The notes under the pieces were generated by a model, which saw only the letters and a list, made by a program, of their open reading frames with translations, did no database searches and was not told the DNA's origin. Both the position numbers and the translations under genes were made by a program. Below, one piece after another: positions 1 to 64,000 of a stretch of DNA of 64,000 bases (position 1 is the stretch's first letter; every line of letters starts with the position of its first letter). This DNA is from Wenyingzhuangia gilva (lineage in GTDB: Bacteria > Bacteroidota > Bacteroidia > Flavobacteriales > Flavobacteriaceae), in NCBI RefSeq assembly GCF_030519655.1, contig NZ_JAUMIT010000002.1, positions 372,001-436,000 of the forward strand, given 5' to 3'.

Positions 1-47
1 ATTACGATGAAAAAGAAAAAAAAATAAATTAAACTCCTCTTTTATGT

Positions 48-77
48 AAAACGCTCAACTTAAGTTGAGCGTTTTTT
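48..77. terminator. Bidirectional intrinsic terminator
   Basis: Positions 48-75 form a perfect palindrome (arm AAAACGCTCAACTT) followed by T residues on the plus strand and flanked by A-rich sequence on the other side. It lies two bases past the stop of the minus-strand esterase and would also end a plus-strand gene entering from the left edge. Confidence 0.8.
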
Positions 78-78
78 G

Positions 79-723
79 TTACATACGTTTTAAAATCCAA
101 TCTTTAAAATCGTAGAAATTGTTAGGGTGTATTCCGTGTCCTACAGGATATTCTTTATAAGTATTATCAATTCCAAGAGACGTTAAAAATTCAGGAGCTT
201 TTCTAGCCCAATCTACAGGAATTACTTGATCTACGGTTCCGTGAGAAATAAAATAATCAACCTTATTTTTAGTAGGTTTTTCTATCAAAAAATCGTGATT
301 AAAATATCCGCTTATCGCCGCTACATGTTGTACTTTATCAGGAAAAGTAAAAGAATAGGCATAACTTAAAATAGCTCCTTGACTAAATCCTGTTAAGAAA
401 ATATTGTTTTCATCAACCTTATATTTTTGAATGATTTCTTCTAAAAAAATATTCAATTTTTGAACAGAAGCTTTTCCTTCATCAGGATCAGAAAACTTAT
501 TTTCATCGGCATCAAAAGTAATACTGTACCAAGCATAGCCACCAAAAGGCAAAGCAATAGGAGCTTGTACGCTTACTATCAAAGCTTGTTTTGGCAATTC
601 ACTAGCAAAAGAGAATAAATCTTCTTTGTTACTTCCGTATCCGTGAATCAATAATATTAAAGGTGTTTTGTCTGTTTTTATACTTGGTTCTTGTACCAAA
701 TATTCTAAAGATAAATCTGTCAT
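79..723 (-). CDS. Alpha/beta hydrolase, phospholipase/carboxylesterase family
   Basis: A 214-residue serine hydrolase of the Abhydrolase_2 (carboxylesterase/YpfH-like) family, expected in the cytoplasm because no signal peptide is visible. The catalytic triad can be read directly: nucleophile Ser114 in GFSQG (112-116), acid Asp165 in HGTVDQVIP, and His196 in VGHGI. The HGYGSN stretch near residue 28 supplies the oxyanion region. Its start codon overlaps the stop of the upstream dihydroorotase-like gene by one base (TAATG), so the two are probably co-transcribed and translationally coupled. The natural substrate cannot be read from sequence; family members hydrolyse acyl esters or acyl-thioesters. 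Confidence 0.85.
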   Translation of the reverse strand: MTDLSLEYLVQEPSIKTDKTPLILLIHGYGSNKEDLFSFASELPKQALIVSVQAPIALPFGGYAWYSITFDADENKFSDPDEGKASVQKLNIFLEEIIQKYKVDENNIFLTGFSQGAILSYAYSFTFPDKVQHVAAISGYFNHDFLIEKPTKNKVDYFISHGTVDQVIPVDWARKAPEFLTSLGIDNTYKEYPVGHGIHPNNFYDFKDWILKRM

Positions 724-1979
724 TAAGCTAAAGTTAAAATCCCATTGTTATAAGTTCCGTATACTTTACCAGTTGCTTTTTTACCTAAATAAGCACTGTT
801 TGTTGAGGTAGATAAGATATCTTCCTGAGTAAATGTTTTGGTTCCTTTGGTGGTGAATAAACTTAAATTTGCTTTTTCTCCTTCTGTAATAGTTGAGTTT
901 GATAATCCAAAAATTGTTTGTGGAGTTGTTGTAATTTTTTCAATCAATAAATCTAGACCTAAAATATCTTGTAAACTCACAAACAAACTTTCTAAACCAA
1001 TACTTCCATCAATGGCATGGCTGAATTCTAGTTTTTTGTTTTCTATATCAATAGGGTCGTGGTCAGAAGTAATAAAATCAATGGTTCCATCTTTTAATCC
1101 CTCAATCAATGCATTTACATCTTGTTGCGTTCTTAGTGGTGGAGCAATTTTGTAATTGGCATCAAAACTAGCCAATTCATCATCTGTAATGGTTAAGTGA
1201 TCTGCACTTACGCTACAGGTAATATTTAACCCTTTTGCTTTTGCTTCTTTTATTAAGGCTACTGATTTTTGAGTACTGATGGTAGGTATATGAAGTTTTC
1301 CTCCGGTATATTCTAGTAAAAATAAATCTCTACTCACTTGTAATTCTTCTGCCAAAGCAGGCGTACCTTTTAAACCTAAACGGGTACTGTTAATTCCTTC
1401 ATTTACCAAACCTTCACCCGCAATGTTACAGTTGCTTGGGTAACTCATCACCAAACCACCAAAACTTTGTGTGTACTGTAAGGCAATTTTTATAAGATTG
1501 GCATTTTGGGTTCCTTTTTTATAATCGTTAAAAGCAATGGCACCTGCTTGTTGCATGTCATACAATTCTGCAATTTCTGTTCCTTCACTTTTTTTAGTCA
1601 AGCTTCCTATAGGATAAATATTAACAGCAGTTCCTACAGCTTTGGTTTTTAAAAAGTTTACGATTGATTTTGAATCTGTATAAGGATAACAGTTTGAGTT
1701 TAGTCCTATTTGAGTAAATCCACTTTTGGCAGCTACTTCAATACCGTTGGCAATGGTTTCTCTGTCTTCGTAACCAGGTTCTCCAAAACTGACACTAGCA
1801 TCAAACCATCCGTTAGAAATAATTAAGTTTTCTAGGTTGATTTCATCACAGTTTGTTGGACAAGAAATGTTGTTGTCTATTTTAGAAATAAGACCATTTT
1901 CTATTAAAACATCCACTGTTTGGTTATGGTGCGTGCTTTTAGGGTCAAAAACGGTAGCCGATTTTAATAATATATTCAT
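723..1979 (-). CDS. Dihydroorotase-like protein lacking the metal-binding HxH motif
   Basis: A 418-residue amidohydrolase that matches class I dihydroorotase along its length (GEPGYEDRETI near residue 66, PPLRTQQDV, TSDHDPID), but the catalytic DxHxHxR segment is D60-A-S-V-S-F-G. Both zinc-binding His are Ser and the substrate-binding Arg is Gly. A His persists in SADHL and an Asp in TSDHDP. Inactive dihydroorotases (PyrC-prime) are known to act as structural partners of aspartate carbamoyltransferase; I infer a similar non-catalytic or altered role. From memory, flavobacterial relatives share the substitution, so this is not a fresh mutation. The gene starts with an ATGA overlap to a 42-codon upstream ORF and is followed by the esterase gene. 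Automatic annotation would call it pyrC, which is misleading. Confidence 0.8.
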   Translation of the reverse strand: MNILLKSATVFDPKSTHHNQTVDVLIENGLISKIDNNISCPTNCDEINLENLIISNGWFDASVSFGEPGYEDRETIANGIEVAAKSGFTQIGLNSNCYPYTDSKSIVNFLKTKAVGTAVNIYPIGSLTKKSEGTEIAELYDMQQAGAIAFNDYKKGTQNANLIKIALQYTQSFGGLVMSYPSNCNIAGEGLVNEGINSTRLGLKGTPALAEELQVSRDLFLLEYTGGKLHIPTISTQKSVALIKEAKAKGLNITCSVSADHLTITDDELASFDANYKIAPPLRTQQDVNALIEGLKDGTIDFITSDHDPIDIENKKLEFSHAIDGSIGLESLFVSLQDILGLDLLIEKITTTPQTIFGLSNSTITEGEKANLSLFTTKGTKTFTQEDILSTSTNSAYLGKKATGKVYGTYNNGILTLA

Positions 1980-2104
1980 GCTGTTTGCTTAATCAAAATG
2001 TTGGAAAATATGGAATAAGTTGCCCTATAAATAGGGAAATAAACAAATTTGCTCTGTTGAGCTGACTGGTATTTCGCGTAAAGATGTTTAGCGTTATTCG
2101 TCAT
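1976..2104 (-). CDS. 42-codon upstream ORF coupled to the dihydroorotase-like gene
   Basis: A minus-strand ORF of 42 codons (begins MTNNAKHLYA, ends NILIKQTA). Its TGA stop overlaps the ATG of the dihydroorotase-like gene in an ATGA arrangement, a typical sign of translational coupling. It begins about 17 bases downstream of a promoter box at 2121-2128, so nearly the whole leader of the transcript is this ORF. The peptide is polar with many aromatics, has no signal peptide and resembles nothing I recognise. It could be a leader peptide controlling expression, a small protein, or a chance open frame. Confidence 0.4.
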   Translation of the reverse strand: MTNNAKHLYAKYQSAQQSKFVYFPIYRATYSIFSNILIKQTA

Positions 2105-2120
2105 TGTTTCAAGGATTGGT

Positions 2121-2128
2121 CAAAGATA
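2121..2128 (-). promoter_or_regulatory. Promoter -7 box TATCTTTG, with -33 TTG
   Basis: The minus strand reads TTG (2150-2148), then 19 bases, then TATCTTTG, which matches the Bacteroidota consensus TTG-N19-TAnnTTTG. The -33 part lies just inside the 3-prime end of the nucleosidase gene. It predicts a start near 2114 for the upstream-ORF, dihydroorotase-like and esterase unit. Confidence 0.65.
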
Positions 2129-2140
2129 CAGAAACTATGC

Positions 2141-2875
2141 TTAACTGCAATAATTTTCTAGAATCCCTTTTGCATACTTGCTGGCAATTTGTTTGGTAAA
2201 GGCAGGGAAATCTATATGTGCACTATGGTCTGCCTTGTCTGATATAATTCTAATAATATGAAAAGGAATTTTATATTCATCACAAACTTGAGCCACTGCA
2301 GCTCCTTCCATTTCTACACATTGTAAATCAGGAATGTCATTTTGTAATTGTTTTTGTTTGATATTATCGCTAATAAATTCATCACCACTAGCAATAATTC
2401 CTTTGATTATTTTAGGATATTTAATTCCGAATTCATTGGCTTCTTCTGGAGAAACATACTCATAATATTGCTCCTTAAATTCCTCAATGCAACTAAATAA
2501 TTTTTCATCTTCTACAGTTTGAATGGTTGATTTCCCTAATAATGGAATTTCAAATTTTGGAAACAATGGAGAAGCGTCCATATCGTGCTGAATTAAAGAA
2601 GTTCCATAAACAATATCACCAATATTTAAGGTCGGATTGATAGCACCAGCCACCCCAGAAAAAATAATTTTGGTAGGTTTAAAACTACTAATTAGTTGAG
2701 TAGTAGTAATAGCAGCGGCGACTTTTCCCCATTTAGAAAAAACAATGACTACTTTTTGATTGGTAATATTTCCTGTGTAATATTCTCTATTCCCAAGAAC
2801 TATTGTTTTTTTGTCTTGTAAAATATCTAAGAGTTCTGCCAACTCATCGTGCATAGCACTAATAATTCCGATCAT
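2141..2875 (-). CDS. mtnN: 5-prime-methylthioadenosine/S-adenosylhomocysteine nucleosidase
   Basis: A 244-residue cytoplasmic nucleosidase that cleaves adenine from methylthioadenosine and S-adenosylhomocysteine, feeding methionine salvage and removing inhibitory SAH. Family landmarks are the N-terminal MIGIISAMHDEL with the catalytic Glu of the AM.(E/D)E motif, FSGVAGAINPTLNIGDIVYG, the purine and ribose binding VEMEGAAVAQVC, and the catalytic Asp in IISDKADH. Length is slightly above the Escherichia coli enzyme (232). The leader (2876-2930) is rich in AACCA/ACTAG-type units discussed under findings. A second copy of the pathway enzymes (luxS, SAH hydrolase) is not in the window. Confidence 0.92.
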   Translation of the reverse strand: MIGIISAMHDELAELLDILQDKKTIVLGNREYYTGNITNQKVVIVFSKWGKVAAAITTTQLISSFKPTKIIFSGVAGAINPTLNIGDIVYGTSLIQHDMDASPLFPKFEIPLLGKSTIQTVEDEKLFSCIEEFKEQYYEYVSPEEANEFGIKYPKIIKGIIASGDEFISDNIKQKQLQNDIPDLQCVEMEGAAVAQVCDEYKIPFHIIRIISDKADHSAHIDFPAFTKQIASKYAKGILENYCS

Positions 2876-3029
2876 GTTTTTTTTAGTTGTTAATTGGTGG
2901 TTACTGGTTTCTAGTTGATTTTAGAATAGTTATACACTTATTTTATAGGCGTTTGAAGAAATGTGTTTATGAATTTTATCATTGGCATATTTAAGGAACA
3001 ACCAAGAACTATAAACCAAAACCCAAGAA

Positions 3030-3692
3030 CTAGTTTACAAGATGTCCATCTCTCATGGTTAATTTTCTATCAGCCATGTTGGCTAAGGTTTCGTTGTGGG
3101 TAACAATCACAAATGTTTGGTCAAATTTATCTCTTAGTTCAAAAAACAAATCATGTAAATTGGCAGCACTTTCAGTATCTAAGTTTCCACTAGGTTCATC
3201 AGCAAACACTATAGCTGGTTGATTAATTAAGGCTCTAGCAACCGCAACACGTTGTTGTTCTCCACCAGAAAGTTGATTGGGTTTACGGTCTGCTTTGTCT
3301 TTAATTCCTAAAAAATCTAACAATTCTAAAGCTCTTTGTTTTGTCTCTTCTGTTTTTTTATTTCCTATATAGGCAGGAATACAAACATTTTCTAGGGCAG
3401 TAAATTCAGGTAACAATTGATGAAATTGAAAAACAAAACCAATATGCTCATTCCTGAATTCCGATATTTTTTTATCATTTAATTCAATAGGCGAGATGTT
3501 ATTAATTTTTAATGCACTCTCTTTAATTTCATCAGGTTTATCTAACGTGCTTAAAATTTGCAAAAGGGTTGTTTTACCGGCACCAGAGGGACCAACAATA
3601 GCAACTACTTCGGCTTTTTTAATATGTAAATCTATTCCTTTAAGAACAAGATTGTTGTTAAAGGTTTTTTGAATGTTTTTTGCAGTTATCAT
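3030..3692 (-). CDS. lolD: ABC transporter ATP-binding protein, LolD-like
   Basis: A 220-residue ATPase with Walker [10 protein letters not shown] (about 34-42), Q-loop [18 protein letters not shown], signature [15 protein letters not shown], Walker B IVFADEP and switch His in VTHNE. The Q-loop and the length are typical of the LolD/MacB/FtsE group. In LolCDE this subunit powers release of lipoproteins from the inner membrane. The permease partners are not adjacent, so LolD is the best guess by similarity rather than by context. A TACTTTCG box (one mismatch to TAnnTTTG) at 3714-3721 on the minus strand is a plausible promoter. Confidence 0.78.
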
Positions 3693-3813
3693 AATATGTA
3701 GAAAGTAACCAAACGAAAGTACTAAAAAAGTTACGATTCTGGCTTTTTTGTTAAATACTTATTTTTTATAGAAAAATATTGTGTGAATGAGGAGGTTAGT
3801 GGCAGGTAATTTA

Positions 3814-3821
3814 TATTTTTG
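3814..3821 (+). promoter_or_regulatory. Promoter -7 box TATTTTTG for the first sucC
   Basis: Matches TAnnTTTG. It overlaps a TTG at 3819 that would open a longer reading frame, which argues that the true sucC start is the ATG at 3855. No clear -33 TTTG is seen. Confidence 0.45.
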
Positions 3822-3854
3822 ATTTTATTACACATAATTTTAAGAGAGAGTTTT

Positions 3855-5051
3855 ATGAATTTACACGAATTTCAAGGAAAGGAAATTTTAAAGAGTTTTG
3901 GAGTAAAAGTGCCTATGGAGCTTGTTGCAACAACTCCTGAAGAAGCATTAGAAGCTGCAAATAAGATTCATGCAGAAAAAGGATGTACTGTTTTTGCGGT
4001 AAAAGCACAAATACACGCTGGTGGACGTGGTAAAGGAGGTGGTGTAAAAATCGCTAAATCTATCGAAGAAGTTAAAATGTATGCTGAGCAAATCATCGGA
4101 ATGATGTTGGTGACCCCTCAAACTTCTGCTGAAGGAAAAGAAGTACACCAAGTATTGATTTCTGAGAACGTTTATTACGATGGACCTTCTAAACCAGAAG
4201 AATATTATATGTCTGTTTTATTAAACAGAGCTACTGGAAAAAATATGATTATGTATTCTCCAGAAGGGGGTATGGATATTGAAGAGGTTGCAGAAAAAAC
4301 TCCTGAGTTAATTTTTACTGAAGAAATTGACCCAGCAACAGGATTGTTACCTTTTCAGGCTCGTAAAATTGCTTTTAATTTAGGATTGTCTGGAGCTGCG
4401 TTTAAAGACATGACCAAGTTTGCAACTGCTTTATACAAAGCATACGAAGGTTCTGATTCTTCTTTATTTGAAATAAATCCAGTATTTAAGACTGCTGATG
4501 ATCAAATTTTAGCGGTTGATGCAAAAGTTTCTTTAGATGAAAATGCATTGTATCGTCATAAAGATTATTTAGCATACAGAGATATTCGTGAAGAGCATCC
4601 AATTGAAGTAGAAGCAAAAGCTGCAGGATTAAACTATGTTGCTTTAGATGGAAACGTAGGGTGTATGGTAAACGGAGCAGGTTTGGCAATGGGAACCATG
4701 GATTTAATTAAACAAGCAGGTGGAGAACCAGCTAACTTTTTAGATGTTGGTGGTACTGCAGATGCAAAAAGAGTAGAGATTGCTTTTAGAATTATTTTAA
4801 AAGATCCTAATGTAAAAGCTATTTTGGTAAATATTTTTGGAGGTATTGTTCGTTGTGACCGTGTGGCACAAGGGGTTGTAGATGCTTACAACAATATGAA
4901 AAACGCTATTAATGTGCCAATTATTGTAAGATTACAAGGGACTAATGCTGTAGAAGCAAAAGCATTGATTGATGCTCAAGAAGGATTAAACGTAATTTCA
5001 GCAGTTGAATTCCAAGAAGCTGCAGAAAAAGTACAAGAAGTATTGGCATAG
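3855..5051 (+). CDS. sucC: Succinyl-CoA synthetase beta subunit, copy 1 (Pro20, ATP-type prediction)
   Basis: A 398-residue ADP/GDP-forming succinate-CoA ligase beta subunit (TCA cycle; substrate-level phosphorylation with the alpha subunit SucD, which is not in the window). The ATP-grasp domain spans about 1-235 (HAGGRGKGGGVK near 54-65, metal ligands in EINP and VDAK) and the CoA-ligase domain about 236-398 (GCMVNGAGLAMGTMD, NIFGGIVRCD). The start at 3855 is chosen because MNLHE is the family N-terminus and because upstream sequence carries the promoter. Residue 20 is Pro, as in Escherichia coli SucC and ATP-specific animal beta subunits. It is followed by its own terminator and a second sucC 198 bases downstream. 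Residues 218-398 differ from that copy at only two positions, while the first 217 differ at about 59. Confidence 0.95.
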   Translation: MNLHEFQGKEILKSFGVKVPMELVATTPEEALEAANKIHAEKGCTVFAVKAQIHAGGRGKGGGVKIAKSIEEVKMYAEQIIGMMLVTPQTSAEGKEVHQVLISENVYYDGPSKPEEYYMSVLLNRATGKNMIMYSPEGGMDIEEVAEKTPELIFTEEIDPATGLLPFQARKIAFNLGLSGAAFKDMTKFATALYKAYEGSDSSLFEINPVFKTADDQILAVDAKVSLDENALYRHKDYLAYRDIREEHPIEVEAKAAGLNYVALDGNVGCMVNGAGLAMGTMDLIKQAGGEPANFLDVGGTADAKRVEIAFRIILKDPNVKAILVNIFGGIVRCDRVAQGVVDAYNNMKNAINVPIIVRLQGTNAVEAKALIDAQEGLNVISAVEFQEAAEKVQEVLA

Positions 5052-5074
5052 TTTTCCATTACTTTTATATATTA

Positions 5075-5110
5075 AAAAAACCGCTTTCATGTATTTGAAA
5101 GCGGTTTTTT
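5075..5110 (+). terminator. Intrinsic terminator after first sucC
   Basis: Arm CCGCTTTCA pairs with TGAAAGCGG across a six-base loop, flanked by A7 and T6. It separates the two sucC genes into distinct transcripts. Confidence 0.85.
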
Positions 5111-5249
5111 GATTGTTGTAATTACTGGGTTTATAGTGGTAGAAAACGTTTTAGAAAATTTTAATTAAAAATTACAAATATTACTAAAAGATATATATTG
5201 ATATCACTACTTTTACGGCGATTATAAAAACACTTATTAAAAAATAACA

Positions 5250-6446
5250 ATGAACTTACACGAATATCAAGGAAAAGAGATTTTAAGTAGTTTTGGCGTT
5301 GGAATTCAAAGAGGAATTGTAGCTCAAACTCCTGAAGAAGCTGTTGAGGCTGCCAAAGAATTAACCGAGAAAACAGGAACTAGCTGGTACGTTGTAAAAG
5401 CTCAAGTTCACGCTGGTGGTCGTGGTAAAGGTGGTGGAGTTAAGTTGGCTAAAAACTTAGACGAAGTAAAAAAGATTTCTAATGATATTATTGGAATGAT
5501 GTTGATTACACCTCAAACTTCAGCAGAAGGAAAATTGGTGAGTCAAGTTTTAATAGCAGAAGATGTATATTACCCAGGAGAAAGCGAAACAGAAGAGTTT
5601 TATGTTTCTGTATTGTTAAACAGAGCTACGGGTAAAAATATGGTAATGTATTCTCCAGAAGGAGGAATGGATATTGAAGAGGTTGCTGAAAAAACGCCAG
5701 AATTAATCTATACTGAAGAAATTGATCCGGGAACAGGATTGTTACCTTTCCAAGCACGTAAAATTGCTTTTAACTTAGGGTTGTCAGGAAATGCTTTTAA
5801 AGAAATGACAAAATTTGTGATGTCTTTATATAAAGCATACGAAAGTTCTGATGCTGCCATGTTTGAAATCAACCCAGTATTAAAAACTTCTGATAATAAA
5901 ATTTTAGCAGTAGATGCAAAAGTTTCTTTAGATGAAAATGCATTATACCGTCATCAAGATTATTTAGCATATAGAGACATTCGTGAAGAGCACCCAATTG
6001 AAGTAGAAGCAAAAGCAGCAGGATTAAACTATGTTGCTTTAGATGGAAACGTGGGATGTATGGTAAACGGAGCAGGTTTGGCAATGGGAACTATGGACTT
6101 AATAAAGCAAGCGGGTGGAGAACCAGCTAACTTTTTAGATGTTGGTGGTACTGCAGATGCAAAAAGAGTTGAAATCGCTTTTAGAATTATCTTAAAAGAT
6201 CCTAATGTAAAAGCTATTTTAGTAAATATTTTTGGAGGTATTGTTCGTTGTGACCGTGTGGCACAAGGGGTTGTAGATGCTTACAAAAACATGAAAAACG
6301 CGATTAATGTACCAATTATTGTAAGATTACAAGGGACTAACGCTGTGGAAGCAAAAGCATTGATTGATGCTCAAGAAGGATTAAACGTAATTTCAGCAGT
6401 TGAATTCCAAGAGGCTGCAGAAAAAGTACAAGAAGTGTTAGCTTAA
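5250..6446 (+). CDS. sucC: Succinyl-CoA synthetase beta subunit, copy 2 (Gln20, GTP-type prediction)
   Basis: A 398-residue paralogue of the preceding gene with the same domain order and all ATP-grasp and CoA-ligase motifs intact. The N-terminus MNLHEYQGKEILSSFG leads to Gly18-Ile-Gln20-Arg, which resembles the Val-Gln20-Arg of the pig GTP-specific beta subunit; Gln20 is the residue reported to contact guanine. From memory the usual single SucC of other Flavobacteriaceae also has an IQRGIVA segment, so this copy looks like the ancestral one and copy 1 like the derived or acquired one. A near-match to the -7 box (TACTTTTA, 5208-5215) precedes it and a terminator follows, so it can be regulated apart from copy 1. 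Confidence 0.95.
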   Translation: MNLHEYQGKEILSSFGVGIQRGIVAQTPEEAVEAAKELTEKTGTSWYVVKAQVHAGGRGKGGGVKLAKNLDEVKKISNDIIGMMLITPQTSAEGKLVSQVLIAEDVYYPGESETEEFYVSVLLNRATGKNMVMYSPEGGMDIEEVAEKTPELIYTEEIDPGTGLLPFQARKIAFNLGLSGNAFKEMTKFVMSLYKAYESSDAAMFEINPVLKTSDNKILAVDAKVSLDENALYRHQDYLAYRDIREEHPIEVEAKAAGLNYVALDGNVGCMVNGAGLAMGTMDLIKQAGGEPANFLDVGGTADAKRVEIAFRIILKDPNVKAILVNIFGGIVRCDRVAQGVVDAYKNMKNAINVPIIVRLQGTNAVEAKALIDAQEGLNVISAVEFQEAAEKVQEVLA

Positions 6447-6470
6447 GCTTACTGCTTTTTATAAATTTTA

Positions 6471-6506
6471 AAAACCCACTTTCATTAGATTGAAAGTGGG
6501 TTTTTT
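6471..6506 (+). terminator. Intrinsic terminator after second sucC
   Basis: Arm ACCCACTTTCA pairs with TGAAAGTGGGT, then T6. The core CTTTCA/TGAAAG is shared with the terminator of the first sucC, while the outer pair changes from G-C to A-T on both arms. Confidence 0.85.
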
Positions 6507-6586
6507 AGTTGAGAGTTGTTTTAAATTGAGTGTTTAAAGAGCTCTTAATTTAGACTCAAGAAGATGCTTATGGAATTTAGAATCTT

Positions 6587-6594
6587 TAAATTTG
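6587..6594 (+). promoter_or_regulatory. Promoter -7 box TAAATTTG
   Basis: Perfect TAnnTTTG 24 bases before the ATG of the old yellow enzyme gene; the -33 element is weak. Confidence 0.45.
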
Positions 6595-6618
6595 TAAGTA
6601 TCAAATAAAAAATAAAGT

Positions 6619-7698
6619 ATGTCAAAATTATTTACCCCATTAAAAATAAAAAATATCACTTTTAAAAACAGAATCGTAACCTCACCAATGTGTATGTATT
6701 CTGCTAAAGAAGGTTTTGCTTCAGAATGGCATTTGGTTCATTATGGTACAAGAGCCATGGGAGGAGCGGGTACAGTTTTTTTAGAAGCAACAGCAGTACA
6801 TCCTGAAGGTAGAATTAGTTTAGGAGATTTAGGTATTTGGAATGATGAACATATTGAGTCCTTAGAGCGAATTACAAATTTTATTAAAAGTACAGGTGCA
6901 GTAGCAGGTATTCAATTAGCCCATGCAGGAAGAAAAGGTAGTTATAAAGTAGAAGGTTCTGATCATAAATTGTTAAGAACAAAAGAAGAAGGCGGATGGA
7001 AAGTATTAGCTCCATCATCTATTCCTTTTTCTGAGGAAGCTTTAGTTCCCAAAGAAATGAATTTAGACGATATCAATAATATTAAAGAATATTTTAAAAG
7101 CGCTGCCGAAAGAGCTTTAAAAGCAGGATTTCAATTGTTAGAAATTCATGGAGCACATGGGTATTTAATCAATTCTTTTTTGTCACCAGTTTCTAACAAA
7201 AGAATTGATGAATATGGAGGAAGTATAGAGAATAGGGCTAGATTATTGTTTGAGATTATAGAGGAGGTAAAAAGCGTTTGGCCATCTAATTTACCGATGG
7301 CAGTTAGAATTTCTGCAACAGATTGGGATGAACGTGGATGGGATATAGAATCTTCCGTATGGTTAAGTAAGGAGTTAGAAAAATTAGGGATTGATATTAT
7401 TGATGTTTCTAGCGGAGGTTCTCTACCTAATGTAAAAATTCCTGTTGGGCCATCTTATCAATTACCATTGGCAAAAGAGATTAGGAATACAACACTATCA
7501 TCAAATATGTATGTAGGAACTGTTGGGATGATTACAAGTGCAGCCCAAGCGGAGACTATTTTGCTTAATAACGATGCGGACTTTATATTTCTTGGAAGAG
7601 AATTGTTAAGAAATCCATACTTTCCAATACAAGCAGCAAAGGAGTTAAGAGCTGATATTGAAATTCCTAAGCAGTACGAACGAGCATTTCCTGGGTAG
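6619..7698 (+). CDS. Old yellow enzyme family NADPH dehydrogenase (YqjM/NamA-like)
   Basis: A 359-residue FMN-dependent TIM-barrel ene-reductase of the YqjM class, which reduces activated C=C bonds with NADPH. Visible landmarks are Cys25 in SPMCMYSA (the redox-sensing Cys position of YqjM), QLAHAGRKGS, the substrate-binding pair in EIHGAHGYLINSFLSP, RVS-like AVRISATDW, and the phosphate-binding region VGTVGMI...FIFLGRELLRNP. It is monocistronic, bounded by its own promoter box and a strong bidirectional terminator. The physiological substrate is unknown; members respond to electrophile stress in Bacillus. Confidence 0.88.
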   Translation: MSKLFTPLKIKNITFKNRIVTSPMCMYSAKEGFASEWHLVHYGTRAMGGAGTVFLEATAVHPEGRISLGDLGIWNDEHIESLERITNFIKSTGAVAGIQLAHAGRKGSYKVEGSDHKLLRTKEEGGWKVLAPSSIPFSEEALVPKEMNLDDINNIKEYFKSAAERALKAGFQLLEIHGAHGYLINSFLSPVSNKRIDEYGGSIENRARLLFEIIEEVKSVWPSNLPMAVRISATDWDERGWDIESSVWLSKELEKLGIDIIDVSSGGSLPNVKIPVGPSYQLPLAKEIRNTTLSSNMYVGTVGMITSAAQAETILLNNDADFIFLGRELLRNPYFPIQAAKELRADIEIPKQYERAFPG

Positions 7699-7720
7699 TT
7701 TTAATTAAAAAGACAAGAAT

Positions 7721-7758
7721 AAAAAAAGCTCCGTTTAGAAATAAACGGAGCTTTTTTT
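7721..7758. terminator. Bidirectional intrinsic terminator
   Basis: Arm GCTCCGTTTA pairs with TAAACGGAGC between A7 and T7 runs. It serves the convergent old yellow enzyme gene and PUR-alpha-like gene. Confidence 0.88.
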
Positions 7759-7759
7759 A

Positions 7760-8122
7760 TTAAATATCATCAAAATTAACTTCTGTGAAATCTGCAGTTG
7801 CCATGTTTTCATCATCGGCATCTTCTTCTTTCTTAAAGTCTTTTTGATGTCTTTCGCTAATAACTTCTTCACCTTTTTCGTTAATGATATAGTCTGTAGC
7901 TTGTTTTAATTGTTCCTGAAATTCAACAAAATCTTCTTTGTATAAATAAATTTTGTGTTTTTGGTAATGAAAAGATCCATCATCATGAGTAAATTTTTTA
8001 CTCTCGGTTACCGTTAAGTAATAATCTCCTGCTTTGGTAGCTCTTACATCAAAAAAATAGGTTCTTCTTCCTGCCCTCAAAATTTGAGAAAAAATTTCTT
8101 CTTGCCCTTCTCTTTCTTTCAT
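7760..8122 (-). CDS. DUF3276 protein, PUR-alpha-like nucleic-acid-binding fold
   Basis: A 120-residue acidic-tailed protein of the DUF3276 family, whose Borrelia member has the PUR repeat fold seen in eukaryotic PUR-alpha and binds nucleic acid. The PUR-type core is at about 9-75 (EIFSQILRAGRRTYFFDVRATKAGDYYLTVTESKK, shown here only by its ends EIFSQIL and LTVTESKK; Y/F-rich strands follow to KIYLYKEDF). Residues 85-120 are charged and probably disordered. It has its own promoter box. Its cellular role in Bacteroidota is not established to my knowledge. Confidence 0.8.
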   Translation of the reverse strand: MKEREGQEEIFSQILRAGRRTYFFDVRATKAGDYYLTVTESKKFTHDDGSFHYQKHKIYLYKEDFVEFQEQLKQATDYIINEKGEEVISERHQKDFKKEEDADDENMATADFTEVNFDDI

Positions 8123-8148
8123 TATTTAGCTAATTATTGTTATCTACT

Positions 8149-8156
8149 CAAATATA
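8149..8156 (-). promoter_or_regulatory. Promoter -7 box TATATTTG
   Basis: Perfect TAnnTTTG on the minus strand, 27 bases ahead of the DUF3276 start codon. Confidence 0.5.
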
Positions 8157-8179
8157 TAAAAATAATTATTTAGAGCACA

Positions 8180-9937
8180 TTATTCTATTTCTTTTTCTTG
8201 TAACTGTTGTTCGTACATATCGTGGAAAATTCCTTGTTGGTTTAATAGCTGAGAATGAGTTCCTTGTTGTACGATTTCACCATTATCTAACACAATAACT
8301 TTGTCTGCATTTTGAGCTGCACTAATTCTGTGACTCACAATTAACGTGGTATTGTTCTTACTAATAGATTTTAAGTTTCTTAAAATTTGTTCTTCCGTTT
8401 CGGTATCTACAGCAGATAAACAGTCATCAAAAATATAAATCTTAGGATTTTTAATAATCGCTCTGGCAATAGAAACTCTTTGTTTTTGTCCTCCTGATAA
8501 AGTAACCCCACGTTCACCTAAAATAGTATTGTATTTTTTGTTAAACGCAATAATATTATCGTGAACCACTGCTTTTTTAGCAGCCTCCATCATTTCTTCT
8601 TCTGTAGCGTCTTCTTTACCAAAACGAATGTTATTGGCAATGGTGTCAGAAAACAAGAAAGGATCTTGTGGTACAAAACCAATGTTGTTTCTTAGGTGGT
8701 AAAGATGATGTTCCTGAATAGGTTGTTCATCAATTTCAATAACACCTGTGGTTGCATCATATAATCTACTAACAAGATTTAAGATACTAGATTTTCCGGA
8801 TCCTGTTTTACCAATAATAGCAATGGTTTCTCCAGGATTTACTTCAAAAGAAATATTTTTTAGCGCTATAATATTAGTATCATCATAAGTAAGAGATACA
8901 TTTTTAAATTTAATAGCTCCTTTTATTTCAACTAAATTTTCATTCTGATTGGTGATTTCAGGTTCTTGTTTTAAAAACTCGTTGATTCTTTTTTGCGATG
9001 CTTCTGCTTCTTGTACGGTAGAAGTAACCCAACCCACAATAGCCACTGGCCATGTTAACATATTGGTATACATAATAAACTCAGCAATAACTCCAACGCT
9101 AATGTTTCCTTTAATATATTCCATTCCCCCCACATACAGTACAATAATGTTTGCAGTACCAATTAGTAAAATCATCAAAGGAAAAAAGAAAGCCTGAACT
9201 TTAAATAGACTAATGTTTTTCTGTTTGTTTTCTTCTGCAATATTAACAAAGTCATTACGAGAAATTCCTTCTATAGCATAAGATTTAATTACATTCATTC
9301 CAGAAAAAATTTCTTGAGTAAACGTAGTTAGTTTAGATAATTGTTGTTGAACAATGGTACTTCTTTTGTTGATGTTTTTACTTAATATGAAGATTGAAAT
9401 CGATAACAAAGGAAAAGGAATTAAAGTATAAAAGGTAAGTTTTATATCAATCTGAACCATTTTATAAATCGCCACAGAAAACATCACCAACATATTTATG
9501 GTGTACATAATGGCTGGTCCAACATACATTCTAACTTTTCCAACATCTTCACTAATACGGTTCATTAAATCTCCCGTACGATTCTTTTTATAAAAATTTA
9601 AGCTCAAACGTTGGTATTGTTGATAAACCTGATTTTTTAAATCATACTCCACCAATCTAGAAGTTACAATAATAGTTTGTCTCATTAAAAAAGTAAAGAA
9701 ACCAGATAGGGTGGCCAAACCAACAATTAATAAAATGTTGTGTAGTAATTCAGTTTCCACAGCAGCTAAGTCAGTTAGTTTTCCTTTGTGATAATCTGTG
9801 GCAGCATTTACAGAATTTTTAACAATCTCGGGTACTTTAACAGCTAAGTATCTTGAGGCTATGGAAATTAAGATACCTAATAACAAACGATATCTGTATT
9901 TATAAAAAAATTGATTGATATATTGTAATTCTTTCAT
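8180..9937 (-). CDS. ABC exporter half-transporter (MsbA-like) with degenerate Walker B
   Basis: A 585-residue membrane-ATPase fusion: six membrane segments in about residues 15-310, then an ATPase domain from about 340. Walker A GKTGSGKSS, Q-loop FVPQDPFLF, signature LSGGQKQRVSIARA, D-loop SAVD and switch His in VSHR are intact. The residue after Walker B is Asp not Glu (IYIFDDCLSAVD), the change seen in the weak site of heterodimeric exporters such as TM287/288. No partner half-transporter is adjacent, so it either pairs with a product encoded elsewhere or works as an impaired homodimer. The cargo (lipid, drug or peptide) is unknown. A TATCTTCG box at 9967-9974 (one mismatch) may be its promoter. 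Confidence 0.85.
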   Translation of the reverse strand: MKELQYINQFFYKYRYRLLLGILISIASRYLAVKVPEIVKNSVNAATDYHKGKLTDLAAVETELLHNILLIVGLATLSGFFTFLMRQTIIVTSRLVEYDLKNQVYQQYQRLSLNFYKKNRTGDLMNRISEDVGKVRMYVGPAIMYTINMLVMFSVAIYKMVQIDIKLTFYTLIPFPLLSISIFILSKNINKRSTIVQQQLSKLTTFTQEIFSGMNVIKSYAIEGISRNDFVNIAEENKQKNISLFKVQAFFFPLMILLIGTANIIVLYVGGMEYIKGNISVGVIAEFIMYTNMLTWPVAIVGWVTSTVQEAEASQKRINEFLKQEPEITNQNENLVEIKGAIKFKNVSLTYDDTNIIALKNISFEVNPGETIAIIGKTGSGKSSILNLVSRLYDATTGVIEIDEQPIQEHHLYHLRNNIGFVPQDPFLFSDTIANNIRFGKEDATEEEMMEAAKKAVVHDNIIAFNKKYNTILGERGVTLSGGQKQRVSIARAIIKNPKIYIFDDCLSAVDTETEEQILRNLKSISKNNTTLIVSHRISAAQNADKVIVLDNGEIVQQGTHSQLLNQQGIFHDMYEQQLQEKEIE

Positions 9938-10080
9938 AGGAAAGGGGAGTGCATTATTTACGGGTACGAAGATACTATATTCTTGTTATTAAACTAGGTC
10001 GATTTCATGTGGAAGCATTACACAAAATGTACCGAAGTAATATTTTTAACTTAATCTTTCAAAATAATTCAATTATGTAT

Positions 10081-10088
10081 TACTTTTG
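10081..10088 (+). promoter_or_regulatory. Promoter -7 box TACTTTTG for the nusB unit
   Basis: Perfect TAnnTTTG; a TTTC about 20 bases upstream may be the -33 element. It lies 28 bases before nusB. Confidence 0.55.
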
Positions 10089-10116
10089 CATACTCAAAAC
10101 TATAAGTTCTTTGTAA

Positions 10117-11055
10117 ATGATTAACAGAAGACATATTCGTGTAAAGGTGATGCAATCCGTTTACGCAATGATTCATGCCAAAAGTGATAATATTGTTAAA
10201 GAAGAAAAATTCTTGAGACAAAGTATTGATAAAATGTACGACTTGTACATCCTGTCTTTAGATATGTTGGTAAGGGTTAATCAAATAGCAGAAAAAACTT
10301 CAGAAATTTCTAAAAAGAAGTATTTTGTTACCAAAGAAGAATTAAATCCAAACCGAAAATTTATAGATAATAAAGTCATAAAAACTTTAAAAGAAAGTGT
10401 GTCTTTACAAAACTATATAGAAGAAAACAATTTAAACAATTGGTACTTAGATGATAAGTATGTTTCTATTGTTTACAACAACTTGTTGGCTAGTGATTTG
10501 TATAAAGATTATATGGCAGAAGAAGAAACTTCTTTTAAAAAAGATCAAAAATTTGCCATTAAGTTTTTTGCTGAATTTATTGCTCCTAATGAAAAATTGG
10601 CTGAATATTTTGAAGGGGAAAACATTAGCTGGGTAGATGATATTCCTTTTGTAAATACTTGGGTAGTAAAAACCTTACAAGAGTTAAAAGCTAAAGATGA
10701 TTTTATTATTGGTAGACTTTATAAGAATAGTGATGATGAGGCATTTGCTTCAGAATTGTTTAAAAAAACTGTTTTAAATTTACCAAAGTTTGAAGAAGAA
10801 GTAGCTGATAAAACACCAAACTGGGAAACAGATCGTATTGCAGATTTAGATATGATTTTGATTAAAATGGCTATTTGCGAATTTTTAAAGTTCCCATCAA
10901 TACCAGTAAAAGCAACCATAAACGAATATTTAGAAATAGCTAAAGATTACTCAACAGAAAAAAGTAGTACGTTTATCAATGGTGTTTTAGATAAAATTTG
11001 GAAAGATTTTCAAGAAACAAATAGATTAAATAAAATTGGTAGAGGAACTTTGTAG
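10117..11055 (+). CDS. nusB: Transcription antitermination factor NusB with large internal insertion
   Basis: A 312-residue protein whose two ends are NusB: the arginine-rich RNA-binding start (NRRHIRVKVMQSVYAM) and the C-terminal bundle (DLDMILIKMAICEFLKFPS, then KATINEYLEIAKDYSTEKS and FINGVLDKI). Escherichia coli NusB has 139 residues. The additional roughly 170 residues (about 35-225) lie in the middle of the fold, are helical and charged and have no recognised function. NusB with NusE/S10 binds boxA RNA for rRNA antitermination. It heads the unit nusB-yajC-ybbR-coaE, with yajC starting 68 bases downstream. Expanded NusB is usual in this phylum as far as I recall. Confidence 0.9.
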   Translation: MINRRHIRVKVMQSVYAMIHAKSDNIVKEEKFLRQSIDKMYDLYILSLDMLVRVNQIAEKTSEISKKKYFVTKEELNPNRKFIDNKVIKTLKESVSLQNYIEENNLNNWYLDDKYVSIVYNNLLASDLYKDYMAEEETSFKKDQKFAIKFFAEFIAPNEKLAEYFEGENISWVDDIPFVNTWVVKTLQELKAKDDFIIGRLYKNSDDEAFASELFKKTVLNLPKFEEEVADKTPNWETDRIADLDMILIKMAICEFLKFPSIPVKATINEYLEIAKDYSTEKSSTFINGVLDKIWKDFQETNRLNKIGRGTL

Positions 11056-11123
11056 TAAAGAAACAAACTCATAAGTTTACTGTAAATTTTTAAAGATATA
11101 AATTAATCAACAAATAGTTTAAA

Positions 11124-11417
11124 ATGATAGCATTACAAGAAGGAGCCATGAGCCCAATGTTTTTAGTTATAATGGTAATTTTCGTAGTATTTTTTATGAT
11201 CATTCCACAAGTAAGAAGAAGCAGAAACGAAAAGAAATTTAAAGAAACTTTGGTAAAAGGAACTAAAGTAGTAACTACTGGAGGAATTCATGGGAAATTA
11301 GTAGAAGTGAATGAAGGTACCGTAATGATTGAAACCAATGCTGGTAAATTGTTAATGGAAAAAACAGCCATATCTATGGAGTTAACAAAAAAATACAATC
11401 TTCCTGAAAAAAAATAA
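11124..11417 (+). CDS. yajC: Preprotein translocase subunit YajC
   Basis: A 97-residue single-pass membrane protein: transmembrane helix at about 10-30 (MFLVIMVIFVVFFMIIP) followed by a cytoplasmic basic domain with the family segment GTKVVTTGGIHGKLVEV. YajC associates with SecDF and the holotranslocon. A terminator-like hairpin follows at 11440-11471, so expression of the genes downstream may be partly uncoupled. Confidence 0.92.
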   Translation: MIALQEGAMSPMFLVIMVIFVVFFMIIPQVRRSRNEKKFKETLVKGTKVVTTGGIHGKLVEVNEGTVMIETNAGKLLMEKTAISMELTKKYNLPEKK

Positions 11418-11439
11418 TTTTTTAGAAAAGTCATAAATT

Positions 11440-11471
11440 AAACACCTTTAGAGAAATCTAAAGGTGTTTTT
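11440..11471 (+). terminator. Intrinsic terminator after yajC
   Basis: Arm AAACACCTTTAGA pairs with TCTAAAGGTGTTT over a GAAA loop, then T5. Confidence 0.85.
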
Positions 11472-11521
11472 GTTTGTAATAAAAGTACTTTGTTTGGCTT
11501 TCATTTCCTATTTTAGCTACT

Positions 11522-12475
11522 ATGAAGAAAAATAAAAAACAAACTATTTTTAAATTCAATAAAAAGCGAGACTCTGTGTTTTTAATATTTGTTTTAGGAA
11601 CTTTTGTTTTTTGGTTTCTTAATAAATTATCAAAAGAATACAGTCAGGTAATTTATTATCCCATTCATTATTCTTCATTGTCAAAAGAATACGTATTTCA
11701 AGAAAACCCACCAAAAGAGTTAGGGTTTAGAATAAAAGCCAATGGTTTTTATTTTTTAGGAGCAGCGTTTAATAAGTCAGAAATTGATGTTTCGGTAAAA
11801 CATTTAAAAAGAAAAAATAGGTACGACTATTACTTGGTTAACGATGATTTAAAAAAACAAGTAAGAAATTCTATCAAAGAAAATATTACCTTGGTTGATG
11901 TGATTTCAGATACCTTATTTGTGAAATTAGGAAAGAGAAGTTTTAAGAAAGTTCCAGTGGTACCAAATATTAATATAGGATATCATTTAGGATATAAATC
12001 TTTTTCAGGAAACGTAATTGCTCCAGATTCTATACAAATTTCAGGACCAGAGATGCAGGTAGCTAAAATTGATAAAATAGCTTTAGAGTCATTTAAAAAA
12101 ATGAATATTCAAGAATCTTTAAATGAAGAGATTGCTATTGTAAAGCCCAACATTCCAAAAATTACTTACTCAACTGAGAAAGTAACTTTAAAAGTAGAGG
12201 TTGAAAAAATTACAGAAAAAACATTAACAGTTCCCGTGCAAATTATCAATGCTCCAAGCAATGGTGAAATTGTGGTTTATCCTAAAAAAATAGAATTAAG
12301 CTGTTTGGTAAGATTGTCTCAGTTTAATGAAGTAAAAGCTTCTGAATTTTTAGTAGTTTGTGATTATAACAAAAGAACAAGCAAACATATGAAGCCTGAA
12401 ATAAGACAAAAACCCACCATGGTTTCTTCTGTTAAATTAAATATTGATGAAGTGGAATATTTAATTCTAAAATAA
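11522..12475 (+). CDS. YbbR-like domain protein
   Basis: A 317-residue protein with a single N-terminal membrane anchor (about 20-38, VFLIFVLGTFVFWFLN) and an extracytoplasmic part made of YbbR-like beta repeats (for example FSGNVIAPDSIQISGPEMQV with the typical P..V.V.GP pattern, and EKTLTVPVQIINAPSNG). In Firmicutes the YbbR protein CdaR regulates the cyclic di-AMP synthase CdaA, whose gene is usually adjacent; here no cdaA is present, so that role cannot be assumed. The stop codon directly abuts the ATG of coaE. Confidence 0.8.
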   Translation: MKKNKKQTIFKFNKKRDSVFLIFVLGTFVFWFLNKLSKEYSQVIYYPIHYSSLSKEYVFQENPPKELGFRIKANGFYFLGAAFNKSEIDVSVKHLKRKNRYDYYLVNDDLKKQVRNSIKENITLVDVISDTLFVKLGKRSFKKVPVVPNINIGYHLGYKSFSGNVIAPDSIQISGPEMQVAKIDKIALESFKKMNIQESLNEEIAIVKPNIPKITYSTEKVTLKVEVEKITEKTLTVPVQIINAPSNGEIVVYPKKIELSCLVRLSQFNEVKASEFLVVCDYNKRTSKHMKPEIRQKPTMVSSVKLNIDEVEYLILK

Positions 12476-13063
12476 ATGATTGTAGGATTAACAGGAGGTA
12501 TAGGAAGTGGTAAAAGTACTGTGTTAAAAATGTTTGAATCTTTAGGGGTTCCAATATATCAGGCAGATATTGAAGCTAAAAACATTATGGTTCACTCTCA
12601 AGAGGTTAAAAAAAAGATCATTCATTTGTTAGGAGATGAATCTTATCAAAATGATGAGTTAAACAGAACTTACATAGCACAAAAAGTATTTAATAACAAA
12701 GAATTATTAGCATCATTAAATGCTATTGTTCATCCTGCTGTTTACAAACATTTTAAAAATTTTGTTGCAAAGCAAACCGCTCCATATTTGGTCTATGAAA
12801 ATGCTATTTTATACGAGAATAAAAGTGAGCATCTTTGCGATAAAGTTATAGTGGTAACAGCAGATTTAGAAGACAGGATTTCTAGGGTGATGAAAAGAGA
12901 CAAAGTAGATAGAGAAGCTGTATTGGCTAGAATGAACAATCAATGGTGTCAAGAAGATAAAATTAAAAAAGCTGATTTTGTGATTCATAATAGTAATTTA
13001 GACGAACTAGCTAAAGAAGTAGCAGTAGTACATAATCAATTATTAAAGGCGAATGAGTTTTAG
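12476..13063 (+). CDS. coaE: Dephospho-CoA kinase
   Basis: A 195-residue P-loop kinase that phosphorylates the ribose 3-prime hydroxyl of dephospho-CoA, the last step of CoA synthesis. Seen: P-loop GLTGGIGSGKST (4-15), QADIEAK after it, LNAIVHPAVYKHF in the CoA-binding region, the lid RVMKRDKVDREAVLARM and the terminal ADFVIHNS. The start is fixed by the immediately preceding stop of ybbR. The length is normal for the family. Confidence 0.95.
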   Translation: MIVGLTGGIGSGKSTVLKMFESLGVPIYQADIEAKNIMVHSQEVKKKIIHLLGDESYQNDELNRTYIAQKVFNNKELLASLNAIVHPAVYKHFKNFVAKQTAPYLVYENAILYENKSEHLCDKVIVVTADLEDRISRVMKRDKVDREAVLARMNNQWCQEDKIKKADFVIHNSNLDELAKEVAVVHNQLLKANEF

Positions 13064-13109
13064 ATAAAATCTAAAATTAGATTATGCATAAATATTAAAA
13101 TCAACCGTT

Positions 13110-13117
13110 TATATTTG
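13110..13117 (+). promoter_or_regulatory. Promoter -7 box TATATTTG for porQ-cmk
   Basis: Perfect TAnnTTTG, 21 bases before the porQ ATG; the -33 element is not clear. Confidence 0.5.
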
Positions 13118-13138
13118 CTCACGAAGAAGTATTAAAGA

Positions 13139-14146
13139 ATGAAGTATATAATTTTTCTGTTTTCTGCATTAATATCAAGCAGTCTGTTTTCGCAAACTGG
13201 AGGTGAGACTTTATATTCTTTTTTGAATATTCCCACTTCTGCCAAGCAAGTTGCTTTGGGTGGAGTGACTTTAACTTCTAGAGATGATGTTTCTCAAACT
13301 TTGTGGAATCCATCATCGGTAAACTTAAAAATGGAGAATGATTTATCTTTAAATTATATCAAATATATTTCAGGAATCAATGTAGGATCACTTTCTTATG
13401 CAAAATCCATCAATCCTTCATATGGAACCGCATTTTTTGGTGTTCAATATTTTGACTATGGTGATTTAGAAAGAACAGATGCCAGTGGACCAACTGTTTT
13501 GGGAGTGTTTTCGGCAAGAGATCTTTCTTTTAATTTAGGATATGGATATACTTTTCAATCTGTTTCTTTTGGAGCTTCATTAAAATATATTTCCTCTAAA
13601 ATAGATACCTATACCTCGTCTGCTCTTTTATATGATTTAGGAATTACTTACATACATCCTACCAAACCATTGGTGATGTCTTTAGTGTTAAGAAACTCAG
13701 GAAATCAATTAACTCAATTTATAGACGATAAAGAACCTGTAAACAACAATGTCATATTTGCTATTGAATATAGGTTAGAGCATGTTCCTATTAAAGTATA
13801 TGGAGCTATTGATGAATTGAATAATTGGAATATTAGTGAGCCAAATCCATCAAGATCAAAAACAGATTTAGAAAACAATGTTACCCCCGAAACAATTAGT
13901 GATATTAATAATGCTTTAAGACATGTTTCCATAGGTGCTGAGTTATGGCCAGAAAAAATGATTAATGTTAGAATAGGATATAATCACCGTAGATCTCAAG
14001 AATATCAATTAAACGAAGTAAGAACAGGAGCAGGATTGTCTTATGGTTTCGGTTTCAATACTAAATTTTTAAGATTTGATTATGCTTATGCTAAATTTCA
14101 AGAAGGAGCAAAGTATAGCACTTTTGGATTAACTGTACATTTATAA
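13139..14146 (+). CDS. porQ: Type IX secretion system outer-membrane protein PorQ
   Basis: A 335-residue predicted outer-membrane beta-barrel of the PorQ/PorV group. It has a signal peptide (1-18, ending SSSLFSQ) and the family opening GGETLYSFLNIPTSAKQVALGG, then alternating amphipathic strands to an aromatic-rich end (FGLTVHL). PorQ is an accessory T9SS component; in Porphyromonas it is reported with the attachment complex. The cmk gene begins three bases after the stop, the same porQ-cmk order I recall from other Flavobacteriaceae. The subtilase at 26533 is a likely client of this system. Confidence 0.88.
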   Translation: MKYIIFLFSALISSSLFSQTGGETLYSFLNIPTSAKQVALGGVTLTSRDDVSQTLWNPSSVNLKMENDLSLNYIKYISGINVGSLSYAKSINPSYGTAFFGVQYFDYGDLERTDASGPTVLGVFSARDLSFNLGYGYTFQSVSFGASLKYISSKIDTYTSSALLYDLGITYIHPTKPLVMSLVLRNSGNQLTQFIDDKEPVNNNVIFAIEYRLEHVPIKVYGAIDELNNWNISEPNPSRSKTDLENNVTPETISDINNALRHVSIGAELWPEKMINVRIGYNHRRSQEYQLNEVRTGAGLSYGFGFNTKFLRFDYAYAKFQEGAKYSTFGLTVHL

Positions 14147-14149
14147 TAT

Positions 14150-14839
14150 ATGACATCAAAAATAACCATTGCTATTGATGGATTTTCATCAACAGGAAAA
14201 AGTACTGTAGCCAAACAATTGGCAAAAGAATTAGGGTATATTTATGTAGATACTGGAGCGATGTATAGAACTGTAGCTTTATATGCATTACAAAATAATT
14301 TTGCTAAGCAAGGTGAAGTAGATGCTGAGAAGTTGATAGAAAATTTAGATAAAGTAAATATAGACTTTAAGTACAATGCTCAACTAGGTTTTTCGGAAGT
14401 ATATTTAAACGGCGTAAATGTTGAAACTGAAATTAGAGGAATGGAAGTTTCTTCATATGTAAGTAAAGTAGCTTCTATTTCTGCAGTAAGACAAAAATTA
14501 GTAGCTCTTCAGCAAGAGATGGGTAAAGCCAAAGGGATTGTAATGGATGGTAGAGATATTGGTACGGTGGTGTTTCCAAATGCTGAGTTAAAATTATTTA
14601 TGACCGCTTCGGCAGAAACCAGAGCACAACGCAGGTTTGATGAACTACAAGCCAAAGGAAATACAGAGGTTTCTTATAAAGAAGTATTCAACAATGTTTT
14701 AGAACGTGATACTTTAGATACCACAAGAGCAGATTCGCCTTTAGAAATGGCAAAAGATGCTGTTGAAATAGACAATTCAAACCTATCTAGAAAAGAACAG
14801 TTTGATAAAATTTTATTGTTGGTAAACGCTAAGCTTTAA
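14150..14839 (+). CDS. cmk: Cytidylate kinase
   Basis: A 229-residue (d)CMP kinase that makes CDP for RNA, DNA and lipid precursors. P-loop AIDGFSSTGKST (8-19), YVDTGAMYR, the NMP-binding insert with EIRGMEVSSYVSKVASI, VMDGRDIGTVVFP, and the lid containing RRFDELQ...ERDTLDTTRADSPL. It is coupled to porQ. Its last four bases overlap the tail of the convergent queE gene, so no terminator separates them. Confidence 0.95.
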   Translation: MTSKITIAIDGFSSTGKSTVAKQLAKELGYIYVDTGAMYRTVALYALQNNFAKQGEVDAEKLIENLDKVNIDFKYNAQLGFSEVYLNGVNVETEIRGMEVSSYVSKVASISAVRQKLVALQQEMGKAKGIVMDGRDIGTVVFPNAELKLFMTASAETRAQRRFDELQAKGNTEVSYKEVFNNVLERDTLDTTRADSPLEMAKDAVEIDNSNLSRKEQFDKILLLVNAKL

Positions 14840-15462
14840 GGAATATTTAAATACTTATGAGTTTGTAAAGAAATTTTCCATTTAGGATTTTTCATTACAT
14901 AATCTACAATCATAGGAGTCATCAATTCTTTTTTACTCCATTCAGGTTGTAAGTACAATCCACATTTATCAGAAACTTTAGCCGCTTGTTGCTCAGCAAA
15001 TTCAAAATCACTCTTGTTGTGAATAATCATTTTTAGTTCATGTGCTTCAGAATAAATTCCCTCTAAAGGTAATTTTGTTTTTTTAGGCGATAAACAAATC
15101 CAGTTCCATTGTCCACTTAATGGATAAGCACCAGAAGTTTCAATATGTGTTTGTAATCCTTGATTTTGCAAAGAGGAAGTTAAATATTGCATGTCCCACA
15201 TTAAAGGTTCACCACCAGTAATCACAATAGTTTTATAAGGACTAGCATTTTTAACAATTAAATCAGCATGTGTTGGCGGGTGTAAATTTGCATCCCAACT
15301 TTCTTTTACATCACACCAATGGCAACCAACATCACAACCACCTACTCTAATAAAGTAAGCAGCAGTACCTGTGTGCGCACCTTCTCCTTGAATGGTGTAG
15401 AACTCTTCCATTAAAGGAAGCATAACACCTTTGTTTACAAGTTCTTTAGTTTTGTTGTCCAT
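14836..15462 (-). CDS. queE: 7-carboxy-7-deazaguanine synthase (QueE)
   Basis: A 208-residue radical SAM enzyme that contracts 6-carboxytetrahydropterin to CDG in queuosine/7-deazaguanine synthesis. Seen: EEFYTIQGEGAHTGT at the N-terminus, the cluster motif CDVGCHWC (Cys-x3-Cys-x2-Cys), TGGEPLMW, and LSPKK and HIETSGAYP in substrate binding. I choose the internal ATG (MDNKTKEL) because an upstream in-frame ATG at 15483 would place the start codon inside the promoter box at 15481-15488. The C-terminus (LQTHKYLNIP) is the family ending. Other que genes are not nearby. Confidence 0.93.
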   Translation of the reverse strand: MDNKTKELVNKGVMLPLMEEFYTIQGEGAHTGTAAYFIRVGGCDVGCHWCDVKESWDANLHPPTHADLIVKNASPYKTIVITGGEPLMWDMQYLTSSLQNQGLQTHIETSGAYPLSGQWNWICLSPKKTKLPLEGIYSEAHELKMIIHNKSDFEFAEQQAAKVSDKCGLYLQPEWSKKELMTPMIVDYVMKNPKWKISLQTHKYLNIP

Positions 15463-15480
15463 TGGGTTTGTTTTGGTGCG

Positions 15481-15488
15481 CAAAGATA
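15481..15488 (-). promoter_or_regulatory. Promoter -7 box TATCTTTG for queE
   Basis: Perfect TAnnTTTG on the minus strand, 18 bases before the preferred queE start. Confidence 0.6.
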
Positions 15489-15586
15489 CAAGAAAATAAA
15501 GAATATAAATTAATTGTTGTTCAAAGCTTTTGTGATCGATATCCTGATGGATTTGTGTAACTTAGTACTTTAAATTTTTAAACTAT

Positions 15587-16150
15587 ATGAAAAGAGTATT
15601 TGCCCTGTTGGTAGTGATTGTAATGGCAGTTTCGTGCCAGTCAAAAGACACTACTATTGCTTTACACAAAGTTGGACCTATTACTAATACGACAAGTGTT
15701 AAAGAATTACCTAATTTATTTAAGAATGATTCTATTGTTTCTAGATTAAGCGAAGGAGATTTAGGAAACATGAACGATTACATTGGAGATAATGATACTT
15801 ATTTGGTTTATCAAAAAGGAGGGAAGTTGTTATTATCTATATCACCTATTAATCCTTTAGATAGTGTTTCTAAAATTAAGAGTGTTACGGTTTTTAGTGA
15901 TGAATTTAAAACAAAGCAGTCTGTAGGTTTGGGATCTACTTTTAATGATTTAAATGTGAATCATACCATAGAAAAATTAGAAGCAAGTTTTAAATTGATT
16001 ACAGTTTTTGTAAAAGACATTAATGCTACTTTTACTATTGATAAAGAAGATGTTGGTATTAAAGTTTTTACATTGGGGAATATTGATAAAAATCAAATAC
16101 CAGAGAGCTCAAAATTTACATCATTTACGGTTTGGTTTGATCAGGAATAG
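15587..16150 (+). CDS. Uncharacterised lipoprotein
   Basis: A 187-residue protein with a lipoprotein signal (VIVMAVSC at 10-17, Cys17) and a beta-rich body of about 165 residues. No catalytic motif or known domain is recognised. Residues 40-80 (ELPNLFKNDSIVSRL then NDTYLVYQKGG) and the segment KQSVGLGSTFNDLNVNHTIEKL suggest a small folded domain rather than a repeat. It stands alone between queE and a strong bidirectional terminator, so context gives no clue. Envelope location is inferred from the lipobox. Confidence 0.7.
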   Translation: MKRVFALLVVIVMAVSCQSKDTTIALHKVGPITNTTSVKELPNLFKNDSIVSRLSEGDLGNMNDYIGDNDTYLVYQKGGKLLLSISPINPLDSVSKIKSVTVFSDEFKTKQSVGLGSTFNDLNVNHTIEKLEASFKLITVFVKDINATFTIDKEDVGIKVFTLGNIDKNQIPESSKFTSFTVWFDQE

Positions 16151-16167
16151 TGTTCTTATAAAACCAT

Positions 16168-16201
16168 AAAAAAGGCATCCTAAATTTAGGATGCCTTTTT
16201 T
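16168..16201. terminator. Bidirectional intrinsic terminator
   Basis: Perfect palindrome with arm AGGCATCCTAAA between A6 and T6, shared by the convergent lipoprotein gene and folD. Confidence 0.9.
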
Positions 16202-16222
16202 ATGATATAAGGTCTTGAATAA

Positions 16223-17098
16223 TTAAGCTCTGTTTTCTCCAGCCAATAAAGTATTCTTTAATAACATGGCAATCGTCATTGGACCAACACCTCCAGGAAC
16301 AGGAGTGATAAAAGCTGCTTTTGGTGCTACAGATTCAAAATGAACATCACCTGCCAAACGGAAACCATTCTTTTTAGATGGATCGTCTAAACGAGTAATT
16401 CCAACATCAATAATAGTCACCCCTTCTTTTACCATGTCACCAGTTAAGAATTCTGCAACTCCCAAGGCAACTACAATAATGTCAGCCTTTAAAGTCAATT
16501 CTTTTAAGTTAGCCGTTCTTGAGTGTGCCACGGTTACAGTAGCATCACCAGCAGCTCTTTTTTGAGACATTAAAATACTCATAGGTCTTCCTACAATATG
16601 AGAACGACCAATAACGACTACATTTTTACCAGAAGTAGGAACCTTGTAACGCTCCAATAATTCCATTACTCCATAAGGAGTAGCAGGTAAGAACGTAGGG
16701 AGTTCTAAAGCCATTCTACCTACATTTGTAGGGTGAAAACCATCTACATCTTTAGTCGCATCAACGGCTAATAAAACTTTATGCTCATCAATGTGTTTTG
16801 GTAAAGGCAATTGTACAATATAACCATCAATAGCGTCATTATTGTTTAATTCTTCTATTTTAGCTAACAATTCAGCCTCTGTAGTTTCGGTTGGTAATTC
16901 TATTAGAGTAGAATCAAAACCAACTAACTCACACGCTTTAACTTTAGCTCCAACATAGGTTTTACTGGCACCATCATTTCCAACAATAACAGCTGCTAAA
17001 TGAGGTGTTTTTTTACCTTGAGCTTTTAATTCTTTTACTTTTTCTGCAATTTCAGCTTTGATGTCTGCAGAGGTTTTTTTACCGTCTAATATTGTCAT
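16223..17098 (-). CDS. folD: Bifunctional methylenetetrahydrofolate dehydrogenase/cyclohydrolase
   Basis: A 291-residue FolD that interconverts 5,10-methylene-, methenyl- and 10-formyl-tetrahydrofolate for purine and formyl-methionine synthesis. Seen: [13 protein letters not shown] with the catalytic Lys, [24 protein letters not shown], the NADP-binding [13 protein letters not shown], and [15 protein letters not shown] near the end. The leader just upstream carries ACTGAAAACTG repeat units that also flank the next gene; those repeats end 21 bases before the folD start codon. Confidence 0.95.
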
Positions 17099-17119
17099 CT
17101 CTTAATTAGTTTACAGTTT

Positions 17120-17132
17120 TTCAGTTTTCAGT
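17120..17132 (-). repeat. Inverted repeat, left copy, beside four-helix-bundle gene
   Basis: Plus strand TTCAGTTTTCAGT, the exact reverse complement of 17541-17553. It lies inside a patch of related ACTGAAA units (17109-17142) between folD and the four-helix-bundle gene. Confidence 0.75.
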
Positions 17133-17157
17133 AATCAGTTTTGCAAATGAATTTAAG

Positions 17158-17526
17158 TTACTTACTTCCGAATCTTTCTGGGTTATTAATCATGTAATTA
17201 ATAAGCTTGCCTATTTCTTTACTTTTGTTTTCTAATTCAATTGCTTTTTCTTGGTCAATGTATTTACAAGCTAAAGCAAAGTCTATCCATAATTGTGTTT
17301 CAGAATTTTCACTATCAGCATCGGAAAGTTTACTTCTGAAATGCTTAATATACTGCCTCTTTCTATAGGCTTCTGCAATAGCAGAACAAACAGCTCTACT
17401 TGATCTTACTACTAGTGAAGTTAATGCAAATTGTTCATGTGATGGAAAATCTTTACTAACTTGAAAAACTTCCATAGCTAATTCAAATCCTTTTTGATAT
17501 GCTAGTAAAGTTTTAAAACTCATCAC
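17158..17526 (-). CDS. Four-helix-bundle protein (S23/IVS family)
   Basis: A 122-residue all-helical protein of the family often named 23S rRNA intervening-sequence protein (TIGR02436). Seen: SFKTLLAYQKGFELAMEVF, then FPSHEQFALTSLVVRSSRAVCSAIAEAYR with the typical small-residue/Arg pattern, KHFRSKLSDADSENSETQLWID and a final helix to NPERFGSK. Homologues occur inside 23S rRNA insertions, and the related Avd works in diversity-generating retroelements, but neither an rRNA gene nor a reverse transcriptase is present here. The gene sits between folD and ffh, flanked by perfect 13-bp inverted repeats. Its function is unknown. Confidence 0.85.
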   Translation of the reverse strand: MMSFKTLLAYQKGFELAMEVFQVSKDFPSHEQFALTSLVVRSSRAVCSAIAEAYRKRQYIKHFRSKLSDADSENSETQLWIDFALACKYIDQEKAIELENKSKEIGKLINYMINNPERFGSK

Positions 17527-17540
17527 TTATAATTTAAATA

Positions 17541-17553
17541 ACTGAAAACTGAA
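17541..17553 (+). repeat. Inverted repeat, right copy, beside four-helix-bundle gene
   Basis: Plus strand ACTGAAAACTGAA, exact reverse complement of 17120-17132; the two enclose a 434-bp segment that holds one gene. Confidence 0.75.
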
Positions 17554-17574
17554 GACTAAGTATTGCTAACTTGT

Positions 17575-18921
17575 TTACATTCCCGGCATTCCACCTTTCA
17601 TTCCTTGCATCATCTGCATCATTTTTCTAGAACCACCACCTTGCATCATTTTCATCATTTTACTCATTTGGAAGAATTGCTTTAATAATTGGTTTACTTC
17701 GGTAATAGAAGTTCCAGATCCTTTGGCAATTCTCTTTTTTCTAGAAGCGTTAATTACTTTAGGCTCTGTTCTTTCTAAAGGAGTCATAGATTTTATAATC
17801 GCTTCAATTCCTTTAAACGCATCATCATCAATATCAACATCTTTTAAGGCTTTTCCAGCACCTGGTATCATTCCAACCAAGTCTTTCATGTTTCCCATTT
17901 TTTTAATTTGCTGAATTTGACTTAAGAAATCATCAAAACCAAATTGATCTTTGGCGATTTTCTTTTGTAATTTTCTAGCTTCTTCTTCATCATATTGTTC
18001 TTGGGCACGTTCTACTAAAGAAACAACATCTCCCATTCCTAAAATACGATCAGCCATACGTTCTGGATAGAAAACATCTATGGCCTCCATTTTTTCTCCA
18101 GTACCAATAAACTTAATAGGCTTGTTAACTACAGATTTAATAGTTAAAGCAGCACCACCACGCGTATCACCATCTAATTTTGTTAAAACAACTCCATCAA
18201 AATTTAACAAATCATTAAAAGCTTTGGCAGTATTCACAGCATCTTGACCTGTCATAGAATCCACTACAAATAATGTTTCTTGTGGATTTACCGCTTTGTG
18301 AATGTTAGAGATTTCGGTCATCAAAGCTTCATCAATTGCCAAACGACCAGCCGTATCTATAATTACTGTATTTTTACCATTAGCTTTTGCATAAGCAATT
18401 GCATTTTTAGCAATTTCTACAGGATTTTTATTTTCAATTTCAGCATATACTTCAACACCAATTTGTTCTCCAACAACTTGTAGCTGATTAATAGCGGCAG
18501 GACGATAAACATCGGCTCCAACCAAAAGTACTTGCTTGGTTTTTTTAGTTTTTAGATAGTTGGCTAACTTTCCAGAAAAAGTAGTTTTACCAGAACCTTG
18601 TAAACCAGCCATTAAAATTACAGTTGGTGTACCTGTTAAATTTACTCCAGCAGTTTCGCCTCCCATTAATTCAGTTAACTCGTCTTTTACAAGTTTTACC
18701 ATTAATTGACCTGGATTCAAGGTGGTTAATACATCTTGTCCAAGGGCTTTTTCTTTAACTCTTACCGTAAAATCTTTAGCAATTTTAAAGTTTACATCGG
18801 CATCTAACAATGCTCTACGTACTTCTTTTAAAGTTTCTGCTACATTTACTTCTGTTATTTTTCCGTGTCCTTTTAAAAGATGTAAGGCTTTATCTAGTTT
18901 ATCTGATAAATTATTAAACAT
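17575..18921 (-). CDS. ffh: Signal recognition particle protein Ffh
   Basis: A 448-residue SRP54 GTPase that targets inner-membrane and exported proteins co-translationally with SRP RNA and FtsY. N domain about 1-90; G domain with GLQGSGKTT (106-114), DVYRPAAINQL, IIDTAGRLAID, TKLDGDTRGGAAL; Met-rich M domain with MGDVVSLVERAQ and a terminal run of MMQGM-type residues that grips signal sequences. The length is typical. The SRP RNA gene is not recognised nearby. A perfect -7 box lies 33 bases upstream. Confidence 0.96.
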   Translation of the reverse strand: MFNNLSDKLDKALHLLKGHGKITEVNVAETLKEVRRALLDADVNFKIAKDFTVRVKEKALGQDVLTTLNPGQLMVKLVKDELTELMGGETAGVNLTGTPTVILMAGLQGSGKTTFSGKLANYLKTKKTKQVLLVGADVYRPAAINQLQVVGEQIGVEVYAEIENKNPVEIAKNAIAYAKANGKNTVIIDTAGRLAIDEALMTEISNIHKAVNPQETLFVVDSMTGQDAVNTAKAFNDLLNFDGVVLTKLDGDTRGGAALTIKSVVNKPIKFIGTGEKMEAIDVFYPERMADRILGMGDVVSLVERAQEQYDEEEARKLQKKIAKDQFGFDDFLSQIQQIKKMGNMKDLVGMIPGAGKALKDVDIDDDAFKGIEAIIKSMTPLERTEPKVINASRKKRIAKGSGTSITEVNQLLKQFFQMSKMMKMMQGGGSRKMMQMMQGMKGGMPGM

Positions 18922-18953
18922 ATGCTGTAATTTACTTTGTTAAAGTTGAGCTG

Positions 18954-18961
18954 CAAATATA
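18954..18961 (-). promoter_or_regulatory. Promoter -7 box TATATTTG for ffh
   Basis: Perfect TAnnTTTG on the minus strand, with TTTA 18 bases further upstream in the -33 position. Confidence 0.55.
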
Positions 18962-18998
18962 CAAGAATATCATAACTTTTAAAGGGTTTATACATAAC

Positions 18999-19023
18999 AA
19001 AAAACCCTCCATATTTGGAGGGG
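18999..19023 (-). terminator. Intrinsic terminator, minus strand
   Basis: On the minus strand, arm CCCTCC pairs with GGAGGG and is followed by T6. It ends transcripts coming from msrB, 133 bases after the msrB stop codon. Confidence 0.75.
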
Positions 19024-19101
19024 TTAATTGTAAAACATAAAAACAAATACTATAATTTTTCTTAAAATGATTAAACGACCATGAAACGAGTTGTTTAACA
19101 T
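19024..19101 (-). CDS. Possible 25-codon hydrophobic small ORF downstream of msrB
   Basis: A short minus-strand ORF begins MLNNSFHGRL and ends FVFMFYN. A GGAG sits five bases before its ATG, which is noteworthy because Bacteroidota rarely depend on such sites. It has a basic middle (R, RK) and a hydrophobic end, as in small membrane peptides, and its stop codon touches the terminator stem at 19023. It starts 55 bases after msrB. An alternative is that 19024-19156 is simply a structured 3-prime UTR or small RNA; TTAAACGAC and GTTGTTTAA can pair around its start. Confidence 0.28.
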   Translation of the reverse strand: MLNNSFHGRLIILRKIIVFVFMFYN

Positions 19102-19156
19102 TTGTTCTCCATAAATTTATGTATTAAGTGTTTAAATATCATTGACTTATGTTAGG

Positions 19157-19615
19157 TTATTGTGATTTCTTGAATTTTAAGGCTAAAGAATTTACACAAT
19201 ATCTTTTTCCTGTGGTTTTTTTTGGCCCATCCATAAACATATGTCCTAAGTGTCCATCACAAATATTACAAATAATTTCCGTTATAGTATCTCCAAATCT
19301 ATGATCTTCATTAAAACCAACATTATTTCCTATATGGTTATCAAAGGAAGGCCATCCTGAACCTGAATCAAATTTATTTTTAGAACTGAATAAAGGAGTT
19401 CCGCAAGCAGCACAATAATAAGTTCCCTTTTCATAAAAGTGATCATATTTTCCAGAAAAGGCACGTTCTGTTCCAGCTTTTCTTAGAACTTGATATTCAG
19501 CTGGAGAAAGAATTTTTTTCCATTCAGCATCTGTTTTAATAATTTTTGTTTGAGCAGAAATACTATTGATACAAAGAATTGCGAATAAGGTAAAAAGGCT
19601 AAGTTTTGATTTCAT
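19157..19615 (-). CDS. msrB: Exported peptide-methionine (R)-S-oxide reductase
   Basis: A 152-residue MsrB with an N-terminal signal peptide (1-21, ending NSISAQ), which places it outside the cytoplasm, repairing oxidised methionine in envelope proteins. Zinc-binding pairs CAAC and CNIC are present, along with the substrate segment SGSGWPSF and the catalytic Cys in RYCVNSLAL. A resolving Cys may be any of the zinc-site neighbours; only the catalytic one is certain. MsrA is not adjacent. Confidence 0.92.
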   Translation of the reverse strand: MKSKLSLFTLFAILCINSISAQTKIIKTDAEWKKILSPAEYQVLRKAGTERAFSGKYDHFYEKGTYYCAACGTPLFSSKNKFDSGSGWPSFDNHIGNNVGFNEDHRFGDTITEIICNICDGHLGHMFMDGPKKTTGKRYCVNSLALKFKKSQ

Positions 19616-19681
19616 TTTTTTGATATTTAAAAATTAAGTCGAATCTCTAGTGGAATCATTACTTAGTTTTCTGTCAAATGT

Positions 19682-19689
19682 TATATTTG
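19682..19689 (+). promoter_or_regulatory. Promoter -7 box TATATTTG
   Basis: Perfect TAnnTTTG 24 bases before the M48 peptidase gene. Confidence 0.5.
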
Positions 19690-19712
19690 TGTAAATCAAA
19701 TTTATTTTCGAC

Positions 19713-20510
19713 ATGAAAAAAATAATATCATTAATTATAGTAACATCAATCATGGTAGCTTGTTCTACCGTTCCCATTACAGGAAGAAAACGTTTAAACT
19801 TTGTTTCTGATGCAGAGGTGCTTCCTACAAGTTTTGCACAATATGATGCCTTTTTAAAAGAAAACACCATTTCTACAGACAAAGCAAAGACTCAAGAAAT
19901 TAAAGCTGTTGGAGCTAGAATTGCAGCAGCAGTTGATAAGTTTATGCGTAAGAATGGAATGAGTGCCGAAGCAGATAGTTATCAATGGGAGTTTAATTTG
20001 GTAAAAGATGACCAATTAAATGCATGGTGTATGCCAGGAGGGAAAGTAGTTTTTTATACGGGAATTTTACCTGTGGCTAAAAATACGGATGGAATTGCAG
20101 CCATTATGGGACATGAAGTTGCCCATGCTTTTGCTAAACATGGTCAAGAGCGTATGAGTTCTAGTCAAATTCAACAATATGGTGCAATGGCTATTGAAAT
20201 TGGAACAGGAGATGCAGATGCAAAGACCAAAGAAATGTGGAATATGGCTTATGGAGTTGGATCTCAATTAGGAATGTTAAAATACAGTAGAACTCATGAA
20301 ACAGAAGCTGATAAGTTAGGGTTGGTTTTTATGATCATGGCTGGTTACAACGGAGAAGAAGCAGTTAGCGTTTGGGAACGTATGAGTGAAATTGGAGGAG
20401 GAGCTCCACCAGAATTTTTAAGTACTCACCCGTCTAACAGTACAAGAATTTCTACATTAAAATCATATTTACCAGAGGCTAAAAAATTAGCCGCTCAGTA
20501 TGGAAACTAA
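19713..20510 (+). CDS. M48-family metallopeptidase lipoprotein
   Basis: A 265-residue zinc peptidase with a lipobox (SIMVACST, Cys17), the metal motif HEVAH (in MGHEVAHAFAKHG) and the third ligand Glu in ETEADKLG. It has no transmembrane segments beyond the signal, so it resembles the envelope-quality-control group (LoiP/YggG and the BepA peptidase domain) rather than HtpX. TPR repeats like those of BepA are absent. It is monocistronic, with a promoter box before and a long bidirectional terminator after it. Substrates are unknown. Confidence 0.88.
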   Translation: MKKIISLIIVTSIMVACSTVPITGRKRLNFVSDAEVLPTSFAQYDAFLKENTISTDKAKTQEIKAVGARIAAAVDKFMRKNGMSAEADSYQWEFNLVKDDQLNAWCMPGGKVVFYTGILPVAKNTDGIAAIMGHEVAHAFAKHGQERMSSSQIQQYGAMAIEIGTGDADAKTKEMWNMAYGVGSQLGMLKYSRTHETEADKLGLVFMIMAGYNGEEAVSVWERMSEIGGGAPPEFLSTHPSNSTRISTLKSYLPEAKKLAAQYGN

Positions 20511-20523
20511 TAAATAGAGAACT

Positions 20524-20570
20524 AAAAACAAAAAAGCGATACTTTATTAAAGTATCGCTTTTTTGTTTTT
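20524..20570. terminator. Bidirectional intrinsic terminator, 23-bp stem
   Basis: A 47-base, nearly perfect palindrome with GC-containing core GCGATACTTTA and A/T-rich ends; it lies between the convergent M48 and M1 peptidase genes and overlaps the M1 stop codon. Confidence 0.9.
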
Positions 20571-22200
20571 AAAGTTCTTTTAATCTTACGTAAAAATTTT
20601 CATCAATTTTTAGTTGTTGGTATTTTCCAATTATTTTTTTCCATTCTTTTTCTTTAGGAATAATCCATTTTTCTTTTCCATTAAGATAAATTTTTAACGG
20701 AATTTTGAAATCATCTACTACATTTTCCCAAGTGTAATAAATTCCATCTTTTTTTTGTTTAACAACCAGAGTCGGAATTTTAGTAGTCGTTAAATATTGT
20801 TTAAAAAAGCTAGTTAAATCTATCTTAATTTTTTTGTTGATATAATCAATAACTTGATTTCCAGTGACTGTTTGATGATAAAATTCATCATTAAGACCTC
20901 TTAAAATGTTTCGCCATTTTTTATCGTTATTAATAATTTGACGTAAGGTATGCAGCATCAAACTACCTTTAGGGTACATGTCCGAGCTACCTTCATGATG
21001 TACATTGTAAGTACCAATAATAGGACGATCGTTTTTTACCAGAGCTCTTTGTCCTTGCGCATATTCATTTCCTGCTTTTGTCCCATAATGATAGTCTACA
21101 AAAAGGGTTTCGGAATAAGAGGTAAAGGCTTCATGAATCCATAAGTCGGCAACATCTTTACAAGTAATATTGTTGGCAAACCATTCGTGACCAGATTCGT
21201 GAATAATAATAAAATCAAACTTTTTACCCCATTCTGAGGTTCCCATTGGGTAGCCTAAATACCCTTTTAAGTATTTATTTCCATAAGCCACACAACTTTG
21301 GTGTTCCATGCCTAAATATGGCGTTTCAACAAGTTTGTATCCATCTTCGTAAAAAGGATATGGCCCAAACCAATATTCAAATGCAGCTAACATTTTAGGA
21401 ACGTCTTTAAAATGTTCTTTGGCTTTGTTTAAGTTGTTAGGAAGTACATAATAATTACAATCTAAGTTTCCTTTTTTTCCTTTGTAAATTTCGCTAAAAT
21501 GAGCATACTTAGCAATGTTTAAACTAATACCATAATTGTTAATCGGGTTGGTTACTTTCCAAGTATAAGAAGTAGTATGATCTTTATTTTTTTTGGTTTT
21601 GATATTTCTACCGTTAGAAACATCCATTAAAGGACTAGGACAAGTTACAGTAATTTGCATGCTTTCCGCTTCATCAGCAGGATGATCTTTACAAGGCCAC
21701 CAAATACTAGCTCCAATAGATTGATTTGCGGTAGCTATAAAATTATTTCCATTTTGATCTTTGCTCCAAACAATTCCACCGTCCCAAGGAGCTTTTACCG
21801 CTTCTTTAGGTTTTCCATGATAATAAATAGTGATTTTTTCTGAAGCATTTATTTCTTGCTTTTTTATTAAATTGATAAAGTGACTAAAGCCGATTTTATG
21901 ATATGATAGTTTTTGTTTGTTTTGAATAATAGAATCAATCACTAAGGGAGCTTGAAGTTCTATCTGTAAAGTTTGATGAGGTTTTAAAACTTTGTAGGTA
22001 ATGGTATTACTACCTTTTATGCTTTTGGTTTTAGGAAAAACACGAACATCTAAAGTATATTCTTTTACATCCCACCATATTCGTTCAGGTGTAATACTTC
22101 CTCTAAGGCTATCCTGTTTGGTAAAAATGTTTTTTGGGGTAAAATCTTGAGCATATAAAAAACTGCACAAAAAAGTGCAAAGTAGGGTAAACTTATACAT
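20569..22200 (-). CDS. M1-family aminopeptidase-like metallopeptidase, secreted
   Basis: A 543-residue gluzincin with a signal peptide (1-18, ending FLYAQ). The N-terminal beta domain is followed by the exopeptidase-type YLGMEHQSC (in place of GAMEN) and the zinc site HESGH-x18-E (HESGHEW...WIHEAF), fully conserved. It lacks the long C-terminal helical domain of aminopeptidase N, as do many Bacteroidota paralogues. It is probably periplasmic, trimming peptides. It is the last gene of purB - small lipoprotein - M1, with a 38-base gap to the preceding lipoprotein gene. Confidence 0.9.
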   Translation of the reverse strand: MYKFTLLCTFLCSFLYAQDFTPKNIFTKQDSLRGSITPERIWWDVKEYTLDVRVFPKTKSIKGSNTITYKVLKPHQTLQIELQAPLVIDSIIQNKQKLSYHKIGFSHFINLIKKQEINASEKITIYYHGKPKEAVKAPWDGGIVWSKDQNGNNFIATANQSIGASIWWPCKDHPADEAESMQITVTCPSPLMDVSNGRNIKTKKNKDHTTSYTWKVTNPINNYGISLNIAKYAHFSEIYKGKKGNLDCNYYVLPNNLNKAKEHFKDVPKMLAAFEYWFGPYPFYEDGYKLVETPYLGMEHQSCVAYGNKYLKGYLGYPMGTSEWGKKFDFIIIHESGHEWFANNITCKDVADLWIHEAFTSYSETLFVDYHYGTKAGNEYAQGQRALVKNDRPIIGTYNVHHEGSSDMYPKGSLMLHTLRQIINNDKKWRNILRGLNDEFYHQTVTGNQVIDYINKKIKIDLTSFFKQYLTTTKIPTLVVKQKKDGIYYTWENVVDDFKIPLKIYLNGKEKWIIPKEKEWKKIIGKYQQLKIDENFYVRLKEL

Positions 22201-22238
22201 AGCAATATTATTTAAAATGTGCTTTTGTGTAAAAAAAG

Positions 22239-22610
22239 TTAGTCTTGTATAATATGGGTTGTTCCACTTTGTACAAAATCACTTCCTAGATAAGCACCTT
22301 TAAATTTATAATAATTATTTTTAATGGCGGTAATTCTTACCTTAAAAGGAATACTGTCTAATTTACTTTGTGGATTTACTTTAAGTAATTCATATTCAAA
22401 GTTAGAAATCCATCGAATATGAAAAGTATCTGTTTTATTTTTGTAAGTTTCTATTTGTAAGTCTTTGGTTCTGTAAAAATTAGAACTGTCTTTTCTTTCT
22501 CCCAAATAGGTTTTAAAATGTCCTTCTCTAAAAGACAAAACATCCGTTTTGTTTCCTGTATTACAGGAAATAAAAACGGATGCTGATATGATATATAGTA
22601 GAAACCTCAT
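22239..22610 (-). CDS. Small uncharacterised lipoprotein
   Basis: A 123-residue protein with a lipobox (SVFISC, Cys16) and a compact beta-rich body (REGHFKTYLGERK, TFHIRWISNFEYEL, FKVRITAIKNNYYKFKGAY). It has no recognised domain. It begins three bases after purB and precedes the M1 peptidase gene on the same strand, so all three are likely co-transcribed. The WISNFEYELL segment should make homologues easy to find. Confidence 0.72.
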   Translation of the reverse strand: MRFLLYIISASVFISCNTGNKTDVLSFREGHFKTYLGERKDSSNFYRTKDLQIETYKNKTDTFHIRWISNFEYELLKVNPQSKLDSIPFKVRITAIKNNYYKFKGAYLGSDFVQSGTTHIIQD

Positions 22611-22613
22611 TAA

Positions 22614-23957
22614 TTAAATTCCTGTATAGTTAGCTGGAGTAATGACTTTTAATTCAGCTTTAATTTGATCAGAAACCTCTAAAGTATCAATAAAGTTAGC
22701 AATGGTTTCTCCTGTAATCTTTTCGTTTACACGAGTCAATCCTTTTAATGCTTCGTAAGGATTTGGATATGCCTCTCTACGTAAAATTGTTTGAATTGCC
22801 TCGGCAACAACTGCCCAGTTATTCTCTAAATCTCTAGCAAAAGCATCACGGTTAATCAATAATTTACCTAAACCTTTTAAAGTAGAAGCAAAACCAATTA
22901 AAGTATGTCCAAAAGGAACTCCAATATTTCTTAATACGGTAGAATCTGTTAAATCACGTTGTAATCTAGAAACTGGTAATTTAATTGCCAAGTGTTCAAA
23001 AATAGCATTGGCAATTCCTAGGTTTCCTTCAGAGTTTTCAAAATCAATAGGGTTTACTTTGTGTGGCATGGCAGATGAACCTACTTCTCCTTTTTTGATT
23101 TTTTGTTTAAAGTAGTCGTTAGAAACATATGTCCAAACATCTCTATCTAAATCAATAATAATGGTATTGATTCTTTTTACGGCATCAAAAATAGCAGCCA
23201 TATGGTCATAGTGCTCAATTTGTGTTGTAGGAAAAGAGTGGTGTAAACCTAATTTATTTTCTACAAAGTCAGTTCCAAAAGATTTCCAATCGATATTTGG
23301 ATATGCTACGTGGTGTGCATTGTAGTTTCCTGTTGCTCCACCAAATTTTGCTGCGTGAGGCACTTGTTTTAACAAAGTGATTTGTTGCTTGATACGTTCT
23401 ACAAAAACCATGATTTCTTTACCTAAACGGGTAGGTGAGGCCGGTTGTCCGTGGGTACGTGCCAACATAGAAACATCATTCCATTCAGTAGCCAATTCTT
23501 TTAATTTGTTTACTACCGCTTCTAATTCAGCATTGTAAACTTCATCAAACATATCTTTGATAGATAAAGGAATGGCGGTGTTGTTTATATCTTGAGAAGT
23601 CAATCCAAAATGAATAAATTCTTTAAAAGGTTGTAATTCTAAAGCATCAAACTTTTCTTTAATAAAATACTCAACCGCTTTTACATCGTGGTTGGTTACT
23701 TTTTCAATGTCTTTAATTTTTTGAGCATCAGCAGTAGTAAAATTTTGATAAATCTTTCTTAAATCTGCATATAAATTTGTGTTAAAATCCTCTAATTGTG
23801 GTAATGGAATTTCGCACAAAGCAATAAAATACTCAATTTCAACTTTTACTCTGTATTTAATTAATGCTTCTTCAGAATAGTAGGCAGCTAAAGATTCTAC
23901 TTTTCCTCTATATCTTCCATCAATAGGAGAGATGGCATTTAAATTTGATAAACTCAT
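22614..23957 (-). CDS. purB: Adenylosuccinate lyase
   Basis: A 447-residue fumarase/aspartase-superfamily enzyme that cleaves SAICAR and adenylosuccinate in purine synthesis. Seen: SPIDGRYRGKVE at the start, FIHFGLTSQDINNTA, ARTHGQPASPT with the catalytic His, and the flexible signature loop SSAMPHKVNP. I place the start at MSLSNLNAISPIDG because an upstream candidate at 23984 falls within the promoter box at 23982-23989. The Escherichia coli enzyme has 456 residues. Confidence 0.95.
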   Translation of the reverse strand: MSLSNLNAISPIDGRYRGKVESLAAYYSEEALIKYRVKVEIEYFIALCEIPLPQLEDFNTNLYADLRKIYQNFTTADAQKIKDIEKVTNHDVKAVEYFIKEKFDALELQPFKEFIHFGLTSQDINNTAIPLSIKDMFDEVYNAELEAVVNKLKELATEWNDVSMLARTHGQPASPTRLGKEIMVFVERIKQQITLLKQVPHAAKFGGATGNYNAHHVAYPNIDWKSFGTDFVENKLGLHHSFPTTQIEHYDHMAAIFDAVKRINTIIIDLDRDVWTYVSNDYFKQKIKKGEVGSSAMPHKVNPIDFENSEGNLGIANAIFEHLAIKLPVSRLQRDLTDSTVLRNIGVPFGHTLIGFASTLKGLGKLLINRDAFARDLENNWAVVAEAIQTILRREAYPNPYEALKGLTRVNEKITGETIANFIDTLEVSDQIKAELKVITPANYTGI

Positions 23958-23981
23958 GTTTTTGTAAATATGTTTAAGCGA

Positions 23982-23989
23982 CAAAAGTA
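23982..23989 (-). promoter_or_regulatory. Promoter -7 box TACTTTTG for purB
   Basis: Perfect TAnnTTTG on the minus strand, 24 bases before the preferred start. Confidence 0.55.
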
Positions 23990-24133
23990 CGTCAAATTAA
24001 GAAAAGTTAAAAGATGTTTTTTTGTAATCCTTAAACTTTGTAATTTCCATTTTTTTATAAGTAAAGATAATGGTTACAACACTAGTCTAAGTCTTGCGTT
24101 ATAGAGAATATCATCACGTTAAAAAATAGTTTC

Positions 24134-25210
24134 ATGTATAAAAAAAGTGTATTCTTTTTATTGTTTTGTTTGCCTTTGTTCCTTTTTGCTCAAGAAATTA
24201 ACAAGTTTGATGCCCAAGGAAAGCGACATGGCTTTTGGGAAAAAAGATATGATTCAGGTAGAGTTCGTTATTCTGGAACTTTTGAACATGGAAAAGAAGT
24301 AGGCGAATTTTTGTTCTACGAAAATAAAATCATCAATAATTATCCAAGCATTAGGAAGTTTTTTGATGATAAATCTGATAAAGCAGATGTTACTTTTTAT
24401 GACCTCTATGGTAAAAAGAAAAGTGAAGGAACCATGGTTGGTAAAAACAGGGTTGGTGTTTGGAAATACTATGGTTATAAAGGTAAACTTATTTTAGTTG
24501 AGCATTATGAAAACAATCAATTAAATGGGGAAAGAAAAGTTTTTTATACCAATGATAGTATTGCCGAAATTAGTGAGTATAAAAACGGAAAATTAGATGG
24601 TGTTACGGCTCGTTACTCTAAAGATGGAATTAAGTTACATGAAATGACCTATCAAAATGGTTTGCTACATGGACGTTCAACTTTTTTTGAAGTGAATGGA
24701 AATATTAAAGAGTCTGGATTGTATTACAAAGATTATAAAGTAGGACGATGGGATTACTATATTAATGGAGAATACATGGGATACAAAGAGCCTAATAAAA
24801 AAAGAGACCGTCCGTCTGATGAAGCTATTTTAGCTAGTATTGATGAAAAAGCAGAGAACCCTAAAGAATATCCTGAAATTACAGACGAAGATATATTAGC
24901 AAACATAGAACGAAAAAAAGAAAAAGAATATTCATATGATTCTCCTTCGGATGAAGAAATTTTAAAAAATATAAAAAGAAAAAAAGCAACTAAAAAAGAA
25001 TATTTTAAAGCTACAGATGATGAGATTTTAAGAAGTATTGCCTCCAAAATGGAAGCTAAAATAAAAGAAATAAAAAGGGTAGAGGATGCTGAAATTTTAA
25101 AAAATATCCAAAAAAAGAAAGAGCAAGAAGAAAAGGATAGAATTAGAAAACTAACTGATGAAGAGATTTTAGAAAACATTAAAAGGAAACAAAAAGAAAG
25201 TGAAAAATAA
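24134..25210 (+). CDS. MORN/YwqK-type repeat protein with a six-fold DEEILxNI C-terminal repeat
   Basis: A 358-residue exported protein: signal peptide 1-19 (ending LFLFAQ), then MORN-like repeats at about 25-220 (for example GKRHGFWEKRYDSGRVRYSG, KNRVGVWKYYGYKG, NGKLDGVTARYSKDG, KVGRWDYYINGEY), as in proteins annotated YwqK antitoxin-like. Residues 225-358 are different: highly charged, helical, with six copies of a short motif of the form [ST]DE[ED]IL.[NS]I..K (SDEAILASI, TDEDILANI, SDEEILKNI, TDDEILRSI, EDAEILKNI, TDEEILENI). No toxin gene is adjacent, so the antitoxin label is unsupported here. A scaffold or docking array is my inference. Confidence 0.75.
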   Translation: MYKKSVFFLLFCLPLFLFAQEINKFDAQGKRHGFWEKRYDSGRVRYSGTFEHGKEVGEFLFYENKIINNYPSIRKFFDDKSDKADVTFYDLYGKKKSEGTMVGKNRVGVWKYYGYKGKLILVEHYENNQLNGERKVFYTNDSIAEISEYKNGKLDGVTARYSKDGIKLHEMTYQNGLLHGRSTFFEVNGNIKESGLYYKDYKVGRWDYYINGEYMGYKEPNKKRDRPSDEAILASIDEKAENPKEYPEITDEDILANIERKKEKEYSYDSPSDEEILKNIKRKKATKKEYFKATDDEILRSIASKMEAKIKEIKRVEDAEILKNIQKKKEQEEKDRIRKLTDEEILENIKRKQKESEK

Positions 25211-25213
25211 AAG

Positions 25214-25254
25214 AAAAGCTTGCTTGTCCAACACGGATAAACAAGCTTTTTTTT
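25214..25254 (+). terminator. Intrinsic terminator
   Basis: Arm AAAGCTTG pairs with CAAGCTTT, extended by imperfect inner pairs and followed by T9. Confidence 0.75.
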
Positions 25255-25291
25255 GATCTATTGTTTAGGTTTCTAACTCTTATTTTTATAC

Positions 25292-25299
25292 TATCTTTG
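25292..25299 (+). promoter_or_regulatory. Promoter -7 box TATCTTTG for mnmA
   Basis: Perfect TAnnTTTG; TTTC 18 bases upstream may be the -33 element. It lies 19 bases before the mnmA ATG. Confidence 0.6.
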
Positions 25300-25318
25300 T
25301 AACCTCAATTTTTTGAAT

Positions 25319-26509
25319 ATGAAACGTGTAGTAGTTGGACTTTCAGGAGGAGTAGATAGTAGTGTTGCAGCGCATTTGCTACAGCAACAAGGATATGAAG
25401 TGATTGGTTTGTTTATGAAAAACTGGCATGATGATTCTGTAACTATTTCAAACGAATGTCCTTGGTTAGAAGATAGTAACGATGCCATGTTGGTGGCAGA
25501 AAAACTAGGAATTCCTTTTCAGGTAGTTGACTTGAGTGAGGAGTACAAAGATCGTATTGTAAACTACATGTTTAAGGAATATGAATTAGGAAGAACACCA
25601 AATCCTGATGTGCTTTGTAATCGTGAAATTAAGTTTGATGTGTTTATGAAAATTGCATTGAGTTTAGGAGCAGATTATGTAGCTACAGGACATTATTGTC
25701 GCAGAGGAATTACACAAGATACAAACGGAAAAGAAGTATATCAACTAAAAGCTGGGGTTGATAACAATAAAGATCAATCTTACTTTTTGTGCCAATTGTC
25801 ACAAGAGCAATTGTCTAAAGCCTTGTTCCCAATTGGAGAACTAACCAAACCAGAAGTAAGAGAAATTGCTAAGGAGTTAGATTTGGTAACGGCTGAGAAA
25901 AAAGATTCACAAGGTTTATGTTTTATTGGTAAAGTACGTTTGCCAGAATTTTTACAACAAAAACTACAACCTAAAGAAGGAGTTATTGTTCAGATTCCAA
26001 ATACTTTTGATGGATACACGAGAGAAATTCCTGTGTTTGAAAATAAGTTAGAAGAATTGGCTTTCCATAGCCAAAAACACACTTATTCTGTTGCTAACGG
26101 AAAAATAGTTGCAAAACACCAAGGAGCACATTATTTTACCAAAGGTCAGCGTAAAGGTTTGGCAGTAGGTGGAACACAAGAACCTCTGTTTGTGATTGAA
26201 ACGGATGTAAACGAAAATGTAATCTATACAGGAGAAGGTAAAAATCACCCAGGCTTATACAGAAAAGTATTGTTTGTTAGTAATGAAGAGTTGCATTGGA
26301 TTCGTGAAGATTTAGCTTTAAAAACTGGAGAATCTATGGAAGTGTTGGCAAGAATTCGTTATCGTCAACCCTTAGAAAAAGCAACTTTATACCAAGTACC
26401 AAATGGAATGTATGTGGAGTTTGAAAATCCACAATCAGCTATTCAAGAAGGACAATTTGTAGCTTGGCATTTAGAAGATGAGCTTTTAGGATCAGGAGTA
26501 ATTGCGTAA
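25319..26509 (+). CDS. mnmA: tRNA-specific 2-thiouridylase MnmA
   Basis: A 396-residue enzyme that activates U34 of tRNA-Lys, -Glu and -Gln with ATP and inserts sulfur. Seen: PP-loop [12 protein letters not shown], catalytic Cys in [12 protein letters not shown] and in [15 protein letters not shown], and DQSYFLC. The ATG at 25319 is preferred over an in-frame TTG six bases earlier because it directly starts the [11 protein letters not shown] core. It begins a likely unit with the subtilase, nitronate monooxygenase and DUF1456 genes. Confidence 0.95.
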
Positions 26510-26532
26510 CTTCACTACAAACTAAAATCAGG

Positions 26533-28173
26533 ATGAAAAAGTTTGTGTTTTTGATGTTTTTATGCTCAAGCATGTTACAAGCTCAAGAACACGCATGGGT
26601 GTATTTTAAGGACAAACCCAATGCTCAAACTTATCTCAGTAATCCTTTAAGTATGCTGTCGAAACGTGCTATAGATAGGAGAAATCGTCAAAATATTAGC
26701 ATTACTACTCAAGATGTTCCTGTAGATGAATTCTATGTTTTATCAGTAAAAAATAGTAATGGTATCACGGTAAAAGCAACATCTAAATGGTTAAATGCAG
26801 TTCATGTTTATGGATCGGAAACAGCTATTACTAATCTTCAAAATTTAACATCGGTAGATAGTATTCAGTTTGCGAATAAAAATTTAGCTGTTATCAATAC
26901 ATCAACTTCTAAACTGAGCAAAGTTTTTAAAATAAATAAGTTTGATGATGAAGTAACATCTATTTATAATTACGGAGAAGCTACTAATCAAACAGAAATG
27001 TTAGGAGTAGAAAAGTTTCATCAAGAAAATATTAAAGGGCAAGGAATACAAATAGCCATTATTGATGCAGGTTTTTATGGAGTAAATACAGCTGGTGCTT
27101 TTAGTCATTTGTTAGATGGCAACGAAACCAATGGTGAAATTTTAGGAGGTTATGATTTTGTACATGCTGCTACTGATTATTATGCGTTTACAGGAACTAC
27201 TCATGGAACAAAAGTACTATCAACCATTGCGGCTATAAAAGAAAACGAATTTGTAGGAACAGCTCCAAAAGCAAGTTTTTATTTGTTTGTAACCGAAGAT
27301 GATGCTAATGAAACTCCTTTAGAAGAGAGTTTATGGGTACAAGCAGCTGAGCGAGCAGACAGTTTGGGAGTAGATATTATCAATACTTCTTTAGGATACA
27401 GCGAATTTGATGAAAGTAAGTATAACTACACTTATGCTGATATGGATGGAGAGACTACGTTTATTACTCGTGGTGCCAATATAGCAGCCCAAAAAGGGAT
27501 GGTTTTGGTAAATTCCATGGGGAATTCGGGAAATGATACTTGGCATTATTTAACTGCTCCAGCTGATGCAGAAAACATCATTTCTGTTGGTGCGGTTGAT
27601 GCCAATGAAAATATGGTGAGTTTTTCCTCTTTCGGACCATCAGCAGACAACAGAATTAAACCAGAAACATTGGCTCAAGGTGGGAATGTTTTTGTTGTTA
27701 ATGAAGAAAATCAGGTGGGAATATCTAATGGAACCTCTTTTTCAGGACCTATCATTGCTGGAGCAGTGGCTTGTTTATGGGAAATGTACCCAAATAAAAC
27801 AAGTTTAGAGATTAGACAAATGGTGATGGAGCATTCAAAAGATTATTTAAATCCAACAGATCAAAGAGGGTTTGGGGTTTTAAACATGAATGATTTGGCA
27901 CCTCAATTATTGTCTGAGTTTCTATATAAGGGACCTCCTTTTTATATTATATATGGAAATCATGGTATTTATGTACAATTACATCAAAATTTTGATGAGG
28001 TTTCTATTCAGGTTTTTTCTACGTTGGGAAATTATATAGTGGATAAAAAACTGACAAAGAATAACAATGGTTTTTTAATAGAAAATTTATCGCCTGGAAT
28101 ATATTATGTAAAATATCAATTTATGGGTAAAAGTAAGGTGATGACTTTTTTCAAAAGAGAATATGGAAAATAA
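26533..28173 (+). CDS. S8 subtilisin-family protease with T9SS-type C-terminal tail
   Basis: A 546-residue secreted serine protease: signal peptide 1-18 (ending SMLQAQ), a pro-region of about 130 residues, and a catalytic domain with Asp178 (IAIIDAG), His224 (TTHGTKV), an oxyanion Asn in SMGNSGND and Ser401 (NGTSFSGP). The last 75 residues form a beta domain (VSIQVFSTLGNYIVDKKL, ENLSPGIYYVKYQ) ending KVMTFFKR-EYGK, as in type A T9SS sorting domains. I infer export by the Por system to the cell surface or medium. The pro-region start HAWVYFKDKPN is common in flavobacterial subtilases. The next gene overlaps its end by 11 bases. Confidence 0.9.
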   Translation: MKKFVFLMFLCSSMLQAQEHAWVYFKDKPNAQTYLSNPLSMLSKRAIDRRNRQNISITTQDVPVDEFYVLSVKNSNGITVKATSKWLNAVHVYGSETAITNLQNLTSVDSIQFANKNLAVINTSTSKLSKVFKINKFDDEVTSIYNYGEATNQTEMLGVEKFHQENIKGQGIQIAIIDAGFYGVNTAGAFSHLLDGNETNGEILGGYDFVHAATDYYAFTGTTHGTKVLSTIAAIKENEFVGTAPKASFYLFVTEDDANETPLEESLWVQAAERADSLGVDIINTSLGYSEFDESKYNYTYADMDGETTFITRGANIAAQKGMVLVNSMGNSGNDTWHYLTAPADAENIISVGAVDANENMVSFSSFGPSADNRIKPETLAQGGNVFVVNEENQVGISNGTSFSGPIIAGAVACLWEMYPNKTSLEIRQMVMEHSKDYLNPTDQRGFGVLNMNDLAPQLLSEFLYKGPPFYIIYGNHGIYVQLHQNFDEVSIQVFSTLGNYIVDKKLTKNNNGFLIENLSPGIYYVKYQFMGKSKVMTFFKREYGK

Positions 28174-29101
28174 TAGAATTACAGAATTATTTGGAATAGA
28201 ATATTCAATTATTCAAGGAGGAATGGTTTGGGTGAGTGGATATAAATTGGCATCTGCTGTTAGTAATGCAGGAGGTTTAGGGTTGATAGGAGCTGGTTCT
28301 ATGTATCCTGATGTTTTTAGAGAACATATTAAAAAATGCAAAAAAGCTACAGATAAACCTTTTGGAGTCAATCTTCCTTTGATTTATCCTGATATTGATA
28401 AAATGGTAGATATTGTGATAGAAGAAGGGGTAAAGATTGTATTTACATCGGCAGGAAATCCTAATACTTGGACGGCAAAATTAAAATCACATGGTATTAA
28501 AGTGGTGCACGTGGTAAGTAGTATCAAATTTGCTGTTAAAGCACAACAAGCTGGAGTAGATGCTGTAGTGGCAGAAGGTTTTGAAGCAGGTGGACATAAT
28601 GGACGTGAAGAAACTACTACGTTTACTTTAATTCCAATGGTTAAAGAACATTTAACCATTCCTTTAATTGCTGCAGGAGGAATTGCTAGTGGAAGAGGAA
28701 TTTTAGCTGCTGAAATTTTAGGAGCAGATGGTGTACAAGTAGGAAGTAGATTTGCAGTGAGCACAGAATCATCGGCACATATAAAATTTAAAAATTTAAT
28801 TACTGAATTGCAAGATGGTACTACGCAATTAACTTTTAAAGAGTTGGCACCAGTTAGAATTATCAAAAATAATTACTATCAAAAATTAGTAGAACTATAT
28901 CAGACAAATCCATCAAAAGAGACTTTAAAAACCTTTTATGACAATGCTAAATTAAAAACAGGTATTTTTGAGGGGGATGTAGAAGATGGAAAATTAGAAA
29001 TAGGTCAAATTGCTGGTTTGATAAAACAAGTTCAGCCAATAGCCACTATTATGAGTGAAATGATTACAGAATATAAAACTGTAAAACAGAATTTAAATTA
29101 A
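28163..29101 (+). CDS. Nitronate monooxygenase family FMN enzyme
   Basis: A 312-residue TIM-barrel flavoprotein of the nitronate monooxygenase/FabK-like family. Seen: IIQGGMVWVSGYKLASAVSNAGGLG at the flavin site (start IIQGGM), KPFGVNLPL, VVAEGFEAGGHNGRE, PLIAAGGIASGRG and ADGVQVGSRFA, which bind the FMN phosphate. It is expected to detoxify alkyl nitronates, though FabK (enoyl-ACP reductase) is a close relative and cannot be excluded. Its ATG lies within the 3-prime end of the subtilase gene (11-base overlap), which points to translational coupling. Confidence 0.85.
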   Translation: MENNRITELFGIEYSIIQGGMVWVSGYKLASAVSNAGGLGLIGAGSMYPDVFREHIKKCKKATDKPFGVNLPLIYPDIDKMVDIVIEEGVKIVFTSAGNPNTWTAKLKSHGIKVVHVVSSIKFAVKAQQAGVDAVVAEGFEAGGHNGREETTTFTLIPMVKEHLTIPLIAAGGIASGRGILAAEILGADGVQVGSRFAVSTESSAHIKFKNLITELQDGTTQLTFKELAPVRIIKNNYYQKLVELYQTNPSKETLKTFYDNAKLKTGIFEGDVEDGKLEIGQIAGLIKQVQPIATIMSEMITEYKTVKQNLN

Positions 29102-29106
29102 AGAGA

Positions 29107-29580
29107 ATGACAAATAACGATGTGTTTAGAAGGCTTAAATATGCTTTTAACTACAATCCAGAAAAAATAATTTTACTATTTAATCATGTTGGAATTAAGG
29201 TGGAAAGGGAAGAGGTTTCTAAATGGTTGGAAAAAGATACTGAAGAAAAAGAAAATTTATCTTTATCTGATGAGCAATTTGCTAGCTTTTTAAATGGGAT
29301 GATTATTGAGAATAGAGGTAAAAAAGATGGTCAGATTCCGGTAGCAGAAAAAGAATTAGATAATAATATAGTTTTTAGAAAATTAAGAATTGCTCTGAAT
29401 TTAAAAGATACTGATATTTTAGACTTGCTAAAGTTAGCTGGACTAAATTTTGGTAAATCTGAGTTGTCTGCTTTTTTTAGAAAACCAGGACATCAGCATT
29501 ATAAAAAATGTCAAGACCAAGTACTTAGGAATTTTTTAAATGGATTGTTTTTGAAACATCAAGGAGGTCATAAAAAATAA
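29107..29580 (+). CDS. DUF1456 family protein (YehS-like)
   Basis: A 157-residue cytoplasmic protein made of two tandem DUF1456 units: NNDVFRRLKYAFNYNPEKII...FLNGMII (about 3-78) and NNIVFRKLRIALNLKDTDIL...FLNGLFL (about 88-152). It matches the length of Escherichia coli YehS (156). The function is unknown. It begins five bases after the nitronate monooxygenase gene and ends at a strong bidirectional terminator. Confidence 0.88.
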   Translation: MTNNDVFRRLKYAFNYNPEKIILLFNHVGIKVEREEVSKWLEKDTEEKENLSLSDEQFASFLNGMIIENRGKKDGQIPVAEKELDNNIVFRKLRIALNLKDTDILDLLKLAGLNFGKSELSAFFRKPGHQHYKKCQDQVLRNFLNGLFLKHQGGHKK

Positions 29581-29582
29581 AG

Positions 29583-29626
29583 AAATAAAAGAAGCCAAAA
29601 CAAATTTGTTTTGGCTTCTTTTATTT
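29583..29626. terminator. Bidirectional intrinsic terminator
   Basis: Perfect 44-base palindrome (core GAAGCCAAAACAAA on one arm), between the convergent DUF1456 and lipoprotein genes; it overlaps the stop codon of the lipoprotein gene. Confidence 0.9.
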
Positions 29627-30143
29627 AAAATGTATAAGTGGTTTGTTTGCTTAAATCTTCCTCAAAAATAATATCCCAATCATTATTAGGCTTTAAGATA
29701 TTCGTGTTTTTTGCCATGGATGGATTACTTGGATATTTTCCCCCTTTAAATTCAAGAATTTTTAATTTCCCTTTATTAAAAGTATATAAGTTAGCCCAAT
29801 TATTTTTTATTGTTTCTACATAAATAGGAGCTCTGGTTACAGAAAAAGTATTGATATGATTCAGTTGGTTGTCTAATAGTAAAAAAGTACAACCACCAGT
29901 TCCGCAAAAATAAGGAGAGACAAACTGAATAAAAATTTCATCTTTTCCATCATCATTTAAATCTATCAATGTCATTTGAAACTTTTTATCATCAGGAGTC
30001 ATAAATTCAATATCCTCTTTTAAGAAATCATTGATTAAATAAGTTTTTACTTTTTCTAATACTTCATCATTATTAGCTTTTTTATCCTTACATGCAGTAA
30101 AAAAAAAGATTATAAAAGCAATTTGAAAAAACTTGTTTATCAT
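29625..30143 (-). CDS. Uncharacterised lipoprotein with a DLNDDGKDE motif
   Basis: A 172-residue protein if started at the ATG at 30143 (MINKFFQIAF), which gives a good lipobox (FFFTAC). A longer frame from a TTG at 30166 would add eight residues and spoil the signal peptide. The segment IDLNDDGKDEIFIQF resembles the calcium-binding loop of VCBS/FG-GAP repeats, and PYFCGTGGCTFLLLD may hold a disulphide. The function is unknown. Confidence 0.7.
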   Translation of the reverse strand: MINKFFQIAFIIFFFTACKDKKANNDEVLEKVKTYLINDFLKEDIEFMTPDDKKFQMTLIDLNDDGKDEIFIQFVSPYFCGTGGCTFLLLDNQLNHINTFSVTRAPIYVETIKNNWANLYTFNKGKLKILEFKGGKYPSNPSMAKNTNILKPNNDWDIIFEEDLSKQTTYTF

Positions 30144-30347
30144 GTTTTGGAAATTTAAAGGATTCAATAGCAGTAAAATTATTTAAATATTGAAAATCAT
30201 ACTACTAAATAACAAAATAAAAATAGGAATTTAATAATTGATTAGTGATATCTATTCTTATTTTTTAGGGTTTTAAACCATTTTTAAATGATATTTCAAA
30301 TTTTACTCAAATAGAAAACTTTGAAACGTTAAGTTAAAAAATGAGTG

Positions 30348-30376
30348 TACCTTTGCATGGTTTAAATAGTAAACCA
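30348..30376 (+). promoter_or_regulatory. Promoter -7 box TACCTTTG plus adjacent dyad
   Basis: Perfect TAnnTTTG at 30348-30355. A TTTG at 30320-30323 is 24 bases upstream, slightly long for a -33 element. TGGTTTA (30358-30364) and TAAACCA (30370-30376) form a dyad at the expected transcription start, placed where a repressor could act on the MFS gene. Confidence 0.5.
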
Positions 30377-30393
30377 AGAATAAAAGTTGTTGA

Positions 30394-31584
30394 ATGAAAA
30401 AGGAATTGCTACCCTTAGCCTTAGGAGGTTTGTCTATAGGAACCACCGAGTTTGTAATGATGGGATTATTACCTACGATTTCTAAATATTTTGATATAAC
30501 CATTTCTCAAGCAGGAGGTTTTATTTCTATGTATGCTTTAGGAGTTGTTATAGGGGCTCCGTTAATTGTATTTTTATCAGGAAGGTTTACTTCTAAAAAA
30601 ATATTATTAGCCTTGATGGTTATTTTTACGGTATTTAACCTATTAAGTGCTTTAAGTCCTAACGAGACTTTTATGTATATTTTTAGATTTTTATCTGGAT
30701 TACCTCATGGAGCATTTTTTGGAGTGGGATCTATTGTTGCCAGTAGATTGGCCAAAGAAGGTCAAGAGGCCAAAAATATATCTATGATGTTTGCAGGCTT
30801 AACTTTTGCCAATTTAATTATGGTGCCTCTTGGGACTATTTTAGGGCAAACTTTTTCTTGGAGAATAACTTTAGGAATTGTTGCTATTATAGGTTTTTTA
30901 ACCTTATTATCTTTGTTTTTATGGTTGCCTAATTTACCCATTAGAAAACAAACCGATATTAGAGGAGAGTTGTCTTTTTTTAAAACCAAAGAAGCTTGGA
31001 TTATAACTTTAATGACAGCCATTGGAACTGGAGGTGGTTTTGCTTGGTTAAGTTATATAGCTCCTTTGATGACTAAAGTAGCTGGAGTTGATGAAAAGTA
31101 TTTGATGGGGATTATGATGCTTGTTGGCTTAGGAATGGTGGTAGGAAATATATTTGGAGGAAGATTAGCTGATAAAGTTGCTCCAGTTAAAGCTTGTATG
31201 ATTTTGTTTGGAGCCATTGCTCTAAACTTATTGTTAGTTTTTTTGTTAGCAGATAATGCTATTATTGCCTTAATTTTGTGTTTTACAGGAGGAGCATGTT
31301 TTTTAGCACTAGGAGCACCCATACAAATTTTAATGATTAAAACAGCAGGAAAGGCCGAAATGGTTGGGGCTGGAGTTACTCAAGCAGCTTTTAATATAGG
31401 GAACTCAGTAGGTGCTTTTTTGGGAGGATTAATTCTAACATTAGGGTATGGCTATAAATATCCATCTTTATTAGGTGTTGTTTTAGCCATAATAGGAGTA
31501 GGGTTTACTTTATTATTACTTAAAACCAACAAGAAAAAACAGGCTGATTTAGAGTTAGGAAGATTGGCTACTTGTGATAAATAA
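30394..31584 (+). CDS. MFS transporter, AraJ-like (DHA1 family)
   Basis: A 396-residue, twelve-helix inner-membrane transporter. The N-terminus LPLALGGLSIGTTEFVMMGLLP is characteristic of the AraJ/YdhP/CmlA-like drug-proton antiporter subgroup, and FLSGRFTSKK carries motif A of the MFS loop 2-3. Probable substrates are sugars or small toxic compounds, but this cannot be read from sequence. No regulator gene is adjacent. The gene is bounded by its own promoter with a dyad and by a terminator. Confidence 0.88.
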   Translation: MKKELLPLALGGLSIGTTEFVMMGLLPTISKYFDITISQAGGFISMYALGVVIGAPLIVFLSGRFTSKKILLALMVIFTVFNLLSALSPNETFMYIFRFLSGLPHGAFFGVGSIVASRLAKEGQEAKNISMMFAGLTFANLIMVPLGTILGQTFSWRITLGIVAIIGFLTLLSLFLWLPNLPIRKQTDIRGELSFFKTKEAWIITLMTAIGTGGGFAWLSYIAPLMTKVAGVDEKYLMGIMMLVGLGMVVGNIFGGRLADKVAPVKACMILFGAIALNLLLVFLLADNAIIALILCFTGGACFLALGAPIQILMIKTAGKAEMVGAGVTQAAFNIGNSVGAFLGGLILTLGYGYKYPSLLGVVLAIIGVGFTLLLLKTNKKKQADLELGRLATCDK

Positions 31585-31604
31585 TAGTATAAACAGTATA
31601 AAAG

Positions 31605-31636
31605 AAAAGAGCCAAGTAATGTTACTTGGCTCTTTT
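31605..31636. terminator. Bidirectional intrinsic terminator
   Basis: Arm AAAAGAGCCAAGTAA pairs with its complement across TG, then T-rich; serves the convergent MFS and TolC-like genes. Confidence 0.88.
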
Positions 31637-31641
31637 TGTTT

Positions 31642-32967
31642 TTATAAGTTGATGGGAACACCAAAATAAAACTCTAATACTTTTAATTTAAAAATATAAT
31701 CATATTTTGCTTTTATAAGATCTGTTTCTGCATTCACATAACTTGTTTTACTTTGATTAAAAGTAAAAGAATCCATGGCTCCTAAGTTGAATTTTTCTGT
31801 AGCATATTCATAAGCAAGTGTTCTCGCTTCAAGTGCTTTTTGACTAGCTTCATACGTTTTTAATGCTCCTTTGGTATCATTAAAAGCTTGGTAAACTTTG
31901 TCTCTTAAATTAAATTTAGATTGTTCTAAGTCTAGCTTTGCTTGTTCTAGCTGTAATCTCGATTTTTTAACAGCGTTTCTAGTTTGGAATCTATTAAAGA
32001 TAGGGATGCTTAAACCTAATCCATAAGAAAAACCTCTATTGTCTCTAAATTGAGTTAAAAGATTAGTCCAGTTAAAATCATGAGGATTAAAATAGCTTGT
32101 GTTAAATCCAAAAGAAGCATTTAGAGTAGGTAAGTATGCTCCCTTTGATATTTTTATATCATTTTCTGCAATTTCAATAGCTACTTCTGAAAGTTTAATG
32201 TCATTTCTAACGGTTAAAGATTTGTTGTAGATTTCACTAGGGCTGTTGTTTGTAATGTCAGTAGGAATCAATTCATAGGTGTCATCAGCAATATCAAAAT
32301 GTTCAAAATCCTCTAAAACTAATAAATTAAAAAGTGTTAATTTAGAAATTAGAATATTGTTTTCCATTGTTACAATAGCTTTTTCTTGATCGGCCAAAGT
32401 TGCTTCAATTTCTAAAAGATCTCCCTTGGGTTTACTTCCAGCATTTACCAATTCTTTAGTTCTAGCTACTTCTTTATTGCTTAAATTATATTGTTCTTTT
32501 AATGCTTTTAAAGACTCTTTGTTAAAAACAATTTGTAAAAATGCATTACATACATTTAAAGAAATATTGTCTTTCATATCATCTAGTTGATATTGTTTAG
32601 ACAATAAGTTTAAGTTAGACCTGTGAAGTTGTTTAATGTTTCTCATTCCATCATAAAGCGTCACATTTGAGTTTACTCCAACTCCTGTGCTTTGAGTGGT
32701 GGCTATTACATTTGAATTTGTAACAGGATCTGTATTTAAACCTGTTCTCCATGAGTGACTTAGGTTGGCATTTAAATTAGGTAAAAAATTTCCTTTAGAA
32801 GTTTGTATGTCAATTTTAGAACTTTCAATCTCTAACTTAGATTTTTGAATAGAAATGTTGTTTTCTAAAGCATAAGACACGCATTCATCTAAGGTCCATT
32901 TTTTGGTTTGAGCGTTCCCAAATGTATAGGCACATAAAACAACAAGAAATAATATTTTTGTATTCAT
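31642..32967 (-). CDS. TolC-family outer-membrane efflux protein
   Basis: A 441-residue protein with a signal peptide (MNTKILFLVVLCAYTFGNAQ) and two OEP repeats of long coiled helices (KWTLDECVSYALENNISIQKSK opens the first; KSLTVRNDIKLSEVAIEIAEND opens the second). It forms the outer-membrane duct of the export system encoded upstream. I use the ATG at 32967 because the longer frame would overlap the preceding gene and bury the signal peptide. It is the last gene of the MacAB-TolC-like cluster. Confidence 0.88.
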   Translation of the reverse strand: MNTKILFLVVLCAYTFGNAQTKKWTLDECVSYALENNISIQKSKLEIESSKIDIQTSKGNFLPNLNANLSHSWRTGLNTDPVTNSNVIATTQSTGVGVNSNVTLYDGMRNIKQLHRSNLNLLSKQYQLDDMKDNISLNVCNAFLQIVFNKESLKALKEQYNLSNKEVARTKELVNAGSKPKGDLLEIEATLADQEKAIVTMENNILISKLTLFNLLVLEDFEHFDIADDTYELIPTDITNNSPSEIYNKSLTVRNDIKLSEVAIEIAENDIKISKGAYLPTLNASFGFNTSYFNPHDFNWTNLLTQFRDNRGFSYGLGLSIPIFNRFQTRNAVKKSRLQLEQAKLDLEQSKFNLRDKVYQAFNDTKGALKTYEASQKALEARTLAYEYATEKFNLGAMDSFTFNQSKTSYVNAETDLIKAKYDYIFKLKVLEFYFGVPINL

Positions 32968-32971
32968 AGTT

Positions 32972-34096
32972 TTATCTTTTCTTTTTATCAAAATCTGCTT
33001 CACTTCCTGTAATTTGATTCCAAACTTTTATTTTGTCATCTTTTGAAACGCCTTCTTTAACTTCTACATTAATTCCATCTGAAATTCCTAAAGTAACATC
33101 CTTCTTTTCAAATTGTTGAGGAGCTTTTTCAATTTCTACAAATGGTTTTTCGGTATTTCTATCATATTGAATTAAAGATTCTTTTACAGCTAAAATGTTT
33201 TCTTTTTTTTCTAAAATTAATGCTGCATTGGCACTATATCCTGCTCTGATATTAACATTGTTGTCTAATTCTATACTGGCTTTAATTTTAAACAAAACAG
33301 CTCCTTGTTCATCCACTCCTTTTGGAGCAATAAAAGTTAAGTTTGCATTAAATTTTTGAGTGTCAATCGCTCCAATAGTCACTTCTAATGGAGTATTTTC
33401 TTTTAATTTTCCAACTTCTGCTTCATCAACCTTTCCTTCAAAAATCATCTTTTTTAAATCGGCAATAAAAGCAATGGTAGTTCCTGCATTAAAGTTATTG
33501 CTTTCTATTACCTGATCTCCTTGTTTTACTGGAATTTCTAAAATGGTTCCAGCAATGGTGGCTCTAATGTTTGTATTGGCTGATGACGATCCATTTGCAG
33601 ACCCTAATTTTATAATTTGGTAATCTTTTTGAGCGTTTTCTAAATCTTGTTTGGCTTGATTGTATTGCAATTCAGAAGTATTAAACTCTTGAACAGCAAT
33701 GACTCCTTTTTCAAATAATTGTTTACTTCTTTTGTATTCTTTTGTTGTGTTGTCTAATTTAAGCTGTGCAGTAATTACTCTACCATTGGCACTGTTTAAA
33801 GATTGTTCATTAGGGACTACTTTAATTTTAGCAATTAAATCTCCCTCTTTTACATATTTTCCTTCTTCTACAAAAATTTGCTCTATAATACCTGAGATTT
33901 GAGGTTTAATTTCTACTTCATCTTCTGGAATTACAGTTCCTGTAGCCACTGTTTTTTTTACAATTGTAGTGGTAAAAGGTGTTTCTGTTTTAAATTCAAT
34001 GGCTGATTTACTGTTCTTGTCTATAAAAAACTTTAACACTAAAGCGAAAGCACCTATTAGCACTATAATAATGATGATTTTTATGATTTTTTTCAT
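32972..34096 (-). CDS. Periplasmic adaptor (MacA/HlyD family membrane fusion protein)
   Basis: A 374-residue adaptor: N-terminal membrane anchor (about 5-24), lipoyl halves at VIPEDEVEIKPQISGIIEQIFV and NIRATIAGTILEIPVKQGD, a helical hairpin between them (KRSKQLFEKGVIAVQEFN), then beta-barrel and membrane-proximal domains. It links the MacB-like permeases to the TolC-like duct. It starts 29 bases after the second permease gene. Confidence 0.9.
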   Translation of the reverse strand: MKKIIKIIIIIVLIGAFALVLKFFIDKNSKSAIEFKTETPFTTTIVKKTVATGTVIPEDEVEIKPQISGIIEQIFVEEGKYVKEGDLIAKIKVVPNEQSLNSANGRVITAQLKLDNTTKEYKRSKQLFEKGVIAVQEFNTSELQYNQAKQDLENAQKDYQIIKLGSANGSSSANTNIRATIAGTILEIPVKQGDQVIESNNFNAGTTIAFIADLKKMIFEGKVDEAEVGKLKENTPLEVTIGAIDTQKFNANLTFIAPKGVDEQGAVLFKIKASIELDNNVNIRAGYSANAALILEKKENILAVKESLIQYDRNTEKPFVEIEKAPQQFEKKDVTLGISDGINVEVKEGVSKDDKIKVWNQITGSEADFDKKKR

Positions 34097-34125
34097 GGCT
34101 TTGTATATATGTAATTTCTTTATTG

Positions 34126-35358
34126 TTAACTATTTAATGCTTCTATTGGGTTTACTTGGGTAGCTTTGTTTGCGGGAATCAATCCTATTAAGGTTCCTAA
34201 TAAGGCTAAAATTCCGACAGCAACTAGTATAATAGGAATGGATACAGATGAATTTACTAAAACAGCATCGGCACCTTGTCCCCATATTTTGTCAATAATA
34301 ATTAGTACCAAACCGCCTCCAAGAATTCCTAAAAATCCAGCAACCAAGGCAAGGGTTACGGCTTCTAAAATAATTTGTCTTTTAATCATTATGGGTGTGG
34401 CTCCAATGGCACGTCTAATACCAATTTCTTTAGTTCGTTCTTTAACAGTTATGAGTAAAATATTTCCAATGGCAAAGACTCCTGCAATAAGAGTAGCAAT
34501 ACCAACAAACCAAGTTAAAAATTGCATTCCTGTTAAAAAGCCATTCATTTTTTCGAATTCTTTTCCTAGGTTAAATCCACCAATGGCTCTGTTATCGTCT
34601 GGGTGAATATCGTGTAGGTTTTTGATAAGTAGTTTGGTGTCCATTTCTACTTGTTTGATATCACTCTCTTTTTTACCCGTAACCATCATCATTCCGATGT
34701 CTTGCCCTGTATTGTAAATTTGTTGAAAGGTAGAAAAAGGGATGTGTATGTCAGAGGTCATTCCAACATTTCCATTTTTAAAAACACCAACCACAACAAA
34801 GTTTATTTGATTTAGTTCGATGTTCTTTCCTATAGGATTTTCTTTTTTATCAAAATATTGCTTGTAAATTTCTTCAGAAATAACAATAATTTTTCTTTTA
34901 TGATCAATATCTGATTGATTGATAAATCTCCCAATAATTAGATTTTTCTTCTGTACTTTGTCAAGCACAGGAAAGTCACCATTAACGGTATGTTTACCTG
35001 TTTGGAAATTTCTAATTAAATCTCCATTTCTTCTGTTTCTAGGAACTACAAATTCAATTCCGTTGATTTCTCTTCTAATGTTCTCAACATCATCTAAGTT
35101 TAAAATAACTTGCTTTCCTTTTTGAAAACCATGAAAAGGTTTTTCGGTAGATTGTCCCCAAATAAACACACTGTTGGTTGCAAAATCTCCAAACAATCTG
35201 TTAAAAGAGTTTTCCATTCCTCTAGCACAACCTAATAAAGTAACGAGAAGAAAAATTCCCCATGTGACTCCAATCACGGTAATAAAGGTTCGCATTTTGT
35301 TTTTGCGAACACTTTCGTAAATTTCTTGCCAAGTATCTTTTTCAAATAAAAATTTCAT
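34126..35358 (-). CDS. MacB-like ABC permease (second of a pair)
   Basis: A 410-residue permease with MacB topology: TM1 (about 22-42), a large periplasmic domain, and three C-terminal helices in the FtsX domain (FLTWFVGIATLIAGVFAIGN, KERTKEIGIRRAIGATP as the coupling region, final IIPI...GLIPANKATQVNPIEALN). It is fused to no ATPase, unlike Escherichia coli MacB. It lies two bases after its paralogue; the two probably form a heterodimer driven by the ATPase at 36593. Confidence 0.9.
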   Translation of the reverse strand: MKFLFEKDTWQEIYESVRKNKMRTFITVIGVTWGIFLLVTLLGCARGMENSFNRLFGDFATNSVFIWGQSTEKPFHGFQKGKQVILNLDDVENIRREINGIEFVVPRNRRNGDLIRNFQTGKHTVNGDFPVLDKVQKKNLIIGRFINQSDIDHKRKIIVISEEIYKQYFDKKENPIGKNIELNQINFVVVGVFKNGNVGMTSDIHIPFSTFQQIYNTGQDIGMMMVTGKKESDIKQVEMDTKLLIKNLHDIHPDDNRAIGGFNLGKEFEKMNGFLTGMQFLTWFVGIATLIAGVFAIGNILLITVKERTKEIGIRRAIGATPIMIKRQIILEAVTLALVAGFLGILGGGLVLIIIDKIWGQGADAVLVNSSVSIPIILVAVGILALLGTLIGLIPANKATQVNPIEALNS

Positions 35359-35360
35359 AG

Positions 35361-36590
35361 TTATTCGTCTCTTAGTGCTACAATCGGTTTTATTTTAGAG
35401 GCTCTTTTGGCAGGTACATAACCAGCTATACAACCAGAAATCACTAAGGTAATCATGGCTCCAATAATAATAGAAGTGTCTACGCTTGGATTGGTAATAA
35501 AATATTTTTCTAAACTATTTCCTATTAAATTTACAGATCCAATTCCTATTAAAATTCCCAAATAACCTGCAATTGATGTTATGGTAATAGATTCTAATAA
35601 AATTAAAGCAACAATAGATTTTGGAGAAGCTCCTAAAACTTTTCTCACCCCAAGTTCTTTGGTTCTTTCACTTACTACATAAATCATAATATTACTAATT
35701 CCAACAATTCCGGCAATTAAAGTTCCAAAACCAATAAAAAATATAAGTACGGTTAGTACCATCATCATCATATTGGTACTTTTCATAGATTCTGCAACAT
35801 TACTTATCCAAAGTGCGCTTTGGTCTTTAGGAGATATCAACAATAATTCTTTTAGTTGTTCTTCAAGTGAATTACTAAAACTAATAATTTCGTCATAACT
35901 CATGTTATCGTTATAAGTCAACTCTATCTGATCTACATAATTATTATTAGCGTATAAAGATTGGGCTGTGCTAAGTGGAATGTATATGACTCTTTCAGCA
36001 TTATCATCTCCTTCTTTTTCAAAAACTCCTATAACTTTAAAATTAATTCCTTGTAAGTTGATATACTTTCCAATAGCTTCTTTGTTTTTAAACAGATCAT
36101 CTTTGACAAGTCTTCCTATAACTGCTGTTTTTTCTTTTTTATGAGCATCGGTAATATTGATAAATCTCCCTTCGGACAATTCATAAGTATCTATAAATTG
36201 ATGATCTGGCTGAACAGCATTCACGGAATAATTATTTCGGTTATGCTCATAGCTCACATTAAAACTTTTATAAATTTTTGCTGAGATGAATTTTACTTTA
36301 TCATTATTCTTTTCTTTGATATGGTCAACCTCATTGTTGCTCAGTTGTATTTTTCTACCTGATTTCATTCCTTTGAAAGGGATAGCTGTTCTTCCAGGGT
36401 ATATTTGAATAGCATTAGGTGTCCTGTTTACAAAAAAACTAGCAAAAGTATTTTGTAACCCGTTTGAAATCCCGAAAAGTAAAGTAAAAATTAGGATGGC
36501 AAAAGTAATGGTAAAACCAGAGAGAATACTTCTTAACTTGTTTTTGCTAATACTCTGAAATATTTCTCTCCATAAATCTCTATCAAACAT
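35361..36590 (-). CDS. MacB-like ABC permease (first of a pair)
   Basis: A 409-residue permease with the same architecture as its neighbour (FDRDLWREIFQSISKNKLRSILSGF start, SERTKELGVRKVLGASPKSI coupling segment, AGYVPAKRASKIKPIVALRDE end). The periplasmic domain differs clearly from that of the second permease, so they are old paralogues and not a recent copy. Gaps of two bases on both sides show a tightly packed operon. Confidence 0.9.
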   Translation of the reverse strand: MFDRDLWREIFQSISKNKLRSILSGFTITFAILIFTLLFGISNGLQNTFASFFVNRTPNAIQIYPGRTAIPFKGMKSGRKIQLSNNEVDHIKEKNNDKVKFISAKIYKSFNVSYEHNRNNYSVNAVQPDHQFIDTYELSEGRFINITDAHKKEKTAVIGRLVKDDLFKNKEAIGKYINLQGINFKVIGVFEKEGDDNAERVIYIPLSTAQSLYANNNYVDQIELTYNDNMSYDEIISFSNSLEEQLKELLLISPKDQSALWISNVAESMKSTNMMMMVLTVLIFFIGFGTLIAGIVGISNIMIYVVSERTKELGVRKVLGASPKSIVALILLESITITSIAGYLGILIGIGSVNLIGNSLEKYFITNPSVDTSIIIGAMITLVISGCIAGYVPAKRASKIKPIVALRDE

Positions 36591-36592
36591 GA

Positions 36593-37288
36593 TTATATTT
36601 TTACGTTGTGATTTACGGTTTCATCATCCATAATAACACCATCTTTTAACCTAATAATTCTATTGGTTTGCTCTGCTACATCTTCTTCGTGAGTAATAAT
36701 TACTACAGTCATTCCCTCTTTGTTGATGTTTTTTAACAATTCCATGGTAGTTTGGGTAGTTACAGAATCTAAGGCACCAGTTGGCTCATCCGCCAAGATG
36801 ATCTTGGGTTGAGTAACCAAAGCTCTAGCAATGGCTACACGTTGTTTTTGTCCACCAGAAAGTTCATTAGGCAGGTGAGTCGCCCAAGGTTTTAAACCTA
36901 CTTTGTCTAAATATTCTAAGGCGATTTTTTCACGTTCTTTTTTGTTATATCCACCTTTGTAATAAAGGGGTAAAGCCACATTTTCAATAGCTGTTTTGTA
37001 GGGTATTAAATTAAACGATTGAAAAATAAAACCTATAAAATGATTTCTTAATAACGCAGCTTTGGTTTCGTTTAAGTTTTTGATAACTTCATTATTCAAC
37101 TTATAGATTCCTTCATCATGAGTATCTAATAATCCAATAATATTTAAAAATGTTGATTTACCTGAACCAGATGAACCCATTATGGAGATAAATTCTCCCT
37201 CTTTTACATGAAGATTAATTCCTTTTAGTACGTGCAAGGAATCATGTCCTACCTTATAAGATTTGTGTAGGTTTTCAATCTGAATCAT
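36593..37288 (-). CDS. MacB-like ABC ATPase
   Basis: A 231-residue ATPase with Walker A GSSGSGKST, Q-loop FIFQSFNLIPYKTAIENV, signature LSGGQKQRVAIARAL, Walker B IILADEPTGALD and switch His ITHEEDVAE. The family LolD/MacB/YknY uses a mechanotransmission rather than alternating-access cycle. With the two permeases, the adaptor and the TolC-like protein it would make a tripartite exporter for an unknown substrate (drug, peptide or virulence-type lipid). Confidence 0.92.
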   Translation of the reverse strand: MIQIENLHKSYKVGHDSLHVLKGINLHVKEGEFISIMGSSGSGKSTFLNIIGLLDTHDEGIYKLNNEVIKNLNETKAALLRNHFIGFIFQSFNLIPYKTAIENVALPLYYKGGYNKKEREKIALEYLDKVGLKPWATHLPNELSGGQKQRVAIARALVTQPKIILADEPTGALDSVTTQTTMELLKNINKEGMTVVIITHEEDVAEQTNRIIRLKDGVIMDDETVNHNVKI

Positions 37289-37319
37289 AACTTTTTCTTT
37301 TTCGATTTAAATATAGAAA

Positions 37320-38216
37320 TTATTTTACAGTCACAGGTATTTTAATCTTGTAAGGTTTTCTAGATCTGTTATTTAACTCATTTTCTCTCAACCAAGGATT
37401 TAGAATTTTTAATTCTTTATAGTTGGTGTTAAAATTTTGGGCAAACCCAGCAATGTTAGTAATGGCAGTATCTACTTTTACCGTTCTATATTTAGGTAAA
37501 ACATATAAGTCATTTTTATCATATACAAAACCATAATCATACGGTTTGCTTAGAATTTCTTTAATGGCAATAATTCTGGGTAAATATCTAGAGGTTTCAT
37601 CGGGTAATAAAACATCATAATAAGAAGTAACCATTTGTTCCTCCATTCTTCTATCAAGACCATTGATTCCAATATTGTAAGATGCTGCAGCAGCTGTCCA
37701 CGTTCCAAATTTTTCTTTGGCTTTAAGAATGTATTGACAAGCAGCATTGGTGGCTTTTTCTAAATCATAACGTTCATCCACATTATCATTTACTTCTAAA
37801 CCATATTCTCTTGCCGTTGCAGGCATCAATTGCCAAAAACCTTTAGCCCCAGCAGGAGAAGTCACATTTTGTAAACCACTTTCAATCACTGCTAAATATT
37901 TAAAATCATTAGGAATGTTATTCTTTTTAAGAATAGGTTCTATGATAGGGAAAAATTTATGGGCTCTTTTAATCAATAACAATCCGTTAGATTGCCAATA
38001 AGTATTTACCAAAAATTCTTTATCAACTCTTTCTTTAACATCGATATTATGAAGAGGAATTTCTTCTCCAGCAAAATGAATTCCATTTGGAATTTTCAAA
38101 GCCTTGATAATATAATTCTCTCCAGTCTTTTTAGTTGAAGGAGTTGCATTGGTAAAAAAAGGGATGGATATTAAGATTGCCCCCAAAGAGACAATCCATA
38201 TAAGATGTTTTTTCAT
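37320..38216 (-). CDS. Lytic transglycosylase, MltD/SLT type
   Basis: A 298-residue murein hydrolase with a signal peptide (1-24), and an SLT domain at about 95-230: AVIESGLQN with the catalytic Glu, SPAGAKGFWQLMPATAREYGL, DERYDLEKATNAACQYI and AAASYNIGINGLDRRM. The C-terminus has one truncated LysM-like stretch (TVKVDTAITNIAGFAQNF) rather than full LysM repeats. It cleaves the glycan strand to anhydro-muropeptides. It lies 31 bases upstream of the MacB ATPase gene. Confidence 0.9.
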   Translation of the reverse strand: MKKHLIWIVSLGAILISIPFFTNATPSTKKTGENYIIKALKIPNGIHFAGEEIPLHNIDVKERVDKEFLVNTYWQSNGLLLIKRAHKFFPIIEPILKKNNIPNDFKYLAVIESGLQNVTSPAGAKGFWQLMPATAREYGLEVNDNVDERYDLEKATNAACQYILKAKEKFGTWTAAAASYNIGINGLDRRMEEQMVTSYYDVLLPDETSRYLPRIIAIKEILSKPYDYGFVYDKNDLYVLPKYRTVKVDTAITNIAGFAQNFNTNYKELKILNPWLRENELNNRSRKPYKIKIPVTVK

Positions 38217-38247
38217 AAGGATAGATTTATGAAAGAAGTTACAAAAA

Positions 38248-38913
38248 TTAAGCCAAACAACGAAGGATGTGTTGTTGAATAGTGCTGCTTTTGGTAAGAA
38301 TCATTACATGGGTTCCATTCTTAATGATTTCACAATTTTTGATGTGTTTTATTGGAATAATTTGATCTGCATTTCCATGAAAATGAACAAGATCAGTCTT
38401 GTTTTTACAACCTTTCCAATATAAAAAAGAACGAACTGCCCACTGGGTGTAAAGTTTATTTCTAACTGGCAAAAACTTTCTGTAAACAGTTAAGGTATTT
38501 TTAATTTTTTTACTTCCATTTTTGTGTAGAAAATTTTCAGTCCAATTGATGAAACTAATAGGAAGTAATTTATAAAGTTTTGTTGCTTTTACAGTTTTAA
38601 AAAAAGGACTGTATTCTTCAGGGCTTTTTACACTTGAAATAAGAATGATTTTTTTACATGGAATGATTTGTGCAATTTCTTGAGCCAAAACACCACCAAA
38701 AGAAACGCCTACTAAAACAGGATTTTTTTCAGTAATCTGCTTTGCAAATCGTTGGGTATAATCTACTAAAGATTCTTTTTTAGAAATAGGCATTATCCAT
38801 TCTAAAAAATGCATTTTATACTTTTCTTTGGGCAATTGTATGCGTTCAAAAATAGCTGAACAAGCAGACATTCCTGGTAAAAGATAAACGTGTGTAATAT
38901 TTTCAGTTTTCAA
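38248..38913 (-). CDS. Alpha/beta hydrolase
   Basis: A 221-residue cytoplasmic hydrolase with nucleophile motif GVSFGG (Ser about 78), a possible acid in HFHGNADQIIP and His in KNGTHVMI near the end. LPGMSACSAIFE marks the oxyanion region. The cap region (about 100-165) is basic. It begins nine bases after mtaB and is followed 31 bases later by the transglycosylase, so it is in the middle of the long minus-strand run. The substrate is unknown. Confidence 0.78.
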   Translation of the reverse strand: MKTENITHVYLLPGMSACSAIFERIQLPKEKYKMHFLEWIMPISKKESLVDYTQRFAKQITEKNPVLVGVSFGGVLAQEIAQIIPCKKIILISSVKSPEEYSPFFKTVKATKLYKLLPISFINWTENFLHKNGSKKIKNTLTVYRKFLPVRNKLYTQWAVRSFLYWKGCKNKTDLVHFHGNADQIIPIKHIKNCEIIKNGTHVMILTKSSTIQQHILRCLA

Positions 38914-38922
38914 AAGGATTGA

Positions 38923-40281
38923 TTACAACAATTCACTCAAATTTACAGATTTTTCTGTAGGTAGATGCACAAAATCAAAGCGAACTGAACCATCTTCGTC
39001 AATTTCTGTTAATGTTATTTCATGTAATTCGTTTATCAGACTAGGATTCCATGGGGTTTTAACTTTTACGTAATTTTCTGTAAATCCGTGAATGTATCCA
39101 TCTTTGTTTTCGCTTTCAAATAAAACTATATGAGTACTTCCTAATTGACTTTCGTAAAAAGCCCTACGTTTTTTAACAGACAGACCACGTAACATTTTAC
39201 TACGTTTAGCTCTAACGTTTTTTGGAACTACTCCATCCATGTCAGCTGCTTCTGTATTATCTCTTTCGGAATAAGTAAATACGTGTAAATAAGAAATATC
39301 TAATTCACTTAAGAATTTATAAGTCTCCAAGAAAATTTCATCAGTTTCTCCAGGAAAACCAACAATTACATCAACCCCAATACAAGCATTGGGCATGGTT
39401 TGTTTAATTCTGGCAACACGGTTTACATATAAATCACTCATATAACGACGTTTCATTTTTTTCAAAATGGCATCGCTTCCGCTTTGCAATGGAATATGAA
39501 AATGAGGAACAAAACTATTTGAGGTGCTTACAAATTCAATAGTTTCATCTTTTAACAAGTTAGGTTCAATAGAAGAAATTCGCAATCTGTGAATACCATC
39601 AACCTTGTCTAAAGCCTGAACTAGCTCATAAAAAGTATGTTCGTGTTTTTTGTTTCCAAACTCACCTTTTCCGTAATCTCCAATATTTACTCCCGTTAAT
39701 ACAATTTCTTTAATCCCGCGTTCAGAAATTTCTTTGGCATTTTTTAATACGTTTTCTAAAGTATCACTTCTAGAAATTCCACGAGCCAAAGGAATGGTAC
39801 AATAAGTACATTTGTAATCACAACCATCTTGTACTTTTAAAAAAGCACGAGTTCTATCCCCAATGGAATAAGATCCTACATAAAAATCAGCCTCTTCAAT
39901 TTCGCAAGAATGAACTTCTCCTAAATCGTTTTTAGACAAGTCATTAATATAATCTGTTACCTTAAATTTTTCCGTAGCTCCTAAAACCAAATCCACTCCA
40001 TCAACAGCGGCTAATTCTTCGGGTTTTAATTGGGCATAACAACCCAGGGCAATTAAAAAAGCATTGTCATTTTTCTTTAAAGCATTTTTTACGATAGTCT
40101 TAAAACGTTTGTCAGCATTGTCTGTAACAGAGCAAGTGTTGATGACATAAATATCAGCCTGTTCTTCAAAATCTACACGAGTAAAACCTTCGTCTTGAAA
40201 GCTACGAGCAATGGTAGAAGTTTCTGAAAAATTAAGTTTACAACCCAATGTGTAAAAAGCTACTTTTTTTTGCGGACTCAT
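38923..40281 (-). CDS. mtaB: tRNA t6A37 methylthiotransferase MtaB
   Basis: A 452-residue radical-SAM enzyme that converts t6A37 to ms2t6A37 in tRNAs reading ANN codons. N-terminal UPF0004 domain with Cys in TLGCKLNFSE, NTCSVTDNA and LGCYAQ; radical SAM CDYKCTYCTIP (Cys-x3-Cys-x2-Cys); C-terminal TRAM domain (GSTHIVLFESENKDG). The ATG at 40281 is chosen because the earlier candidate at 40302 is the first base of the promoter box. The substrate-making enzyme (threonylcarbamoyl-AMP synthase) is at 44954. It is the first gene of the long minus-strand unit. Confidence 0.93.
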   Translation of the reverse strand: MSPQKKVAFYTLGCKLNFSETSTIARSFQDEGFTRVDFEEQADIYVINTCSVTDNADKRFKTIVKNALKKNDNAFLIALGCYAQLKPEELAAVDGVDLVLGATEKFKVTDYINDLSKNDLGEVHSCEIEEADFYVGSYSIGDRTRAFLKVQDGCDYKCTYCTIPLARGISRSDTLENVLKNAKEISERGIKEIVLTGVNIGDYGKGEFGNKKHEHTFYELVQALDKVDGIHRLRISSIEPNLLKDETIEFVSTSNSFVPHFHIPLQSGSDAILKKMKRRYMSDLYVNRVARIKQTMPNACIGVDVIVGFPGETDEIFLETYKFLSELDISYLHVFTYSERDNTEAADMDGVVPKNVRAKRSKMLRGLSVKKRRAFYESQLGSTHIVLFESENKDGYIHGFTENYVKVKTPWNPSLINELHEITLTEIDEDGSVRFDFVHLPTEKSVNLSELL

Positions 40282-40301
40282 TCTTGTAAATTTACGGGGC
40301 A

Positions 40302-40309
40302 CAAAGGTA
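40302..40309 (-). promoter_or_regulatory. Promoter -7 box TACCTTTG for mtaB
   Basis: Perfect TAnnTTTG on the minus strand, 20 bases before the preferred mtaB start; it may drive the whole unit to the TolC-like gene. Confidence 0.6.
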
Positions 40310-40398
40310 CGTTTTTTCTACGATATTGAGGTATTTGTTATAAGTTGATTTTTGTGTTTTTGTATAGGTAATAAATTCATTTGTAGTAAATTAACCCG

Positions 40399-42006
40399 AT
40401 GATTAAAAAAATAATAAGTTTTTTGTGTTTTGTTTTGTGCTTGGTTTCTTGTCGTGATAAAGTAAGTAAACACGACCTTTCTGAGGTGTTTAGGTACAAT
40501 GAAAAAGACAATATCACTTCTTTAGATCCTGCTTTTGCTAAAAATGAGCCCAACGTTTGGGCAACCAATCAATTGTTTAATGGCTTGGTTGTTTTTGATG
40601 ATAGTTTAAACGCAAAACCTTGTATAGCCAAATCCTGGAGCATTTCTAATGAGAATAAAACGTATGAATTTGTGTTAAGAGATGATGTTTATTTTCACAA
40701 GAATATCGCTTTTGGAAAAGATAGCACAAGAATAGTTACCGCTCACGATTTTGAATATAGTTTTAATAGAATATTAGATCCTAAAGTAGCTTCCTCAGGT
40801 AGATGGGTGATGCAAAATGTAAAAAGTTTTAAAGCTGTAAACGATTCTGTCTTTAGAATAAATTTACAAACTGCTTTTCCGCCTTTTTTAGGATTGTTAT
40901 CTATGCAATATTGTTCTGTAGTCCCGAAAGAAGCGGTAGAATATTATGGATCGGAATTTAGATCTAATCCTGTGGGAACAGGACCTTTTTATTTTAAATT
41001 GTGGGTAGAAAATACAAAGTTGGTGTTTAGAAAAAATCCATTGTATTTTGAAAGAGATGAAAAAGGAAATCAACTACCGTATTTGGAGGCCGTAGCCGTT
41101 ACTTTTTATGCCGATAAACAAACAGAGTTTTTACAATTTATTCAAGGAAACTCCGATGTTTTGTATGATTTACATACTTCTTACAAAGATGAATTATTAT
41201 CCCCTACAGGAAGTTTGTTACCCAAATACAAAAATAAATTGTCCTTAGATAAAACACCATATTTAATTACCGAATACATTGCCTTTTTTATGGAAGGAGA
41301 AACGGTTGACAATAATGTGTTAATCAGAAAAGCGATTAATGTTGGTTTTGATAGAGCCAAAATGTTACGATATTTAAGAAACAATATTGGAAATCCTGCT
41401 ACTGGTTTTGTCCCAAAAGGACTGCCTGCTCATCATCAAGAGAGCGTGAACTTGTATCAGCCAGAAAAAGCCAAAGCTTACATAGAGCAGTATAAAAAAG
41501 AAACAGGAGATTTACATCCAAGTATTAAAATTGCCACCAATTCTAGTTATACAGATTTGTTTGAATTTATCCAAAGAGAATTACAAGGAATAGGATTAAA
41601 TATTGAATTAGAAATTTTGCCATCACCTATTTTAAGACAATTAAAAGCCAATGGAAAATTACCAACTTTTAGAGTAGGTTGGATTGCTGATTATCCGGAT
41701 GCAGAAAACTTTTTATCACTTTTTTATAGTAAGAATTTTGCTCCACAAGGACCAAATTATTCACATTATAAAAATCCTGTTTTTGATGAATTATATGAAC
41801 AATCATTAGGGATTACTGATAGAAATGAACGAGTAAAAATTTACAAAAAAATGGATAGTATTGTTATGGAAGAAGTTCCTGTGGTTTCTTTGTTCTATGA
41901 TGAAATTATTCGTTTTAAACATGAAAATGTAAAAGGATTAACGACCAATCCTACCAATTTGTTGAATTTGAAAAAAGTATATAAAACAAAAAGTAATGGA
42001 AGATAA
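40399..42006 (+). CDS. Peptide/nickel-type ABC substrate-binding lipoprotein (SBP family 5)
   Basis: A 535-residue binding protein with a lipobox (LCLVSC, Cys17). The family 5 landmarks are clear: ITSLDPAFAKNEPN, NQLFNGLVVFD, AKSWSISNENKTYEFVLRDDVYFH, SNPVGTGPFYF and RVGWIADYPDAENF. It resembles DppA/OppA. No permease or ATPase is encoded nearby, so transport partners must lie elsewhere or it has another role. Its last 11 bases overlap the next gene. Confidence 0.9.
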   Translation: MIKKIISFLCFVLCLVSCRDKVSKHDLSEVFRYNEKDNITSLDPAFAKNEPNVWATNQLFNGLVVFDDSLNAKPCIAKSWSISNENKTYEFVLRDDVYFHKNIAFGKDSTRIVTAHDFEYSFNRILDPKVASSGRWVMQNVKSFKAVNDSVFRINLQTAFPPFLGLLSMQYCSVVPKEAVEYYGSEFRSNPVGTGPFYFKLWVENTKLVFRKNPLYFERDEKGNQLPYLEAVAVTFYADKQTEFLQFIQGNSDVLYDLHTSYKDELLSPTGSLLPKYKNKLSLDKTPYLITEYIAFFMEGETVDNNVLIRKAINVGFDRAKMLRYLRNNIGNPATGFVPKGLPAHHQESVNLYQPEKAKAYIEQYKKETGDLHPSIKIATNSSYTDLFEFIQRELQGIGLNIELEILPSPILRQLKANGKLPTFRVGWIADYPDAENFLSLFYSKNFAPQGPNYSHYKNPVFDELYEQSLGITDRNERVKIYKKMDSIVMEEVPVVSLFYDEIIRFKHENVKGLTTNPTNLLNLKKVYKTKSNGR

Positions 42007-42340
42007 CTCAACAATTACCTGGGGAGATTTTGTAAAAATTGACATGAGAATTGGAACCATCATCAATGCGGAAATATTTAAAGAGGTAAAAAGACCTGCC
42101 TATAAATTAATGATCGATTTTGGAGATTTAGGAATTAAAAAAAGTTCCGCACAAATCACTAAATTGTATGAGCCAGAAAAGTTAATTGGAAAACAAGTGG
42201 TAGCAGTAGTCAATTTTCCTCCAAAACAAATAGCCAATATGATGAGTGAATGTTTAGTGATTGCAGGAGTAGGAGAAGAGAATGATATTGTTTTGCTTCA
42301 ACCAGAAAGAAATATGTCTAACGGAACTAAAATAGGTTAG
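41996..42340 (+). CDS. csaA: tRNA-binding protein, CsaA family
   Basis: A 114-residue protein with an OB-fold tRNA-binding domain (WGDFVKIDMRIGTIINAE, then KKSSAQITKLY, LIGKQVVAVVNFPPKQIANMMSECLV). CsaA in Bacillus has chaperone-like and export-related activity. The length and the ending NGTKIG fit the family. The start overlaps the lipoprotein gene by 11 bases (ATGGAAGATAA arrangement), so they are coupled although functionally unrelated. Confidence 0.9.
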   Translation: MEDNSTITWGDFVKIDMRIGTIINAEIFKEVKRPAYKLMIDFGDLGIKKSSAQITKLYEPEKLIGKQVVAVVNFPPKQIANMMSECLVIAGVGEENDIVLLQPERNMSNGTKIG

Positions 42341-42345
42341 TGCTG

Positions 42346-43125
42346 TTATTTCTTTACTTCTTGCATTTTTCTAACTTGCTTTAAAATGTTTTTCTTGGAG
42401 ATAAAAGGCATTAATTTCATCATTATTTTTTGACTAAAAGTAAGACCCGAAATACGATCTAATTTTCCAGAAATCATGGCTTTGTAACCATCTTCTGCTA
42501 CAGACTTAGCACTCACCGTTTTTTTAAACATTTCGGTTTTATCCATACCAGAAACACTTCCAAAATTAGTTTCCGTAGCTCCAGGCATTAAATTCGTTAC
42601 CGTAACATTAGTTCCTCTAAGCTCTTCCGAAATTGCATTTGAGAAAGAAGTTACATAGGCTTTGGTTGCAAAATAAACAGCTTGTAAAGGACCAGACATT
42701 AAGCTTGCAGTAGAAGAAACGTTTAATATTTTTCCATCGTTTCTTACTACAAAATCTTTTAAAAATAAATGAGTTAATGCAGTTAGAGAAACCACGTTGA
42801 GTTGAATCATATTTAAATCTTCATATAAATCTCTTTCGTGAAATTTTCCTAGTCCACCAAAACCTGCATTGTTAATCAAAAAATCCACAGTAATGTTTTG
42901 GGAAATCACTTCGGTGTAAATTTCTTGTGCAGCATTTAAAAAAGTTAAATCTTTTTGAATTACATATACAGAAACCTTAAAAATAGATTCTATATCGTTT
43001 TTTAACTCCAACAAAGTATTAAAGTTTCTTGCAACTAAAACCAAATTCCCTTTGTTTTTGGCGTGTATATATGCCAGTTCCTTTCCAATGCCACTGCTTG
43101 CTCCTGTAATTAATGCTGTTTTCAT
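42346..43125 (-). CDS. Short-chain dehydrogenase/reductase
   Basis: A 259-residue classical SDR: cofactor motif TGASSGIG (7-14), NNAG (in LINNAGFGG), catalytic Ser in NVSSTASLMS and Y-x3-K (YFATK). It resembles the DltE/YqjQ-like group of ketone and fatty-aldehyde reductases with a hydrophobic C-terminal extension (SQKIMMKLMPFISKK). Substrate unknown. It converges on csaA with no terminator visible in the five-base gap. Confidence 0.87.
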   Translation of the reverse strand: MKTALITGASSGIGKELAYIHAKNKGNLVLVARNFNTLLELKNDIESIFKVSVYVIQKDLTFLNAAQEIYTEVISQNITVDFLINNAGFGGLGKFHERDLYEDLNMIQLNVVSLTALTHLFLKDFVVRNDGKILNVSSTASLMSGPLQAVYFATKAYVTSFSNAISEELRGTNVTVTNLMPGATETNFGSVSGMDKTEMFKKTVSAKSVAEDGYKAMISGKLDRISGLTFSQKIMMKLMPFISKKNILKQVRKMQEVKK

Positions 43126-43286
43126 AATGAATAGAATTAAATTTTATATTGCTGTTGATGTAATGATAAATGTAGAGAAAACTTATTTTATAATTACTGA
43201 CAAACAACAGTTTAACATAGATTTAATAACTATATAAGTTCATAAAATCTTATGTGTAAATCATTAAAGTACGCTATAAAACTTCG

Positions 43287-43294
43287 TATCTTCG
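43287..43294 (+). promoter_or_regulatory. Promoter -7 box TATCTTCG (one mismatch)
   Basis: Near-consensus box 22 bases before the MATE transporter gene. Confidence 0.4.
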
Positions 43295-43315
43295 CGCAGA
43301 TTTTAAAATACCCTT

Positions 43316-44668
43316 ATGAATATTAAACAATATACTTCAGAATTTAAAACAAATATTGCCTTGGCTGTACCTGTAATGTTGGGACAGTTAGGACACGTGT
43401 TGGTTGGTTTTGCAGATAATATTATGGTTGGAGAATTAGGAGCACCTGCTTTGGCAGCGGTTTCGTTGGCCAATTCAATTTTTTTTATTTTAATGGGTTT
43501 AGGGGTTGGTTTTTCTTTTGCGATGACTCCTTTAATTTCGGAAGCAGATGCGGCTAAAAATTATATGGAAGGAAAAAAAAGCTACCAACATGGAGTGATT
43601 ATTTTATCTATTTTGGGAGTTGTTTTAGCAGGCGTTTTATTGCTAATGGAACCATTGTTAGGAATGATGAATCAACCTGAGGATGTGGTTGTATTAGCCA
43701 TTCCATATTATAATGTATTGGCTTTTTCTATGATCCCTTTGTTGATTTTCCAAGCTATTAAACAGTTTACGGATGGGTTGAGTTTAACAAAATATGCTAT
43801 GATTGCTATTTTGGGTTCTAACTGTATTAATGTGTTGTTAAATTATATGTTAATTTACGGAAAGTTTGGAGCTCCTGCTTTAGGAGCTGTAGGAGCAGCT
43901 TATGGAACTTTGGTTTCAAGAGTTTTAATGATTTTTGTATTGCTTTATTTCATCAGTAAACGAAAAAAGTTTCAACCCTATAAAATTGCCATTTCTTGGT
44001 TTTCTTTAGAAAAAGAAAGAGTCGCTAAAATATTCAAATTAGGGTATCCAACTGCTTTGCAAATGTTTTTTGAAATCGGAATTTTTGCTTCAGCAGTATT
44101 GTTGTCTGGAATGATTGGTACTGATGAACAAGCTGCCAATCAAATTGCATTGAATTTATCAACCATGACATTTATGGTCGCTACAGGAGTAGCGGTTACA
44201 GCAACCATTCGTGTAGGAAACCAAAAAGGATTAAAAGATTATTACAATTTAAAAAGAATAGCCATCTCAAATGTGTTCTTAATGATTATCATTTCTATTG
44301 TAGCAGCCATTGGTTTTATGAGTTTAAGAACTTATTTGCCTTGGATATACATTGATGATGAAAATGTGGTAAACATTGCAGCCAAATTGTTAATTATTGC
44401 TGGTTTGTTCCAAATTTCTGATGGAATACAAGTGGTGGTATTAGGAGCGTTAAGAGGTTTGCAAGATATGTTTGTGCCTATGTGGTTGGTTTTTGTGTCT
44501 TATTGGATCATTGGGTTTCCGGTTTGTTATTATTTAGGATTAAAAACCGATTTGGGAACTTTTGGGGTTTGGATTGGTTTGTTGGTAGGATTAACAGTTT
44601 CTGCTACTTTATTGTATCTAAGGTTTCAACATCTAACAAAAAGATTACTTTTGTTGGAGCATTCATAA
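43316..44668 (+). CDS. MATE-family efflux transporter (NorM-like)
   Basis: A 450-residue, twelve-helix antiporter. Two homologous halves are visible; the first begins NIALAVPVMLGQLGHVLVGFADNIMVG with the conserved Pro and Asp, the second begins FKLGYPTALQMFFEIGIFASAVLLSGMIG. Members export cationic drugs by sodium or proton exchange. It begins a plus-strand run of small genes that continues to 48445. Confidence 0.9.
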   Translation: MNIKQYTSEFKTNIALAVPVMLGQLGHVLVGFADNIMVGELGAPALAAVSLANSIFFILMGLGVGFSFAMTPLISEADAAKNYMEGKKSYQHGVIILSILGVVLAGVLLLMEPLLGMMNQPEDVVVLAIPYYNVLAFSMIPLLIFQAIKQFTDGLSLTKYAMIAILGSNCINVLLNYMLIYGKFGAPALGAVGAAYGTLVSRVLMIFVLLYFISKRKKFQPYKIAISWFSLEKERVAKIFKLGYPTALQMFFEIGIFASAVLLSGMIGTDEQAANQIALNLSTMTFMVATGVAVTATIRVGNQKGLKDYYNLKRIAISNVFLMIIISIVAAIGFMSLRTYLPWIYIDDENVVNIAAKLLIIAGLFQISDGIQVVVLGALRGLQDMFVPMWLVFVSYWIIGFPVCYYLGLKTDLGTFGVWIGLLVGLTVSATLLYLRFQHLTKRLLLLEHS

Positions 44669-44688
44669 ACAAATAATTTAAAAAACAC

Positions 44689-44916
44689 ATGGAATTACCT
44701 AGGTTTATATTAGCAGATAATACGGATTGTCCTGAAGATATTTTTGTGATTCATACAGAATTTCCAAGATTTATTATTAACTTAAAGGATGATGAAATTG
44801 AATTATGGGACGATTTAGAAGGAACTGATGAAGAGGAACTTTCTATGCAAGTTGCACAATACATTGAAGAGGCCTCAGAATTTTATGACGAGGAAATGAA
44901 AAAGTATTCAGAATAA
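44689..44916 (+). CDS. Small acidic uncharacterised protein
   Basis: A 75-residue, strongly acidic protein (ELPRFILADNTDCPEDIF start; a DDEIELWDDLEGTDEEEL stretch in the middle; helical end). No domain is recognised, although the pattern PRFI...D..D.PED.FVIHTE...PRFI is symmetrical and suggests an internal duplication of PRFI. It starts 20 bases after the MATE gene and precedes the threonylcarbamoyl-AMP synthase gene. Confidence 0.7.
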   Translation: MELPRFILADNTDCPEDIFVIHTEFPRFIINLKDDEIELWDDLEGTDEEELSMQVAQYIEEASEFYDEEMKKYSE

Positions 44917-44953
44917 CAGATTCATTATCATCAATATTTGATATCAAAATAAA

Positions 44954-45574
44954 ATGGCAAAGCTTGTAAGAATATATCCTGAAAATCCCAACGAAAAAGA
45001 AATTCTTAAAATTGTTGAGGTGCTTAAAAATGGAGGTGTAATCATCTATCCATCGGATACTGTTTATGCTTTAGGTTGCGATATTACTAATTATAAAGCG
45101 ATGGAAAGAGTGGCTAAAATTAAAAACATCAAACTAGAAAAAAATACATTTTCTATTGTTTGTAATGATTTAAGTCATTTATCAGATTATACAAAACCTA
45201 TTGACACCAGTACGTTTAAAATCTTAAAAAGAGCTTTTCCGGGGCCTTATACTTTTGTGCTTCCTGCCATTAATAATATGCCTAAAGCTTTTAAAAAACG
45301 TAAAACAGTTGGAATTCGTGTTCCTGATAATAGTATTACAAGAAGAATTATTGAGTTGTTAGGGAATCCTTTGGTTTCAACATCAATTCATGATGAAGAT
45401 GAGGTGATAGAATATACTACAGATCCAGAATTAATTCATGAAAAGTGGGATGATTTGGTTGATGTTGTGATTGATGGAGGTTATGGTGATAATGTTGCTT
45501 CAACCGTAATTGATTTAAGTGAGGGAGAGCCTGTAGTGCTTAGAGAAGGAAAAGGAAGTTTAGATATTTTATAA
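44954..45574 (+). CDS. L-threonylcarbamoyladenylate synthase (YrdC/Sua5 family)
   Basis: A 206-residue YrdC-domain enzyme that makes threonylcarbamoyl-AMP from threonine, bicarbonate and ATP for t6A37 of tRNA. Seen: GGVIIYPSDTVYALGCD, KRAFPGPYTFVLPA, KRKTVGIRVPDN and STVIDLSEGEPVVLREGKG. It lacks the extra Sua5 domain. From memory, many Bacteroidota have both this and a longer Sua5-type copy. Its product feeds the ms2t6A enzyme MtaB at 38923. Confidence 0.92.
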   Translation: MAKLVRIYPENPNEKEILKIVEVLKNGGVIIYPSDTVYALGCDITNYKAMERVAKIKNIKLEKNTFSIVCNDLSHLSDYTKPIDTSTFKILKRAFPGPYTFVLPAINNMPKAFKKRKTVGIRVPDNSITRRIIELLGNPLVSTSIHDEDEVIEYTTDPELIHEKWDDLVDVVIDGGYGDNVASTVIDLSEGEPVVLREGKGSLDIL

Positions 45575-45585
45575 TCTATTTTTAG

Positions 45586-46287
45586 ATGAATCATCAATTA
45601 AGTACAGAAGATGATTTTCTGTTTCATTCTCTTCAAATTGAAATCAAGCAACTTTTAGGTAGAGTCCAATCTGTAAAATCAGAAATTTTTGAGTTTGAAA
45701 ACTTTTTAAGAAATGAATTAGAAAGTGAAATTATTGAGGAACAAGAGTTGTCTGTACTTTACAGAAATCTTCAAAAAGCAAAAAAACAAAAAAGACTTGC
45801 TCAAAAAAAGAAAGGTAAAAATTATAAAGAGCCTAATACTGTTCCTGTAGTTTCTAAAATTACCGAAGAAGAAAAAACGGTATTAAAAGACAAAAAAAAG
45901 CTGTACCGAGAAGCAATGTTGTTTGTGCATCCAGATAGATTCTCTAACAACGAACAAGATGAAAGTTTAGCCACTGAAATTACCACAGAATTGATACGAG
46001 TGTACAAACAAGGGACTTTGGTTGAATTGCAACAACTTCATCAGCAAATTACCTCTCAAAAAAAACTAGCTAACATTCAAATTTCTCAAGAAAAGCAATT
46101 AGATACTTTAGAATTGTTACAGCAAAAAAAAGAAGATTTACAAAAAGAATTAGCTCAATTACAAAAAAGACATACTTATGTAGTTTTGACTACTTATGCC
46201 AATCCTAAAGAATATTTACAAGAAGTAAAAGCTTATTACGAAGATAGATTGTTTAAGTTGAGAAAGCGAACTAGGAAAGGTTTGTAA
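45586..46287 (+). CDS. Uncharacterised coiled-coil protein with a J-domain-like HPD
   Basis: A 233-residue protein: an N-terminal helical part, a basic stretch (KKQKRLAQKKKGKNYK), then LYREAMLFVHPDRFSNNEQD at about 108-127. The YR...VHPD-RF pattern is that of J-domain helices II-III with the HPD tripeptide, followed by ATEITTELIRVYKQG and a Leu/Gln-rich coiled coil (about 140-210). J domains stimulate Hsp70 ATPase. The usual N-terminal Tyr-rich helix I is not obvious, so this is a diverged or chance J-like element. Confidence 0.6.
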   Translation: MNHQLSTEDDFLFHSLQIEIKQLLGRVQSVKSEIFEFENFLRNELESEIIEEQELSVLYRNLQKAKKQKRLAQKKKGKNYKEPNTVPVVSKITEEEKTVLKDKKKLYREAMLFVHPDRFSNNEQDESLATEITTELIRVYKQGTLVELQQLHQQITSQKKLANIQISQEKQLDTLELLQQKKEDLQKELAQLQKRHTYVVLTTYANPKEYLQEVKAYYEDRLFKLRKRTRKGL

Positions 46288-46351
46288 ATGGAGGTAACAT
46301 TTATTTAATACTATAGTTTAGAGGTATTTTTGTTTCTTTGTTAAAAAAGAA

Positions 46352-46840
46352 ATGAAAAGAGTTTTTGGTATTCCCGTTTTATTGTTAATGGTAAATTGCG
46401 GTTTTTTAGGAGAATCTATTGATGTTGAGTCCATTTATGAACCTGTAGAAATGACTAGAGAAGAACTAAAATCTTCCATTGTAATGTCTGACTCCAAAGC
46501 AGTCGTAGAATCAGGGAAAATATATATCAAAGATGATTATATTTTTGTAAACGAAAAAAACGAGGGATTTCATATTTATGACAATTCTAATCCATCAAAT
46601 CCAATAAAAGTTAGGTTTTTAAAAGTACCCGGAGCTACTGATATTGCGATAAGAGGAAATGTGTTTTATCTCAATCAAGCTACAGATTTAGTGACGCTTC
46701 GTTTTAATCCTACAAATTACAGTGTAGTAGAAACAGGTAGAGAAATTAAAGTTTTTACACCTTTAGAGGTAAGTCCAGATGGTGGTTATTTTACTGCTGA
46801 AGAAGGAAAAATAATTACAAAATTTATAAAAAAAGACTAA
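46352..46840 (+). CDS. LVIVD-repeat-like lipoprotein
   Basis: A 162-residue protein with a lipobox (LLMVNC, Cys12) and a beta-propeller-type LVIVD repeat (YIFVNEKNEGFHIYDNSNPSNPIKV gives the Y..V....G...D...P..P pattern). The fragment is short for a whole propeller. It may fold with the neighbouring, related lipoprotein, whose start codon overlaps its stop codon by one base. Confidence 0.7.
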   Translation: MKRVFGIPVLLLMVNCGFLGESIDVESIYEPVEMTREELKSSIVMSDSKAVVESGKIYIKDDYIFVNEKNEGFHIYDNSNPSNPIKVRFLKVPGATDIAIRGNVFYLNQATDLVTLRFNPTNYSVVETGREIKVFTPLEVSPDGGYFTAEEGKIITKFIKKD

Positions 46841-47592
46841 TGAAAAAGCTATTATTTATATTGAGTGTAATTGTTTTAGTAGGGTGTGATCAAAACTCAT
46901 CTGATACTGTTGATAGTTCAGAAACACCTGCTGATGGTCAAGGAGGTTCTTTAGCTACTTTTACTTTGAAAGGGGATTATTTATATACTGTTGATAATAG
47001 TAAATTAAATTCATTTTTAATTTCAGGAAATCATCAAGAGAATCCTGCTTTTGTGGATGCAGTAACTGTAGGTTTTGGAATAGAAACTTTATCTGGATTT
47101 GGAGATAATTTATTTATAGGGAGTTCTGATGCTATGTATATTTATAATTTAGAGAATCCAGAACGCCCTAAATTCAAATCAATCTCTAGACATTTTAGAG
47201 CTTGTGATCCTGTAATTGCAAATCAGAACAATGCTTTTGTTACTGTAAGAGGTGGTAATAGGTGTGGAGGTGATATCAATCAGTTAAAGATTTATGATAT
47301 TATAGATGTAGAAAATCCAATATTATTATTAGATAAAACACTAGTGGAGCCTAAAGGAATGGCTTTGTATGACCAATACATTTTTGTTGCAGATACAGCT
47401 ATTAGAGTTTATGATATTTCAAAGATAGAAAGTGGTGAGATTTCGTTTGTAAAGAAAATCGATGTATTTGTAAATGATTTGATTATTAGAGAAAATCATC
47501 TTTTCGCAATTGGTGACTCAGGAATATATCAATATAATTTAGAAAATTCAACAGGCTTAGAAATAACAACCACCAGTGAGTTGTTGTTTTAA
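46840..47592 (+). CDS. LVIVD-repeat lipoprotein
   Basis: A 250-residue lipoprotein (lipobox VIVLVGC, Cys16). It carries about four LVIVD-like blades: GDYLYTVDNSKLNSFLIS, DNLFIGSSDAMYIYNLENPERPKF, NQLKIYDIIDVENP, DQYIFVADTAIRVYDI and RENHLFAIGDSGIYQYNLEN. The blade pattern matches the preceding lipoprotein, with which it overlaps by one base (TAATG). Function and ligand are unknown; the pair looks like a surface or periplasmic binding unit. Confidence 0.72.
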   Translation: MKKLLFILSVIVLVGCDQNSSDTVDSSETPADGQGGSLATFTLKGDYLYTVDNSKLNSFLISGNHQENPAFVDAVTVGFGIETLSGFGDNLFIGSSDAMYIYNLENPERPKFKSISRHFRACDPVIANQNNAFVTVRGGNRCGGDINQLKIYDIIDVENPILLLDKTLVEPKGMALYDQYIFVADTAIRVYDISKIESGEISFVKKIDVFVNDLIIRENHLFAIGDSGIYQYNLENSTGLEITTTSELLF

Positions 47593-47680
47593 AAGAATTT
47601 AATAAATAGAAAAATCATTAAAAGGTAAAATAGTTGTTTTTTGGTTTCATTTTTGTGATTGTTTTTTCAAAAAAAAGCTT

Positions 47681-48445
47681 TTGAAAAATCTATTCATGTT
47701 TATTCTTGTGGTTTCCACTGTATCAAGTAGTTTCTCGCAAGAGATAAAATTATTAAAAGGGCTTGTTGTAAACGACTCTATTGATGTTGTAGATGTGACT
47801 GTCACAAATAAAAATTTAAAACAAAGCACTAAAACCAATAATTCAGGAATTTTTGAATTACCTGTTAGATTGGGGGATTCACTGATGGTTTCGGCTATTC
47901 ACATCAATAAAATTTCATTACTAATTACTCAAGAAATAATTGAAAAAGAAGTGATAGAAATTGAAGTAGAAGAAAATGTGAATAATATGGAAGAAGTAGT
48001 ACTTAACAATATGTTAGGTACTTCTGCATTAGATTTTAATGTAGGACCAACCACCAATCCTGATCCAGAAAAATTGGAAAGAATTAAATTACAACATTTA
48101 ACCAATACAGATCCAACCAGAACTTTTCAAGGAGGAAACATATTGGGGTTGTTTTCTTTGGTTTCTAAATTATTTAAAAACAAGAATGGTAAGAAACATT
48201 TAAGCAAGCAAGAAAAAAGAGTGAGGTTTGAGAAGTTTAAGGTTAATTTTTCAAAAGAATTTGGAACCTCTTTTTTTACAGATGATTTAAATATTTCTGA
48301 ATTTCAAATAGATGAATTTATATCATATTGCAATAAAAAACAATCACTATACGATATGTATTCAAAAGATGAAAAACTAGAATTGATAGATTTTTTAATC
48401 AAACAAAGTAAGGAATATAAAAAAGAGATGAATATTGAGAATTAA
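47681..48445 (+). CDS. CarboxypepD_reg-like exported protein
   Basis: A 254-residue protein with a signal peptide and an N-terminal carboxypeptidase-regulatory-like beta domain (LLKGLVVNDSIDVVDVTVTN, then STKTNNSGIFELPVRLGDSLMVSAI), as in the plug-side extension of SusC/TonB-linked proteins. The rest (about 100-254) is helical and charged with no known domain. The start is a TTG; a downstream ATG (47696) would remove the Lys-Asn of the signal n-region, so TTG is favoured. No -7 box is clear in the 88-base gap upstream. Confidence 0.75.
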   Translation: MKNLFMFILVVSTVSSSFSQEIKLLKGLVVNDSIDVVDVTVTNKNLKQSTKTNNSGIFELPVRLGDSLMVSAIHINKISLLITQEIIEKEVIEIEVEENVNNMEEVVLNNMLGTSALDFNVGPTTNPDPEKLERIKLQHLTNTDPTRTFQGGNILGLFSLVSKLFKNKNGKKHLSKQEKRVRFEKFKVNFSKEFGTSFFTDDLNISEFQIDEFISYCNKKQSLYDMYSKDEKLELIDFLIKQSKEYKKEMNIEN

Positions 48446-48448
48446 TAC

Positions 48449-49177
48449 TTATTCAAAATGTTTTTTAGAATCCGAAGTCAATTTATTCAATTCTTTTAGT
48501 TCTGCTTTGGTTAAATCTCTCCACTGTCCTACAGGCATGTCTAAATAAATATTCATAATTCTAATACGCTTTAAATAAGTCACATCATAATCAAGGTATT
48601 CACACATTCTTCTAATTTGTCTGTTTAATCCTTGTGTTAGCGTAATTTTAAACTCGTAAGTATTTACTTGTTCTACCTTACATTTTTTAGTCACGGTTCC
48701 TAAAATAGGTACTCCGTTTCCCATCTTAGTCAAAAACTCTTTAGTGATAGGTTTTCTTACTCGTACCAAATATTCTTTTTGGTGGTTGTTGCTAGCGCGT
48801 AAAATTTTGTTAACAATATCACCATCACTGGTTAAAAAAATCAATCCCTCACTTGGTTTGTCTAAACGTCCAATTGGAAAAATTCTTTTTGGATGATTGA
48901 TATAATCAATAATATTATTTTTTTCTCTTTTTTGGTCTGTAGTACAAACAATGCCTACAGGTTTGTTAAAAGCAATATAAGTATGAGCTTCTTCTGGAGT
49001 AGAAACCAATTTTCCATCTACACGAACTTCATCTTTTGGAGCAATTTTTGTCCCCATTTCAGGAACGACTCCATTAATAGTTACACGTTGTTCTTCTATT
49101 AATTTATCAGCAGCTCTTCTAGAGCAATATCCAATTTCACTTAAATACTTATTGATTCTTTTTAAAGCTTCTGCCAT
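48449..49177 (-). CDS. rluF: 23S rRNA pseudouridine synthase, RluF/RluB type
   Basis: A 242-residue pseudouridine synthase: S4 RNA-binding domain ([21 protein letters not shown], about 6-55), then catalytic core with Asp in [24 protein letters not shown] and the C-terminal [28 protein letters not shown]. RluF (U2604) fits better than RluB because of the short form and the Y-L-K-R-I-R-I segment, but this is a judgement. Confidence 0.85.
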
Positions 49178-49183
49178 GAGTGT

Positions 49184-50167
49184 TTAAGATTTAAAGGTGT
49201 TTTGATTTTTAATAAATGAGTTCCAAACAATGCTTTTGGTTTGGTAATAATCTTTGCGTTGTTTTTGATTTCTTTTTTGATACATTATAGAAAGGTTCTT
49301 ATAAAAAGAAACATGGGCTTTTAGAATACTGAATAAATGAGAGAATTGACCGAAAAATAAAAATCTCATTCCTGCTACTCCATCTAACACCAATCTTGTA
49401 AAAATAATAGGGAATAATTTTTCCTTTGGTAAGTTTTTAACTAAGGTAAAAAGAGAGTTTCTAAAGTTTAAGTAAGTTTTAAAAGGACTTTGTTTTTTTA
49501 AAGTTCCGCCACCAACATGGTATACCCTACTTTCCGCAATATAATTTACAGATTTGTTTTGATTTTGTGCCCTCCAACACAAATCAATTTCTTCGTAATG
49601 CGCAAAAAAATCACCATCTAAACCACCTAATTCTTTGTAGTCTTTTGCTTTGATAAACAAACAAGCTCCAGATGCCCAAAAAATAGGAGCAGATTTATAT
49701 TGATCTGTGTCGGCTTCAATATTTTCAAAAATTCTACCTCTGCAATAAGCGTAACCATATTTGTCTAAAAACCCACCAGCCGCTCCTGCATATTCAAAAT
49801 AAGATCTGTATTTAAAATCTAAAATTTTAGGCTGAACAATACTTGCATTTTCATTGGTGTCATAAAAATGAATAATAGGTTGTAACCAGTTTGGAGTCAC
49901 TTCTACATCAGAATTAATCAATGCGTATACATCAGCATCAATTTGTGATAAAGCCAAATTGTAACCATTAGCAAAACCTTCATTTTTTTCATGGTGAATG
50001 ATGGTAATTTCTGGAAAGAATTTTTCCACATAAGGAACTGAGGTATCCATAGAGGCATTGTCTACCAAGTAAATATTTGCTTCAAGACTATTTTTTACCA
50101 AAGTAGGTAAAAACTTTTCAAGCAAATCTCTTCCGTTCCAATTTAAAACAACTAATGCTATATTCAT
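49184..50167 (-). CDS. Family 2 glycosyltransferase
   Basis: A 327-residue GT-A transferase. The N-terminus (VVLNWNGRDLLEKFLPTL) and VDNASMDTS are family signatures; the metal motif is in INSDVEV, and the acceptor site in GGLDGDFFAHYEEIDLCWRAQ is the rhamnosyl-type ED pattern. The C-terminal part is hydrophobic-basic and probably membrane-associated. It is likely to build surface polysaccharide or lipid-linked sugars. It begins one base after the nuclease-fold gene. Confidence 0.86.
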   Translation of the reverse strand: MNIALVVLNWNGRDLLEKFLPTLVKNSLEANIYLVDNASMDTSVPYVEKFFPEITIIHHEKNEGFANGYNLALSQIDADVYALINSDVEVTPNWLQPIIHFYDTNENASIVQPKILDFKYRSYFEYAGAAGGFLDKYGYAYCRGRIFENIEADTDQYKSAPIFWASGACLFIKAKDYKELGGLDGDFFAHYEEIDLCWRAQNQNKSVNYIAESRVYHVGGGTLKKQSPFKTYLNFRNSLFTLVKNLPKEKLFPIIFTRLVLDGVAGMRFLFFGQFSHLFSILKAHVSFYKNLSIMYQKRNQKQRKDYYQTKSIVWNSFIKNQNTFKS

Positions 50168-50614
50168 TTAAATAGTGTAGTTAGGAATGTCTTTTAAAAA
50201 CACATATTTTTTGTTTTCAAAATCCATTTGACAAAAGTAATGTTCCAAACCATTTGTCACAACTAAATACTTTGCATTTAATTCTAGGTTATATCTCGCA
50301 ATTTGATCAAAAACTTCTTGAGTTATTTTTACAGAACTAGCTTTGCACTCTACAATAATTTCAGGAGTTCCTTTGCTGTTGTAAATTAAAATATCCGTTC
50401 TTTTTTTTGTGTTATTCAGGGTCAATTCTTTTTCCAAAGCAGTCAAAGAAATCGGATAGTTTTTATGATGAACCAAATAATGCGCAAAATGTTGTCTCAC
50501 CCATTCTTCGGGAGTTAGCATAATGTCTTTTTTTCTAAAAGGGTCAAAAATAAACAGCTTATTTTCTTTACTTTTGATTTTTAAATGAACATCAGGAAGA
50601 TTTAGTTTTTGCAT
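50168..50614 (-). CDS. HsdR-N-like PD-(D/E)XK domain protein
   Basis: A 148-residue protein of the HSDR_N_2 type, resembling the N-terminal nuclease domain of type I restriction HsdR. The motif IIVECKASS supplies the Glu-x-Lys, and the preceding Asp is in KRTDILIYNSKG. No helicase or methylase is encoded nearby, so it is not a restriction system by itself. The start is uncertain: the ATG at 50614 is five bases from a TATTTTTG box (50619-50626), and a longer frame begins at 50644. Confidence 0.78.
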   Translation of the reverse strand: MQKLNLPDVHLKIKSKENKLFIFDPFRKKDIMLTPEEWVRQHFAHYLVHHKNYPISLTALEKELTLNNTKKRTDILIYNSKGTPEIIVECKASSVKITQEVFDQIARYNLELNAKYLVVTNGLEHYFCQMDFENKKYVFLKDIPNYTI

Positions 50615-50666
50615 TTGCCAAAAATAAACAATCTTTTTGAGCAATTCCTTACAATTTTAGTAGTCT

Positions 50667-51668
50667 ATGGTAGAAGTAAAACAGTTGGTAACTGATATCA
50701 ATCAAGGAAATATAAAGCCTATTTATTTCTTGATGGGAGAAGAGGCGTACTACATAGATAAAATTTCTGAATACATAGAAAACAACATCTTAACAGAAGA
50801 TGAAAAAGGCTTTAACCAAACAGTGGTGTATGGTAGAGATGTGTCTATTGATGAAATAGTTGGACAAGCAAAACAGTTTCCAATGATGGCCGAAAGAACG
50901 GTGGTGATTGTAAAAGAAGCTCAAGATTTATCTAGAACCATAGAGAATTTGGTTTCTTATGCAGAAAATCCTTTGGAGAGTACTGTTTTGGTTATTTGTT
51001 ATAAATATAAAACACTAGACAAACGTAAAAAGTTAATCAAAGCCATTAGTCAAAAAGGAGTGGTTTTTGAATCTAAAAAATTATATGACAATCAAGTTGG
51101 AGATTGGATTACAGGTGTTTTAAAAGGGAAAAAATATCAAATAGATCCTAAAGCAGCTCAAATGTTGGTTGAGTTTTTAGGAACTGATTTAAGTAAAATC
51201 AGCAACGAGTTAGATAAGTTGATGTTGGTTTTGCCTAAAGAAACAACTATCACAGCAAAACACATTGAGGAAAATATTGGAATTAGTAAAGATTACAATG
51301 TTTTTGAACTTAGAAAGGCTATAGGTAAAAAAGAGATTTTAAAATGTAATCAAATCATAAACTATTTTGCCGAAAATCCTAAAAGTAATCCTTTGGTGAT
51401 GACCATTTCATTAATCAACAGTTATTTTACACAACTGTTAATGTATCATGGTTTAAAAGATAAATCAAAAGCAAGTGTGGCAAGAGCCTTACGTGTCAAT
51501 CCTTATTTTGTTGATGACTATGTGGTCGCTGCCAAAAATTATCCTATGCGTAAAGTTTCTCAAATCATTTCTTATTTAAGAGATGCAGATGTAAAAAGTA
51601 AAGGAGTAGGAGCAAATTTATCTGATAGAGATTTGTTAAAGGAATTGTTGTTCAAAATTCTTCATTAA
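50667..51668 (+). CDS. holA: DNA polymerase III delta subunit
   Basis: A 333-residue clamp-loader subunit. Seen: N-terminal IKPIYFLMGEEAYYIDKIS (HolA opening), YGRDVSIDEIVGQAKQFPMMAERTVVIVKEA, LGTDLSKISNELDKL and the collar domain with ASVARALRVNPYFVDDYV. It opens the beta sliding clamp together with DnaX. The length is typical (Escherichia coli 343). It lies divergent to the nuclease-fold gene. Confidence 0.92.
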   Translation: MVEVKQLVTDINQGNIKPIYFLMGEEAYYIDKISEYIENNILTEDEKGFNQTVVYGRDVSIDEIVGQAKQFPMMAERTVVIVKEAQDLSRTIENLVSYAENPLESTVLVICYKYKTLDKRKKLIKAISQKGVVFESKKLYDNQVGDWITGVLKGKKYQIDPKAAQMLVEFLGTDLSKISNELDKLMLVLPKETTITAKHIEENIGISKDYNVFELRKAIGKKEILKCNQIINYFAENPKSNPLVMTISLINSYFTQLLMYHGLKDKSKASVARALRVNPYFVDDYVVAAKNYPMRKVSQIISYLRDADVKSKGVGANLSDRDLLKELLFKILH

Positions 51669-51720
51669 AAAGAGATTCGCAGTCAAAAAAATCACCTTTC
51701 TCTTAAATTAAATAAAATTG

Positions 51721-51728
51721 TACTTTTG
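51721..51728 (+). promoter_or_regulatory. Promoter -7 box TACTTTTG for grpE-dnaJ
   Basis: Perfect TAnnTTTG, with TTTC about 20 bases upstream. A leader of about 88 bases follows and contains the dyad GGCAAA...TTTGCC. No CIRCE operator is seen. Confidence 0.6.
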
Positions 51729-51823
51729 CATCGTTTTTAATGATGTCATTTTGGCATTTTATAGTAATTGGCAAACCTTTTGCCCTAGGATGTTAACAAA
51801 CAATTTATTGATAATTATTTACC

Positions 51824-52390
51824 ATGAGTAAGAAAGAAGATATTCAACAAGAAGAAAAAGCAGTAGAAGAAAAAGTAACTGCAGAACAAGTAGAAGAAAC
51901 TGTTGAAGCTACTGAGAATGAAGCAAAAGCAGAGGAAGCAAAAAAAGAGCCTACTGCAGAGGAATTAATTCAAGCAGAAAAAGATAAGTATTTACGTTTG
52001 TTTGCGGAGTTTGAAAATTACAAAAAACGTACTTCTAAAGAGCGTATAGAATTATTTAAAACTGCTGGTAAAGATATTATAGTGTCATTATTACCTGTTG
52101 TTGATGATTTTGACAGAGGAATGATTGAGATTAACAAAAGTGAAGACGAAGAATTAAAGAAAGGTGTTGCTTTAATTCAAGATAAATTAGTAAAAACATT
52201 AGAGCAAAAAGGATTGACAATCGTAGAAGTGAATCAAGGTGATGTTTTTGATGCAGATACTCAAGAAGCCATTACTCAAATTCCTTCACCAACAGAAGAC
52301 TTAAAAGGAAAGGTGATTGATGTAATTGAAAAGGGTTACAAATTAGGAGATACTATTATCCGTTTCCCTAAAGTAGTGATTGGACAATAA
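51824..52390 (+). CDS. grpE: Nucleotide-exchange factor GrpE
   Basis: A 188-residue cofactor of DnaK: an acidic, disordered N-terminus (about 1-45, rich in Glu), a coiled coil from DKYLRLFAEFENYKKRTSKER, and a C-terminal beta wing including FDADTQEAITQIPSP and KGYKLGDTIIRFPKVVIG. It heads the stress unit grpE-dnaJ; dnaK is elsewhere. Confidence 0.94.
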   Translation: MSKKEDIQQEEKAVEEKVTAEQVEETVEATENEAKAEEAKKEPTAEELIQAEKDKYLRLFAEFENYKKRTSKERIELFKTAGKDIIVSLLPVVDDFDRGMIEINKSEDEELKKGVALIQDKLVKTLEQKGLTIVEVNQGDVFDADTQEAITQIPSPTEDLKGKVIDVIEKGYKLGDTIIRFPKVVIGQ

Positions 52391-52402
52391 TTATAGTAAA
52401 CA

Positions 52403-52469
52403 CAGTTTTAAGTGAGCAGTGGTCAGTAAAACTAACTGCAGACTGAAAACTAGAAACTGAAAACTAAAC
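52403..52469 (+). repeat. ACTGAAAACT repeat patch upstream of dnaJ
   Basis: Two copies of ACTGAAAACT (52442-52451 and 52456-52465) plus inverted partners AGTTTT (52404-52409) and CAGT/ACTG pairs. The same core forms the inverted repeats that flank the four-helix-bundle gene at 17.1-17.6 kb. The patch ends only four bases before the dnaJ ATG. Confidence 0.6.
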
Positions 52470-52472
52470 AAG

Positions 52473-53603
52473 ATGGCAAAACAAGATTTTTACGAAATAT
52501 TAGGAATTTCAAAAGGGGCGTCAGCTGCTGAAATAAAAAAGGCATACCGCAAAATGGCTGTAAAATATCACCCTGATAAAAATCCTGGTGACACAGAAGC
52601 TGAAGAAAAATTTAAGCAAGCAGCAGAAGCTTATGAAGTCTTAAGTGATGAAAATAAGCGTGCAAGATATGACCAATATGGACATCAAGCTTTTGAAGGT
52701 GGACATGGAGGTGGAGGCTTCGGTGGAGGCGGTATGAATATGGACGATATCTTTAGTCAATTTGGAGACATCTTTGGAGGTGGCTTTGGAGGCTTTGGAG
52801 GAGGTGGTTCACGAGGAGGTGGCCGTAGAGGCACTGTAAAAGGAACCAATATGCGTATCCGAGTAAAACTTACCCTAGAAGAAATTGCGAACGGAGTTGA
52901 TAAAAAAGTAAAAGTTCGTAGAAAAAAGAAAGCCAAGGGAGTAACCTATGGAACTTGTACTACTTGTAATGGTGCTGGTCAAGTAATGCAAGTAACCAAT
53001 ACTATATTAGGTAGAATGCAAACTGCTGCCACCTGTAATACTTGTGGTGGAGCAGGAGAGGTAATGAAAAATAAAGTTGCCGGAGCAGATGCTCAAGGGT
53101 TAGCTGTTGAAGAAGAAACAGTAAGCATTAATATTCCTGCTGGGGTTACAGATGGGGTACAACTAAAAGTAGCTGGTAAAGGAAATGAAGCTCCTGGAAA
53201 TAATTCTATTCCAGGTGATTTACTAGTATTGATTGAAGAAATTCCACATGATACTTTAACAAGAGAAGGGGTTAACCTACATTTTGATTTATATATAAGT
53301 TATCCAGAAGCAGTTTTAGGAGCAAGTAAAGAAATTGAAACAGTATCAGGTAAAGTAAAAATTAAAATTGATGCAGGTACGCAATCAGGAAAAATTTTAA
53401 GGTTAAAGGGAAAAGGATTACCAAGCATTGAAAGATATGGAACAGGTGATTTAATGGTACATGTAAACATTTGGACTCCCCAAGAATTAAGCAAAGAACA
53501 GAAAAAGTTTTTTGAAGATAATTTAGGGGATGATAACTTTAATCCTGCTCCAACTAAGGGAGATAAATCATTTTTTGAAAAAGTAAAAGATATGTTTTCT
53601 TAA
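52473..53603 (+). CDS. dnaJ: Chaperone DnaJ with only two zinc-binding repeats
   Basis: A 376-residue Hsp40: J domain 1-70 with HPD (YHPDKNPGD), Gly-rich linker about 75-118, then the zinc region and the substrate domains to [10 protein letters not shown]. Type I DnaJ has four CxxCxGxG repeats making two zinc centres. Here only two remain, CTTCNGAG (about 162) and CNTCGGAG (about 188); the flanking repeats 1 and 4 are replaced by [10 protein letters not shown]-type and KVAGADAQG-type sequence. Zinc centre I is thus absent and centre II kept. This form is known from related Flavobacteriaceae as far as I recall. Confidence 0.94.
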
Positions 53604-53660
53604 CATATGATATGTAAATAATTATAAGTGAAAAAAAGATAAAAAAAAGACAAATATTTT

Positions 53661-53690
53661 TTTGTGGAATATAAAAACAATGTATATTTG
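53661..53690 (+). promoter_or_regulatory. Strong Bacteroidota-type promoter upstream of rnpB
   Basis: TTTG at 53661-53664, 18 bases, then TATATTTG at 53683-53690. It is the best-formed promoter in the window and lies between dnaJ and rnpB, predicting a start near 53697. Confidence 0.65.
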
Positions 53691-53696
53691 TACCGT

Positions 53697-53766
53697 TGTG
53701 TTATTTATAACACACTTTTTCTTTTTCATAGCAATTTTTCCCACCTAGTTCGCTAGGTGGGTTTTT
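53697..53766 (+). ncRNA. Candidate small RNA or rnpB leader with two hairpins
   Basis: From the predicted start, GTGTTAT pairs with ATAACAC (53698-53713), a pyrimidine-rich stretch follows, and CCCACCTAG pairs with CTAGGTGGG (53740-53761) ahead of T5. The second hairpin is terminator-like, so a transcript of about 70 nt is expected. Alternatively, the same promoter reads through to rnpB at 53793 and this is its processed 5-prime leader, since no good promoter is seen between the hairpin and rnpB. Confidence 0.4.
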
Positions 53767-53791
53767 CATTTAAAAAACTTAGATCATTGAA

Positions 53792-54116
53792 TAGTAGGTT
53801 GTCTTATCGCCGCGTATTTATACGAGGAGGAAAGTCCGAGCACCATAGAACAGCATAGCGGATAACATCCGTCGCTCTAACTTGTTAGAGTAGGACAAGT
53901 GCAACAGAAAGCAAGTACAGTTCGGCTGTAGTGAAACCAGGTAAACTCTATGCGGTACAATGCCATGTATATTGGAGACCTTTTAGTAGGTAAGAGTTGT
54001 TCGCTCAATTCCAAGGGGTAGGCAGATTGAGATTGTTGGTAACAGCAATTCTAGATAAATGATAAGAAGCTTGAACTTGTTTCAAGTTACAGAACTCGGC
54101 TTATAAACCTACTTTT
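53792..54116 (+). ncRNA. rnpB: RNase P RNA
   Basis: Catalytic RNA that matures tRNA 5-prime ends. The P1 helix is closed by AGTAGGTT (53793-53800) and AACCTACT (54106-54113). The universally conserved GAGGAAAGTCCGAGC (about 53825-53839), the GTGCAACAGAAAG segment with AAACC, and ACAGAACTCGGCTTA near the 3-prime end (about 54089-54103) are all present. The total length of about 325 nt is normal for bacterial type A RNA. Both ends were placed by the P1 pairing and may be off by a few bases. Confidence 0.95.
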
Positions 54117-54227
54117 AATGATATATATTCACTTTATATATTTATGTATATTAATTTTACAAATGATATAAATTATTTTTACTACTTATTTCTAAGGAAT
54201 ATTATGTGGTAAAATATATAAAAAACC

Positions 54228-54263
54228 GAGAATTTGTTAAAATTAGAGAATTTGATAAAAACT
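54228..54263 (+). repeat. 18-bp tandem direct repeat upstream of acnB
   Basis: Two units beginning GAGAATTTG at 54228 and 54246, with a degenerate third start (GAGGGTTTT) at 54264, exactly one period on. The rest of 54117-54349 is AT-rich with no ORF or clear promoter box. The repeats lie 87 bases before the acnB start and could be an operator. Confidence 0.45.
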
Positions 54264-54349
54264 GAGGGTTTTCAGCTTTTATTATGGGGCTCTTATTTTG
54301 TATATTGCCCAACCAAAAATGAACAATTAAATAAACTATAATAGATCGT

Positions 54350-57127
54350 ATGAATATTTATAACGATTACATCAAGGAGATTGAAGAACGCAAAGGTCAG
54401 GGACTTCATCCAAAGCCAATTGATGATGCTAAATTATTAAGCAAAATCATTGAGCAAATTAAAGATTTAAATAATGAGCATAGAGAAGATTCTCTTAACT
54501 TTTTTATTTACAATGTGGTGCCTGGTACTACTAGTGCAGCTGGTGTAAAAGCTAAATTTTTAAAAGAGATCATTTTAGGTGAATCAGCAGTTAAAGAAAT
54601 TACGCCTGCTTTTGCTTTAGAGTTATTATCACACATGAAGGGAGGACCTTCTATTGAGGTATTGTTAGATCTTGCTTTAGGAAATGATATAGCTATCGCA
54701 AAAGATGCTGCAAAAGTTCTTAAAACTCAAGTTTATCTTTACGATGCTGATACAAATCGTTTAGCCGAAGCTTATAAAAATGGAAATGAAATCGCTAAAG
54801 AACTTTTAGAAAGTTATGCGAAGGCAGAATTCTTTACTGAGTTGCCTGATGTAGAAGAAGAAATTGATATCGTTACTTTTATTGCTGGTGTAGGTGATAT
54901 TTCTACAGACTTATTATCTCCAGGAGCGGATGCTCACTCTCGTTCAGATCGCGAATTACATGGTCAGTGTATTTTTGAGCACAATAAGGAAATGCAAAAA
55001 GAACTTTCTGCTTTAAAAGAACAGCACCCAGACAAACGAGTGATGTTAGTGGCAGAAAAAGGAACTATGGGAGTTGGATCTTCTAGAATGTCAGGAGTAA
55101 ATAACGTGGCGTTATGGACAGGTATACAAGCTAGTCCTTATGTTCCGTTTATTAATATTGCTCCAGTAATTGCTGGAACAAATGGTATTTCTCCAATTTT
55201 CTTAACAACCGTTGGGGTAACAGGGGGGATAGGAATTGATCTTAAAAACTGGGTAAAGAAAACAGATGCAGAAGGAAATACAGTTCTTGATGCTGATGGA
55301 GAACCAGTTTTAGAAGAAAAATATTCAGTAGCTACTGGTACTGTTTTAACAATCAATACCAAAGAGAAAAAATTATACAAAGATGGTAAGGCTGTAATGG
55401 ATATTTCAGCTGCTTTAACTCCACAAAAAGTTGAGTTTATTAGAGCAGGTGGTTCTTACGCTATTGTATTTGGTAAAAAAATACAAACATTTGCTGCTAA
55501 AACTTTAGGAATTGAAATCCCTACGGTTTATGCACCTTCCAAAGAAATTTCTGTAGAAGGACAAGGATTAACAGCGGTAGAAAAAATATTTAATAAAAAC
55601 GCAGTAGGAAATACGCCAGGTAAAACTTTACATGCTGGTTCTGATGTTCGTGTTGAAGTAAACATTGTAGGTTCTCAAGATACTACAGGTTTGATGACTT
55701 CTCAAGAATTAGAATCGATGGCTGCTACAATTATTTCTCCAATTGTTGATGGTGCCTACCAATCAGGATGTCACACTGCTTCAGTTTGGGATGATAAGTC
55801 TAAAGCTAATATTCCAAGGTTGATGAAGTTTATGAATGACTTCGGATTAATTACAGCTCGTGACCCTAAAGGAGAATACCATGCAATGACAGATGTTATT
55901 CATAAGGTATTAAATGATATTACTGTAAGTGATTGGGATATTATTATTGGAGGAGATTCTCACACACGTATGTCTAAAGGGGTTGCTTTTGGAGCAGATT
56001 CTGGAACCGTTGCTTTAGCTTTAGCTACAGGAGAGGCTACCATGCCAATTCCTCAGTCTGTAAAAGTTACCTTTAAAGGTGCTATGAAATCTTTTATGGA
56101 TTTCCGTGATGTGGTACATGCTACTCAACAACAAATGTTAAAGAAATTTGGAGGTGAGAATGTATTCCAAGGAAGAATCATAGAGGTTCACTTAGGAACT
56201 TTAACTGCCGATCAAGCATTTACATTTACTGATTGGACAGCAGAAATGAAGGCAAAAGCTTCTATCTGTATTTCGGAAGATGATACTTTAATTGAATCTT
56301 TAGAGATTGCAAAAGGTAGAATCCAGATTATGATTGATAAAGGAATGGACAATCATTTAAATGTTTTAGCTGGATTAGTAGCAAAAGCTGATAAGAGAAT
56401 TGCTGAAATCAAATCTGGTGAAAAACCAGCTTTAAGGCCTGATGCAAATGCTAAATACTATGCTGAAGTTGAAATTGATTTAGACGAAGTTGCTGAACCA
56501 ATGATTGCAGATCCAGATGTAAATAATGAAGATGTATCTAAGCGTTATACACATGATACCATTAGACCATTGTCTTACTATGGAGGAACAAAAGCAGTAG
56601 ACTTAGGGTTTATTGGTTCTTGTATGGTTCACAAAGGAGATATGAAAATATTAGCTCAAATGTTAAAAAACATTGAGGTACAACAAGGTAAGGTTGAGTT
56701 TAAAGCTCCATTAGTGGTGGCTCCTCCTACATATAATATTGTAGATGAGTTAAAAGCTGAAGGTGATTGGGAAGTGTTAACGAAATATTCGGGATTTGAG
56801 TTTGACGACAATGCTCCTAAAGATGCAGCTCGTACCAAATATGAAAATATGTTGTATTTAGAGCGTCCAGGATGTAACTTATGTATGGGTAACCAAGAAA
56901 AAGCAGAACCAGGAGACACTGTAATGGCTACTTCTACTCGTTTATTCCAAGGAAGAGTTGTAAAAGATTCTGGTGAGAAAAAAGGAGAGTCTTTATTATC
57001 TTCTACTCCAGTAGTTGTTCTTTCTACAGTTTTGGGTAGAACCCCTACCATGGCAGAATATGAAGCAGCAGTTGAAGGAATTGTGTTAACCAAATTTACA
57101 CCATCATTAAAGCAATTGATTAAGTAA
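54350..57127 (+). CDS. acnB: Bifunctional aconitate hydratase 2 / 2-methylisocitrate dehydratase
   Basis: A 925-residue AcnB-type aconitase (Escherichia coli 865) that isomerises citrate and isocitrate in the TCA cycle and may act on 2-methylisocitrate. The N-terminal HEAT-like domain is at about 1-160, then the swivelling domain (GVGDISTDLLSPGADAHSRSD), then catalytic domains with SGCHTASVWDD, IIGGDSHTRMSKGVAFGADSG, and cluster ligands in GSCMVH and RPGCNLCMGNQEKA. The cluster is [4Fe-4S]. A terminator separates it from acnA. Confidence 0.94.
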   Translation: MNIYNDYIKEIEERKGQGLHPKPIDDAKLLSKIIEQIKDLNNEHREDSLNFFIYNVVPGTTSAAGVKAKFLKEIILGESAVKEITPAFALELLSHMKGGPSIEVLLDLALGNDIAIAKDAAKVLKTQVYLYDADTNRLAEAYKNGNEIAKELLESYAKAEFFTELPDVEEEIDIVTFIAGVGDISTDLLSPGADAHSRSDRELHGQCIFEHNKEMQKELSALKEQHPDKRVMLVAEKGTMGVGSSRMSGVNNVALWTGIQASPYVPFINIAPVIAGTNGISPIFLTTVGVTGGIGIDLKNWVKKTDAEGNTVLDADGEPVLEEKYSVATGTVLTINTKEKKLYKDGKAVMDISAALTPQKVEFIRAGGSYAIVFGKKIQTFAAKTLGIEIPTVYAPSKEISVEGQGLTAVEKIFNKNAVGNTPGKTLHAGSDVRVEVNIVGSQDTTGLMTSQELESMAATIISPIVDGAYQSGCHTASVWDDKSKANIPRLMKFMNDFGLITARDPKGEYHAMTDVIHKVLNDITVSDWDIIIGGDSHTRMSKGVAFGADSGTVALALATGEATMPIPQSVKVTFKGAMKSFMDFRDVVHATQQQMLKKFGGENVFQGRIIEVHLGTLTADQAFTFTDWTAEMKAKASICISEDDTLIESLEIAKGRIQIMIDKGMDNHLNVLAGLVAKADKRIAEIKSGEKPALRPDANAKYYAEVEIDLDEVAEPMIADPDVNNEDVSKRYTHDTIRPLSYYGGTKAVDLGFIGSCMVHKGDMKILAQMLKNIEVQQGKVEFKAPLVVAPPTYNIVDELKAEGDWEVLTKYSGFEFDDNAPKDAARTKYENMLYLERPGCNLCMGNQEKAEPGDTVMATSTRLFQGRVVKDSGEKKGESLLSSTPVVVLSTVLGRTPTMAEYEAAVEGIVLTKFTPSLKQLIK

Positions 57128-57150
57128 AATAGTACTTAAAACTTAATATC

Positions 57151-57182
57151 AAAAAACCTAAATCATCTGATTTAGGTTTTTT
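57151..57182 (+). terminator. Intrinsic terminator after acnB
   Basis: Arm AAAAAACCTAAATCA pairs with TGATTTAGGTTTTTT over a TC loop. Confidence 0.88.
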
Positions 57183-57332
57183 TTTGTCTTAATTATTCAA
57201 TTTTGCAATAAAATATCAATACTATTTCAAATGAGTTCATAATGATCGTAAATGCGTTTTTTATATATTATTAGTTTTTGTAATTTGTAACTATCCAAGA
57301 AAACAATAATTATTAACATTTAAAACAAGAAT

Positions 57333-59603
57333 ATGGCATTTGATATTGAAATGATTAAAGAGGTTTATGCTCGTATGACCGAACGAGTAGATGCTGCAAA
57401 AAAAGTAGTGGGTAAGCCATTAACATTATCTGAGAAAATTTTGTACAATCACCTTTGGGATGGAAATGCAACTACTGCATTTAAAAGAGGAGTTGATTAT
57501 GTTAATTTTGCACCAGATAGAATTGCTTGTCAAGATGCAACTGCTCAAATGGCATTGTTGCAGTTTATGCAGGCAGGTAAAAATAAAGTGGCAGTACCAA
57601 CAACTGTACATTGTGATCACTTAATTCAGGCAAAAGAAGGTGCAGCAAAAGATTTACAATTTGCAAACAAAACAAGTGCAGAGGTATTCGATTTTTTATC
57701 TTCTGTGTCTAATAAATATGGTATCGGATTCTGGAAACCAGGAGCGGGTATTATTCACCAAGTAGTTTTAGAAAATTATGCCTTCCCTGGAGGGATGATG
57801 ATTGGTACCGATTCTCACACAGTAAATGCTGGTGGATTAGGAATGGTAGCTATTGGAGTTGGTGGTGCAGATGCTGTGGACGTGATGGCAGGTATGCCTT
57901 GGGAATTAAAATTTCCAAAATTAATAGGGGTAAAGTTAACAGGTAAATTATCTGGTTGGACAGCTTCTAAAGATGTTATTTTAAAAGTAGCAGGAATTTT
58001 AACCGTAAAAGGTGGAACTGGTGCTATTGTAGAATATTTTGGAGAAGGAGCTAAAAATCTTTCTGCTACAGGAAAAGGAACCATTTGTAATATGGGGGCT
58101 GAGATTGGAGCAACCACTTCTACTTTCGGATACGATGAATCTATGGATCGTTATTTACGTGCTACAGATAGAGCTGACGTTGCAGATGCAGCTAATAAAG
58201 TAGCCTCTTATTTAACAGGTGATGATGAGGTATATGCAAACCCTGAAAAATATTTTGATCAAGTAATTGAAATTAATTTAGATGAATTAAAACCACATAT
58301 CAACGGACCTTTTTCTCCTGATTTAGCTTCTGAAGCGGGTGCTGATTTAAGAGCAAAGGCCGAAGCTGAAGGATGGCCATTAGATATTGAGTGGGGATTA
58401 ATAGGTTCTTGTACCAATTCTTCTTACGAAGATTTATCAAGAGCAGCTTCTATAGCACAGCAAGCACTTGATAAAGGAATTAAGGTAAAGGCTGAATTTG
58501 GAATCAATCCAGGTTCAGAACAAGTACGTTATACTGCGGACAGAGATGGTCTATTAGGAACTTTTGAAAAATTAGGAGCGACTATTTTCACCAATGCTTG
58601 TGGACCATGTATTGGTCAATGGGCTCGTTATTCAGATCCTAAAAATGCCCCTAAAAACTCTATTGTTCACTCTTTTAATAGAAACTTTGCAAAGCGTGCC
58701 GATGGAAACCCAAATACGCATGCTTTTGTAACTTCTCCTGAATTGGTGGCGGCGATTGCAATTTCAGGTCGTTTAGATTTTGATCCTACAAAGGATACAT
58801 TGTTAAATGACAAAGGAGAAGAAGTAATGTTTGATGAACCAACAGGTGATGAATTACCAACAAAAGGGTTTGCTGTTGAAGATGCAGGTTTTCAAGCTCC
58901 AGTTGAAGATGGTTCAGGGATTGATGTGGTAGTGTCTCCAGATTCTGATAGATTGCAATTGTTAGAGCCGTTTCAACCTTTAGGTTCTGAAATAAAAGAT
59001 GCTAAGTTATTAATTAAAGCATACGGAAAATGTACCACAGATCATATTTCTATGGCTGGACCTTGGTTACGTTTCCGTGGACATTTAGATAATATTTCTA
59101 ATAACTGTTTAATTGGAGCTGTAAATGCATTCAACCAAAAAACAGATATGGTAAAAAATCAATTAACAGGTGAGTATGGACCTGTTCCTGGAACAGCAAG
59201 AGCTTATAAGGCAGCTGGAATTCCTTCAATAGTTGTTGGAGATCACAATTATGGAGAAGGATCTTCTAGAGAACATGCCGCTATGGAACCTCGTCATTTA
59301 GGAGTGGCAGCTGTTATTGTAAAATCTTTTGCACGTATTCACGAAACCAATCTAAAGAAACAAGGAATGTTAGGTTTAACCTTTGCGAATGAAGATGATT
59401 ATGAATTAATTCAAGAAGATGATACTTTTACTTTTACTGATTTAGCTGATTTTGCTCCAGACAAACCATTGACTTTAGAAATTAATCATGCAGATGGATC
59501 TAAAGATTTAATCAAATTAAATCACACTTACAATGCAAGTCAAATTGCTTGGTATAAAGAAGGTTCTGCGTTGAATTTAATCAAAAAAGAGAATGCTGCT
59601 TAA
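57333..59603 (+). CDS. acnA: Aconitate hydratase, mitochondrial type
   Basis: A 756-residue aconitase of the mitochondrial/AcnA-like class, without the HEAT domain of AcnB. Seen: [31 protein letters not shown], cluster Cys in [13 protein letters not shown] and [10 protein letters not shown], and the swivel domain [22 protein letters not shown]. It is a stand-alone second aconitase next to acnB; in Escherichia coli AcnA is the stress-stable isozyme. The 205 bases upstream, beyond the terminator, hold no clear -7 box. Confidence 0.95.
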
Positions 59604-59624
59604 TTTATAAGTAATATTCATTTA

Positions 59625-59662
59625 AATAAAAGTCCTTAAGAGAAATCTTAAGGACTTTTATT
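59625..59662. terminator. Bidirectional intrinsic terminator
   Basis: Arm AAAAGTCCTTAAGA pairs with TCTTAAGGACTTTT over a GAAA loop; between the convergent acnA and FecE-like genes. Confidence 0.88.
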
Positions 59663-59678
59663 TTTTATTGTAATAGTT

Positions 59679-60455
59679 TTAAAATATAAACTGATTGCTA
59701 TGGCTGTCATAGCGAATATCATCAGAATTAAAAATAGTCATCAAGTTTTCTTGAATCACACCATTAGTAGATTTTCCTACACTAAATTTTTCTTGATCTA
59801 TTAATAACAATCTATCTGAAGTTTTTAATGCCAAGTTGATTTCATGGGTAGAAATCAAAACCGTTTTTTCAGTCTCTTTACAAATTTTAGATAAAATCTT
59901 AAATATGTTTATTTTGTGATGAATGTCTAGGTGAGAGGTGGGTTCATCAAGCAAAATAATAGGAGTATCTTGTGTTAAAGCCCTTGCAATCATCACACGT
60001 TGTAATTGTCCATCACTCAGTTGATGAATTAATTTATTTGCTAAATTATTAGTATCGGTTAATAGCATTGAATTCTCTATGATATCAATATCACTTTTGG
60101 ATAATTTCCCCAACCAATTGGTGTAAGGTTGCCTTCCTAAAGCAATGGTTTCATATACGGTTAAAGAATTTTCAGGAATGCTTTCTGTTAGTACTACAGC
60201 AATAAATTTAGCCAATTCTTTAGGAGCAAGTGTTTCAATACTTTTTTCATTAATTTCAATCCTTCCCTCAATTGGAGTAAGCATTTTAGCAATGGTTTTT
60301 AAAAGTGTAGATTTTCCAGAACCATTTCGGCCAAGTAAACAAAGTAATTCTCCTTTATAAAGCTCAAAATTAATTTGTTGACAAATACTGATTGATTTTT
60401 TTGAGACAGCATAACCTATATTAAGCCCTGTTGCTTTTAATACTACATTTTTCAT
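59679..60455 (-). CDS. Iron-siderophore/cobalamin-type ABC ATPase (FecE/BtuD family)
   Basis: A 258-residue ATPase with Walker A GRNGSGKSTLL, Q-loop region VLTESIPENSLTVYETIALGRQPY (the FecE/FhuC pattern), signature LSDGQLQRVMIARAL, Walker B IILLDEPTSHLD and switch His STHEINLAL. The Q-loop Gln is replaced by Thr-Glu (VVLTES), as in several FecE relatives. It overlaps the permease gene by four bases, so they are coupled. Confidence 0.88.
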   Translation of the reverse strand: MKNVVLKATGLNIGYAVSKKSISICQQINFELYKGELLCLLGRNGSGKSTLLKTIAKMLTPIEGRIEINEKSIETLAPKELAKFIAVVLTESIPENSLTVYETIALGRQPYTNWLGKLSKSDIDIIENSMLLTDTNNLANKLIHQLSDGQLQRVMIARALTQDTPIILLDEPTSHLDIHHKINIFKILSKICKETEKTVLISTHEINLALKTSDRLLLIDQEKFSVGKSTNGVIQENLMTIFNSDDIRYDSHSNQFIF

Positions 60456-61480
60456 GAACCTAGTTTTTTAGATTTAGAAACCAATAACCAAATGACTATT
60501 GGGGCTCCAAAAATTGAAGTAATCGCATTGATAGGTAAAGTTTTAGATCCTACAGAAATGTGGGTTAAACTATCACAAATTAACATCACAATAGCCCCGA
60601 TAATTCCTACTGCTGGTAATAATATTTTGTGGTTAGAGGTTTGAAAAATCAATTTAGTAATATGCGGAATAGCCAATCCAATAAAAGCAATAGGTCCTAC
60701 AAAAGCAGTAATGCTACCTGTTAACAAACTAGTGATGATAAAAATGATGCTTTGTGTTTTTTTTATAGAAATCCCTAGGCTTGTAGCGTAGTTTTCTCCT
60801 AACAAAAGTGCATCCAAAGGTTTGATAATAAATAACAATCCAACACCGCTAATCGCTATAATTCCAATTAATAAATATAATTCAGACCATTGTAGGTTAC
60901 TTAAACTTCCAAAACTCCAAAAAATGTATTGTTGTAATTCTGTAGCAGAACTAAAATAAGACAGTACACTAATAATAGCAGAGGTAAAACTACCAAACAT
61001 CAATCCTATAATAAGTATAGACATGGTGTTTCTTATGTTTCTGGCAGTAATCATAACAATGCTTAATACCAAAAAAGATCCTAAACTCGCTGCTAAGGGA
61101 ATTGAAAAATTGTATAAATAAGGAAGGGATCCAAAAAAGCTACCTCCCATAATAAATAGTGCTACTCCTAAACTTGCTCCAGAACTAATTCCCAAAACAA
61201 AAGGACCAGCCAATGGGTTTCTAAAAAAAGTTTGCATCATCAATCCACTAATTCCAAGTCCAATTCCAACCAGAATACTGGTAATGGTTTTTGGCAATCT
61301 ATATTCGGTAATGATGTATTGATAATTTTCAGAAGTATTTGGACTATTGGTAATGATGTTCCAAATTTCCTTTATAGGAATGTTAACACTACCTGTGTAA
61401 ATATTAAAAACAGCAATGATTATTAGTACGACTAACAAAGCAATAAAAACAGGATAGTATTTTTTTTGAGGAATATACAC
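60452..61480 (-). CDS. FecCD-family ABC permease (iron-siderophore or vitamin B12)
   Basis: A 342-residue, ten-helix importer permease: IWNIITNSPNT, YRLPKTITSILVGIGLGISGLMMQTFFRNPLAGPFVLGISSGASLG (the FecCD hallmark, shown by segments), LGISIKKTQS, and PIAFIGLAIPHITKLIFQTSNHKILLP near the end. The substrate-binding protein is absent from the window. The gene starts two bases after rdgB, an unusual partner. Confidence 0.9.
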   Translation of the reverse strand: MYIPQKKYYPVFIALLVVLIIIAVFNIYTGSVNIPIKEIWNIITNSPNTSENYQYIITEYRLPKTITSILVGIGLGISGLMMQTFFRNPLAGPFVLGISSGASLGVALFIMGGSFFGSLPYLYNFSIPLAASLGSFLVLSIVMITARNIRNTMSILIIGLMFGSFTSAIISVLSYFSSATELQQYIFWSFGSLSNLQWSELYLLIGIIAISGVGLLFIIKPLDALLLGENYATSLGISIKKTQSIIFIITSLLTGSITAFVGPIAFIGLAIPHITKLIFQTSNHKILLPAVGIIGAIVMLICDSLTHISVGSKTLPINAITSIFGAPIVIWLLVSKSKKLGS

Positions 61481-61481
61481 T

Positions 61482-62054
61482 TTATAGGTTTTGTAAAAAT
61501 TGTATTAATTTTTGTACTGCCAATCCTCGGTGGCTTATTTTTCCTTTTTCGGCTAAACTCATTTCTGCAAAAGAAAGATTGTATCCGTTTGGAGTAAAAA
61601 TAGGATCGTAGCCAAAACCTTCATCACCTTGTCTTTTTTCTAATATTTTTCCGTTGCAAACTCCATCAAACAAATATTGTTTATGGTTGATGTTTAAACA
61701 AATTATGGTTTTAAAATAAGCATCTCTATTTGTTACACCATTAAGATTTTTTAATAACAAATCCATATTTTTTTCGGCATTTCCATCTTCACCTGCATAT
61801 CTTGCAGAGTATACTCCCGGCTCACCGTTTAAAGCATCTACTAACAAACCAGTGTCATCAGCAAAACAAGCATATCCATATTTTTCTGTAACATGATTGG
61901 CTTTAATTTTAGCATTTCCTTCTAAAGTATCGGCAGTTTCGGGAATTTCTTCTGTACAACCAATATCGGTTAATGATAATAACTCTATATTAGGAAGCAA
62001 TGCAGCAACTTCTTTCAGTTTGTTCTTGTTATGCGTGGCAAAAACTATTTTCAT
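61482..62054 (-). CDS. rdgB: Non-canonical purine NTP pyrophosphatase (RdgB/HAM1)
   Basis: A 190-residue housecleaning enzyme that hydrolyses dITP, ITP and XTP. Seen: VFATHNKNKLKEV at the N-terminus, TADTLEGNAKIKA, CFADDTGLLVDALNGEPGVYSARYAG, GEGFGYDPIF-like EGFGYDPIFTPNGY, and SHRGLAVQKL. Length is normal. It lies 26 bases after rlmH and directly before the permease. Confidence 0.95.
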   Translation of the reverse strand: MKIVFATHNKNKLKEVAALLPNIELLSLTDIGCTEEIPETADTLEGNAKIKANHVTEKYGYACFADDTGLLVDALNGEPGVYSARYAGEDGNAEKNMDLLLKNLNGVTNRDAYFKTIICLNINHKQYLFDGVCNGKILEKRQGDEGFGYDPIFTPNGYNLSFAEMSLAEKGKISHRGLAVQKLIQFLQNL

Positions 62055-62080
62055 AGTGATGTGTTTTATGTTTTTAGAAA

Positions 62081-62554
62081 TTATTCGTGGTGATAAGGTT
62101 CGTTTTTTAAAATGGTAAAACCACGGTAAAGTTGTTCTACCATAAATAAACGAATCATTTGATGAGAAAAGGTCATTTTAGATAAAGATATCTTTCCTTG
62201 TGACTTGGCATAAACTTCATCAGAGAAACCATAAGGTCCTCCAATGACTAAAACCAATTGCTTAATTCCGGAATTCATCTTTTTTTGTAAAAAATCCGCA
62301 AAGTTTACGGATCTAAATTCTTTTCCTTTTTCGTCTAACAAAATTAAGTGATCAGTGGGTTGTAACTTTTTTAAAATGAGTTCACCCTCTTTTTCTTTTT
62401 GTTGTGCTTCGGAAAGATTTTTTACGTTTTTTATATCAGGAATAATATCTAACTCAAACTTTATATAGTGTTTAAGCCTGTTCTGATAATTGTCTATAAG
62501 TTGAATTAAGTTTTTATCATCGGTTTTACCAATGGCTAAAAGAACAATTTTCAT
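62081..62554 (-). CDS. rlmH: 23S rRNA (pseudouridine1915-N3)-methyltransferase RlmH
   Basis: A 157-residue SPOUT methyltransferase (dimer). Seen: LLAIGKTDDKNLIQLIDNYQNRLKHY, ILLDEKGKEFRSVNFADFL, VIGGPYGFSDEVYAKSQGKISLSKMTFSHQMIRLFMVEQLYRG with the SAM-binding trefoil knot. The size matches the family (155). A perfect -7 box lies 23 bases upstream. Confidence 0.95.
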   Translation of the reverse strand: MKIVLLAIGKTDDKNLIQLIDNYQNRLKHYIKFELDIIPDIKNVKNLSEAQQKEKEGELILKKLQPTDHLILLDEKGKEFRSVNFADFLQKKMNSGIKQLVLVIGGPYGFSDEVYAKSQGKISLSKMTFSHQMIRLFMVEQLYRGFTILKNEPYHHE

Positions 62555-62576
62555 AGTTTTCCTTTTCTTTAAAAAG

Positions 62577-62584
62577 CAAAGGTA
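62577..62584 (-). promoter_or_regulatory. Promoter -7 box TACCTTTG for rlmH
   Basis: Perfect TAnnTTTG on the minus strand; may drive rlmH-rdgB-FecCD-FecE. Confidence 0.6.
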
Positions 62585-62608
62585 CTAAGAACAGATGATA
62601 TGTGGCTT

Positions 62609-62977
62609 TTATACTAAAGAAGGTGAGTAAAAAAACTCTTCTTTGATGATTTTTTCATTATTAACATGAAAAACACAGATTTCTTCTAGCTGAACACGAC
62701 CTAAACCTCTAAGGGTAACATCAATACTAATTTTTATGCAAAAATGATTTCCTGCAACCAACGGATCAGAAATTTCTGAATGATGAATTTCTTGAGCTAA
62801 TTCAAAAAAAATGGCAGTCTTTTTTTGAACTTTGGTAATTCCTTTTGTTTTTTTGTATCGGTTTGAATGCGATTCAATACTTTCAATATTGTCATCATAT
62901 AGCTCAACTTGAGCCAATGCATTTTGTCCTCTCCTACAAAGACTTACCAATCTATCTGCAATTTCTTGTGTGGTCAT
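62609..62977 (-). CDS. SnoaL/NTF2-like domain protein
   Basis: A 122-residue protein that resembles SnoaL-like NTF2-fold members: an N-terminal helix (ADRLVSLCRRGQNALAQVELYDDNIESI), then beta strands (NHFCIKISIDVTLRGLGRVQLEEICVFHVNNEKIIKEEFFY, shown here by its ends NHFCIK and KEEFFY). No catalytic Asp/His pair stands out. The ATG at 62977 is favoured because the frame upstream adds only seven residues. No function is assigned. Confidence 0.72.
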   Translation of the reverse strand: MTTQEIADRLVSLCRRGQNALAQVELYDDNIESIESHSNRYKKTKGITKVQKKTAIFFELAQEIHHSEISDPLVAGNHFCIKISIDVTLRGLGRVQLEEICVFHVNNEKIIKEEFFYSPSLV

Positions 62978-63119
62978 AGCTAACGTAAAGATTTTCAAAC
63001 TAAATTTATAACCATTATTCTCTTGATTAGCTGATAGATGTTTTATTTGTGGCTGTTTTTTCGCATGTTGTAATCATGTATTAATAATTACGAATCACAA
63101 TAAATTAATTACAGAAGTT

Positions 63120-63127
63120 TATCTTTG
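63120..63127 (+). promoter_or_regulatory. Promoter -7 box TATCTTTG for nadC
   Basis: Perfect TAnnTTTG, 19 bases before the nadC ATG. Confidence 0.55.
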
Positions 63128-63145
63128 TTTTAAAAATTTAGTTAA

Positions 63146-64000
63146 ATGATTAGTCAAGCACAGTTTGATAAAGAAATTAAGATGATAATTGCCAATGCCA
63201 TAAGAGAAGATGTGGGAGATGGAGATCATTCTTCATTGGCTTGTATTCCATCAAGTGCAGTAGGAAAAGCAAAGTTATTAGTAAAAGATACAGGAATTAT
63301 TGCTGGAGTAGATTTTGCTCTGGAGGTTTTTAAATATGTTGATGAATCTTTAGAAGTAGAAGTTCTTATTAATGATGGAGAAAAAGTAAAACACGGAGAT
63401 GTTGTTTTATATGTGTCAGGTAGTTCTTTGTCAATTTTAAAAGCAGAAAGGTTAGTGTTAAATGCCATGCAGCGTATGAGTGCTATTGCAACTAAAACAG
63501 CTTACTATGTTGATTTGTTAAAAGGAACAGGAACTAAAATTTTAGATACGAGAAAAACCACTCCAGGAATTCGTGCCATTGAAAAATGGGCAGTGAAAAT
63601 AGGAGGTGGAGAAAATCATCGTTTTGCTTTGTATGATATGATTATGTTAAAAGACAATCATATCGATTTTGCAGGGGGAGTTGCTCAAGCCATTCAACAA
63701 ACCAAAGATTATTTAAAAGCAAATAATAAAGATTTAAAAATTATAGTTGAGGCACGTAATTTGAAAGAAATTAAAGAAATTATTCAGTTTGATGGAATTC
63801 ACAGGATTTTAATTGATAACTTTAATTACGAGGATACAAAAAAAGCAGTTGCTTTAATTGGTAACAAAGCAGGAACGGAATCTTCGGGAGGAATTAATGA
63901 AGAAACCTTAAGAAAGTACGCCGAATGTGGTGTTCAGTATATTTCATCAGGAGCTTTAACTCATTCTGTATATAATTTAGATTTAAGTTTAAAAGCAATA
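63146..64000 (+). CDS. nadC: Nicotinate-nucleotide pyrophosphorylase (carboxylating)
   Basis: The gene runs off the right edge: 285 codons without a stop, which is already the usual length of NadC (about 285), so only the last codons or the stop are probably missing. It converts quinolinate and PRPP to nicotinate mononucleotide in NAD synthesis. Seen: REDVGDGDHSSLACI, the substrate loop TRKTTPGIRAIEKWAVKIGGG with ENHR, ML-KDNHI, VEARN and a final SSGALTHSV. nadA and nadB are not in the window. Confidence 0.95.
   Translation, partial: MISQAQFDKEIKMIIANAIREDVGDGDHSSLACIPSSAVGKAKLLVKDTGIIAGVDFALEVFKYVDESLEVEVLINDGEKVKHGDVVLYVSGSSLSILKAERLVLNAMQRMSAIATKTAYYVDLLKGTGTKILDTRKTTPGIRAIEKWAVKIGGGENHRFALYDMIMLKDNHIDFAGGVAQAIQQTKDYLKANNKDLKIIVEARNLKEIKEIIQFDGIHRILIDNFNYEDTKKAVALIGNKAGTESSGGINEETLRKYAECGVQYISSGALTHSVYNLDLSLKAI

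What the first reader, a model, noticed from the sequence alone, without database searches (positions are those of the whole stretch)
17109..17560. Four-helix-bundle gene framed by perfect 13-bp inverted repeats: possible mini-cassette
TTCAGTTTTCAGT (17120-17132) and ACTGAAAACTGAA (17541-17553) are exact inverted repeats enclosing a single gene of the S23/IVS family, inserted between folD and ffh. That family is known from insertions in 23S rRNA and from Avd of diversity-generating retroelements, so movement of the gene is not far-fetched. GTTTACA occurs on both outer sides (17109-17115 and 17573-17579) but is not placed cleanly enough to be a target duplication. No transposase is encoded, so mobilisation would be in trans.
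Basis: partly seen in the sequence, partly recalled or inferred. Interest (0 to 1): 0.65.

Follow-up and report, generated by a model that had tools for sequence, protein, structure and literature searches.

The report
Mobile mini-gene framed by heptamer arrays
A small gene of unknown function, found in bacteria of many phyla and in one archaeal genome, nearly always sits between two mirrored arrays of a 7-base repeat that is specific to it, and gene and arrays come and go between genes as one unit, which suggests a very small mobile element with no known enzyme to move it.

Summary
The 13-bp inverted repeats are real, but they are fragments of something larger: degenerate tandem arrays of a 7-bp unit (CAGTNNN) that point inward from both sides of a four-helix-bundle (S23/IVP, TIGR02436) gene. 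The architecture is general. In 80 loci from about 20 phyla, 71% of these genes have period-7 flanks, against 0-6% at neighbouring periods. The two arms are mirror images within a locus, and each locus has its own heptamer. Protein and heptamer go together across unrelated sites. Genomes rich in these genes carry gene-less heptamer arrays; genomes without the gene almost lack them. The unit moves: the window's copy descends from copies at another operon site (AU p=3e-7 against one origin at folD-ffh), and its six congeners lack it. On cyanobacterial plasmids there are filled and empty sites with 97.6%-identical flanks, bounded by a 5-bp direct repeat (GTAAT; TTCTA at a second site). The held literature describes heptamer arrays and S23 genes separately and does not connect them. 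Best reading: a minimal mobile unit whose protein recognises its own arms and is moved by an unidentified enzyme in trans. Association and mobility are shown; recognition and the enzyme are inferred.

The parts
17158..17526 (-). Four-helix-bundle (S23/IVP, TIGR02436) gene, 122 aa, GTG start as called (MMSFKTLLAYQKGF...)
17108..17142 (.).
17541..17561 (.).
17099..17574 (.). Whole folD-ffh spacer occupied by the unit (476 bp; 77-106 bp and gene-less in the six congeners)
16223..17098 (-). folD, downstream neighbour, co-directional
17575..18921 (-). ffh, upstream neighbour, co-directional
52403..52469 (.). Gene-less mirrored pair of the same heptamer type (CAGTNNN ... NNNACTG) between grpE and dnaJ

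Best explanation
The gene and its two heptamer arms form one transposable unit of about 0.42-0.48 kb: [inward-pointing heptamer array] - four-helix-bundle gene - [mirrored heptamer array]. Shown: the architecture; arms and protein subfamily staying together across unrelated sites; filled and empty states with near-identical flanks and a 5-bp direct repeat; gene-less array pairs in the same genomes. Inferred: the protein, a homopentamer in solved relatives, recognises the arms of its own unit as DNA, and an unidentified host or trans-acting nuclease/polymerase cuts or copies the unit into spacers between co-transcribed genes, where it needs no promoter of its own. Gene-less pairs would be deletion derivatives or non-autonomous copies. 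Arm length would change by whole-heptamer slippage. For the window: such a unit entered the folD-ffh spacer in the lineage of this genome after it split from its sister species, from a lineage of copies living at another operon site.
For: Period 7: lag-7 score >=9 in 71% of 80 diverse loci, 0-6% at other lags except the lag-14 harmonic (55%); control genes in the same genome 6% against 53% for 4HB loci of the genus. Mirrored arms: within-locus 17.4 against cross-locus 8.9, p=6e-14. Convergent polarity in 23 of 29 loci. Heptamer tracks protein: 0 of 500 and 0 of 1000 GC-stratified permutations; CAGT arms at folD-ffh and at nearly all other sites of the same subfamily. Array co-occurrence: score >=10.5, 16 in 4HB-rich against 0 in 4HB-free genomes per 400 kb. 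Movement: folD-ffh copies not one clade, p-AU 3e-7; window copy in the clade of another site, 100/100; sister species G004 and four further congeners have a gene-less AGTAC-type pair, the sixth a mixed gene-less pair. Filled/empty sites with direct repeats GTAAT and TTCTA. Operon co-orientation 58 of 67 against 1 inverted. T. variabilis and Scytonema arms differ by exactly 14 bp.
Against: No catalytic domain, and no transposase or reverse transcriptase was identified as partner. At the GTAAT site the direction (gain or precise loss) is not settled: more distant plasmids keep a remnant or arms there. The window site itself shows no clean duplication, and its whole spacer differs from that of its sister. 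Two sites give exact 5-bp repeats; others are 4/5, about 7 bp or unclear. Some genera use octamers, and some folD-ffh arrays use hexamers, so 7 is not absolute. 18% of loci have arms alike in direct orientation. Protein-arm binding is untested; inheritance of arms with the gene would also make them track each other.
Confidence: 0.6

Rival explanations
1. Arrays are microsatellite-like products of polymerase slippage in spacers, with hairpin template switching keeping the arms alike; the four-helix-bundle gene is a passenger tolerated in the same spacers.
For: Whole-heptamer length differences; heptamer arrays are known in bacteria and have been blamed on polymerase footprint slippage (PMC4692102); many arrays have no gene; orthologous hemE-site copies show different heptamers in different species of the genus.
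Against: Does not explain why this gene family, in about 20 phyla, is framed, why protein and heptamer go together across sites, why 4HB-free genomes lack arrays, or bounded insertions with direct repeats.
Confidence: 0.15
2. The unit is an operon-spacer version of the 23S rRNA intervening sequence: the arms pair in the transcript, RNase III cuts the stem, and the protein acts on RNA.
For: Same protein family and inverted termini as rRNA IVS (PMC4990558); strong co-orientation with host transcription; related Avd proteins work with RNA (established knowledge).
Against: Arm mismatches show no excess of G-U wobble on the sense strand (147 against 197 of the A-C type), opposite to what selection on a sense RNA stem predicts; one unit is antisense to its operon (ribonucleotide reductase genes); about a fifth of loci have direct rather than mirrored arms.
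Confidence: 0.15
3. The protein is a regulator that binds its heptamer arrays to control its own operon; units spread by ordinary horizontal transfer and recombination, not by transposition.
For: Protein-heptamer coupling; arrays near start codons were proposed as regulatory sites in Beggiatoaceae (PMC4679880).
Against: Same subfamily in unrelated operons, scattered presence, several decayed copies, and insertion into empty spacers with direct repeats fit an element better than a conserved regulator.
Confidence: 0.1

Closest known systems
23S rRNA intervening sequences (IVS) with S23 ORF (Leptospira, Coxiella)
   Same: Same protein family; short unit with inverted termini and the ORF inside; suspected mobile origin (PMC4990558)
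   Different: Here the units lie in operon spacers, none of 14 loci checked is in rRNA, and the arms are element-specific tandem heptamer arrays
RAYT/REPIN system
   Same: Works alike: gene flanked by short inverted repeats, gene-less dispersed pairs in genomes that carry the gene (established knowledge)
   Different: No tyrosine transposase; arms are arrays of a unit-specific heptamer, many different heptamers per genome
Heptamer repeat arrays: TAACTGA (Beggiatoaceae, cyanobacteria, Bacteroidetes), GGGAATC (Xanthomonas; 70-75 convergent pairs), cyanobacterial STRR
   Same: 7-bp degenerate tandem arrays, intergenic, often as convergent inverted pairs (PMC4679880, PMC4692102)
   Different: No mention of four-helix-bundle genes was found in these papers; here each unit has its own heptamer tied to its protein
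Avd of diversity-generating retroelements
   Same: Distant homologue (28.6 bits)
   Different: Below the Avd cut-off of 80 bits
MITE / insertion sequence
   Same: Inverted ends, short direct duplication at two clean sites
   Different: Encodes no transposase; ends are not a fixed sequence

Membership tests
S23/IVP four-helix-bundle protein family (TIGR02436, PF05635) | Profile score over the curated cut-off | tested here: met
   83.4 bits against 24; 93.6 against 33.8
S23/IVP four-helix-bundle protein family (TIGR02436, PF05635) | Homopentamer of four-helix bundles | not testable with these tools
   Solved relatives 2gsc and 2rld are matched by sequence; oligomer of this copy not tested
23S rRNA intervening sequence | Located in a 23S rRNA gene | tested here: not met
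   Window unit lies between folD and ffh; 14 other loci have no rRNA
23S rRNA intervening sequence | Inverted termini around an S23 ORF | tested here: met
23S rRNA intervening sequence | Excision from RNA by RNase III | not testable with these tools
   No RNA data; indirect wobble test points the other way
RAYT/REPIN | Tyrosine (Y1) transposase gene | tested here: not met
   Pfam/NCBIfam matches are four-helix-bundle/Avd models and two hypothetical-protein models below cut-off; none is a transposase
RAYT/REPIN | Gene-less repeat pairs present in genomes with the gene, absent without | tested here: met
   16 against 0 arrays at score >=10.5 per 400 kb (small sample; arrays, not only pairs); gene-less pairs in the window's genome
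RAYT/REPIN | One conserved repeat sequence per family across the genome | tested here: not met
   Eight 4HB loci in one genome, different heptamers
Diversity-generating retroelement (Avd) | Avd equivalog score over the cut-off | tested here: not met
   28.6 against 80 bits
Diversity-generating retroelement (Avd) | Reverse transcriptase and template/variable repeats nearby | not tested
   No RT search was run
Heptamer repeat arrays (TAACTGA/GGGAATC/STRR) | 7-bp degenerate tandem arrays, intergenic, convergent pairs | tested here: met
Insertion sequence / MITE | Target-site duplication | tested here: inconclusive
   Exact 5-bp repeats at two sites in relatives, 4/5, about 7 bp or unclear at others; not shown at the window site
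Insertion sequence / MITE | Own transposase, or ends matching a known one | tested here: not met
   No transposase encoded in the unit; matching of the ends to known transposons not tested

The most novel reading that the evidence does not exclude
A previously unrecognised class of mobile element, spread over bacteria and at least one archaeal genome, whose only gene is a four-helix-bundle protein and whose ends are arrays of a heptamer that the protein itself recognises; it would be the common source of heptamer arrays in bacterial spacers and of the S23 genes in rRNA intervening sequences.
Probability: 0.4. Interest if true: 0.92.

Novelty: categorically new. Interest (0 to 1): 0.8.

Why it matters
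Three old puzzles would become one testable problem: what the widespread S23/four-helix-bundle orphan proteins do, why tandem repeats of just seven bases are over-represented in bacterial spacers, and where the S23 genes in split 23S rRNA come from. If the protein recognises its own heptamer, the many natural protein-heptamer pairs offer a ready-made specificity code, and a mobile unit of about 430 bp without a nuclease would point to an unknown host or trans-acting enzyme.

Tried and rejected
GTTTACA as target duplication: not supported (one copy overlaps the ffh stop codon, the other belongs to the array). Search for the exact 13-mer elsewhere: only the two known places. RNA-stem selection: wobble test negative. 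rRNA location of non-heptamer loci: no rRNA found. Two 6-kb identical stretches in G138 (L346/L347): taken as a large duplication or assembly redundancy, not as transposition. cas6-cas4 gap of Dolichospermum (L373): holds a different insert, not a clean empty site. Gene-less arrays matching the heptamers of 4HB genes in the same genome: only weak support (33 against 20 expected; mean match reached by 67 of 2000 random sets). A laid-down whole genome was not available; contig C1 (1.12 Mb) was read in pieces instead. One alignment (A2) was made with a wrong coordinate and is not used.

Full report
What is in the window. They are one register of two degenerate tandem arrays with a 7-bp unit: 17108-17142 (about five units) and 17541-17561 (about three units). 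The arrays are mirror images around a 122-aa four-helix-bundle gene (TIGR02436, PF05635) lying between folD and ffh, all on the minus strand. A second, gene-less mirrored pair of the same type lies between grpE and dnaJ at 52403-52469.

The same genome. The 3.35-Mb genome has eight TIGR02436 loci, at least three of them decayed. Each is framed by its own heptamer, for example GTAGTTG/CAACTAC, AGTACNN/NNNTACT and AAAGTTA/AACTTT. The exact 13-mer occurs nowhere else. In 1.12 Mb of contig C1, period-7 arrays stand out (35 at score 12 or more, against at most 5 for other periods that are not multiples of 3 or of 7). Most have no gene, 79% are intergenic, and some are tight mirrored pairs.

Generality. 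In the genus, lag-7 signal in the flanks of 4HB genes averages 10.7, and other lags 3.9-5.2 apart from the lag-14 harmonic (8.8). In 80 named loci from many phyla (including Acidobacteria, Chloroflexi, cyanobacteria, candidate-phylum bacteria, Clostridia and a Methanophagales archaeal genome), 71% reach score 9 at lag 7 against 0-6% at other lags, except the lag-14 harmonic (55%). Arms pair with each other within a locus (17.4) far better than between loci (8.9; p=6e-14). Of ten plasmid loci, nine of them cyanobacterial, nine have arrays by eye. Control genes in the window's genome show period 7 in 6%. The unit length is not absolute: one group of genomes in the order uses octamers and some folD-ffh arrays hexamers. 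The arms run inward, with the G-richer strand toward the gene from both sides, in 23 of 29 loci.

Protein and heptamer belong together. Between non-homologous sites, the fraction of locus pairs with similar arms falls from 80% (protein identity 0.70 or more, n=5) through 22%, 12% and 6% to 5%. In 78 diverse loci, permutation gives 0 of 500, and 0 of 1000 when stratified by GC. The window's subfamily has CAGTNNN arms at folD-ffh and at nearly all other sites; the two most divergent members have other heptamers. Conversely, one spacer (the thiolase site) holds units of different subfamilies with different heptamers in different genera.

Dependence on the gene. In the order, 78 of 136 genomes have the gene. 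In 400 kb from ten 4HB-rich genomes there are 16 period-7 arrays of score 10.5 or more, in 400 kb from eight or nine 4HB-free genomes none (at score 9: 19 against 2); periods 5 and 11 do not differ, while weak arrays of periods 8, 10 and 13 are also somewhat commoner in the 4HB-rich set. The sample is small and not corrected for phylogeny.

Movement at the window's site. All six congeners lack the gene at folD-ffh; their 77-106-bp spacers hold gene-less pairs of another heptamer (AGTACNN), one with mixed arms. The window's genome is sister to one of them (G004, 96/89). Other genera have the gene there too, but the folD-ffh copies are not one clade (AU p=3e-7), and the window's copy lies, with 100/100 support, among copies from a different operon site. 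A recent, independent arrival in folD-ffh is the simplest account. The sequence of the event is not visible: the whole spacer differs from that of the sister.

Filled and empty sites. On plasmids of Trichormus variabilis ATCC 29413 and Scytonema NIES-4073 a unit lies in a spacer that is empty in Nostoc linckia NIES-25 and Tolypothrix PCC 7601, with flanks 97.6% identical. Filled: AAAAA-GTAAT-[unit]-GTAAT-TAACAAATAA; empty: AAAAA-GTAAT-TAACAAATAA: 423 bp plus a 5-bp direct repeat. A related plasmid (Nostoc C052) keeps a truncated remnant, another (Brasilonema) a gene-less mirrored pair, at the same place, so gain and precise loss cannot be told apart there. A second site (Nostoc ATCC 53789, two sister plasmids, 93% identity) shows TTCTA on both sides of the unit and once in the empty spacer; the next gap of the same operon holds a unit of another subfamily (about 5 bp, 4 of 5 identical). 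Two further sites are unclear or about 7 bp.

Where the units sit. Of 67 diverse loci with both neighbours called, 58 lie between genes that run the same way as the unit and one between genes that both run against it; one cyanobacterial unit is antisense to its operon. This fits a unit without its own promoter, or insertion tied to transcription. A test for selection on an RNA stem was negative: G-U-type mismatches between arms are fewer than A-C-type ones (147 against 197).

Mechanism. Shown: the architecture, the coupling of protein and arms, the co-occurrence with gene-less arrays, and units that come and go with short direct repeats. Inferred: that the protein (homopentameric in the solved relative XCC0516, 2gsc, PMC4990558) binds its own array, and that an enzyme in trans carries out the movement. 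Coupling alone could also reflect joint inheritance.

Literature. The held library (open-licence papers only, no bioRxiv preprints) describes heptamer arrays (PMC4679880; PMC4692102, including 70-75 convergent pairs in Xanthomonas) and S23 genes in rRNA IVS (PMC4990558) separately. Nine searches found no paper linking them. Subscription papers could not be searched, so 'categorically new' is relative to what was held.

Noticed in passing
L360 (1177-1536), L363 (1171-1527), L365 (1171-1539): On cyanobacterial plasmids, four-helix-bundle units sit inside CRISPR-cas operons (cas6-cas4, cas10-cmr3).
   Followed up: partly
G000 contig C1 about 412000-475000 (L201-L204): A run of spacers with direct, same-orientation AGTGAGN arrays, often followed by TTCGATG and GTTTAAAGTTC blocks, repeated between co-directional genes; no matching four-helix-bundle heptamer seen in this genome.
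   Followed up: no
window 17158-17526: The window's protein has lost two residues invariant in the family alignment A1 (Q30 and N41), so it may be specialised or decaying.
   Followed up: no
L242, L249, L253, L255, L257, L258: In one group of genomes of the order the arms are octamers (for example AAGATACA) instead of heptamers.
   Followed up: partly
L373 880-1180: Dolichospermum carries a different inverted-repeat insert (GTAGGTTGGGTT...AACCCAACCTAC) in the cas6-cas4 gap where Anabaena sp. 90 has a four-helix-bundle unit.
   Followed up: no
L175 7356-7471: Two tandem nadA riboswitch matches near a four-helix-bundle locus of an Acidobacteriota genome.
   Followed up: no
L346 and L347: Two 100% identical stretches of about 5.9 kb near the two ends of one 3.4-Mb contig (G138), either a duplication or assembly redundancy.
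   Followed up: no
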